A DNA stretch of 36,212 nucleotides from an uncultured Roseburia sp. (GTDB lineage: Bacteria > Bacillota > Clostridia > Lachnospirales > Lachnospiraceae): contig CANRYS010000026.1 in the NCBI GenBank assembly GCA_947644305.1, positions 1-36,212 on the forward strand. Reading direction: 5' to 3'. Shown piece by piece: positions 1 through 36,212 of the stretch. The position numbers and the translations under genes are program-made. The stretch's first letter is position 1; the number at the start of each line of letters is the position of its first letter. The notes under the pieces were generated by a model. That model saw only the letters and a list, made by a program, of their open reading frames with translations. It was not told where the DNA came from and did not search any database.

Positions 1-52
1 TATTTTGCTGCTAGCGCAGAACGAAACAGGGTTCAAATTGGCACCGTCGAGC

Positions 53-85
53 TAGTACAACGAAAATGTAATATTCGTTGTACTA
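53..85. repeat. Perfect 12-bp inverted repeat upstream of hydrogenase gene
   Basis: Arms at 53-64 (TAGTACAACGAA) and 74-85 are exact reverse complements around a 9-nt spacer. No T-run follows on either strand, so it is not a textbook terminator. It lies 75 bases before the hydrogenase start and could be a regulator operator or the end signal of a gene outside the window. The remainder of 1-159 shows no convincing gene. Confidence 0.6.
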
Positions 86-159
86 TTGTGTTCTCTGTAT
101 AAACCCTGCAATTTTTTCCATACTGAATAGTAAGAACATATAATATGGAGGAAATGAAC

Positions 160-1368
160 ATGACCTTTGAAGAATTGTACCGGAAAGTATTGAAGGATCG
201 TTTGTGGGGAAGGTCCGTATCGGAAAATGTGTCAAGGAGAAAACTGGATTGCCTGTTCCACCCGGACAAGTATCCTCTGGTTTGGAAAAATGAGCCCTGT
301 GATTGTGAGGACGCCCAGTGCGTCACCGCATGTATGTTTCGGGCACTAGAGGTCCGGGATGGCAAAGTGACGATGAATGCGGAGAACTGTACCGGATGTG
401 CTCAGTGTATCGAGGCGTGTCAAAATAAAAATCTCACCTTCAGTCACGATGCGGTAAAGGTGGTGGAGATATTAAAAAATTCAGAGGAGCCGGTGTATGC
501 GATGATGGCGCCCGCCTATATTGGTCAGTTCGGAGAGGAGGCGACGCCGGGAAAGATCCGCAGTGCCTTGAAAGGAATGGGATTTGCCGGGATGATCGAG
601 GTGGCAGCATTTGCCGACATTTTGACACTGAAAGAATCTCTGGAGTTCTGCGAAAATATGGATCATAAGGAGGGGTTTCAGTTGACTAGCTGCTGCTGTC
701 CCATCTGGATCTCGATGATCCGCAAGGAATTTGAGAAGATTGCGGGGCATCTTCCACCGGCTGTCTCACCGATGATCGCCTGTGGCAGAATCGCCAAAGA
801 GCTTCACCGGGGCTGCAAAACGATATTTGTGGGACCTTGTCTGGCAAAAAAAGCAGAGATCAGAGAGCCGGATCTGGTGGGAGATATCGACTGTGTACTG
901 ACATTCCAGGAACTTCAGGATATCTTTGAGGCGCTGGAAGTAGATTTTTCTAAAATGGAGGAAGATGAGAATGAGCATTCTGCAGCGGCAGGAAGATTGT
1001 ATGCGCGAACCGGAGGGGTGAGTCAGGCCGTAAAGGAAAGTCTGGCGAGCATCGATGAAAAATATGATCTGAAACCGGTATGTGCCTGCGGCGTCGCCGA
1101 GTGTAAAGAGATGCTGCAGAAAATTCTCGATGGACATGTGGAGGGAAATTTCTTTGAGGGAATGGCGTGTCCCGGCGGATGTGTCGGGGGGCCGAAACGG
1201 ATTATGGAGATCGAAAAGACGACAGAGCTGGTAAACGAATATGCCGATCAGGCAAAGTACCGTACTCCGGGAGAAAATCCTTATGTTCTCGATCTCATCC
1301 AGCGACTGGGATTTCATACCGTGGAAGATTTTATTGAAAACAGTCGGATACTGACCAGGTCATTTTAA
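160..1368 (+). CDS. Monomeric [FeFe] hydrogenase (2x[4Fe-4S] plus H-cluster domain)
   Basis: Reversible H2 production or oxidation with ferredoxin, in the cytoplasm. The 402-aa protein has an N-terminal ferredoxin domain with cysteines at about 47, 49, 54, 58 and 77, 80, 83, 87 (CTGCAQCIEAC). The H-cluster domain follows, with L1 as TSCCCPIW (176-183), L2 as GPCLAKKAE (225-233) and L3 as EGMACPGGC (333-341), so all four H-cluster cysteines are present. The extra cysteine in L1 and the small size resemble the short group B-type enzymes of Clostridia; this subgroup call is inference. Start chosen at 160 because GGAGG at 147-151 then sits 8 bases upstream; the in-frame ATGs at 145 and 154 are too close to it. 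No hydrogenase maturases are adjacent. The downstream neighbour is a two-component system with its own promoter-like region. Confidence 0.9.
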   Translation: MTFEELYRKVLKDRLWGRSVSENVSRRKLDCLFHPDKYPLVWKNEPCDCEDAQCVTACMFRALEVRDGKVTMNAENCTGCAQCIEACQNKNLTFSHDAVKVVEILKNSEEPVYAMMAPAYIGQFGEEATPGKIRSALKGMGFAGMIEVAAFADILTLKESLEFCENMDHKEGFQLTSCCCPIWISMIRKEFEKIAGHLPPAVSPMIACGRIAKELHRGCKTIFVGPCLAKKAEIREPDLVGDIDCVLTFQELQDIFEALEVDFSKMEEDENEHSAAAGRLYARTGGVSQAVKESLASIDEKYDLKPVCACGVAECKEMLQKILDGHVEGNFFEGMACPGGCVGGPKRIMEIEKTTELVNEYADQAKYRTPGENPYVLDLIQRLGFHTVEDFIENSRILTRSF

Positions 1369-1522
1369 CAACTTCCTAACATTTTTGTGGTAAAATAAAT
1401 TGTAAAGAACTTATTAGCAAGTTGCTTGCGCAACTTGGTTTGTGCAGAAAGCGTGCACAGAAAATATGGTAAAATAATACCGTAATCTGACGGCAGCGTC
1501 GGGCGAAGAGGAGGATTTGGCT
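1369..1522 (+). promoter_or_regulatory. Intergenic region with hairpin, dyad and extended -10 sites before the response regulator
   Basis: Two copies of an extended -10 (TGGTAAAAT) occur at 1388-1396 and 1467-1475, with no good -35. Between them lie a hairpin with 8-bp arms and a TTGC loop (CAAGTTGC, 1418-1437) and a dyad TGTGCA-N7-TGCACA (1441-1459). AGGAGG at 1509-1514 is the ribosome binding site for the next gene. The dyad could be an operator; this is inference. Confidence 0.4.
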
Positions 1523-2173
1523 ATGGCACGCATATTGGTTGTAGAGGATGAGGAAACCATCCGTAATCTCATCTGCTGGAATCTGGAGCTGGTAGGTCAC
1601 AGTTCCAGTTCGGCGGCAGATGGTTGGGAGGCAAAGCGCATGTTGGAAAGACAGCAGTTTGATCTAATATTGCTGGATGTCATGCTTCCTGGCATCGATG
1701 GTTACCAGCTGGCAGAATATTGTGCTGGGACGCCGGTGATGTTTGTAACAGCGAAGGATGAGATTCAAGATAAAATGAAGGGATTTCAGGCAGGTGCTGA
1801 GGATTATCTGGTGAAACCATTTGAGATTGTGGAACTGCTTGCCCGGATCCATGTCATACTCAGGAGAAATGGAACGGATGAAAGTGGAATACGTATCGGA
1901 GATGTGATGATTGATATGACGAGTCGGGTTGTATACCGCAAGGGTGTGGAAGTGGATCTGACTCCACAGGAGTATGAATTGTTTGAGACACTGGTGAGGA
2001 ACCGGAATATTGCCCTGTCGAGGGAAAAACTTCTGGAGCTCGCGTGGGGGTTTGATTATGAAGGGGACACGAGGACAGTGGACGTACATATACAAAAACT
2101 TCGTCAGAAATTAAGACTGGAAAAAGCGATTAAGACAGTTTATAAGGTGGGATACCGATTGGAGGAAATGTGA
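1523..2173 (+). CDS. OmpR/PhoB-family response regulator
   Basis: DNA-binding regulator of the two-component pair with the kinase directly downstream. The 216-aa protein has a receiver domain (1-117) with acidic pocket E8/D9, phospho-acceptor D52 in LLDVMLP, T76 and K98 (LVKPFE), then a winged-helix output domain ending in the usual DVHIQKLRQKL...TVYKVGYRL pattern. Start taken at ATG 1523 (AGGAGG 8 bases upstream) rather than the in-frame TTG at 1517. The stop is 3 bases before the kinase start, so the two are one operon. The stimulus and targets are not visible. The neighbouring LCP and NlpC/P60 genes suggest an envelope role, which is inference. Confidence 0.93.
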   Translation: MARILVVEDEETIRNLICWNLELVGHSSSSAADGWEAKRMLERQQFDLILLDVMLPGIDGYQLAEYCAGTPVMFVTAKDEIQDKMKGFQAGAEDYLVKPFEIVELLARIHVILRRNGTDESGIRIGDVMIDMTSRVVYRKGVEVDLTPQEYELFETLVRNRNIALSREKLLELAWGFDYEGDTRTVDVHIQKLRQKLRLEKAIKTVYKVGYRLEEM

Positions 2174-2176
2174 GGG

Positions 2177-3526
2177 ATGGGAGTGAAATTCTGGAAAAAA
2201 ATATATTTTACTGTCCTTCTTCTGTTCCTCATATTTTTAAATGTAGGGATATATCTGGTGTTCCGGGTTGCATACCATGGAAGTTTGCAGGAAGAAAAAA
2301 AACGGATGATCGGGGAAAACCAGGTGATTGAGCGGGCGCTGGCGGAGGACATTTCTGCTTTTGGCGAAAAAACACCTGGAAGAACGATGCTGGAGCCTGT
2401 TATGCAGGATTATGAAAGAATATTTAGGAAAAATGGATTGAGCTTTGAACTGTGGCAGAATGGAACCCGTGTGTTTCCCGATAAGGGACAGACTATGATA
2501 GACGGGGGAGAGAACAATATTATAACCATCCAGCGAAAAGATGGGGTTCAAACGGCTTGCCTAATCATTTCTTTTGAAGCAGGCAAGGATGAGTATCGTC
2601 TCATAACGACAAGGAAAATGACAGAATTGTCTGCCCTCTGGGACAAGCTCAAATATATTTTTCTCATCTTAAGCGGTGTGCTCTCCCTGGTGCTGGTCAT
2701 TGCTCTTTATATGATCCTGCGCAGGCTCACGAGACCATTACGTCAGCTGTCGCAGATAACGAGGGAAGTGGCAGCGGGCAATTACGAACGCATCCGGATC
2801 CAGGGAAAGGATGAGATTGCAGAACTGGGAAGAGATTTCAATGTAATGACGGAGGCAGTACATAATAAAATCGAATCGCAGCAGAGATTTGTGGCTAATC
2901 TGGCTCATGAACTGCGCACACCTCTGACTTCCATAGGCGGTTATTCGGAATTTCTCCTACGGGGAAAGGCAGATCAGGAGAGGCAGTACCAGGCGCTGCA
3001 TTATATAAAGAGGGAGAGTGGCAGGCTGCAGCAGATGACACACCAGCTTCTGCTGCTGGCAAGAGTGCGGGGAGAAGCGCTGGAATTTACGGACACAAAC
3101 CTGAGGGACTGTGTAAAGGAAGCTTATGACAGCTGCCTTCCATTGCTGGAGGAAAAAAATCTGACAGTGGATATGTCAGGTACAGATTTTACCATCCAGG
3201 GTGTTCCAGAGCTTCTCGTCTGCCTGGTGCGGAATTTACTGGAAAATGCGGTTCGTGCCTGTGAAGAGGGGGGGAAGATCCGGATCCTTTGGGAAGAGGG
3301 AGAGTTACATATCCAGGATGATGGAATTGGGATGGATTCCGGGGAACTGGAAAAGATCATGGAACCTTTTTACCGGGTTGACAAGGCAAGGAGCAGAGAA
3401 CGGGGCGGAACCGGGCTAGGACTGGCCCTCTGCGCGGAGATCATCCAGCTGCACCAGGGAGAGATCCGGGTGGAGAGCGAGCCAGGAAAGGGAACGGAAA
3501 TTTCTGTGACTTTTACAACTCTCTGA
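2177..3526 (+). CDS. Membrane sensor histidine kinase
   Basis: Partner of the upstream response regulator. The 449-aa protein has TM1 at about 9-30, an extracytoplasmic sensor region of roughly 125 residues with no recognised fold, TM2 at about 159-181, and a HAMP linker (about 182-235). The HisKA segment carries phospho-accepting H244 (ANLAHELRTPLTS). The HATPase domain has N-box N357, G1 DDGIGMD (381-387) and G2 GTGLGLA (411-417). There is no PAS domain, so it is not a classical WalK. ATG 2177 lies 11 bases after GGAGG (2161-2165) inside the end of the regulator gene; GTG 2183 is a possible alternative. Length and order are typical of class I kinases. Confidence 0.93.
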   Translation: MGVKFWKKIYFTVLLLFLIFLNVGIYLVFRVAYHGSLQEEKKRMIGENQVIERALAEDISAFGEKTPGRTMLEPVMQDYERIFRKNGLSFELWQNGTRVFPDKGQTMIDGGENNIITIQRKDGVQTACLIISFEAGKDEYRLITTRKMTELSALWDKLKYIFLILSGVLSLVLVIALYMILRRLTRPLRQLSQITREVAAGNYERIRIQGKDEIAELGRDFNVMTEAVHNKIESQQRFVANLAHELRTPLTSIGGYSEFLLRGKADQERQYQALHYIKRESGRLQQMTHQLLLLARVRGEALEFTDTNLRDCVKEAYDSCLPLLEEKNLTVDMSGTDFTIQGVPELLVCLVRNLLENAVRACEEGGKIRILWEEGELHIQDDGIGMDSGELEKIMEPFYRVDKARSRERGGTGLGLALCAEIIQLHQGEIRVESEPGKGTEISVTFTTL

Positions 3527-3617
3527 TATGCTGATGAAGTTTCTCATATAAAGACAGGGTAATATTAACTTGTAGCAATCAATAAAAGGTTAAAATATTA
3601 AAAAGGAGGCAAATACA

Positions 3618-4556
3618 ATGAAAAAAGAAAAATTGATCTTAGCTGCGGTTTCCCTGTTTCTGGTAATGGTGAGTCTGGTGGGAATGAGTGCTGCCATCGG
3701 GGCAGTCCAAAATGAAACTTCAGTGGAAAAGACTGCAAAGGAGAGTGTCAGGGGAAAAGTGGATGCGATTACAAAAAAAACCTTTCAGGTATTTATCAGT
3801 GGTCTGGATACCTATGGAGAAAAAGGGCGAAGCTATAGAAGTGAGCTGAATCTGCTTGTTACGGTAAATCCGTCTGAAAAGAAACTTTTAATCACGGGGA
3901 TACCGCGGGATCTCTATGTTAGTTTTCCTGTAACATCATCCAATGAAGAGAAGCAGAAAACGAAATTTTCTCACCTTTCCCTTTATGGAACCAAATCTCT
4001 GATCCAGGGAGCGGAAGAACTTCTGGATACAAAGATCGACTACTATATACAACTTGACATGTCCGGTTTTCAGAAACTGGTCGACGCCATCGGAGGGGTG
4101 GATGTAATAGCGGATCGAAGTTTTAAAACAGACTGGAAGACGAGTTTCCAAAAGGGGATAAATCATGTCAATGGAAAAGAAGCACTTACCTTTGTCAGAG
4201 AGAGACACCATTTTCCTCGGGGCACGGAGCAGAGAAATAAGAACCATCAGCAAATGTTAAAAGCCATTTTAAAACAGGTCATGAAAAAAAATCTGTTGGA
4301 AATGGATATTAATGCATTGTATAAGTTGTGTAAAAAGAATGTCAGGACCGATATGAAAGCGGGGGAGATCTTATCGCTGATGCACTGGCAGAAGGAAAAG
4401 AAGGTTGAGTGGGAGATGGAAACTGCCTCAATAAAGGGTAAATTTGCATTGGAAACTATAGCGGAGTGCCCTGACGCAAAATTATATGTTGAGAAAGTAG
4501 ATCAGAAATCATTAGATCAGGTGAGCAAAAAAATAAGAAAAATGTTAAATTCTTGA
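3618..4556 (+). CDS. LCP (LytR-CpsA-Psr) family cell-wall ligase
   Basis: LCP proteins transfer undecaprenyl-linked wall polymers or teichoic acids onto peptidoglycan outside the membrane. This 312-aa protein has one N-terminal membrane anchor (about 5-29) and a single LCP domain. Visible signatures are D64 and R74 near the start, IPRDLYV (95-101) and the basic cluster VRERHHF...RGTEQR (193-206) that binds the pyrophosphate lipid. AGGAGG ends 8 bases before the ATG. It follows the two-component system by 91 bases, with a weak promoter-like TTGTAG/TAAAAT pair between, so it could be read with it or separately. The polymer it attaches cannot be told from sequence. Confidence 0.88.
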   Translation: MKKEKLILAAVSLFLVMVSLVGMSAAIGAVQNETSVEKTAKESVRGKVDAITKKTFQVFISGLDTYGEKGRSYRSELNLLVTVNPSEKKLLITGIPRDLYVSFPVTSSNEEKQKTKFSHLSLYGTKSLIQGAEELLDTKIDYYIQLDMSGFQKLVDAIGGVDVIADRSFKTDWKTSFQKGINHVNGKEALTFVRERHHFPRGTEQRNKNHQQMLKAILKQVMKKNLLEMDINALYKLCKKNVRTDMKAGEILSLMHWQKEKKVEWEMETASIKGKFALETIAECPDAKLYVEKVDQKSLDQVSKKIRKMLNS

Positions 4557-4573
4557 AATATTTTATCCGACCC

Positions 4574-4602
4574 TTGACAATATATTTGTATGTTGTTATA
4601 AT
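4574..4602 (+). promoter_or_regulatory. Sigma-A promoter of the NlpC/P60 gene
   Basis: TTGACA (4574-4579) and TATAAT (4597-4602) are both consensus and separated by exactly 17 bases. The predicted transcript starts near 4609, leaving a leader of about 70 bases before the ATG at 4678. Confidence 0.88.
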
Positions 4603-4656
4603 CTGATTATACAAATGTAACAAAATTGTAATAAATCAAACATGCAATATACAAAT
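4584..4656. repeat. Three copies of an ATTTGTAT/ATACAAAT octamer around the promoter
   Basis: ATTTGTAT at 4584-4591 is inverted as ATACAAAT at 4609-4616, spanning the -10 box, and ATACAAAT recurs at 4649-4656 in the leader. These may be operator half-sites, although the region is AT-rich and chance is possible. Confidence 0.4.
4616..4632 (+). promoter_or_regulatory. WalR/YycF-type box (TGTAAC-N5-TGTAAT)
   Basis: Two direct half-sites TGTAAC (4616-4621) and TGTAAT (4627-4632), five bases apart, match the WalR consensus TGTWAH-N5-TGTWAH completely. The box lies about +8 to +24 of the predicted transcript, where binding would be expected to repress. The downstream gene is a peptidoglycan hydrolase, the classic WalR target class. 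Which regulator binds is unknown. Confidence 0.55.
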
Positions 4657-4677
4657 ATATGGAGAGGGTCATAAACC

Positions 4678-5892
4678 ATGAAAGTATTAAATAAGCGATA
4701 TGTGAAGTTTGCAGTGGCAGGTGTGCTGGCAGCAGGATTGATTTCGATTCCCGTAAAGGCAGCATTTATTGCGACAGAGCAGCAGATAGCCGGAGCCAAT
4801 GTAGTAGTAGATGAATATTGTCAGAATGTAGCAAGTGGTGTTGTGCAGGAGACATCCGTAGAGACAGAGCCTGCACCAGAGCAGACCCCGGCGCAACCGG
4901 AAGTGACACCGGCACCTCAGCCGGAGGATGACAACGACGGACATGTGAAGTTAAATCTGAATTACAGCCGTCTGGGCATTGCCAGCAAGGTAGATACTTA
5001 CCTGAATGTAAGAAAAAAACCATCCGAGAGTGCAAAGATCGTCGGAAAGATGACCAAGAATGCAGGATGTCATATCTATAAGATCAAAAAAGGCTGGGCA
5101 AAGATTGTGTCCGGTAATGTAACCGGATGGGTGAAATCCAGTTATATCGTAACCGATTCTAAGGCAGAGGAATTGGCGACTAAGGTAGGTCGTGAGTGTG
5201 TTGAGATCAACACCAACTCTCTCCGAGTTCGTGCCCTTCCAACCACTGATGCCCCGATTTATTCTGTGGTATCCGAAGGGGAAGAGTTTGTGATCCGCAA
5301 GGAACATCTGACGATGGATTTTGTCAATAAGATGATCAAACAGCAGAAGATATCCAAAGAGGCCATCGAGCGTGCCGGAGGTATGGAAGCGATCCAGGCA
5401 GATCTGGATAATTGGATTTGTATTACCGTGGATGATGAGCATGCTTTTGTAGCGAAAGAATACATTACAGAACAGTATTCCCTGAAGCGTGCGGTGAAGG
5501 TTGGTACTCTTTCTTCTGGTGGTTCTGACGGAGTTTCTTCCAGTCAGGTCTCCATTGCAGAGTATGCCAAACAGTTCCTTGGAAATCGCTATGTATGGGG
5601 TGGATCCAGTCTGACAAACGGTGCAGACTGCTCTGGATTTACCATGAGTCTTTATCGCAAATACGGTCATTCCCTTCCTCATAACGCAGCGGCACAGGCA
5701 GGTGTGACCAGAAGTGTATCCTCACCAAAACCGGGGGATCTGTTCTTCTACAGCAACGGCAGCAGGATCAACCATGTGGCGATGTATATTGGAAGCGGAC
5801 TGGTCATCCATGCTAGTAATCCGAGTGATGGAATTAAGATTTCCAATGCATACTATAGAAAACCGGTGAAGATCGGCCGTGTGATGAATTAG
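4678..5892 (+). CDS. Secreted SH3-NlpC/P60 peptidoglycan hydrolase
   Basis: Probable gamma-D-glutamyl-diamino-acid endopeptidase that cuts stem peptides outside the cell. The 404-aa protein has a signal peptide (about 1-29, ending near VKAA), a Pro/Glu-rich linker (about 60-88), two bacterial SH3 domains (about 100-158 and 172-266, the second with an inserted helical stretch), and a C-terminal NlpC/P60 domain (about 288-404). The catalytic Cys318 is in GADCSGF, with His366 (NHVAMYIG) and His378 (VIHAS). GGAGAGGG is 9 bases before the ATG. It is transcribed alone from a consensus sigma-A promoter overlapped by a WalR-like box. It resembles the LytE/CwlO class of hydrolases in architecture. Confidence 0.93.
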   Translation: MKVLNKRYVKFAVAGVLAAGLISIPVKAAFIATEQQIAGANVVVDEYCQNVASGVVQETSVETEPAPEQTPAQPEVTPAPQPEDDNDGHVKLNLNYSRLGIASKVDTYLNVRKKPSESAKIVGKMTKNAGCHIYKIKKGWAKIVSGNVTGWVKSSYIVTDSKAEELATKVGRECVEINTNSLRVRALPTTDAPIYSVVSEGEEFVIRKEHLTMDFVNKMIKQQKISKEAIERAGGMEAIQADLDNWICITVDDEHAFVAKEYITEQYSLKRAVKVGTLSSGGSDGVSSSQVSIAEYAKQFLGNRYVWGGSSLTNGADCSGFTMSLYRKYGHSLPHNAAAQAGVTRSVSSPKPGDLFFYSNGSRINHVAMYIGSGLVIHASNPSDGIKISNAYYRKPVKIGRVMN

Positions 5893-5951
5893 TAATGCTG
5901 TGAATAAATAGCGCCATTGTGCTACGGTGCTGTTAGAGCGATTTAGCGTCT

Positions 5952-5980
5952 GTATAAAAAATGAAAAACTGTTCATACTA
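5952..5980 (+). promoter_or_regulatory. Candidate sigma-G (forespore) promoter
   Basis: GTATA (5952-5956), a 17-base spacer and CATACTA (5974-5980) fit the Bacillus sigma-G consensus GHATR-N17/18-CATNHTA at every defined position. The transcript would start near 5987, just before the GGAGG (5998-6002) of the BofC-like gene. The rest of the 5893-5951 gap shows only a weak hairpin. Confidence 0.6.
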
Positions 5981-6009
5981 TAGGTAAAACTTTTCTTGGA
6001 GGAAATGAC

Positions 6010-6600
6010 ATGAAAAAGAGATACCTGTTTATGAGCAGTTTTTTTATTATCGGGACCGTATTTACTCTGATCTATTTTCTGAGCTACCGTTCCTATGACA
6101 GGGGACAAGAGGAAGTGGTCAAACAGGATACCCACCCGGTGGACACCGTCAAAGAGATCCGGGTCAATTCCTCCATGAAATATGTGGTTGAAAATTATGA
6201 TGGCACGACAGGTGTAGTAACAAAAGAGGAAGGGACTGTGCCAGCGAAGATTGCTGGAAAGACAAGGGAGGAACTGGAGAGCTATATCACGGAATATAAC
6301 CAGCAACTACAGGAGGCGGCGATTCCAGAGGCGCCGGATAGTGTGGAGCTGATTTCATTTTCCAAGGATAAAGTGGTGATCCGGGAAAATTATCTGGGAG
6401 CAGAGGAAGAGACCGGGTTTTTTATTAAACTTCAGGACCAGGAGGTAGTCATTTTTCACAATGATCAGGTGACGCCCTATGAGTATACAGGGATCCGGGA
6501 AGAAGTTGTGCCGGAATCTGAGCTGGAGAAGCTGAAAGAAGGATTTTTTGTGGCGGACGAGAAGGAATTGTATTCTGTGCTTGAGAATTTATCTAGTTAA
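6010..6600 (+). CDS. BofC-like forespore protein
   Basis: Likely homologue of BofC, which in Bacillus acts between the forespore membranes to restrain SpoIVB signalling to sigma-K. The 196-aa protein has an N-terminal membrane segment (about 5-24) and an extracytoplasmic remainder. The C-terminal 65 residues follow the BofC pattern: a strand-rich stretch (FFIKLQDQEVVIFHND), then PESELEKLKEG and a closing ELYSVLENLSS helix. The middle part is poorly conserved. GGAGG is 7 bases before the ATG. The upstream sigma-G-type promoter independently supports a forespore role, since bofC of B. subtilis is sigma-G dependent. Family assignment is from memory of the domain and is moderately sure; otherwise call it an anchored protein of unknown function. 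Confidence 0.65.
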   Translation: MKKRYLFMSSFFIIGTVFTLIYFLSYRSYDRGQEEVVKQDTHPVDTVKEIRVNSSMKYVVENYDGTTGVVTKEEGTVPAKIAGKTREELESYITEYNQQLQEAAIPEAPDSVELISFSKDKVVIRENYLGAEEETGFFIKLQDQEVVIFHNDQVTPYEYTGIREEVVPESELEKLKEGFFVADEKELYSVLENLSS

Positions 6601-6684
6601 TTGGAGACAGATGTGGTATACTAGTAATGTTGATTTTGGGGTCAAAAGGTATTTTGCCCTTGAACAGCGCAGGGGAGGAACAGA

Positions 6685-7899
6685 ATGGAATACCATGAAA
6701 TCATCATTGTCGGTGCCGGTGCGTCGGGGCTAATGTGCGGTTATCTGCTTGGTAGGCAGGGAAAAGATATCTGTATTCTGGATAAGAATGAGACCGCGGG
6801 AAAAAAGCTTGCCGCCACTGGAAACGGACGATGTAATTATACCAACCGGAACATGTCGCCGGCGTGCTATTACGGGGACCGGAAGTATGTGGAGCACATA
6901 CTGGAGCGGTTTGGGCCAGAGGACGCCATCGCCCTGTTTGGAGAGCTGGGGATACTCACCAGGGAGAAAGACGGTTATTGTTATCCCTACAATGGCCAGG
7001 CGGCAACGGTGAGGGAACTTCTGGTACAGGGGTGTCTGGAGTCAGGTGTTGTCTTTGCCTATGGCACAAAAGCGGCTAAGATCATACATAAAAAGGAAGA
7101 AACATATGAACTGCGATGTGGCGGCGGTGTCACATACCAGTGCCGCAGCCTGATCCTTGCCACAGGAGGCAGGGCAAATGGTCCCCTGGGGGGAGACGGA
7201 AGCGGCTATAAACTCTGTCGCAGCATGGGGCACCGCGTGACGCCCGTGTTTCCGGGACTTACCGGATTAAGGGCGGAGGGCAGTGAGTGGAAACAGCTCG
7301 CCGGGATAAGAATGCAGGGAAAGATTTCTCTCTATGCGGATGATCTGCTACTGGGGGAAGAAGTCGGTGAGATACAGATTGTAAAGGATGGGATTTCCGG
7401 GATTCCGGTCTTTCAGCTGTGCCGTCTTGCTGCGGAGGCGATGGAACAGGGAAAACGGGTGATGGGGAAGATCGACTTTGTGCCGCAGTTGACAGAAAGC
7501 CAGTTGGAGGAGTGGCTGAAACAGCATGGAAGCCGCGGACTATCTGGAATCGTGAATAAGAAATGGATTCCGGTATTTACGAAGAAGGAAAAAGACCCGG
7601 ATAGGTTGTCTAAAGTGCTGAAGGAATATAAGGTCTCTGTGTCAGATACCTTTGGACTGGAGAAAGCCCAGGTCAGCGCCGGAGGAGTGGCGACGGAAGA
7701 AATATGTGCGGGGACCATGGAATCGTTGCTTCACCGTGATCTCTATGTGCTAGGAGAACTTCAGGATGTGGATGGCATCTGCGGAGGGTATAATCTTCAC
7801 TTTGCCTGGGCCACAGCCGCGATCTGCAGCCAGCATTTAATCAATGAAACGTGCGCGAATGGAGAGGAAATATGTTACAATACAGCCAGTGTAAAATAG
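6685..7899 (+). CDS. HI0933/BaiN-type FAD-dependent oxidoreductase
   Basis: Cytoplasmic flavoprotein of the HI0933 family. The 404-aa protein starts with a Rossmann FAD motif GAGASG (10-15), has the family hallmark GKKLAATGNGRCNYTN (39-54), and ends with the typical second FAD-binding block (AQVSAGGVATEEI and CGGYNLHFAWATA). BaiN of Clostridium scindens, linked to bile-acid 7-dehydroxylation, belongs to this family, but most members have no known substrate and no other bai genes are here, so no bile-acid role is claimed. GGGGAGGA precedes the ATG by 5 bases. An extended -10 (TGGTATACT) lies in the 84-base gap upstream. The next flavoprotein overlaps its 3' end. Confidence 0.85.
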   Translation: MEYHEIIIVGAGASGLMCGYLLGRQGKDICILDKNETAGKKLAATGNGRCNYTNRNMSPACYYGDRKYVEHILERFGPEDAIALFGELGILTREKDGYCYPYNGQAATVRELLVQGCLESGVVFAYGTKAAKIIHKKEETYELRCGGGVTYQCRSLILATGGRANGPLGGDGSGYKLCRSMGHRVTPVFPGLTGLRAEGSEWKQLAGIRMQGKISLYADDLLLGEEVGEIQIVKDGISGIPVFQLCRLAAEAMEQGKRVMGKIDFVPQLTESQLEEWLKQHGSRGLSGIVNKKWIPVFTKKEKDPDRLSKVLKEYKVSVSDTFGLEKAQVSAGGVATEEICAGTMESLLHRDLYVLGELQDVDGICGGYNLHFAWATAAICSQHLINETCANGEEICYNTASVK

Positions 7900-9503
7900 A
7901 CTACCGCAGGGATTCCATCGAGGAACTGCGGAAAAAGATAGCGGAGATTCTCCGAATCCGGGAGCCGGAGATCCAACAGATTAAAATTTTAAAAAAAAGC
8001 ATCGATGCCAGAAAAAAGCCACAGATTTACTACAGTTATTCGGTGGCTTTTGAGTGTAGTCAGGAACAAAAGGTGTTGCAAAAAAACCAAAAAAACAAAA
8101 ATCTTTCCATGTATGTTCCCCAGCCTTCTTTGGAGGATATGGTTTCCAAATTGAAAAAAGAGACAGGGGAGCGGGTGGTGATCGTGGGAACAGGACCTGC
8201 CGGACTTCTCTGTGGCTACTATCTTGCCCTGTGCGGCAGAAAACCGCTTCTGATCGAACGGGGAGCGCCGATGTGGGAGCGGGTAGGGAAAGTATCTGCC
8301 TTCTGGAAGGATGGTGTTCTCGATACGAACACTAACGTTTCTTTTGGCGAGGGAGGAGCGGGAACGTTTTCCGATGGCAAGCTGAACACCGGTGTCAAGG
8401 ATAAGACGGGAAAAAAGAAATTTATTCTGGATACCTTTATTCGGCACGGCGCCCCGGAAGAGATCGGTTACCTCTCCAAGCCCCATATCGGCACAGATGA
8501 GCTGCGGGGTGTCATCCAGTCTATGGGGGAGACCATCCGTCAGTTGGGAGGAGCCTACCGGTTTCACACCAGACTGACAGGATTCCGTTATATAGAAAAA
8601 GAGAAGGGACCTGGGTCCAAGCAGCTGAGGGCCATTTTGGTGGAAAATGAAAGCGGGGAGACCGAAGAGATTCCCTGTGATCAATGTGTGCTTGCCATCG
8701 GTCACAGCGCCAGGGATACTTTTTCCATGCTGTGTGAGGACGGGACAGCTATGGAACAGAAGCCCTTTGCGGTGGGGGTTCGCGTTGAGCATCCGCAGCA
8801 GAGCATCAATACGATGCAGTATGGTGTGGAGGATACCAGGCTTCCGGCGGCGGATTATAAATTGACGGGAAAGACTTCGGATGGCAGAGGGGTTTATAGT
8901 TTTTGTATGTGTCCCGGCGGATATGTGGTAAATGCTTCCACGGAGCCAGGCGGTACGGTGGTCAATGGCATGAGCGACCACGCCAGGGATTCCGCCCATG
9001 CCAACAGCGCCATCGTGGTGACGGTAAACCAGCGGGATTTCGGCAGTGATGATGTACTGGCAGGCGTTGCATTCCAGCGGAGACTGGAGGAAAAAACCTG
9101 GCAGGCAGGCGGGGGGATGATCCCGGTTCAGCGCTACGGAGATTTTGTAAAGGGAGTGCCCACGACGGAACTGAATCACAGTTCACCGGTGACTAAGGGA
9201 AAATTTGTGCCGGCAGATGTGAAAAAAATATTGCCCTCCTATATATCAAATGGTATTATGGAAGGTATGAGGCAGTTTGGACAGAAGATAACAGACTTTG
9301 ATGCAGAGGAGACACTGGTCCTTGGCACTGAGACGAGAACTTCTTCACCGGTACGGATTCTTAGGAACCAAGAATTTGAGTCGGAGAACCGCAAGGGGAT
9401 CTATCCCTGTGGAGAGGGAGCCGGCTACGCCGGAGGAATCATGTCGGCAGCTATGGACGGGCTTCGGGTGGCGCTGCAGATTGTAAGTGAAAGGAATAAC
9501 TAA
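7872..9503 (+). CDS. COG2509-type NAD(P)/FAD-dependent dehydrogenase
   Basis: Predicted flavin oxidoreductase of unknown substrate. The 543-aa protein has an N-terminal domain of about 95 residues with a basic KKSIDARKK stretch, then the dinucleotide fold VVIVGTGPAGLLCGYYLA (102-119) and the family block NVSFGEGGAGTFSDGKLNTG (155-174). The C-terminal GEGAGYAGGIMSAAMDG closes the FAD site. The start is placed at ATG 7872, 7 bases after GGAG in GGAGAGGA (7861-7868), which is inside the upstream gene; an in-frame GTG at 7851 is less likely. The 28-base overlap with the upstream flavoprotein gene indicates one transcript. No partner enzyme shows what it oxidises. Confidence 0.85.
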   Translation: MLQYSQCKIDYRRDSIEELRKKIAEILRIREPEIQQIKILKKSIDARKKPQIYYSYSVAFECSQEQKVLQKNQKNKNLSMYVPQPSLEDMVSKLKKETGERVVIVGTGPAGLLCGYYLALCGRKPLLIERGAPMWERVGKVSAFWKDGVLDTNTNVSFGEGGAGTFSDGKLNTGVKDKTGKKKFILDTFIRHGAPEEIGYLSKPHIGTDELRGVIQSMGETIRQLGGAYRFHTRLTGFRYIEKEKGPGSKQLRAILVENESGETEEIPCDQCVLAIGHSARDTFSMLCEDGTAMEQKPFAVGVRVEHPQQSINTMQYGVEDTRLPAADYKLTGKTSDGRGVYSFCMCPGGYVVNASTEPGGTVVNGMSDHARDSAHANSAIVVTVNQRDFGSDDVLAGVAFQRRLEEKTWQAGGGMIPVQRYGDFVKGVPTTELNHSSPVTKGKFVPADVKKILPSYISNGIMEGMRQFGQKITDFDAEETLVLGTETRTSSPVRILRNQEFESENRKGIYPCGEGAGYAGGIMSAAMDGLRVALQIVSERNN

Positions 9504-9508
9504 CATAT

Positions 9509-10345
9509 ATGAGAAATCATTTTAAAGATAAAAAAAGGATCGTATTTAAAGTCGGAACTTCGACGATCACCCATGAGGAGACCGGTGGACTGGATCTGGT
9601 AAAGCTGGAGCGTTTTATTCGGATTCTGACGGATTTACATAATCAGGGAAAGGATGTTATCGTCGTTTCTTCTGGAGCCATCGGTGTGGGAAGAAAGGCG
9701 CTGGGACTGAGCAAGAAGCCGGACAGTATTTCTCTGAAACAGGCGTGTGCCGCCATCGGGCAGAGCCGACTGATGACCATTTACCAGAAATTATTTTCTG
9801 AGTACAATCAGTTTACTGCCCAGATCCTTATGACCAAATTTACTATTGTCAATGATACCAGCCGGCACAATGCCAGAAATACCTTTGAGGAGCTGCTGAA
9901 TCTGGGAGTGATCCCCATTGTCAACGAGAATGACACCGTGGCGACAGATGAGATTGATTTTGGTGACAACGATTCTTTGTCGGCGGTGGTGGCGGCCATC
10001 GCCGGAGCGGATCTTCTGGTGCTGCTCAGTGATATCGACGGGATGTACACCGATGATCCCAACCGGAATCCGAATGCGGAACTGATCTCCTATGTGGAGA
10101 GCATCAGCGACGAGATGATCGAGATGGCAAAGGGCCCCTCTACCACGCTGGGGACCGGCGGCATGAGCGCCAAGATCTATGCGGCGGGTATCGCCAACGA
10201 TGCGGGGGCGGACATGGCGATCATCAATGGCGAAGACATGGACAATATCATCCGTCTTATAGACGGAGAGGAACTTGGAACAGTATTTAAGGCGCACAGG
10301 ACCAGACATTTTCATCTGAAGGAATATTTGGAGCGCAAAAATTAG
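9509..10345 (+). CDS. proB: Glutamate 5-kinase, short form without PUA domain
   Basis: First step of proline synthesis: ATP-dependent phosphorylation of glutamate to gamma-glutamyl phosphate. The 278-aa protein is an amino-acid-kinase fold with VFKVGTSTI near residue 12-20, VVSSGAIGVG, the substrate loop NENDTVATDEIDFGDND, LLSDIDGMYTDDP and the nucleotide loop GTGGMSAKIYAA. It ends at the kinase domain; the C-terminal PUA domain of the 367-aa E. coli enzyme is missing. The ribosome binding site is weak (AAGGA 13 bases upstream), and the start lies 5 bases after the previous stop, so coupling is possible. proA lies 0.9 kb downstream in the same run. Confidence 0.95.
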   Translation: MRNHFKDKKRIVFKVGTSTITHEETGGLDLVKLERFIRILTDLHNQGKDVIVVSSGAIGVGRKALGLSKKPDSISLKQACAAIGQSRLMTIYQKLFSEYNQFTAQILMTKFTIVNDTSRHNARNTFEELLNLGVIPIVNENDTVATDEIDFGDNDSLSAVVAAIAGADLLVLLSDIDGMYTDDPNRNPNAELISYVESISDEMIEMAKGPSTTLGTGGMSAKIYAAGIANDAGADMAIINGEDMDNIIRLIDGEELGTVFKAHRTRHFHLKEYLERKN

Positions 10346-10374
10346 CATAGGACTGTTGTAGGGAAGAGGTGGCT

Positions 10375-10584
10375 ATGGACGAGAATAAGATCCAGCGGAT
10401 CAATGAATTATATAAGAAGAAAAAAGAGGGGACGATCACGGAGGAGGAACTGGCAGAGCAGGCTCTACTTCGTGCCGAGTATATCGAGTCGGTGAGGAAT
10501 AATCTGCGTTCCACGCTGTCAAACGTATCCATACAGGAAAAGGATGGCAGCATCACACCCTTGACAAAAAAACAGAAGCATTAA
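10375..10584 (+). CDS. DUF896 (YnzC-like) small protein
   Basis: A 69-aa helical, charged protein of the DUF896/YnzC family. The family is recognised by the N-terminal helix pair INELYKKKKEGTITEEELAEQ followed by LRAEYIESVRNNLRSTL; the molecular role is not established. The start is ATG 10375 after AAGAGG (10364-10369); an in-frame GTG at 10369 is too close to the site. It sits between proB and the folate enzyme and is probably co-transcribed with them. Length is within the family's usual 60-80 residues. Confidence 0.85.
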   Translation: MDENKIQRINELYKKKKEGTITEEELAEQALLRAEYIESVRNNLRSTLSNVSIQEKDGSITPLTKKQKH

Positions 10585-10628
10585 TATATTTAGATAAAAC
10601 GCTAGTCAGAGAAGAGGAAAAAGAGAAC

Positions 10629-11213
10629 ATGATCAGTAAGGAAAAGGTGCGAAGGCGGGCATTGAAGACAAGAGATGCCCTGGCAGAAGAATGGCGTCTT
10701 GAGACGTCCCGGATCATTGTGGAGAAATTGCTGGCATCGGAGTGGTATCAGCATTCTGAGATCCTGTTGTCCTATAGTTCCATCCGCTCCGAGGTGGAGA
10801 CCGAAGAATTCCATGAAAGAATACTGGCGGATGGGAAGCAGTTGTTCCTTCCCAGAACCAATGCTGGGGAAAAAACCATGTGCTTTTATAAGGTGGAAGA
10901 TCTGAAAAAACTCAAAAAGGGCAATTTCGGAGTGCCGGAGCCCAGGGGGAGCGATGCGGTGGAACAGGTGATGGAATCCGGGGCTTTTTCCAAAGAGAGA
11001 ATATTGATGGTCATGCCCGGTGTGGCATTCGATGTAAAGGGGTACAGGCTAGGTTATGGTGGCGGTTTTTATGACCGCTATTTACAGCGCTATGGAACCC
11101 TGCTCACCAGTGTGATGATCGCTTTTGCTGAGCAGGAGTCATGGATCATTCCGGCGGAAACCTGTGATGTGAAGCCGGAGCACATTGTAACGCAGAAGAC
11201 AATGATAATGTAA
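10629..11213 (+). CDS. 5-formyltetrahydrofolate cyclo-ligase
   Basis: ATP-dependent conversion of 5-formyl-THF to 5,10-methenyl-THF, keeping the one-carbon pool usable. The 194-aa protein has an N-terminal basic helix (KEKVRRRALKTRDAL), the substrate region LLSYSSIRSEVET (46-58) and the diagnostic GYRLGYGGGFYDRYL (138-152) after MPGVAFD. Length is normal for the family. A GAGGAAAAAGAG purine stretch precedes the ATG. It is inserted between proB/DUF896 and proA with short gaps, suggesting one long transcript from the flavoproteins through to alaS. Confidence 0.93.
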   Translation: MISKEKVRRRALKTRDALAEEWRLETSRIIVEKLLASEWYQHSEILLSYSSIRSEVETEEFHERILADGKQLFLPRTNAGEKTMCFYKVEDLKKLKKGNFGVPEPRGSDAVEQVMESGAFSKERILMVMPGVAFDVKGYRLGYGGGFYDRYLQRYGTLLTSVMIAFAEQESWIIPAETCDVKPEHIVTQKTMIM

Positions 11214-11252
11214 AATGTATCGTGCGGAGTACGCGCGGGAATGGAGGCAGCG

Positions 11253-12497
11253 ATGACATTAGATCAGATTGGAAAAGTGGCAAAGCAGGCGGCGGCAGCG
11301 ATGAACCGTTTGTCCGTAGGAGAGAAAAACAGGGGGCTTACTGCGGTAGCGAAAGCACTGACAGAAGACGCCGGACCGATCCTGGCTGCCAATGAGATAG
11401 ATATCAAAAATGCCCAGGAGACGGGGATGAAGGAATCCCTAATTGATAGGCTTCGTCTTAGCCAAGAGAGGATCGCAGGAATGGCAGAGGGAATCTCCCA
11501 GGTCGTAGCGCTGGCAGATCCAGTAGGAGAGATGATATCCATGAAAACTACACCCGGCGGGCTTCAGGTGGGGCAGCGACGGGTGCCCATGGGAGTGATC
11601 GGCATCATTTACGAGTCCCGTCCCAATGTAACGGCCGATGCCTTTGCCCTCTGCTTTAAGACCGGAAATGCGGTGATCCTGCGGGGAGGAAGCGATGCCA
11701 TCCACTCCAATCTTGCCATTGTGAAGGTGATCCGGGAAGCGTTGAAAAAAGAAGGGCTACCAGAGGATGCGATCCAGCTTCTGGAAGATACATCGAGAGA
11801 GACCGCCAGAGAATTTATGCGGCTGAACCAGTACGTGGATGTGCTCATTCCACGGGGGGGCGCTGGACTGATCCGTACCGTGGTGGAGACCAGTACGGTA
11901 CCGGTGATCGAGACTGGCACCGGCAACTGCCATGTATATGTGGATGAGTACGCAGACCTCTCCATGGCGGTGTCCATCATTGTCAATGCCAAGACCCAGC
12001 GACTGGGAGTATGCAATGCCTGTGAATCCCTGGTGATCCACAATGATATCGCAGCGGAAGCCCTGCCACTGATCTGTGAGGCACTGTACGCTCATGGTGT
12101 CGAGATCCGGGGGGATGAGCGGGCAAGACAGTACGATGATAGGATGGTGGCGGCGTCCGAGGAAGATTTTGGCACAGAATATCTGGATAAGATCATTTCA
12201 GTAAAAATCGTGGACAGCATCGACGAAGCCATTGAACATATCAACCACTATAATACCGGCCATTCGGAGGCCATTGTCACAAGAGATTATCACAATTCCA
12301 TGAAGTTCCTGAACGAGATCGACGCCGCAGCCGTGTACGTCAATGCTTCAACGCGGTTTACCGACGGCTTTGAATTCGGTTTCGGGGCAGAGATCGGGAT
12401 CAGTACCCAGAAACTCCATGCCAGGGGACCGATGGGGCTTCTGGCCCTTACCAGCACAAAATATGTGATCCTGGGAGACGGACAGATCCGGGAGTGA
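11253..12497 (+). CDS. proA: Glutamate-5-semialdehyde dehydrogenase
   Basis: Second step of proline synthesis: NADPH-dependent reduction of gamma-glutamyl phosphate to the semialdehyde. The 414-aa aldehyde-dehydrogenase fold shows [19 protein letters not shown] (115-133), the nucleotide region [23 protein letters not shown] and the catalytic Cys254 in RLGVCNACE. The C-terminal [21 protein letters not shown] is typical. ATG 11253 is preferred because GGAGG (11243-11247) sits 5 bases before it; the in-frame ATG at 11241 overlaps that site. It works with proB upstream. proC is not in the window. Confidence 0.95.
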
Positions 12498-12525
12498 CAG
12501 TATAAATGAAGGAGGATTTAGAAGA

Positions 12526-15165
12526 ATGAAACCATATGGATTAAATGAGTTGAGAAAAATGTATCTGGATTTTTTTGAGAGCAAGGGACATCTGGTGATG
12601 AAGAGCTTTTCCTTGATTCCCCAGAATGACAAGAGCCTGTTGTTGATCAATGCGGGCATGGCTCCGTTAAAGCCTTATTTTACAGGGCAGGAGATTCCGC
12701 CGAGAAAACGGGTGACCACCTGCCAGAAGTGCATTCGTACCGGTGATATCGAGAACGTGGGAAAAACTGCCCGCCACGGTACATTTTTTGAGATGCTCGG
12801 TAATTTTTCCTTTGGAGACTATTTCAAGCACGAGGCGATCGCCTGGTCCTGGGAATTCCTTACGAAGACACTGGAAATTCCAGAGGACCGTTTGTATCCT
12901 TCTGTATACGAAGAGGATGATGAGGCATTTGATATCTGGAATAAAGAGATCGGGGTGGCAAAGGAGCGGATCTTCCGCTTTGGAAAAGAAGATAACTTCT
13001 GGGAGCACGGTGCGGGACCATGCGGTCCCTCCTCGGAGATCTATTTTGACCGCGGAGAGAAATACGGCTGCAATAAACCGGGATGTACCGTGGGTTGTGA
13101 GTGTGACCGCTATGTCGAGATCTGGAATAACGTATTCACCCAGTTTGACAGCGACGGAAAAGGAAACTACGAAGAACTGACCAATAAAAACATTGATACC
13201 GGAATGGGATTGGAGCGTCTCGCTGTCGTGATGCAGGATGTGGATTCCATCTTTGATGTGGATACGATCAAGGCGATCCGGGACAAGGTATGTGAGTTTG
13301 CCGGGATATCCTATGGGACAGAGGAAAAGAAAGACATTTCCATACGGATCATTACAGACCATATCCGTTCGGTGACATTTATGGTTTCGGACGGGATCAT
13401 GCCTTCCAATGAAGGACGGGGATATGTGTTGCGCCGTCTTCTGCGCCGGGCAGCAAGACATGGAAGGCTGCTTGGCATCCAGAAACAATTTCTGGCGGAG
13501 CTGAGCGAGGTGGTGATCCGGGAGTCCAAGGACGGTTATCCGGAACTTGCAGATAAAAAAGACTATATTCTGAAGCTGATCACCACAGAGGAAGAAAATT
13601 TCAATAAAACCATCGATCAGGGACTGAACATTCTCAGTGACATGATGGATGCGATGAAGAAGGAAGGCAAGACCGTTCTTTCTGGAGAAAATACCTTCAA
13701 GCTCTATGATACCTATGGATTTCCGATGGATCTGACCATTGAGATTCTAGAAGAAAAGGGTTTTACAGCAGATGAAGATGGCTTCCGCCAGGCGATGGAG
13801 GTACAGCGCCAGACGGCGAGAGAGGCCAGGGAAGTGACGAACTATATGGGAGCAGATGTGACGGTTTATCAGTCCATTGATCCGGCGGTAGAAAGCAGAT
13901 TTGTCGGCTATGACCGTCTGTGCCATGATTCTAAAGTGACGGTTCTCACCACCTCCGATGCCATCGTAGATGAGCTGTCAGAGGGAATGGAAGGAACGGT
14001 GCTGGTGGAGGAGACGCCCTTTTATGCTACCATGGGTGGACAGGCAGCAGATACCGGCGTGATCAGTACAGACCACGGCAGGTTTGTTGTAGAGGATACC
14101 ATCAAACTGCAGGGGACAAAGATCGGACATGTGGGAAAGATGGTGTCGGGTTCCCTTCGTACCGGGGAAAATGTGACACTGGAAGTGGAGGAGAGTCGGA
14201 GAAATCTCACGGCAAATAACCACAGCGCCACCCATCTTATGCAGAAAGCGCTGAGAATGGTTCTGGGAAGTCATGTGGAGCAGGCGGGTTCTCTGGTGGA
14301 TAAAGATAAACTTCGTTTTGACTTCACTCACTTTTCACCGATGACAGAGGAAGAGATCGCAGAGGTGGAGAGCATCGTCAATGAGGAGATCAATAAAGGT
14401 CTTGATGTAATCACCAGTGAGATGACGCTGGAAGAGGCGAAGAAGACCGGCGCCATGGCGCTGTTCGGGGAGAAGTATGGAGAGACCGTCCGGGTTGTTC
14501 AGATGGGAGATTTTAGTTCCGAGCTCTGCGGTGGTACTCATGTGGAAAATACACGAAATATTTCTGCCTTTAAGATCGTATCTGAGAGCGGTGTGGCTGC
14601 CGGTGTGAGAAGGATCGAGGCGTTGACGGGACAGGGATTGATCGCTCACTACAACCAGGTGGAGAAACAGTTGGTAGAGATCGCTAAAGTATTGAAAGTA
14701 GCGCCATCCGAGGCTGCTAGAAAAGTGATGGCGATGCAGGAAGAGATCAAAACCCTTTCCAAAGAAAATGACAAGCTGAAGGCAAAGATGGCGAAGGCAG
14801 CAGCTGGGGATATCACTTCGGAGGCGACAGAAATCTCAGGAATCCGGGTGCTGATCAAGCAGTTGGCAGATGTGGATATGAATGCCATGCGAGACCTGGG
14901 AGATGAGGCAAAACAGAAGCTTGGCGAGGCAGTGGTGGTATTTGCCACAGAGGCTGGCGGCAAGGTGAACCTGATGGCTACGGCGACAGAAGGAGCTATT
15001 GCCAAGGGAGCCCATGCGGGAAATCTGATCAAGGAGATCGCCGCTCTGGTAGGTGGAGGCGGCGGTGGACGTCCGAACATGGCCCAGGCAGGAGGAAAGA
15101 ATCCTTCCGGTATTCCAGAGGCGCTGGCAAAGGCTGGTGAAGTGGTGAAAAGTCAGTTGGAATAA
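12526..15165 (+). CDS. alaS: Alanyl-tRNA synthetase
   Basis: Charges tRNA-Ala and clears mischarged Ser/Gly. The 879-aa protein has the class II catalytic core (INAGMAPLKPYF, TFFEMLGNFSFGDYFK, GAGPCGPSSEIYFD), a tRNA-recognition region, the editing domain with zinc ligands H566 and H570 (NHSATH) and C668/H672 (CGGTH), a coiled coil around 735-760, and the C-Ala domain with a glycine run followed by RPNMAQAGG. Full length for the family. GGAGG is 10 bases upstream. There is no T-box leader: only 28 bases separate it from proA, so it is read from upstream. Confidence 0.97.
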   Translation: MKPYGLNELRKMYLDFFESKGHLVMKSFSLIPQNDKSLLLINAGMAPLKPYFTGQEIPPRKRVTTCQKCIRTGDIENVGKTARHGTFFEMLGNFSFGDYFKHEAIAWSWEFLTKTLEIPEDRLYPSVYEEDDEAFDIWNKEIGVAKERIFRFGKEDNFWEHGAGPCGPSSEIYFDRGEKYGCNKPGCTVGCECDRYVEIWNNVFTQFDSDGKGNYEELTNKNIDTGMGLERLAVVMQDVDSIFDVDTIKAIRDKVCEFAGISYGTEEKKDISIRIITDHIRSVTFMVSDGIMPSNEGRGYVLRRLLRRAARHGRLLGIQKQFLAELSEVVIRESKDGYPELADKKDYILKLITTEEENFNKTIDQGLNILSDMMDAMKKEGKTVLSGENTFKLYDTYGFPMDLTIEILEEKGFTADEDGFRQAMEVQRQTAREAREVTNYMGADVTVYQSIDPAVESRFVGYDRLCHDSKVTVLTTSDAIVDELSEGMEGTVLVEETPFYATMGGQAADTGVISTDHGRFVVEDTIKLQGTKIGHVGKMVSGSLRTGENVTLEVEESRRNLTANNHSATHLMQKALRMVLGSHVEQAGSLVDKDKLRFDFTHFSPMTEEEIAEVESIVNEEINKGLDVITSEMTLEEAKKTGAMALFGEKYGETVRVVQMGDFSSELCGGTHVENTRNISAFKIVSESGVAAGVRRIEALTGQGLIAHYNQVEKQLVEIAKVLKVAPSEAARKVMAMQEEIKTLSKENDKLKAKMAKAAAGDITSEATEISGIRVLIKQLADVDMNAMRDLGDEAKQKLGEAVVVFATEAGGKVNLMATATEGAIAKGAHAGNLIKEIAALVGGGGGGRPNMAQAGGKNPSGIPEALAKAGEVVKSQLE

Positions 15166-15205
15166 AATTTTTGACCATAATATACCATAAAATGTTCAAA
15201 AACGG

Positions 15206-15233
15206 TTGACGAATCGAAAAATTATGATATAAT
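15206..15233 (+). promoter_or_regulatory. Sigma-A promoter of rpsU
   Basis: TTGACG (15206-15211) and TATAAT (15228-15233) are separated by 16 bases. The transcript would begin near 15240, exactly at the structured leader. Upstream, 15168-15202 holds a loose TTTTTGA/TCAAAAA inverted repeat after alaS but no strong terminator. Confidence 0.8.
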
Positions 15234-15241
15234 ATGTGTTA

Positions 15242-15297
15242 GTGCGAAAAAATACCCAAACAGTTGTATTTTGCACAATTTTACAACTGGAGGGAGG
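15242..15297 (+). promoter_or_regulatory. Candidate H-type pseudoknot leader of rpsU
   Basis: Two interleaved 8-bp stems are possible. S1 pairs 15242-15249 (GTGCGAAA) with 15269-15276 (TTTTGCAC, one G-U pair). S2 pairs 15261-15268 (CAGTTGTA) with 15282-15289 (TACAACTG). The strand order gives loops of 11, 0 and 5 bases, the layout of an H-type pseudoknot, or else two mutually exclusive hairpins. S2 ends directly on the purine-rich GGAGGGAGG at 15289-15297. A role in autogenous control by S21 is inference. Confidence 0.5.
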
Positions 15298-15311
15298 TTA
15301 GGTGTGATACT

Positions 15312-15488
15312 ATGTCAAATGTAATCGTTAAAGAAAACGAATCATTGGATAGTGCATTGCGTCGTTTCAAGAGAAACTGTGCAAAAGCAGGGATCCAGCA
15401 GGAAATTCGTAAGAGAGAGCATTATGAGAAACCAAGCGTTAGACGTAAAAAGAAGTCTGAGGCTGCTCGTAAAAGAAAATTTAAATAA
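15312..15488 (+). CDS. rpsU: 30S ribosomal protein S21
   Basis: Small-subunit protein near the mRNA exit and anti-Shine-Dalgarno region. The 58-aa very basic protein matches S21 throughout: [16 protein letters not shown] near the start, then [16 protein letters not shown] and a lysine/arginine tail. The start is ATG 15312. The strong GGAGGGAGG ends 14 bases upstream, longer than normal, while AGGTG at 15300-15304 gives a 7-base spacing and may be the working site. It has its own promoter and terminator, so it is a single-gene transcript with a structured leader. Confidence 0.97.
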
Positions 15489-15501
15489 TTGCACATATGA
15501 G

Positions 15502-15531
15502 GGAACTCGTCGAAGGACGAGTTCCTTTTTT
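15502..15531 (+). terminator. Rho-independent terminator after rpsU
   Basis: A perfect 10-bp stem (GGAACTCGTC, 15502-15511, with 15516-15525) has a GAAG tetraloop and is followed at once by six T residues. It starts 13 bases after the rpsU stop. Confidence 0.95.
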
Positions 15532-15560
15532 CAATGGACCAGCAGCAAAAGAGACAGGAA

Positions 15561-15586
15561 CATAGTCATGCCCTTCTGCATATGAT
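15561..15586 (+). promoter_or_regulatory. Weak candidate sigma-E promoter for yqfCD
   Basis: CATATGAT at 15579-15586 matches the sigma-E -10 consensus CATACANT at the CATA and final T. A poor -35 (ACATAGT) ends about 12 bases upstream, shorter than usual. The position, 60 bases before yqfC, and known sigma-E control of yqfCD in B. subtilis make it worth listing; the sequence match alone is weak. Confidence 0.28.
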
Positions 15587-15645
15587 AAGGTAACCGGAAA
15601 TAAGGATTTGTGCCGTGACAGACAGCGCAAAGGCGGAAAAAAGAC

Positions 15646-15903
15646 GTGAATTCGGTATCCAAAAAAATTGGTCTCCAGCCCGATATACTGGACGGAGCGA
15701 CGATCGTAAAGACCTATGGTGACGAATATGCCATTATTGAAAATTATAAATCCATCATCGAGTATACGGAATGCTCGGTGAAACTTCAGGGAAAACATGT
15801 CAAGGTGATGATATGCGGCGACCATTTATGCATCGAGTCTTTTGAACCGGACGAATGCCGAGTGTTTGGAAAGATCAGGGAGATCAGCCTTGTAAGATTG
15901 TAA
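15646..15903 (+). CDS. yqfC: Sporulation protein YqfC (YabP/YqfC family)
   Basis: An 85-aa protein of the YabP/YqfC family, made in the mother cell during sporulation in Bacillus; its biochemical role is unknown. It shows the family's beta-rich pattern: ILDGATIVKTYGDEYAIIEN, then KSIIEY and the strand repeat HVKVMICGDHLCIESF ending in FGKIREISL. Start is GTG 15646 with AGGCGG (15631-15636) 9 bases upstream; no ATG fits. It is followed after 10 bases by yqfD, the same order as in B. subtilis, and both probably share a promoter in the 114-base gap after the rpsU terminator. Confidence 0.85.
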   Translation: MNSVSKKIGLQPDILDGATIVKTYGDEYAIIENYKSIIEYTECSVKLQGKHVKVMICGDHLCIESFEPDECRVFGKIREISLVRL

Positions 15904-15913
15904 AAAGGGGGAG

Positions 15914-17173
15914 ATGGGATTGAAATGGCTTAAAGGGTACATAGTATGTGGTGTGAGGTCAGGATATTGGGAACGGTTTATGAATCTCTGCCGGCACCAC
16001 CGGGTCCATCTGTGGGATATAAAGATTCAGGAAAGTAAAGTTACATTTTCCATGTTTTCAAAAGATTTTAAGACGCTTCATGCTTTTGTGGCAAAAACTC
16101 ATATCGCGCCGAAAATTCGGGAAAGGCGAGGGCTTCCCTTTGTGCTGGAGCAGGCAAGGAGAAATTGGACATTTACCTTGGGACTGGTTCTTTTTTTTGT
16201 GGTATTAAAGGTACTGTCTCTTTTTGTGTGGCAGATCAATTATTACGGTCAGCAGGAGTATACGAAGGAGACCATCAGCAAAGAGGTGGAGTCCATGGGC
16301 GTCTATGTGGGAATGCTGCGAAAAAATCTCTTCTGTGATGATATCGAGAGGAGCCTGCGGGAAAGCTATGAGAACATGAGCTGGGTGTCTGCAGAGGAAA
16401 AGGGCTGTGTGCTGAATATCAAGATCAAGGAAGGAAAGGCGCTAAAGGGCAAAGAGGAAGTGGATAATCCTCCAAGTCATGTCATCGCTCCCTGTGACGG
16501 CGTGATAGAAAAGATTGTCACCAGGCAGGGAACGGCAAAGGTGGCAAAGGGAGCAAAGGTGAAAAAGGGAGATATTCTGATCAGTGGAATTGTGGAGATC
16601 AAAGGTGACGGAGAGGAAACCCTTCGTTATAACGGTGTCTGCGCAGAGGGAGAAATATCTATTTTGACAAAGAAAGAATTTGATGAGAGCATAAATGAGC
16701 GGTATATGGCTAAAAATAAGACCGGAGAAGAGATCCATATCTATACGGTCTGTGTCAATGGAACCCGATTTTCCATAAAAAATCCCTTAAAATGGTTTGA
16801 TAAATCTTCCAGTTATGATATAATAAGTAACATATGTGTGGACAGGGAATTTATACCGTGGAACAGTCGTGTGAAAGTGACGGATCATAAGTATGTGAAT
16901 TATGAGAAAGTAGAAGCCCGGTACAGCGAGAAGGAAGCCGGTGATCGGCTGAGAGCACGATTTCAATCCAAGTTGGAAGAATACAAAGAAGAGGGCTGCC
17001 GTATTGTAGACCAGACATTGGATATTAAAAAAGAATCGGCAGCGTACAAAGCCCATGGAAGTATCCAGCTATCCATATCCAAGATGGATAAAAAGAATGT
17101 GTCCGAAGAGGAACTGGTGCTGCAGGGTGAAGGAAAGGAAGATGAGGATGGCGCAGGAACAGATAATTCTTGA
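15914..17173 (+). CDS. yqfD: Sporulation protein YqfD
   Basis: A 419-aa membrane-anchored sporulation protein; in Bacillus it is made in the mother cell and its function is unclear. The N-terminal domain (about 1-85) carries the WLKGYIVCGV start pattern, one membrane segment lies at about 87-108 (FTLGLVLFFVVLKVLSLFVW), and the large extracytoplasmic part contains a hairpin-like block (VIAPCDGVIEKIVTRQGTAK, VKKGDILISG) like a lipoyl/HlyD barrel. TTG 15920 may be the true start: AAGGGG is 9 bases before it and the product then begins MKWLKGY as in relatives, whereas ATG 15914 is only 3 bases from the site. The 3' end overlaps phoH by 26 bases. Confidence 0.88.
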   Translation: MGLKWLKGYIVCGVRSGYWERFMNLCRHHRVHLWDIKIQESKVTFSMFSKDFKTLHAFVAKTHIAPKIRERRGLPFVLEQARRNWTFTLGLVLFFVVLKVLSLFVWQINYYGQQEYTKETISKEVESMGVYVGMLRKNLFCDDIERSLRESYENMSWVSAEEKGCVLNIKIKEGKALKGKEEVDNPPSHVIAPCDGVIEKIVTRQGTAKVAKGAKVKKGDILISGIVEIKGDGEETLRYNGVCAEGEISILTKKEFDESINERYMAKNKTGEEIHIYTVCVNGTRFSIKNPLKWFDKSSSYDIISNICVDREFIPWNSRVKVTDHKYVNYEKVEARYSEKEAGDRLRARFQSKLEEYKEEGCRIVDQTLDIKKESAAYKAHGSIQLSISKMDKKNVSEEELVLQGEGKEDEDGAGTDNS

Positions 17174-18143
17174 TATTCCAGCCAGCCATGAAAATAATAT
17201 ATTTGGCGGACTTGATATTCATTTGAAAAAGATCGAGCGTGCCCTGGATATCGAGGTGATTCTCCGGGATGGTTCGGTGCGGATATCAGGGGAGACAGAG
17301 AATCTTCAAGAAGCCAGACGGGTATTTGACGAGCTTTTAAAGTTGTCGGAGCGGGGCAATACGATCACAGAACAGAATGTGAACTATATTCTTTCTCTGG
17401 CAAAAGAAAAATCTCCGGTTTCCATGGCGGAGATCGACAAGGATCTGATCGCCTTTACGATTCAGGGAAAACCGGTAAAGCCGAAGACATTGGGACAGAA
17501 AAAATACGTGGATGCCATCCGTGAGAAAATGATGGTGTTTGGTGTGGGACCGGCGGGAACCGGTAAGACGTATCTTGCCATGGCGATGGCGATCCAGGCA
17601 TTTAAGCAGGATGAGGTGGGAAAGATCATTCTGACCAGACCAGCCATCGAGGCGGGGGAGAACCTGGGGTTTCTTCCGGGAGACCTGCAGAGCAAGATCG
17701 ATCCCTATCTGAGACCGCTCTACGACGCATTGTATCAGATCATGGGAGCGGACAGCTTTATAAAAAATTCAGAAAAAGGTTTGATCGAGGTGGCGCCACT
17801 GGCATACATGAGAGGACGTACCCTGGACAATGCTTTTATTATCCTAGATGAAGCCCAGAATACCACACCGGCGCAGATGAAGATGTTTCTGACCAGAATT
17901 GGTTTTGGATCCAAGGTCGTCATCACCGGTGACCTGTCCCAGAAAGACTTGCCCTTTGCGGCGGTATCCGGTCTGGAGCAGTCATTGAAGGTGTTAAAGG
18001 ATGTAGAGGAGATCGGTGTATCCTATCTGACCAACAAGGACGTGGTGCGCCATCCACTGGTGCAGAAAATTGTACATGCCTATGAAAAATATGAGGCGAG
18101 AGAGCAGTACCGGGAGAATCGAAAGAATAAAAGGAAACGATGA
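17148..18143 (+). CDS. phoH: PhoH-family ATPase (YbeZ/PhoH)
   Basis: ATPase with RNA-helicase-like features that partners the YbeY endoribonuclease in rRNA and RNA processing. The 331-aa protein has an N-terminal KH-like region (about 15-65) and a P-loop domain with Walker A GPAGTGKT (134-141), TRPAIEAGENLGFLPGD (163-179) and Walker B FIILDEAQNT (230-239). Start chosen at ATG 17148, 8 bases after AAGGA (17135-17139); ATG 17142 is too close. It overlaps yqfD and is followed by ybeY after 29 bases, the standard Firmicute arrangement, so co-expression is expected. Confidence 0.93.
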   Translation: MAQEQIILDIPASHENNIFGGLDIHLKKIERALDIEVILRDGSVRISGETENLQEARRVFDELLKLSERGNTITEQNVNYILSLAKEKSPVSMAEIDKDLIAFTIQGKPVKPKTLGQKKYVDAIREKMMVFGVGPAGTGKTYLAMAMAIQAFKQDEVGKIILTRPAIEAGENLGFLPGDLQSKIDPYLRPLYDALYQIMGADSFIKNSEKGLIEVAPLAYMRGRTLDNAFIILDEAQNTTPAQMKMFLTRIGFGSKVVITGDLSQKDLPFAAVSGLEQSLKVLKDVEEIGVSYLTNKDVVRHPLVQKIVHAYEKYEAREQYRENRKNKRKR

Positions 18144-18172
18144 CAACCTGAGTTTTGGAATGGAAGGGTAGT

Positions 18173-18670
18173 ATGACGGTATATTTTGAAGATGAGGCGG
18201 GGATTTCCTTTGGATTTCACCCAGAAGAGAAGGCGGAAGAGGTGATCGCTTTTGTCAGGGATCATGTGGAATGTCCCTATGATATCGAGGTGAGTGTGAC
18301 GCTGGTGGACACAGATACGATCCGTCAGGTAAATTCGCAGTTCCGGCAGATCGAAAAGGTTACCGACGTCCTTAGTTTTCCCATGATGGAATATGACAGT
18401 CCTCGGGATTTTAGCGGACAAGCCTTTCAGAACAGCCTGTCTCTGTCGCCGGATACGGAAGAGATGATGCTGGGGGATATACTTCTTTGCTCCGAAGTAG
18501 TCAAAACGCAGGCAGAGGAGTATGGGCACTCGGAACTCCGGGAGTTTTGTTTTCTGGTGGTTCACAGCATGCTTCATCTGTTTGGTTACGACCACATTCA
18601 GGAAGAGGACCGCAGAGAGATGGAAGAAGAGCAGCGAAAGATCATGAATGGGTTAGGGATAAATCGATAA
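18173..18670 (+). CDS. ybeY: Endoribonuclease YbeY
   Basis: Zinc-dependent endoribonuclease for 16S rRNA 3'-end maturation and 70S quality control. The 165-aa protein carries the signature H131-x3-H135-x5-H141 (HSMLHLFGYDH) plus VTDVLSFPM (63-71) and GDILLCSEVV (101-110). The start is ATG 18173 after GGAAGGG (18162-18168); an upstream in-frame TTG at 18155 has no site. It lies directly after its functional partner phoH. Length is normal. Confidence 0.94.
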   Translation: MTVYFEDEAGISFGFHPEEKAEEVIAFVRDHVECPYDIEVSVTLVDTDTIRQVNSQFRQIEKVTDVLSFPMMEYDSPRDFSGQAFQNSLSLSPDTEEMMLGDILLCSEVVKTQAEEYGHSELREFCFLVVHSMLHLFGYDHIQEEDRREMEEEQRKIMNGLGINR

Positions 18671-18686
18671 AAGGAGAGGTATGAGG

Positions 18687-19817
18687 ATGAATCAGTCGAA
18701 AAAGAAAGTAATCGCGATTATTTCCGGGGCGAGCGTTGTTGTCCTGATCGCAGTCTGCCTGATCTGTTTTTTAGTTCTGGGAGACAAAGGGGAGAAAAAC
18801 CCACAGGTGAGCCAGACGCCGGCGCCGGTGGAAACGCTGGAACCGACACCTACACCAGAACCAACACCGGATCCCCACGCGGGAAAGGTAAAGAGTGTAC
18901 TGACAGGAAAGTACATATCGGAGAAAGTGGCAAAACAGAGACCCTTTGCTGTGATCATTAACAATATCGAGTATGCTAACCAGCACCAGCAGGGCACTTC
19001 TCAGATCGATGTGCTGTATGAAGCGCTGGCAGAGGGCGGGATCACCCGTATGCTCGGTGTCTATCAGGGAACGGATAAGGTCAAAAGACTGGGTTCGGTC
19101 AGGAGCGCCAGACATTATTTTGTCAGTTTTGCCAGTGAATGGGATGCGATCTTCTGTCACTTTGGACAGACCTCCTATGCCATCTCGAAGATCGAGGAGC
19201 TGGGTATAAATAATCTCAGCGGCTTGTCCGCCATCGGAGGAGTCGTGTATAAGCGTGATTACTCGTTAAAGCCACCCCACAATGTATTTACTTCTGGAGA
19301 GAAGATGCTCAAAGGTGCGAAGCAACTCAAGTATCGGACAAAGTTTAAGGAAGAAAAGATGGCGAAACATTTTGAATTTTATAACGAAGATACTGATTTA
19401 GATACTGGTAACGGGACAAATTACATCAATCTTCCATTTTCTTCCTATTCTACCTGTTATCTCAAATACGATAAAAAGACCAAAGAATACAAAAAGTTTG
19501 AGTACAGGAAAAAGCATTTGGATCACAAAAACAATAAACAGCTTTCCTTTAAAAATGTGATCATTCAGCTAGTAAAGGAGACGAACATTGACCGCAACGG
19601 ATACCAGCATCTGTACCTGCATAAGCGGAAAGGTGAGGGATATTACATCACCAATGGAAAGCGTATGAAGATCAAATGGAGAAAGAACGAAGAAGAGGGA
19701 ACGATGTGTTATTACGATATGGACGGAAATGTGTTGACGATCAATCCGGGCAAGACCTATATCGCAGCATATCCTACCAGCAGAAAGAAACTGATTTCCT
19801 TCAAGAATAAAGAGTAG
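18687..19817 (+). CDS. DUF3048 (YerB-like) exported protein
   Basis: A 376-aa protein of the DUF3048 family (B. subtilis YerB type), function unknown. It begins with a membrane/signal segment (about 8-31); the cysteines there do not form a clear lipobox. A Pro/Thr-rich spacer of PTPEP-type repeats follows (about 42-64), then the DUF3048 domain: RPFAVIINNIEYANQHQQGT, VLYEALAEGGITRMLGVYQ and VRSARHYFV in the first half, and a beta-rich C-terminal half. ATG 18687 is favoured because GGAGAGG (18673-18679) is then 7 bases away. It starts 16 bases after ybeY and 15 bases precede the flippase gene, so it is within the same run. Confidence 0.85.
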   Translation: MNQSKKKVIAIISGASVVVLIAVCLICFLVLGDKGEKNPQVSQTPAPVETLEPTPTPEPTPDPHAGKVKSVLTGKYISEKVAKQRPFAVIINNIEYANQHQQGTSQIDVLYEALAEGGITRMLGVYQGTDKVKRLGSVRSARHYFVSFASEWDAIFCHFGQTSYAISKIEELGINNLSGLSAIGGVVYKRDYSLKPPHNVFTSGEKMLKGAKQLKYRTKFKEEKMAKHFEFYNEDTDLDTGNGTNYINLPFSSYSTCYLKYDKKTKEYKKFEYRKKHLDHKNNKQLSFKNVIIQLVKETNIDRNGYQHLYLHKRKGEGYYITNGKRMKIKWRKNEEEGTMCYYDMDGNVLTINPGKTYIAAYPTSRKKLISFKNKE

Positions 19818-19832
19818 CAGAAAGGTGCCTGT

Positions 19833-21506
19833 ATGAGTACAAACAATCAGGATAACAAGAAAAGTGCAGATTTTCTTAAACATGGCAGTATATTGGCGAT
19901 GGCATCTCTTATCGTGCGCTTTATCGGCATGGCATACCGAATCCCTATGTCCAATATACTGGGAGAAGAGGGAAATGGGATTTATGCGGTGGCGTTTGAC
20001 ATCTACGATATTCTTCTGATCGTATCGTCTTACAGCCTGCCGCTGGCACTTTCTAAGATCATATCTGCCCAGAACATAAAGCGAGAATATAAGAATATCG
20101 GTAAAACCTTTCGTTTGGCGCTGCTGTTCGCTGTCGTGTCAGGCGGGGTATTTGGAATTCTGCTCTTTGTCTTTGCCGGATGGATCGAGGACAATATTTA
20201 TCCTGATTATGCCGGGGTGCACATCCCTTTGCGAGTGCTGGCTCCCACGATATTTATCGTAGCGCTGCTCGGCGTGTTCCGTGGATTTTTCCAGGGAAAA
20301 AAGACCATGGTGCCCACAGCGGTTTCCCAGGTTCTGGAACAGGTGATAAACGCCATTGTCAGTGTGTCGGCAGCCTACTTGTTTATCCAGTGGAATATAG
20401 ACAGTCTTGACAAGAGCGCCTGGGGGGCGGCAGGAGGTACACTGGGAACCTGCCTGGGCGCTTTTTCGGCACTTCTTCTTGTTGTATTTGTATATTATAT
20501 CTACCGTCCAGTACAAAGAAAATTGGAGCGACGGGACCGTGGACGGCGGTTGTATTCTACCTCACATATTTACCGTATCCTGTTTTTGACAATTTTGCCT
20601 ATTATATTGAGCCAGACGGTTTATCAGATCAGTGGTCTGGTGGATTATTATCTGTTCGGAGATATCATGGGGGGCAGAGGTATGGATCCTGTGACGATCA
20701 AATCACTGGTGGGTGTATACAGCTCGAAGTACCGGGTGCTTACCAGTGTACCCATCGCCATATCCACTTCCATCGCCTCATCCATGATTCCAAGTGCAGT
20801 GGCAGCATTTACCGAGAGGGATACGGTGCAGCTCAAAAATAATATCCTTTCTGGAATCAAATTTAATATGATCATTGCATTTCCCTGTGCTATGGGCTAC
20901 ACCGTTCTCGGACAGTCTATTGTGAGACTTCTGTTTCCTTCCTCCAATTACGTCCTGGGAGGGCACCTCATGCTTGCCGGTTCAGCAGCCATCGTATTTT
21001 ATGCAATATCAAATGTGACAGGTAGTGCACTCCAGAGTATCGATAGAATGCACACCCCTGTCATCCATTCGGCGATCTCCCTTGGGATTCATGTGATCCT
21101 TGTGGTATCCCTGCTCAAATTTACGGGGCTGGGCATCTATGTGCTTATCATCGGTAATGTAACCTTTCCTATCGTAGTCAGCATACTGAATCTGCTGGCA
21201 TTACGGCGTTACATTCCATCCCTGCGCCTGAAACCGTTGAAAACGTTTTTTGTGCCACTATCTGCCTCCCTGTGGATGTCGATCGCTGTTGTTCTGGTCT
21301 ATTCTTTGTCAGATAAACTGTTTTCTTCCTTTCTGGGAGGGTATATGGCAAATGCGGTATCGGTGATTCTGGCTCTTATCACAGCTGTATTCGTCTACTT
21401 TGTGGTATTCCTCAAACTGCGGGGAATGACAAAGGAAGAAATGTTTGATTTCCCAATGGGACGAAAGCTCTATCGCTTGGCTGTGAAATTAAAGCTTATG
21501 AAATAA
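19833..21506 (+). CDS. SpoVB/MurJ-type polysaccharide flippase
   Basis: Polytopic membrane protein of the MVF/MATE-like exporter superfamily, likely moving a lipid-linked wall or spore-cortex precursor across the membrane. The 557-aa sequence has about 14 hydrophobic segments and the N-terminal pattern of this group (GSILAMASLIVRFIGMAYR, LGEEGNGIYAVAFDIYDI). It is closest by appearance to the SpoVB/YtgP branch rather than canonical MurJ; that choice is inference. Its last 18 bases overlap, tail to tail, with the carboxypeptidase gene on the other strand. Both products act on peptidoglycan, one on precursor export and one on trimming. Confidence 0.85.
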   Translation: MSTNNQDNKKSADFLKHGSILAMASLIVRFIGMAYRIPMSNILGEEGNGIYAVAFDIYDILLIVSSYSLPLALSKIISAQNIKREYKNIGKTFRLALLFAVVSGGVFGILLFVFAGWIEDNIYPDYAGVHIPLRVLAPTIFIVALLGVFRGFFQGKKTMVPTAVSQVLEQVINAIVSVSAAYLFIQWNIDSLDKSAWGAAGGTLGTCLGAFSALLLVVFVYYIYRPVQRKLERRDRGRRLYSTSHIYRILFLTILPIILSQTVYQISGLVDYYLFGDIMGGRGMDPVTIKSLVGVYSSKYRVLTSVPIAISTSIASSMIPSAVAAFTERDTVQLKNNILSGIKFNMIIAFPCAMGYTVLGQSIVRLLFPSSNYVLGGHLMLAGSAAIVFYAISNVTGSALQSIDRMHTPVIHSAISLGIHVILVVSLLKFTGLGIYVLIIGNVTFPIVVSILNLLALRRYIPSLRLKPLKTFFVPLSASLWMSIAVVLVYSLSDKLFSSFLGGYMANAVSVILALITAVFVYFVVFLKLRGMTKEEMFDFPMGRKLYRLAVKLKLMK

Positions 21507-22700
21507 CTTTTTCACGGCTTCTAACAGATAATCCGTCAGTCCAGCTTCCTCAACGGTTTCACCGGCGGTGAGCTGGACACTTCCGATCAGTTTTCCGTTA
21601 TAAGAATATTCGACTTTTCCTACTGGGGCGCCCTTTTGTAAGGGTGCCTTTATGGATTCCTCATAGGTAATGGTTCTCTTTACCTGGTCCATATCGGCGT
21701 CCTGGGTAAAGATGTGGGAAAAGATGGATGTTGGTTCCACCGCAGCCATGTTTTTTGTTCCGCCCTGTACCGGCACTTCTTTCAATAGTTTGGTGAGTTC
21801 GGAATCTTTGTAAACGCTGCAGTTGGCAAATCCATAATCTAAGAGGGATTGGGCTTCTGAAAACCGTTTTTTATGATCGGGGGCTGCCATAACCACCGCA
21901 ATCAAATCCATGTCATTGCGTCTTGCTGTTGCGCTGAGACAGTATTTTGCTTTAGAAGTAGAACCTGTTTTAAGTCCAGTGATGCCGTCGTAAAAACGGA
22001 CTAACTTATTGGTGTTGGTCAAGCCAAATTCCGTCTCCCCTTTTTTGGTCTTATGGGTGATTGAATCCATCCACACTGTAGAATAGTTGCTGATCTGGGG
22101 ATGTTTTGTGATCAGTTCCCGTGACATAAGCGCCACGTCATAGGCACTGGAATAGTGTCCAGATTCGATGTTATCATCCAGACCAGTACAGTTTTTAAAC
22201 TGGGTATGTTTCATGCCTAGGGCTTTTGCCTTCTCGTTCATCTTTTTCACAAAGGCTTCTTCTGATCCAGCGATCTTTTCCGCCATTGCCACAGCGGCAT
22301 CGTTGGCACTGGCGATGGTGATGCATTTGATCATATCGTTTACGGTCTGGGTCTCGTTTGGTTCTAAGTATACCTGGGAGCCCCCCATGCTTGCGGCGTA
22401 TTCACTCACCGTAACAGAATCCTCCAATGAGAGTTTTTTGCTGTCAATGGCCTCAAAGATCAGATTCAGTGTCATGATTTTTGTGATACTCGCCGGGACA
22501 AGCTCTTTGTCTTTGTCCTTCTCAAAGATGATTTCCCCGGAGGAGCCCTCCAGAAGTACAGCCGCTGTGGCGGACACATCCACTGCGCCGCCGGATACCG
22601 CTTTTTCCTCAGCCTGTACAACCTGTTTGTCCAGAGATGAAAAGCTGAATATGTATATAAATGTAAGGAGAGTAAAAAGCAGATAGATTATTTTTTTCAT
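21489..22700 (-). CDS. D-alanyl-D-alanine carboxypeptidase (PBP5/DacF family)
   Basis: Removes the terminal D-Ala from peptidoglycan stem peptides at the membrane surface, limiting cross-linking. The 403-aa protein has a signal peptide (about 1-30), the S11 peptidase domain with S71-x-x-K74 (ASITKIM), S131-A-N133 and K244-T-G246, and a C-terminal beta domain (from about 310) ending in a short amphipathic helix (YLLEAVKKLFHKL) that would anchor it. The start is the ATG at 22700: on this strand GGAG lies 7 bases before it, while the ATG two codons upstream is too close. Resembles DacF/DacB types; which sigma factor drives it is not certain. Confidence 0.93.
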   Translation of the reverse strand: MKKIIYLLFTLLTFIYIFSFSSLDKQVVQAEEKAVSGGAVDVSATAAVLLEGSSGEIIFEKDKDKELVPASITKIMTLNLIFEAIDSKKLSLEDSVTVSEYAASMGGSQVYLEPNETQTVNDMIKCITIASANDAAVAMAEKIAGSEEAFVKKMNEKAKALGMKHTQFKNCTGLDDNIESGHYSSAYDVALMSRELITKHPQISNYSTVWMDSITHKTKKGETEFGLTNTNKLVRFYDGITGLKTGSTSKAKYCLSATARRNDMDLIAVVMAAPDHKKRFSEAQSLLDYGFANCSVYKDSELTKLLKEVPVQGGTKNMAAVEPTSIFSHIFTQDADMDQVKRTITYEESIKAPLQKGAPVGKVEYSYNGKLIGSVQLTAGETVEEAGLTDYLLEAVKKLFHKL

Positions 22701-22779
22701 ACGCATTCTCCACAATGATTGATATATGGAAATATATGCGGAAGGAGCAAAAAACATGCGGGCTTATTTTTAGCTTGAC

Positions 22780-22806
22780 ATTATAGGTTAAAATGGGAGC
22801 TCTCAA
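22780..22806 (-). promoter_or_regulatory. Probable promoter of the carboxypeptidase gene
   Basis: On the minus strand, TTGAGA (22806-22801) and a consensus TATAAT (22785-22780) are 15 bases apart. The -35 overlaps the last codons of the upstream Ig-like gene. The leader would be about 70 bases. Confidence 0.5.
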
Positions 22807-23132
22807 TCTTTCACAGTTATTTTGCATCGGTACGTATTATCACCCTGTTTGACGGAAATAATGGCAGTTCCTGGATTCAGAGCATGTACGGTGCCAGAGG
22901 GGCTCACGGTGGCGATGCGGAAATCCGAGGTGGAGTAGCTGGCCAGTTTTTTTAATCCCGACAGCTTGACCGAGATCTTTTCTCCAGGTTTCAAGGTGGC
23001 GGCATGAATGTTCAAGTTTCGGTGGGAGAGCAGGTCCAGTTCTTCCTGATAGCCAAAGCGTGTGTGAGGATAGAGAAAGCGGCACAACAGGAGAAACAGG
23101 ACAACCCCAGGTATGATGAGATGTTTTTTCAT
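22803..23132 (-). CDS. Small exported protein with Ig-like (BIG2-type) domain
   Basis: A 109-aa protein: a signal or anchor segment (about 4-22, VVLFLLLCRFLYP) followed by one Big_2/invasin-type Ig-like domain recognised by LKPGEKISVKLSGL, the STSDFRIATVSPSGTVHALNPGTA core and the closing ISVKQGDNTYRCKITV strands. Such domains usually sit in larger surface proteins, so a single-domain version is small but complete in itself. GGAA lies about 9 bases before the ATG. It is in the same orientation as, and about 100 bases upstream of, the carboxypeptidase. Function unknown; an adhesive or wall-associated role is only inference. Confidence 0.75.
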   Translation of the reverse strand: MKKHLIIPGVVLFLLLCRFLYPHTRFGYQEELDLLSHRNLNIHAATLKPGEKISVKLSGLKKLASYSTSDFRIATVSPSGTVHALNPGTAIISVKQGDNTYRCKITVKD

Positions 23133-23204
23133 GGCAGGGTTTCCTTTTTGTTTTGATTAAAAAAGTTTTTCATAGGGCTGTGATATTAGTTTGCTCTTAA
23201 AATT

Positions 23205-23234
23205 ATATTATGATGACATCGAGAAATTTGCCAA
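23205..23234 (-). promoter_or_regulatory. Possible promoter of the Ig-like protein gene
   Basis: On the minus strand, TTGGCA (23234-23229) and TAATAT (23210-23205) are 18 bases apart, giving a leader of about 65 bases. The region is AT-rich, so the match is only suggestive. Confidence 0.35.
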
Positions 23235-23466
23235 TATTTACTATATAAACAAATATAATAATGTATTGGACATGAAGAGGTGAAAATGCTACAATCAGAT
23301 TGCTGATAAAGGCAACTCCTTTTAAGGGCAATTCTGCCTATAAGGAAATAGAACCATGCCGGACACTGCAGCCTTATATACGATGTTTTGCGATTGTTAA
23401 TACAAAACAGTGTAAAACCTTAGATTTATATATTCAGTAGGTGCTAAAATATCCTACGCTGTATGT

Positions 23467-23510
23467 AGACATTTGATTGGTTTTATGACCAAATTGTTAA
23501 GAAAATGTCT
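23467..23510. repeat. Nested hairpin in the boundary gap
   Basis: Outer 8-bp arms AGACATTT (23467-23474) and AAATGTCT (23503-23510) enclose a 5-bp inner hairpin TTGGT/ACCAA (23477-23492). Could be part of a small RNA or a 5' leader; there is no T-tract. Confidence 0.45.
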
Positions 23511-23524
23511 TGTGGTTATGGTAA

Positions 23525-23546
23525 AATAACTTCCTACGAAGTTATT
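23525..23546. repeat. Perfect 9-bp hairpin, with further copies of one arm
   Basis: AATAACTTC (23525-23533) and GAAGTTATT (23538-23546) pair around CTAC. A third arm TAACTTC (23569-23575) and the pair CTACGAA (23534-23540)/TTCGTAG (23557-23563) allow alternative folds, and a run of T lies at 23553-23558. It may be an attenuator-like or repeat-family element. Confidence 0.5.
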
Positions 23547-23639
23547 AGCGGGTTTTTTCGTAGTATCGTAACTTCTGGACAATAAACATCAGGTTTTGGA
23601 TTGAATCAGTTGACAATTTCCAAACAGGGGGGCGCAGCG

Positions 23640-24035
23640 ATGAAAAATATGCACTTTACATATTGCCCGCATTGTGGGAAAAAACTTATCAGCAAAGAAA
23701 TCGGTGATGAAGGAATGATTCCGTTTTGTGAAAATTGCAACATTCCGATGTGGGATATGTTTTCTACCTGCGTTATTGCGGCTGTAGTCAATGAATGCGG
23801 TGAAATTGCCCTGCTGCGGCAGAATTATGTTTCGGCAACAAAGTATGTCTGTGTGGCAGGCATCATGAAGATTGGCGAGTCCGCAGAAGAGACGGTGATT
23901 CGGGAAATAAAAGAAGAAATCGGTCAGGATGTGGAGGAATTGGAGTTTGAATGGGTAAAATGTGAAAACGCATTATCTTTGCTCCGGGAGGGAAGTGTTG
24001 CATGGCAGCTTGTCAAAACAGTAATAGGGAAATAA
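23640..24035 (+). CDS. Zinc-ribbon Nudix hydrolase, apparently internally deleted
   Basis: Resembles NADH-pyrophosphatase-like Nudix proteins. The 131-aa product has a zinc ribbon (C9, C12, C30, C33), the strand region MFSTCVIAAVV and ALLRQNY, and a good Nudix box G74-x5-E80-x7-R88-E89-x2-E92-E93-x-G95. Directly after the box (about residue 101) it jumps to the C-terminal motif LREGSVAWQLV that ends full-length relatives. Judged against remembered family members, roughly 35-40 residues of the usual strand and substrate region are missing in frame, so activity is doubtful. Start is ATG 23640 after a GGGGGG stretch; an in-frame TTG at 23601 lacks a site. A single gene with no operon partners. 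Confidence 0.72.
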   Translation: MKNMHFTYCPHCGKKLISKEIGDEGMIPFCENCNIPMWDMFSTCVIAAVVNECGEIALLRQNYVSATKYVCVAGIMKIGESAEETVIREIKEEIGQDVEELEFEWVKCENALSLLREGSVAWQLVKTVIGK

Positions 24036-24075
24036 GCTTCCCTGTATAACTATATTATTGAAAGGGGGGGGTCAC

Positions 24076-24861
24076 ATGAATATACCAGAGTCAATAAAAG
24101 CACATATAAAGGGGAAAGCGTATTCACTGAACAAAGTGGGCATGTCTGGTGCGAAAATATTATGTTTTGATGATATGGTACTGAAAATAGAACCATTTGG
24201 GGAAGAGGCAAATCAGGAATATGAGAAGATGCTGTGGCTGAATGGAAGACTTCCGGTTCCGGAAATTTTGTGCCGTGAAGTGGAGGAGGATAAGAGTTAT
24301 CTTCTGATGAGCCGGATGCCCGGGGAAATGGCTTGTTCCGACAAATATTTTTATGAACCGGAGAAATTGGTAAGACTGCTTGCAGAGGGGCTTCAGATGT
24401 TGTGGCGTCTGGATATTCATGGCTGTCCGTTTCTTAATGATACGCAAAATAAACTTCGTCTGGCGGAAATTCAAGTAAAAAACGGGTGGTGCGATTTGGA
24501 AAATGTAGAGCCTGAGACATATGGTGAGGACGGATTTCAGGGACCGGAGGAATTACTGGAATGGCTTAAGACTCATCAGCCGGAAGAGAAACTGGTCTTT
24601 TCGCATGGGGATTTTTGCCTGCCAAATCTGTTTTTTGAAAATGGAAGAGTGAGCGGGTTTATTGATTTGGGAAATTGCGGCATGGCGGATAAGTATCAGG
24701 ATGTTGCTTTATGTTATCGAAGCCTGAAGCATAATCTGAATGGTGAATATGGCAGGAAAGTAAATACGGAAATACGAGCAGAGCGTCTGTTTGAGGAACT
24801 TGGACTTGAGCCTGATTGGGAAAAGATAAATTATTATATTTTGCTGGATGAATTATTTTAG
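24076..24861 (+). CDS. APH(3')-like aminoglycoside phosphotransferase
   Basis: Probable ATP-dependent 3'-O-kinase of kanamycin/neomycin-type aminoglycosides. The 261-aa protein is full length for the APH(3') family (about 264). It shows the ATP-site lysine near K37 (MVLKIEP), the catalytic loop HGDFCLPN (H177, D179, N184), the metal-binding D197 in SGFIDLG, ADKYQDVALCYRSL (204-217), and the family's C-terminal signature PDWEKINYYILLDELF (246-261), close to the tail of APH(3')-IIIa. The start is ATG 24076 after an AAAGGGGGGGG site. It stands alone among single-gene units. Resistance is inferred; substrate range could differ from known enzymes. Confidence 0.85.
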   Translation: MNIPESIKAHIKGKAYSLNKVGMSGAKILCFDDMVLKIEPFGEEANQEYEKMLWLNGRLPVPEILCREVEEDKSYLLMSRMPGEMACSDKYFYEPEKLVRLLAEGLQMLWRLDIHGCPFLNDTQNKLRLAEIQVKNGWCDLENVEPETYGEDGFQGPEELLEWLKTHQPEEKLVFSHGDFCLPNLFFENGRVSGFIDLGNCGMADKYQDVALCYRSLKHNLNGEYGRKVNTEIRAERLFEELGLEPDWEKINYYILLDELF

Positions 24862-24896
24862 TGAAATTAACAGATGAAAGGTTTGTTGTCGTGCAG

Positions 24897-24938
24897 GAAA
24901 TTTTACCGTTTAAGTACGAAATTTTACTGTTCATGCAC
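24897..24938 (+). repeat. Tandem 21-base direct repeat
   Basis: Copies at 24897-24917 and 24918-24938 both begin GAAATTTTAC and agree at 17 of 21 positions by eye. GTGCA (24891-24895) and TGCAC (24934-24938) form inverted ends around the pair. It lies in the AT-rich gap (24862-25043) before the SDR gene and could be a regulator site or a recombination scar. Confidence 0.5.
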
Positions 24939-25043
24939 CTTTTTATTATGTACAAAAAAACATGATAAAATGAACATAATAATTTAAAAGATTCGGGTGC
25001 GTATGCAAGTTTTGTTAAGGCGTGGTTAAGAGAGGATGTTAGA

Positions 25044-25610
25044 ATGCATATTTTGGTATTAGGCGGTACAAGATATTTTGGGATACCTATGGTAGAGGAA
25101 TTACTTGCCAAGGGACATGATATAACGATAGCGACAAGAGGAAATGCCGAGGACGACTTTGGCGGTAAAGTAAAGCGAATAATAGTCGAGAGGACCGATG
25201 CAGAGAGCATGAAAAAGGCATTTGAAGGGCGGTATTATGATGTAGTTATTGATAAAATTGCATACTGCTCTAATGATATTAAGTATGCCATGGAAGCGTT
25301 ACAATTTGAAAAATATATTTATATGTCCAGCACATCGATATATGAACCAAAACATATAAATACCAAAGAAACAGATTTTGATGGTATTCATAGAAAAATG
25401 GAATGGTGTACCAGATTTGATTATCCATATGAAGAAATTAAGCGTTCTGCAGAGTGTGCTTTATGGCAGGAGTATAGTGATAAAAAATGGATTGCTGTTC
25501 GTTATCCATTTGCGATAGGGATGGATGATTATACAAAGAGGATGCGATTTTATGTAGAACATACCATGAAAGAGATTCCAATGCATATTGACAACATAGA
25601 TTCAATATGA
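25044..25610 (+). pseudogene. NAD-dependent epimerase/reductase (SDR), 3'-truncated
   Basis: N-terminal two-thirds of an extended SDR. The 188-aa product has the Rossmann start ILVLGGTRYFG (3-13), the D-V-V-I-D strand, KYIYMSSTSIYEP with the catalytic-type Ser, and YPYEEIKRSAE with the tyrosine and lysine of the active site. Relatives run to about 280-290 residues; here the frame stops after NIDSI, where the sequence switches to a GNAT tail in another frame. Composition is AT-richer than the core block. A GAGAGGATG stretch serves as the ribosome binding site. The substrate is unknown and the truncated protein is probably inactive. Confidence 0.72.
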
Positions 25611-25896
25611 GAGAAGCAAAGGAGTTGGAAAACTTCTCATAGATGCCAGTAAAGAATATGGAAAAAGAGGCGGGGCAGATTTTATTAGAACTGAGGTTTT
25701 CCCACAGAATATTGACGGAATGAGATTTTATGAAAGAAACGGTTTTGTTGAAATGATGGAAACTATTGAGTGTCAATTAGGATGGATAACTTATCCAACG
25801 ACAAAATTCCCGTTTTGTGGAGGGTTAAGAACAAGTGCAGTTGGGATTTGGATGGTCTGTTCAATGCGGCCTGAACCACTCTATGCTACCATCTGA
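25603..25896 (+). pseudogene. GNAT acetyltransferase C-terminal fragment
   Basis: Read in a frame different from the SDR gene, this stretch gives the acetyl-CoA-binding and C-terminal part of a GNAT enzyme: SKGVGKLLIDASKEYG (the R/Q-x-x-G-x-G/A pyrophosphate loop), ADFIRTEVFPQN and GMRFYERNGFVEM. No start or N-terminal half is present. The frame then runs through about 35 residues of non-family sequence to a stop. The junction with the SDR remnant near 25603-25610 looks like a deletion that fused two unrelated single-gene units. Confidence 0.65.
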
Positions 25897-25918
25897 ATAT
25901 TTTGAGGAAGGTGTATAA

Positions 25919-26758
25919 ATGAAAACTATTTCTGTAATTAATAAAAATAATGATTATCAGAAATTTAAAGTATTAAAGAATAATCGAAATAAAAGATATA
26001 AATATAATCAATTTATTGTTGAAGGCGTGAGAAGTCTGAATGAAGCAGTTAAAAATAATTGGAACATTGTTTCTTTTATTTATGATAGTAATCATTTGTC
26101 CGACTGGGCAAAATGTATGATAGAAACAGTAAAAACAGAAGTCAATTATACTCTTACAGCAAAGTTATTAAAGGAGTTAAGTGGAAAAGAAGATACTTCT
26201 GAGCTATTAGCTATTATCGAAATGAGAGAAGACAGGTTAGAAGATATTGCGTTATCCCCAAATCCATTTATTATGTTATTTGACAGACCTTCTAATAAAG
26301 GGAATTTGGGTACGATGATTCGTTCATGTGATGCATTGGGAGTAGATATGTTAATTATCACTGGACATGCGGTTGATTTGTATGAACCTGATGTAATAAT
26401 TTCGGCAATGGGTTCCTTTTTCAATCTTCCAGTCATTCGGATTACTAAAAATGAAGATCTATATAAATTCGTTGAAAGCCTCAGAATGAAATATCCTAAC
26501 TTTAAGATTATAGGTACAACAGCCCACAAAGAAAAACCAGTCTATAGTGAGGATTTGAAGAATCCAGTTATGTTAATGATGGGAAATGAAAAGATGGGAT
26601 TAAGTAAGGCATTCAAAGATTACAGTGATGTTTTGTGTACAATTCCTATGGCTGAAGATTCATATGCCAGTTCTTTCAATGTCAGTTGCGCTGCATCAAT
26701 AATTATGTATGAAATAGTAAGACAACGAATGAATGACAGCGTAAATTTACGCTTGTAA
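25919..26758 (+). CDS. SpoU/TrmH-family rRNA/tRNA 2'-O-methyltransferase
   Basis: Likely SAM-dependent ribose methyltransferase with the knotted SPOUT fold. The 279-aa protein has an N-terminal substrate-binding domain (FIVEGVRSLNEAV, 32-44) and the three SpoU motifs: NKGNLGTMIRSCDALGVD (126-143), LMMGNEKMGLS (219-229) and IPMAEDSYASSFNVSCA (242-258). A GAGGAAGG site precedes the ATG. The gene is intact and clearly AT-richer than the 1-22 kb block, which fits transfer. It sits among single resistance-type genes. Some members of this family (for example TsnR and AviRb) give resistance by methylating 23S rRNA, but ordinary housekeeping members are equally possible; the target is not visible. 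Confidence 0.88.
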   Translation: MKTISVINKNNDYQKFKVLKNNRNKRYKYNQFIVEGVRSLNEAVKNNWNIVSFIYDSNHLSDWAKCMIETVKTEVNYTLTAKLLKELSGKEDTSELLAIIEMREDRLEDIALSPNPFIMLFDRPSNKGNLGTMIRSCDALGVDMLIITGHAVDLYEPDVIISAMGSFFNLPVIRITKNEDLYKFVESLRMKYPNFKIIGTTAHKEKPVYSEDLKNPVMLMMGNEKMGLSKAFKDYSDVLCTIPMAEDSYASSFNVSCAASIIMYEIVRQRMNDSVNLRL

Positions 26759-26776
26759 CACCCTGACATAGAGGAA

Positions 26777-27378
26777 ATGACAAAATTTTGTGGTAAAGTT
26801 AAAATAATCAGTGATTTGGAGGATATTAATATTTATCCCAATAGCACAGGGGGGAGTATATGGAGGAAAAGTCATATCAAGAATTCAAAAATATTAGAAG
26901 TAGGGTGTGGAGAAGGTCAAAATGCCATATATTTAGCAAGGCAAGGACATCTTGTTGATGCGTTTGACCTGTCTCAATATGGGATTGCAAAGTTAGAACA
27001 TAGATGTAAATTATCTAATACACAAGTAAACACGTTTGTAGCAGATTTAACTACATATCAGTTTAAACAGAATTATGATATGATTATCTGTTTTGGAACA
27101 TTACATTTTGTGGCTAAGGACGATTGGAAAAAATTTATAAATAATGCAAAAAAATATACCAATATAGGCGGTATTCATATAATTCAAATATTTACAGATA
27201 CTATACCCGCATCTGAGGATATTGCACCATTTGCAGTTGACTAAAAGATGAAGAACTCAAAGAATCGTATCTTGATTGGGAAATATTACAGTTTAAGTCT
27301 TATGTATTTGAAGATGAACATCCAAATGTACCAAAACATTTGCACGCATCAAATAAAATTGTTGCCAAAAGAGTATAG
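26777..27378 (+). pseudogene. TehB-like SAM methyltransferase, frameshifted
   Basis: Class I SAM methyltransferase split by one frameshift. The first 155 codons carry the SAM motif ILEVGCGEGQNAIYLARQG, VDAFDLS and MIICFGTLHFV, then stop at 27242-27244. From 27241 a second frame continues at once with LKDEELKESYLDWEIL...FEDEHPNVPKHLHASNKIVAKR to a stop at 27376-27378, which is the expected C-terminus. One missing base near 27240 explains it. The start is unclear: ATG 26777 is only 2 bases from GAGG, and 18 bases follow the methyltransferase upstream. AT-rich like its neighbour. It could be a real mutation or an assembly error. Confidence 0.75.
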
Positions 27379-27454
27379 TAACAATCGTCGCAGTTTAGAA
27401 GAATATGTGTCTTACCGATAAGCAGCAATGAAATGTTGGAAAAGGAGAACAAAA

Positions 27455-27586
27455 ATGCAGATTTTACCTACACTAAATTTTGGAGGGAATTGTCAGGAAA
27501 CAATTCAAATGTATGAAAAAGCGTTTAATGGAAAGATTAGTTGTATGATTACATACGGAGAGGTAAAAGACCCTGCAAATAAATAG
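27455..27586 (+). pseudogene. VOC/PhnB-like protein, N-terminal stub
   Basis: A 43-aa product with the opening of PhnB-type VOC (glyoxalase/bleomycin-resistance fold) proteins: ILPTLNFGGNCQETIQMYEKAF followed by GKISCMITYGEVKDP. Family members are about 140 residues, so only the first third remains. It has its own AAGGAG ribosome binding site. It ends 28 bases before the first ABC exporter gene, so the junction that brought in the exporters probably removed the rest. Confidence 0.65.
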
Positions 27587-27614
27587 CAGGAGGGGGCTTA
27601 TATCGAGGTATAAA

Positions 27615-29531
27615 ATGATGGAAAAGAAAAAGAGAAAAAATGGCACCGTTCTTTTAGGAGAACGGGACGGGGACGAAAGGCTGAAAATGCCACATACCTG
27701 CTATGGGCTTTTTGGCAATGTCGTTTATATGCTGCAGAAGATGTGGCAGTATGGCAGAATACTGATTCCATTGTATTTACTGGCTGCGGTTACAAAGTCT
27801 GTCGTGCAGTATTTGTGGGTCTTTCTCGGGAAATTTCTGATTGAGATCGTCCAGGCACAGGCAGGTGTGGCCGGGAAGGATTTACGTCCGTTATATATGC
27901 TGGTTGGGACTATTGCGGTTACTGAGATTCTGGGCATCTGTGGGAACACGGTCATTATGCAGCTGGCGGGCAGTAAAAGCCTGTATGTCCGTCACAGGCT
28001 TCTTTCTGATCTGAATGCTAAATCGCTCAGGGCAGATTACCAGATGCTGGAGCAGCCGCATATTCTGGATATGTTTCAGGAGGCACGGATTGCGGCGAAC
28101 GACGACGGGCGGGGAATCGGCGCCATGCTGAAACGAATCCTGACCATAGGCCCGGTTATCGTCACGCTGGTCGTGAGTTCCGTCACAGTCATCGTGTTGG
28201 ATTTCAGACTGATCCTGATTCTGTCTATCGTGATGCTGTTAAACTATCTTTCCAGCCAGTGGTCGATCCGGCAGGACAAGGTCCAATACTGGGATAAAAT
28301 TTCACCGATTTACCGGAAACGAAATTACATAGAAAGATGTACGCAGGATTTTGATTACGCAAAGGATATCCGTCTGTTTTCCATGAAGGACTATCTGCTG
28401 AAAAAACAGCACAGGGTCATGGAGGAGGACGAGAAAAAAATGCATATCAGCAGAAACCTCTGGCTGCGCCATACCTGTATTTATAATACGACCGGTATTA
28501 TCGCGTCGGCGGCGATGTATTATATTTTGATCACGCAGGTACTGCATTCCGATATCGGAATAGGGGATTTCACTTTATATATAGGCTTGTGCGGCGCCTT
28601 TTCCAATTCCCTGTCCGATTTACTGTGGTATCTGCAGGATATGCAGCAGGCGTCAAGGCAGATTGACTATTTCCGTACCGCCATGGATTTTGACATAGAG
28701 GAGAAGGGGGAATATCTGGACATAAAGACACTCGGTGATTCGTATACGTTCGAGTTTAAAAATGTCTCCTACCGTTACGAGGGCGCCAATGATTATGCAG
28801 TCAGGAATCTGAACCTCACTTTTCCTGCCGGGCAGAGACTTGCTGTGGTGGGATTAAACGGTGCGGGCAAAACCACATTGATCAAGCTGCTTCTGCGTCT
28901 GTATGATGTGACAGAGGGTGAGATCATGGTAAACGGAATCAACGTAAACCGGTTCAAAAAAACAGATTATTTTCAGTTGTTTTCTCCTGTTTTTCAAAAT
29001 GTGGAGCTGTTTGCGTTTCCGATGTCGGAGAATGTGTCCATGCAAAGCCCCGACAGGACTGACCGGCTGCGCGCGGGAGAAAGTCTCGTCAAGGCAGGGT
29101 TAGGGAAAAAGCTGGAGGGGCTGAAAAAAGGAAGTGAGACGGAACTTCTGAAGATTCTGCATGATGACGGGATTGATTTATCCGGCGGTGAGAGACAGAA
29201 ACTTGCGCTGGCGCGTGCACTCTACAAAGATGCGCCGGTCATTGTCTTGGACGAGCCCACGGCGGCGCTTGATCCGGTTGCGGAATACGAATTATATCAA
29301 AACTTTGACCATGTTATTTCAGACAAATCAGCTATTTACATATCACACAGATTGTCTTCAACGCGGTTCTGTGATGCCATAGCTATGTTTGCCGGGGGAA
29401 GGCTTGTGGAATATGGAACGCATGACGACCTTTTGGGCAGAGGCGGGGCGTATGCTAAGATGTTTGAAGTGCAGGCACAATATTATGATGCCAGGGGCAA
29501 AATACTTTTTGCCCCCAATATCATATTATGA
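27615..29531 (+). CDS. ABC exporter half-transporter 1 (TMD-NBD)
   Basis: Membrane export subunit with fused transmembrane and ATPase domains, 638 aa. The TMD (about 35-355) has six hydrophobic segments. The NBD has Walker A GLNGAGKTT (413-421), signature LSGGERQ (522-528), Walker B VIVLDE (542-547) and the H-loop ISHRLSS, all intact. No peptidase C39 domain. GAGG is 6 bases before ATG 27615. The C-terminus carries an extra tail beyond the normal AQYYD end, and that tail is encoded by a 9-bp hairpin (29494-29515). The next gene overlaps it by 4 bases (ATGA), so the two probably form a heterodimer. The cargo is unknown; peptide or drug export is the usual role. Confidence 0.88.
   Translation: MMEKKKRKNGTVLLGERDGDERLKMPHTCYGLFGNVVYMLQKMWQYGRILIPLYLLAAVTKSVVQYLWVFLGKFLIEIVQAQAGVAGKDLRPLYMLVGTIAVTEILGICGNTVIMQLAGSKSLYVRHRLLSDLNAKSLRADYQMLEQPHILDMFQEARIAANDDGRGIGAMLKRILTIGPVIVTLVVSSVTVIVLDFRLILILSIVMLLNYLSSQWSIRQDKVQYWDKISPIYRKRNYIERCTQDFDYAKDIRLFSMKDYLLKKQHRVMEEDEKKMHISRNLWLRHTCIYNTTGIIASAAMYYILITQVLHSDIGIGDFTLYIGLCGAFSNSLSDLLWYLQDMQQASRQIDYFRTAMDFDIEEKGEYLDIKTLGDSYTFEFKNVSYRYEGANDYAVRNLNLTFPAGQRLAVVGLNGAGKTTLIKLLLRLYDVTEGEIMVNGINVNRFKKTDYFQLFSPVFQNVELFAFPMSENVSMQSPDRTDRLRAGESLVKAGLGKKLEGLKKGSETELLKILHDDGIDLSGGERQKLALARALYKDAPVIVLDEPTAALDPVAEYELYQNFDHVISDKSAIYISHRLSSTRFCDAIAMFAGGRLVEYGTHDDLLGRGGAYAKMFEVQAQYYDARGKILFAPNIIL
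29247..29290 (+). repeat. 44-base tract identical to 31121-31164
   Basis: The Walker B/D-loop region of exporter 1 is identical over 44 bases to the same region of exporter 2 (31121-31164), although the genes differ markedly on both sides. It suggests gene conversion or recent recombination. Confidence 0.8.
29494..29515 (+). repeat. Intercistronic hairpin at the end of exporter 1
   Basis: GGGGCAAAA (29494-29502) and TTTTGCCCC (29507-29515) form a perfect 9-bp stem with a 4-base loop, 12 bases before the ATG of exporter 2. There is no T-tract after it on either strand, so a translation or mRNA-stability role fits better than termination. Confidence 0.6.
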
Positions 29532-31369
29532 GGCAAAGAGTGAAGATGGAAAATAGAAAAAGAAATAAAAACGGGAATCAAAATAAAAGTATGACAGTGT
29601 TGAAAAGTGTATACGGTTATTTCCTGCCGTCCGCATGGAAACGGTATAAGGGCTACTTTTTTGTGATGGCTGCAAAGGTTATGACAGTCGCCGTGCAACC
29701 CTTTATAGGGATAATCTTTACACCAAAGATCATTGCCGAACTGCTGGGAAACAGGGATTCGGGTGTGCTGATCAGGTATGTTGTGTGCCTCGTCATACTG
29801 GAATATGTATTCGGTCTGCTAAACAGTGTTTTCCCGAACATTGTAGAGCGGTATACGGCCAAATATAACAATTATTATACTGCTGTGATCAGCAGAAAAG
29901 TAATGGAACTGGATTTCCAACTTACCGAGGATAAAAAGGCGCTTGACCAGCTGGAGCTTGCTAAAAACGGAATGGGCGGGTATTCTGGAGGATTAAACGG
30001 TATCGTGGAGCCCCTGTTTTCTATGGTGTCTTCCGTGCTCATGCTCGTGGGCGTTATAATGATCGTAGTGCCGCAGGCGCCGTTTTTGATTCCCGTGTTG
30101 GCGGTTCTGGTTGCGGTTTCCTATAAGTTCAATAAGAAGATTAACGAGATCGAGCGGAAAAATTATACAAAGCTTTCTGGGACAGACAGAATATTTGGGT
30201 ACTTTACGTGGGAGCTTATGGATTTCCGCTATGGAAAGGATATACGGCTTTACAATGCGGAGAATATGATGATGGGAAAATGGAACTATTTTTTAGAGGA
30301 TTATTTTAAAACGTGGAACGGTATGGTTCACAAGATGATCCCTTTAAGAATTTTCAATGATTTTACGATTAATGTCCTCCGAGATGTGATTACTTACTTC
30401 TATCTAGGTTTTCTGGCGATTACAGGGCGGATCACCATACCAACCATGACACAGCTGGTCACGGCGGCAGCGACGTTTTATCAGTCCATTACAGGTATAA
30501 TGGACAATTTCCAGAATATCGTCAAACGTGCGAATTATGCCAATGAATTTGTAAAGTTCATAGCGTATCCCGATGCGATACACAAAGGGGACAGGGCAGT
30601 TAGAGGGGAGGAGCACACGATAACATTTCAGGACGTGACTTTTACCTATCCCGGTGCGGATACACCTGTGTTAAAGGGAATTAACCTGACGGTCAGCGCG
30701 GGAACGCATCTGTCGGTAGTTGGGTTAAATGGTGCGGGAAAGACTACTTTTATCAAACTGCTGTGCAGGCTTTATGACCCGGATGAGGGGGAAATTTTGA
30801 TGGATGGGATCAATATTAAGGAGTATGATTATAGTCAGTATATGTCTGTTTTCGCCCCGGTATTTCAGGATTTTAAGCTGTTCTCTTTTTCTGCAATAGA
30901 AAATCTTCTTTTGATGGAGGAGGCAGGCGAAGAGGAGGAGATGGCCGCTGCGGGAGTCATGAGGTGGGTGGGGATTTATGACAAATTTGCCTCATTGAAA
31001 AATGGGCTGGATACGATTCTGTTCAAATATTTTGACGACGATGGGATTGAGCCCTCTGGTGGGGAGCAGCAAAAGCTTGCAATTGCCAGAGCATTATACA
31101 AAAACGCCCCCATAGTCATTTTGGACGAGCCCACGGCGGCGCTTGATCCGGTTGCGGAATACGAGATTTACTGTCAGTTTGAGGAGATGGTCAGGGGAAA
31201 GACGGCTATATACATTTCCCACAGGCTCTCTAGCTGCCAGTTCTGCGACAAAATCGCTGTATTTTCCGATGGATCGGTAGCCGAGTACGGCACGCATGAC
31301 GAGCTGGTAAACAAACAGGGTGGCATTTACGCGGAAATGTTTGCAGCACAGGCGCAGTATTATGTGTGA
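29528..31369 (+). CDS. ABC exporter half-transporter 2 (TMD-NBD)
   Basis: Partner of the preceding gene, 613 aa, with a TMD (about 35-345) and an NBD. Walker A is GLNGAGKTT (399-407), the signature reads PSGGEQQ (509-515) with proline in place of leucine, Walker B ends LDE (532-534), and the H-loop ISHRLSS is present, so both catalytic glutamates of the pair are kept. ATG 29528 overlaps the upstream stop; ATG 29546 is an alternative. A GAGGAGG follows the stop within a few bases, suggesting that another gene of the operon once began there. Substrate unknown. Confidence 0.88.
   Translation: MRQRVKMENRKRNKNGNQNKSMTVLKSVYGYFLPSAWKRYKGYFFVMAAKVMTVAVQPFIGIIFTPKIIAELLGNRDSGVLIRYVVCLVILEYVFGLLNSVFPNIVERYTAKYNNYYTAVISRKVMELDFQLTEDKKALDQLELAKNGMGGYSGGLNGIVEPLFSMVSSVLMLVGVIMIVVPQAPFLIPVLAVLVAVSYKFNKKINEIERKNYTKLSGTDRIFGYFTWELMDFRYGKDIRLYNAENMMMGKWNYFLEDYFKTWNGMVHKMIPLRIFNDFTINVLRDVITYFYLGFLAITGRITIPTMTQLVTAAATFYQSITGIMDNFQNIVKRANYANEFVKFIAYPDAIHKGDRAVRGEEHTITFQDVTFTYPGADTPVLKGINLTVSAGTHLSVVGLNGAGKTTFIKLLCRLYDPDEGEILMDGINIKEYDYSQYMSVFAPVFQDFKLFSFSAIENLLLMEEAGEEEEMAAAGVMRWVGIYDKFASLKNGLDTILFKYFDDDGIEPSGGEQQKLAIARALYKNAPIVILDEPTAALDPVAEYEIYCQFEEMVRGKTAIYISHRLSSCQFCDKIAVFSDGSVAEYGTHDELVNKQGGIYAEMFAAQAQYYV
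31121..31164 (+). repeat. 44-base tract identical to 29247-29290
   Basis: Second copy of the exporter Walker B/D-loop tract. It codes LDEPTAALDPVAEY in both genes with the same codons throughout. Confidence 0.8.
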
Positions 31370-31381
31370 GGAGGTTTGTGT

Positions 31382-31408
31382 ATGAAATATCGAAAGTTTC
31401 TTAGCTAA
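31382..31408 (+). pseudogene. Eight-codon start remnant after exporter 2
   Basis: ATG 31382 has a strong GAGGAGG 8 bases upstream but reads only MKYRKFLS before a stop. It looks like the start of a lost third gene of the exporter operon rather than a functional peptide; the original gene cannot be identified. Confidence 0.3.
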
Positions 31409-31425
31409 AGGAAGGTAAAAGAGTA

Positions 31426-31592
31426 GTGGATAAATTAGCAATCAAAAAAGCTCGGTTGGATCAGACTGACGAGATAATCGCGATAATATCCATAATGATA
31501 TTATGGAAGATAATACCTATGTAATTAGTTGTGGAGCTACGATTCTCGGAACAGGCACAATGAATCAAAACACTATTTCAGGGTATATGTAA
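31426..31592 (+). pseudogene. GNAT acetyltransferase remnant, internally deleted
   Basis: GTG 31426, about 10 bases after GGAAGG, begins IKKARLDQTDEIIAII, a typical GNAT N-terminus. Around 31490 the reading moves to another frame giving NIHNDIMEDNTYVIS and ATILGTGTM, the following conserved strands of the same family, and stops at 31590-31592. The acetyl-CoA-binding half is absent. A deletion with frameshift inside, and loss of the 3' half to the next fragment, would explain it. Confidence 0.5.
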
Positions 31593-31852
31593 CTGGTTAT
31601 CATTGGACAACGGATGGCGGATATGTTCAGCCTGAATGGAGAGGACGATATTATTTAAACGAACTGGGTGCGAAATGCGTTGAGATGGAGGGAGCAGGAC
31701 TATTTACAATAGCAAATTTCCGTTCTCGTAAGGCAACAGCGATATATGTTATATCTGACAGTGGATCAAATGATGAATGGGATCTTGGTTGGGGTGAAAG
31801 CACTCTTGAAAATAGTATTCAGAAATTGATTGATGCATTAGTGGGAAGTTGA
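31571..31852 (+). pseudogene. Nucleoside phosphorylase C-terminal fragment
   Basis: About 93 codons matching the end of PNP/UDP-phosphorylase family proteins: HWTTDGGYVQ (compare WTTDAPYRE), then GAKCVEMEGAGLFTIANFR with the substrate-binding Met-Glu, and AIYVISDSGSNDEWDLGW before the closing helix. The N-terminal phosphate-binding half is missing. Its 5' side runs straight into the GNAT remnant in another frame. Confidence 0.6.
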
Positions 31853-31919
31853 TTTTGAATTCCGCTTCTTTTTCTTTTTTAAAGAGGCGCCTATGTTAAA
31901 TTATTTTGTTAAAATACCC

Positions 31920-31946
31920 AACCTTTTTCATCAAACGTGTCTATAT
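31920..31946 (+). promoter_or_regulatory. Possible ECF-type promoter of the sigma-factor remnant
   Basis: AACC (31920-31923) with a following T-run and GTGTCTATA (31937-31945) are arranged like ECF -35 and -10 elements, about 45 bases before the sigma remnant's start. ECF genes are often self-controlled. The match is judged by eye only. Confidence 0.3.
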
Positions 31947-31991
31947 AGGTGAAAACTTTCAAAAAAGTTACAGATAAGGAGATTCAGACAA

Positions 31992-32150
31992 GTGGACAGC
32001 CAAACCGCCGAGAGCACGATAACGGAATATTTAAAACCTGTATTTGGTTTCACACTGAAGCGCTGCCGGACGATTGAGGATGCGGGATCTATCGCAGGAG
32101 ATCATTCTTAAGGCCTTCCGTGCGCTTCTTATCAAAGACGACATCAATGA
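31992..32150 (+). pseudogene. ECF-type sigma-70 factor remnant
   Basis: GTG 31992, 10 bases after AAGGAG, reads SQTAESTITEYLKPVFGF then KRCRTIEDA, the region 2 start of a sigma-70-family factor. Around 32083 two bases appear lost. The expected continuation DLSQEIILKAFRALLIKDDI is present in another frame up to about 32140. Region 2.3 onward and region 4 are missing. The unshifted frame stops at 32109-32111. The factor is not functional as shown. Confidence 0.65.
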
Positions 32151-32295
32151 TATATGGAGGCACATTCAGATATTTATGGCAGATCGTTGTCCTCGGAAGC
32201 AGTGAAATCAATGACAGGCTGCTTGCCATCGGTGGGCGTATTAAAAAGAAATACATGGCGGAGCTTACTGCCATCAGTGAGCCATATAGGAAAGT
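32151..32295. other. Unassigned stretch between two gene remnants
   Basis: A 145-base stretch that is open in one plus frame (around LLAIGGRIKKKYMAELTAI) and also in one minus frame, but neither product is recognised. It begins where the sigma-factor remnant loses similarity and ends at the kinase remnant, so it is probably a piece of a third lost gene. Confidence 0.4.
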
Positions 32296-32568
32296 GTGCT
32301 TGAATCCACACCGGCACATCTTCGTAAAGTGCAGGAATATGAGCTGCAGTCGTTGAAAGAACCCACAGAAGATCAGAGGAAAGCAAAATCGAAACATCTT
32401 AATTTGTTTCACAAGCTTCCTCAGGACAACGAGTCATATGGGCTTGTTCACTTTGATTTTAGCGATGGTAATTATCATGTGGACATGGAGACAGGTGCCA
32501 TTACCGTGTTTGATTTTGATAATTGTATGTACTGCTGGTATATATATAAAGTTAAAATAAAGTGTTAA
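32296..32568 (+). pseudogene. APH/SrkA-type phosphotransferase fragment
   Basis: Central fragment of a kinase of the APH/COG2334 type. It shows NESYGLVHFDFSDGNYHVD with the catalytic Asp and Asn of the HxDxxxxN loop, then ITVFDFDN with the metal-binding Asp. The N-lobe is missing and the frame ends soon after CMYCWYIY. It is a different lineage from the intact APH(3')-like gene at 24.1 kb. Relatives act on varied small molecules or on proteins, so the substrate cannot be named. Confidence 0.65.
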
Positions 32569-32627
32569 ATCCATATTGGCATATTGTTGCGGGCCTGACC
32601 TGCACAATGCAGAAAGAGAGGAAAAGA

Positions 32628-33016
32628 TGAATAAAAATTTTACAGTAATACCATATCTGGGGTTTAAAAGAGGAACCTGTGAATACTGCACTGGCGATGC
32701 AGGAATTGTTAGAGAGAGATAAAGTGAGCGAGTACAAAAGATATGGCATGGTAATTAAGAGGAGGCTATGGGCATAGCTTGTGGTAAAAAACAGGCTGGA
32801 AGTCCAAACTGGAATGAATGGTGGGAAAATAACTGGTTTGAAAAATTGGAGGAGATTCCCTGCATTCCCTTTAATGGCGATGCATATATCGGAGCGGTAC
32901 ATATTGTGGATGGTATGCCGGAGCGGTGGATTGGTATGCTTTTTCCCGCGGGAACAGAAGTCCCGGAAGGATTTGAAGCTGTTGATATAGAACCGCTTGA
33001 ATATGCGGTATGCTAA
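32628..33016 (+). pseudogene. GyrI-like effector-binding domain protein, frameshifted
   Basis: Pieces in three frames seem to belong to one gene with a GyrI-like small-molecule-binding domain. ATG 32628 (after AGAGAGGAAAAG) gives NFTVIPYLGF; a shifted frame gives ALAMQELLERDKVSEYKRYG; from 32768 the third gives SPNWNEWWENNWFEKLEEIP, GDAYIGAVHIVDGMPERWIGM and PAGTEVPEGFEAVDIEPLEYAV, which is the conserved core. It stops at 33014-33016 before the end of the domain. Such domains occur alone or in AraC/MerR-type regulators. At least two frameshifts make it a remnant. Confidence 0.55.
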
Positions 33017-33135
33017 ATGGTCAAACCGCAGTAACAACAGGAGAATTTCCTATATGGGTATCGGAAACAGAGAAATATGTTGATGATGGCATTCTCTTTG
33101 GCAGATACCGTAAAGGAAAAATAGGAGAGAGATAG
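33010..33135 (+). CDS. Short ORF ending at the exporter 3 start
   Basis: A 41-codon frame from ATG 33010 to a stop at 33133-33135, immediately before the ATG of exporter 3. The product (TTGEFPIWVSETEKYVDDG and a basic end) is not recognised. Its tail contains the AGGAG used by exporter 3. It may be the 3' end of a lost gene once coupled to the exporters, not a complete gene. Confidence 0.2.
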   Translation: MLNGQTAVTTGEFPIWVSETEKYVDDGILFGRYRKGKIGER

Positions 33136-34983
33136 ATGAAGAAAGCGAAAGAAAGAAGTAAAAAAGAAAGGAAACTGACATTTTGGGAAACCATTAAAAA
33201 TGACTGTTATGCGTTGAAGATTGGACTGTCTGTAAAAAAAAGCCTGCTGGTGCACTCCTTTTTTATGCAGGCGGCATGGTATTTTGAATGGGTATTCTTT
33301 GATGCGGTTTTCATACGCCATATTGTCGGCGCGATGGATCAGAATCAGGATTTCCATGTTATTTTCCGGTTTATTTTGATATGCGGAGCGCTGTTTTTTC
33401 TGCTGAGTGTGTACAAGAATTATGTGGAGAACGTAGTATACCCGTTATCGTCTGTCAGGCTGTATTACGGCGTTTATTCAATGCTGTATGCGAAGGCAAA
33501 AAACGTGGAGCTGCGATGTTATGAGGATCCGGAATTTTATAACCGTTATACGATGTCGATGGACGGCGCGGATACCAAAATCAGGGAGATTATCGAAAAT
33601 GTGTGGGGCGTACTCGGCGGAACAGCGGCCACGGTCGCTGTGTTTTGGTTTATGTACGAGATTGACCATTATGCCGTTCTATTTATTTTGTCCCCGTTGA
33701 TCGGCAATTTTGTATTCGGCCATTTTAAAAACAAACAGGAATTTAAGCGGTATACGGAACAGGCTCCCGACGACAAGGTACTCAACTATGTAAACCGGGT
33801 GATGTATCTTCCCGATTATGCGAAAGAGATCAGGCTTTCCAATGTGTTTGCACTTCTAAAGAAGCAGTACCGCGACGCGACGCAGCACAAAGTCCGCACG
33901 GCCGTGAAGTATGCTTTTAGCAATGCGAGCTTAAGTTTCTTAAAAATCACATTTACCTTTACGGTGATTTTCGAGGGCGTCCTTTTGTATGCAGTATACC
34001 GCAACCTTGTCACAGGTTCGGTTTCCCTGGCGCAGCTTACGGTTATGTCCAGCCTGATGGTAGCCATGACGTGGATTTTGATCGGCCTGTTTGAAAATAT
34101 TATGAACATCATGAAAAACGGTATGTTCATCAACAATCTGAAAGGATTTATGGATTACGAAGAAGAAATCCCCGAGGATCAGGACGGCGTGATACCGGAG
34201 GGAAAGTTTGAGACGCTGGAATTTGACCATGTAAGCTTTTCCTATAAAGAGGAGGAGACCATCAAAGACTTGTCGTTTACGATCAGGGAGGGTGAGATCG
34301 CGGCGTTAGTCGGGCGTAACGGAGCCGGAAAAACCACGATCATCAAGCTGCTTCTGCGCCTGTACGACCCTGTTTCGGGCGTGATCCGGCTGAACGGAAG
34401 GGACATCAGGGAATATAATCTTCATGCATACAGAGAGCTGTTTGCCGTTACGTTTCAGGATTTCTGCATATTCGGCATAAGCGTTATGGAAAATGTGTTG
34501 ATGGGAAGGCATTATGAAAATGGTGAACAGGTGGCGGAAGACGCGCTGAAAAAGGCGGGCGTGTATGAGAAAGTCATGTCCCTGCCGGATGGCATACATA
34601 CGGTGATGACCAAAGAATTTGACGAACACGGTGCGGTGTTTTCGGGTGGAGAGAGTCAGAAACTTGCTGTGGCAAGAACTTTTGCAAAGGATTCCTACAT
34701 CAAGATTTTCGACGAGCCGTCAAGCGCGCTGGATCCCATCGCAGAATATGAGCTTTTTCAGAATATTATGAAGGAAGGCAGCGACCACACGATGTTTTTT
34801 ATCTCGCACAGGCTGTCTTCGGTCAAGAAATGCGATAAGGTCTTTATGCTGGAAGGCGGAAGGCTGATCGAAGAGGGTTCGCATACAGAGCTGATGGCGC
34901 TAAACGGCAGTTATGCGAAAATGTACCGCAGACAGGCTATGAACTATCTGGCGTTGGAGACGGAAGAGGAGGTGGTGGTTTGA
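33136..34983 (+). CDS. ABC exporter half-transporter 3 (TMD-NBD)
   Basis: Membrane exporter subunit of 615 aa, same architecture as the 27.6-31.4 kb pair but clearly diverged. TMD about 35-340; NBD with Walker A GRNGAGKTT (393-401), signature FSGGESQ (502-508), Walker B IKIFDEP and H-loop ISHRLSS intact. AGGAG is 9 bases before the ATG. The stop overlaps the start of exporter 4 (TTGA), which points to a translationally coupled heterodimer. There is no peptidase domain and no candidate precursor peptide nearby. Cargo unknown. Confidence 0.88.
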   Translation: MKKAKERSKKERKLTFWETIKNDCYALKIGLSVKKSLLVHSFFMQAAWYFEWVFFDAVFIRHIVGAMDQNQDFHVIFRFILICGALFFLLSVYKNYVENVVYPLSSVRLYYGVYSMLYAKAKNVELRCYEDPEFYNRYTMSMDGADTKIREIIENVWGVLGGTAATVAVFWFMYEIDHYAVLFILSPLIGNFVFGHFKNKQEFKRYTEQAPDDKVLNYVNRVMYLPDYAKEIRLSNVFALLKKQYRDATQHKVRTAVKYAFSNASLSFLKITFTFTVIFEGVLLYAVYRNLVTGSVSLAQLTVMSSLMVAMTWILIGLFENIMNIMKNGMFINNLKGFMDYEEEIPEDQDGVIPEGKFETLEFDHVSFSYKEEETIKDLSFTIREGEIAALVGRNGAGKTTIIKLLLRLYDPVSGVIRLNGRDIREYNLHAYRELFAVTFQDFCIFGISVMENVLMGRHYENGEQVAEDALKKAGVYEKVMSLPDGIHTVMTKEFDEHGAVFSGGESQKLAVARTFAKDSYIKIFDEPSSALDPIAEYELFQNIMKEGSDHTMFFISHRLSSVKKCDKVFMLEGGRLIEEGSHTELMALNGSYAKMYRRQAMNYLALETEEEVVV

Positions 34984-36170
34984 AAAAGAAAAAAAACAAT
35001 ACAAAGCAATCTGCTGCAATGGTGTGGCGCAACAACTGGTTTCTGCTGAAACTGATGTTTTCCGCCTCCCCCTCGTTTATTATTTTTATGGTGCTGGACT
35101 CCATACGGAATCAGGTATCCATCTTTTTTGAACATACTTACGGGATCGGTTATGTGCTGGAAGCTGCCGAATTTCATTACCCGTTTGTCAGGGTGGCGCG
35201 GTTCTTATTGATCCTGGCAGCATGTATCACGCTGGGCATGGTATTTACGGTAATGGCGGGCGATTATATACAGGAAAAGGAACGCCCCAAAGTTAGGGAA
35301 AAGATAAAAATGCTCTTATATGAAAAGACGAAGGAGCTGGATCTGGCGTGCTATGACAGTCCCGAATATTACAATGAAATGGTGCTTGCCATTTCCGAGG
35401 TCGATAAACAGATTGACAGATGTGAAACTTTTCTGCGCAATACGGCGTCGGGCATTACGGTCTTTATATCCACGGGAATTTACTTCCTGATCCGGGACCG
35501 CTTTTCCATTGTGTTTGCGGCAGTTTCCTTCATCATGGCATTTGCGTTTAACCAGTTATATAATAAACTCTCTTTCCAAATACGAATGGAGCGCAATCCG
35601 CACGAAAGAAAGCGGGAGTATGTAAAACGAGTGTTTTATCTGAACGATTATGCCAAGGAAATCCGTTTAAACCCCGAGATTCCCGATATTTTGTTTCACA
35701 CATTTGAACAGGCGAATGATGAGGTTTACAATGTGGAGAAAAGGCATGCCACGAAGAGATTTTTTCTAGGAGTGATGCGCAGGTATGTGAGTAATGATTT
35801 TTTCAGTGATGTGCTGTATATCTCCTATCTGGTTTTCCAGGCAGTAATGAGGGGGGCGCTGTCCTTCAGCGGGGTAGCCATTTTGTATAACTCCTTCGGA
35901 AGACTGAAACGGGGGATGAGCATTTTTACGGACGTGTATCCGTTCGCCTGTGAGAGCAGCCTGTATGTGCAGAAAATCCGTGATTTTCTGGCTTACGAGC
36001 CCGAGATACAGAGTGAGGAAGGTATCGAGCCGACAAAAGGTGCTAAGGAAATGGAGATTGACAGGGTTTCTTTTGACTATAATAAAGACGCCGGCGGGCT
36101 GTTAAAGAACATATCGCTTCATATTGCGCCCGGTGAAAAGATTGCGCTTGTGGGCTACAATGGTGCATAG
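34980..36170 (+). pseudogene. ABC exporter half-transporter 4, cut off in Walker A
   Basis: Partner of exporter 3. TTG 34980 has AGGAGG (34967-34972) 7 bases upstream and overlaps the previous stop. The 396-aa product holds a complete TMD (about 20-325) and the first NBD strands (MEIDRVSFDYNKD, KIALVGYNGA), then meets a TAG exactly where the Walker A should continue with GKTT. The other half of the NBD is absent, so ATP binding at this site is lost. The stop comes from unrelated sequence, so a deletion, insertion or assembly join cut the gene. Confidence 0.8.
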
Positions 36171-36212
36171 ATTTATAGACAACTTTGCCTAAAGATTTGA
36201 TACCAACACGCC
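36171..36212. other. Foreign sequence at the window end
   Basis: The last 42 bases do not continue the exporter 4 NBD. The opposite strand reads GVLVSNL and a stop, which could be a protein C-terminus such as a transposase, followed by about 20 bases up to the exporter. An insertion-sequence end is possible but no known terminal repeat was recognised. Confidence 0.35.

Follow-up and report, generated by a model that had tools for sequence, protein, structure and literature searches.

The 36,212-nt stretch of DNA analysed here (the window) carries, in this order, alaS (12526-15165), rpsU, a YabP-family gene, yqfD, phoH and ybeY. The rpsU gene (15312-15488, forward strand) encodes the 58-amino-acid ribosomal protein bS21 (Pfam PF01165, Ribosomal_S21, E 4e-24) and had initially been annotated as a single-gene transcript with its own promoter and terminator, which is borne out by a sigma-70-type promoter TTGACG-16-TATAAT with a TG ahead of the -10 hexamer (15206-15233, forward strand; 11/12 consensus) and by an intrinsic terminator composed of a hairpin (15499-15528) and a T-run (15499-15531 in total, forward strand; z -4.65). 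The terminator is absent from the list of a simple scan. T-boxes are frequent ahead of genes like alaS in Bacillota; in a Rfam search of the alaS upstream region (12100-12600), no T-box or other relevant element was retrieved.

Translation of rpsU is preceded by a distal Shine-Dalgarno (SD) sequence, GGAGGGAGG (15289-15297, forward strand), and by a proximal AGGUG (15300-15304, forward strand), present also in many leaders of the family, which may provide a second SD register. In the window, GGAGG is located 14 nt and AGGUG 7 nt from the AUG, while the stretch TTAGGTGTGA (15298-15307), between the distal SD sequence and the start codon, is common to many family leaders.

Between promoter and start codon, the initial annotation had recognised a possible H-type pseudoknot of two interleaved 8-bp helices with loops of 11, 0 and 5 bases, the second helix of which ends on the SD sequence, and all of these elements are exact in the sequence. 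Helix P1 joins GTGCGAAA (15242-15249) at the predicted 5' end of the transcript to TTTTGCAC (15269-15276) in eight pairs including one G.U, with a core of GUGC (15242-15245) and GCAC (15273-15276), whereas helix P2 joins CAGTTGTA (15261-15268; 5' strand CAGUUGUA) to TACAACTG (15282-15289; 3' strand UACAACUG) in eight Watson-Crick pairs, all on the forward strand, and adjoins the SD sequence, sharing with it the first G at position 15289. A third pairing, P3, had been overlooked and unites the anti-SD-like CCC at 15255-15257, within AUACCC, with GGG at 15292-15294 inside the SD run. P3 is separated from P2 by a 3x2 internal loop (15258-15260 opposite GA at 15290-15291) seen in the fold and the alignment. 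P2 and P3 together constitute the nested minimum-energy fold of 15240-15330 (z -2.53; equalled by 3/200 shuffles). As P1 joins the predicted 5' end to the P2 loop, in which its 3' strand is located, the whole is an H-type pseudoknot with its 3' edge inside the SD sequence.

The single sequence by itself is not exceptional. While an equally good pseudoknot occurs in only 9/2000 dinucleotide shuffles of 15234-15300, the same raw score is reached in 59 clusters of 67-nt stretches on both strands of the window, the leader included, so that the case rests on conservation and not on the single sequence.

For comparative analysis, rpsU was searched in overlapping sets of 61 genomes of relatives (53 matched), 392 genomes of the order (364 matched) and 148 of the class (142 matched), to which 80 named rpsU loci were added, many of them under the label Lachnospiraceae; named isolates include Blautia hansenii L142, Fusicatenibacter saccharivorans L148 and Robinsoniella peoriensis L094. 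From these, 340 loci, a part of all matches, were fetched, the window's own (L219) included. A first MAFFT alignment (A1, 65 rows) consists of the window and 64/120 leaders scored as pseudoknotted by an automatic finder; it omits leaders of a TTCTCC type and a local-hairpin type, those called with doubt or stemming from close congeners, and additional leaders of like type. The finder failed on 83 leaders, of which 48 were called 'nopk', 29 were without a -10 hexamer and 6 without an SD sequence; the window itself is among the 48, partly from a wrong choice of the -10 hexamer. A second alignment (A2, 101 rows, 100 distinct) was made from 100/340 loci picked as pseudoknot type and was aligned by a model, built from A1, that holds the P2 and P3 pairs and no P1 pairs; it is therefore blind to P1 pairing but not to conserved P1 letters.

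The pairing potential is conserved across the family, is found in recognisable form beyond it and is linked to rpsU. A covariance model restricted to P2 and P3 has one match each in 35/39 genomes of the genus, the own genome included, and matches 34/40 genomes of the family, each of a different genus (E<=1 in both cases; 29 of the family genomes at E <1e-4), in line with the helix conservation in related rpsU leaders that the initial annotation required. The model is without a match in four genomes of the genus (G003, G009, G012 and G031), and these likewise gave no S21 match, while in G017 the leader is located at a contig edge and the S21 match is absent. As is characteristic of a ribosomal-protein leader, a conserved structure is found in the 5' leader of the gene to which it is linked and, as is characteristic of an H-type pseudoknot, two crossing helices are both conserved.

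This arrangement bears on the identity of a possible ligand. That the leader would respond to a ligand other than bS21, such as a neighbouring platform protein (bS6:bS18 or uS11) or initiation factor 3, appears very improbable. In its favour, the 3' tail of the 16S rRNA in Bacteroidia is described to be accommodated in a pocket made of bS21, bS18 and bS6 (PMC9976891). On the other hand, the only model match in the own genome (E up to 10; 150 of 801 candidates scored) lies at rpsU, and the S21 start is found directly downstream in 28/29 loci fetched from the family search, the match of the 29th (L323) ending at a contig edge; weaker matches, such as a second one in G722 (E 0.27), are outside this count. 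Besides, the leader occurs in G709 (L328; contigs C11 and C37) as three identical copies, of which two point away from each other approximately 1.5 kb apart on one contig; either rpsU is duplicated there or the assembly is at fault, 6% contamination being listed for this genome.

The position of the structure relative to the promoter is equally constrained. A joint promoter-pseudoknot expression fits 113/243 leaders (not de-duplicated), and in 110/113 of these GTGC lies 4-8 nt past the -10 hexamer, so that transcription should start at P1, consistent with the initial proposal that the promoter at 15206-15233 would start the transcript at the structure. The hexamer matched takes the form TAATNT in 50/113 leaders, as it does in the window, sharing bases there with TATAAT and extending two bases past it.

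Covariation was assessed on both alignments. On A1, paired cells make up 92.0% of the pseudoknot (shuffles: 89.8 +- 0.4), both sides are changed in 6 pairs (shuffles: 3.1) and double changes are seen in 23 cells (shuffles: 9.9 +- 2.4). On A2, where the pairing percentages are conditional on the pick of pseudoknot-type loci, 92.5% of the cells are paired against 90.1 +- 0.3 and 40 cells show double changes against 16.4 +- 3.0, while the number of pairs changed on both sides (5 against 3.5 expected) is reached in 35/500 shuffles and by slid versions as well. P1, to the pairing of which A2 is blind, is paired in 93.1% of its cells against 89.5 +- 0.9, with 0/500 shuffles as high. Pair 1 of P1 is G-C in 98 rows and U-A in 2, and pair 2 is U-A in 95 and U-G in 5, none being broken in either case; pair 4 is unpaired in 2 rows (by eye L158 and L189, with the helix shifted) and pair 5 in 32/95 rows. 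The U-A rows at pair 1 are L014/L029 (one distinct row, of the window's genus), in which the strands are TTTGCAAA/TTTGCGAA versus GTGCAAA/TTTGCAC in the congeneric L009 and L011, and L336 of another genus, with the strands TTGCTATA/TATAGCAA. As the P1 core is nearly invariant, the covariation of P1 rests on few events.

In an unguided weighted ranking of 1700 column pairs, a P2 pair comes first, pairs 1 and 5 of P1 come 7th and 8th and another P2 pair 17th, while the other pairs of the structure rank 169 and lower as most of them hardly vary. Ranks 2-6 are taken by column pairs other than those of the structure, which indicates that noise and relatedness remain in the ranking. An earlier shuffle test of the P1 extension pairs found pair 5 to be significant, but so was 1/2 misregistered controls, and the test was set aside; as this result means that relatedness inflates shuffle tests, the P1-blind alignment and the unguided ranking were used instead. 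Covariation in both helices, the second point for which the initial annotation had called, is thereby found for P2 and P1 (A1, A2 and the unguided ranking), as is characteristic of ribosomal-protein leaders. P3, with CCC/GGG paired in 95.3% of A2 cells, shows no double change, as both sides hardly vary, and is thus without support from covariation.

With both helices crossing, conserved and covarying, the H-type pseudoknot is supported. The initial annotation had considered a loop 3 (15277-15281, forward strand) of 5 bases as short for an 8-bp helix; the length is correct, but the worry is eased as only a core of 4-5 bp, GUGC(N)/(N)GCAC, is conserved in P1. The distance from GCAC to AACTG is 7 nt in 84/113 pattern-fitting leaders, which by rule of thumb would be compatible with a P1 of 4-5 bp.

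Two alternative hairpins instead of a pseudoknot are in our view improbable, although they may occur as a dynamic state. Folding programs incapable of pseudoknots return P2 with or without P3 (RNAalifold on A1, which cannot show pseudoknots, gives 5 P2 pairs only), and some leaders do have a separate upstream hairpin: when 215 leaders were read with a motif expression (CCY..CAG..CTG..GG), 9 were too short, 90 unfitting and 106 distinct and fitting; the pseudoknot is present in 79 of these 106, a local 5' hairpin replaces it in 22, and 5 have neither (3/5 because the 5' end remained unparsed). The P1 core alone, however, would amount to 4 pairs closing a 27-nt loop in the window, which is unlikely to be kept without P2, and the narrow spacing from GCAC to P2 likewise argues for the pseudoknot. 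Of the 22 local hairpins, 15 exceed 95% of the mononucleotide shuffles and 7 do not; 3 pseudoknot-type leaders carry a strong local hairpin as well. Local-hairpin leaders (L124, L136, L144, L174 and others) have similar P2 loops, for example ACTTGAGGGACTG.

A further variant is found in two other families of the order, where 15 distinct leaders have a P1 of GUGCUUU(A)/(U)AAAGCAC or near variants and in which UUCUCC pairs straight into the SD sequence (TTCTCC with GGAG).

No family of the RNA catalogue searched corresponds to the leader. Rfam 15, including ribosomal leaders and OLE, gave 0 matches at the gathering score in the window, and a permissive search of 15150-15560 retrieved 4 sub-threshold matches, all to unrelated families, which answers the Rfam query posed at the outset. 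In line with the initial annotation, which knew of no described S21 leader of such kind in Clostridia, none was found among the papers retrieved from open-licence PubMed Central, where the only rpsU autoregulation encountered is flavobacterial and of a different mechanism; a term search within PMC7247131, PMC11109978, PMC8040213, PMC2864571 and PMC6429828 likewise retrieved no such rpsU leader, while one may be listed in the supplement of PMC8040213, in which 508 candidates are described immediately ahead of genes. PMC7247131 presents 20 candidates for ribosomal leaders, which are alike in being structured ribosomal-protein leaders from comparative genomics, but the main text of that work has 0 occurrences of rpsU, S21, bS21 or pseudoknot. 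According to a 2024 review, the regulation of rpsU in E. coli remains unknown and autoregulation by bS21 has been described for Flavobacteria only (PMC10931766).

Two known RNAs share elements of the design. In E. coli, the rpsO (S15) leader folds at the start of the gene into an H-type pseudoknot that engages the ribosome-binding site, but it serves another protein, and the leader in the window has no Rfam match to known ribosomal leaders. The preQ1-I type III riboswitch is a small pseudoknot that takes the SD sequence into its fold and has a metabolite as ligand; the resemblance concerns the pseudoknot/SD design, with no sequence relation shown. The leader may be filed under the ribosomal-protein leaders, as a candidate with putative bS21 binding.

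A parallel is provided by the OLE RNA. In H. halodurans, bS21 is reported to bind the OLE stem P6, a mimic of an SD/anti-SD duplex, and to lose this binding upon inversion of two conserved G-C pairs (PMC12054373); the proposed OLE site is described to resemble the bS21 pocket of the ribosome (PMC12286853). Like P6, the leader has a purine run resembling an SD sequence that can pair with a pyrimidine run of the same RNA, and both belong to a bS21 context; in the leaders this SD-like/anti-SD-like duplex exists as pairing potential (CCC/GGG in A2, and TTCTCC/GGAG in the 15 leaders of the other type). On the other hand, OLE is a noncoding RNA of approximately 600 nt, while the leader is part of the bS21 mRNA, and the two are likened by the published description and not by the P6 sequence (PMC12054373). 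A search with RF01071 (OLE) matched 0/60 family genomes, but no control genome matched either, so that this count is not evidence of absence. Mimicry of 16S rRNA helices, inspected only by eye, is not proposed here.

As the fold draws the GGG of the SD sequence into P3 and as bS21 of H. halodurans binds an SD/anti-SD mimic in OLE, we infer autorepression by bS21: the pseudoknot would keep the SD sequence in an SD/anti-SD-like duplex, where binding of bS21 would repress its own translation, a reading by analogy that we favour with moderate confidence. Upon excess of bS21 over 30S subunits, free bS21 would bind the P3/P2 region with its intramolecular SD/anti-SD-like duplex and, by stabilising this duplex, would block entry of the 30S subunit such that rpsU translation drops. 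Under bS21 shortage, P3 with its 3 bp would open and the purine-rich SD sequence would capture ribosomes. Control would then occur by competition rather than entrapment, with ligand, direction and mode all being what we infer. As the proximal AGGUG is located outside P3, sequestration of the SD sequence may be partial.

The strongest competitors of this reading are a constitutive role in tuning or stability and the mechanism proposed for Flavobacteria. In the first, the leader would fix mRNA stability or translation rate, with the 5' helix protecting the transcript and P2/P3 tuning access to the SD sequence, all without sensing of bS21. In the pattern-fitting leaders P1 is located where the transcript is predicted to start, which agrees with such a role, as does the retention of a 5' stem in leaders of the local-hairpin type. 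The consensus of A1 (TAGTGCA...AAAAATACCCAAACAGTTGTATTATGCACAAT.TACAACTGGAGGGAGG), however, includes conserved unpaired letters, namely the AA of GCACAA with which loop 3 starts (at least 90%) and the AUA ahead of CCC (approximately 70% or more), which hints at recognition although it is no proof; we regard constitutive tuning as unlikely.

In the second, feedback would operate without free bS21: ribosomes lacking bS21 would initiate better on this strong SD sequence than replete ones, and the pseudoknot would do no more than make initiation harder to reach. The long purine-rich GGAGGGAGG of the window is compatible with this mechanism, which is the published model for the autoregulation of F. 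johnsoniae rpsU, the regulator being the ribosome that lacks bS21 (PMC9976891). Both systems would centre feedback on the SD sequence of a transcript containing rpsU only. The F. johnsoniae case, however, consists of a short native leader of 25 nt with an extended SD sequence, as opposed to the conserved pseudoknot with SD pairing in Clostridia, and hairpin and pseudoknot are absent as words from the main text of that work (PMC9976891). A conserved fold of 50 nt would be left unexplained by feedback through bS21-free ribosomes, which we consider rather unlikely here. Lachnospiraceae, moreover, are ordinary SD users.

Autorepression by free bS21, if true, would connect the studies of bS21 in OLE to control of bS21's own gene. 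The protein is described as loosely bound to the ribosome, as affecting SD use and as having an extraribosomal role in OLE RNA (PMC12054373), and a compact, covarying RNA ahead of rpsU across a large family is a candidate for matching the bS21 supply to ribosomes.

The spread beyond the family was assessed in several ways. A class-wide scan with model R1 found matches in 3/291 genomes, all of the family, but as it scored only 17 candidates per genome, leaders outside were read directly. The succession of GTGC, CCY, GCAC and SD sequence is present in 100/165 leaders of the order set against 0.49 expected from shuffles and, outside the order, in 7/81 distinct leaders against a mean of 0.18 and a maximum of 2 in 200 shuffle rounds, the class set comprising 83/90 parsed loci of which 81 distinct ones were counted; the strict pattern is absent from 65/165 order-set and 74/81 class-set leaders. 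Contigs of phages gave 0 matches to the leader motif. From these sequences we would only tentatively, and with some doubt, propose a Clostridia-wide family of bS21 sensors, in which a 5'-terminal pseudoknot would hold an SD/anti-SD mini-duplex that bS21 would read like the mRNA-16S duplex next to its own place on the ribosome. In some lineages an upstream hairpin might have taken the place of the pseudoknot, or the SD pairing might have become wider, with the clamp on the SD sequence retained. Class leaders of other families (L222, L237, L238, L253, L256, L275, L241, L245 and L246) have C-runs of their own, such as CCCTCC, TTCCC and CCGCA; as such C-runs are able to pair with the SD sequence, SD pairing may be wider than the pseudoknot.
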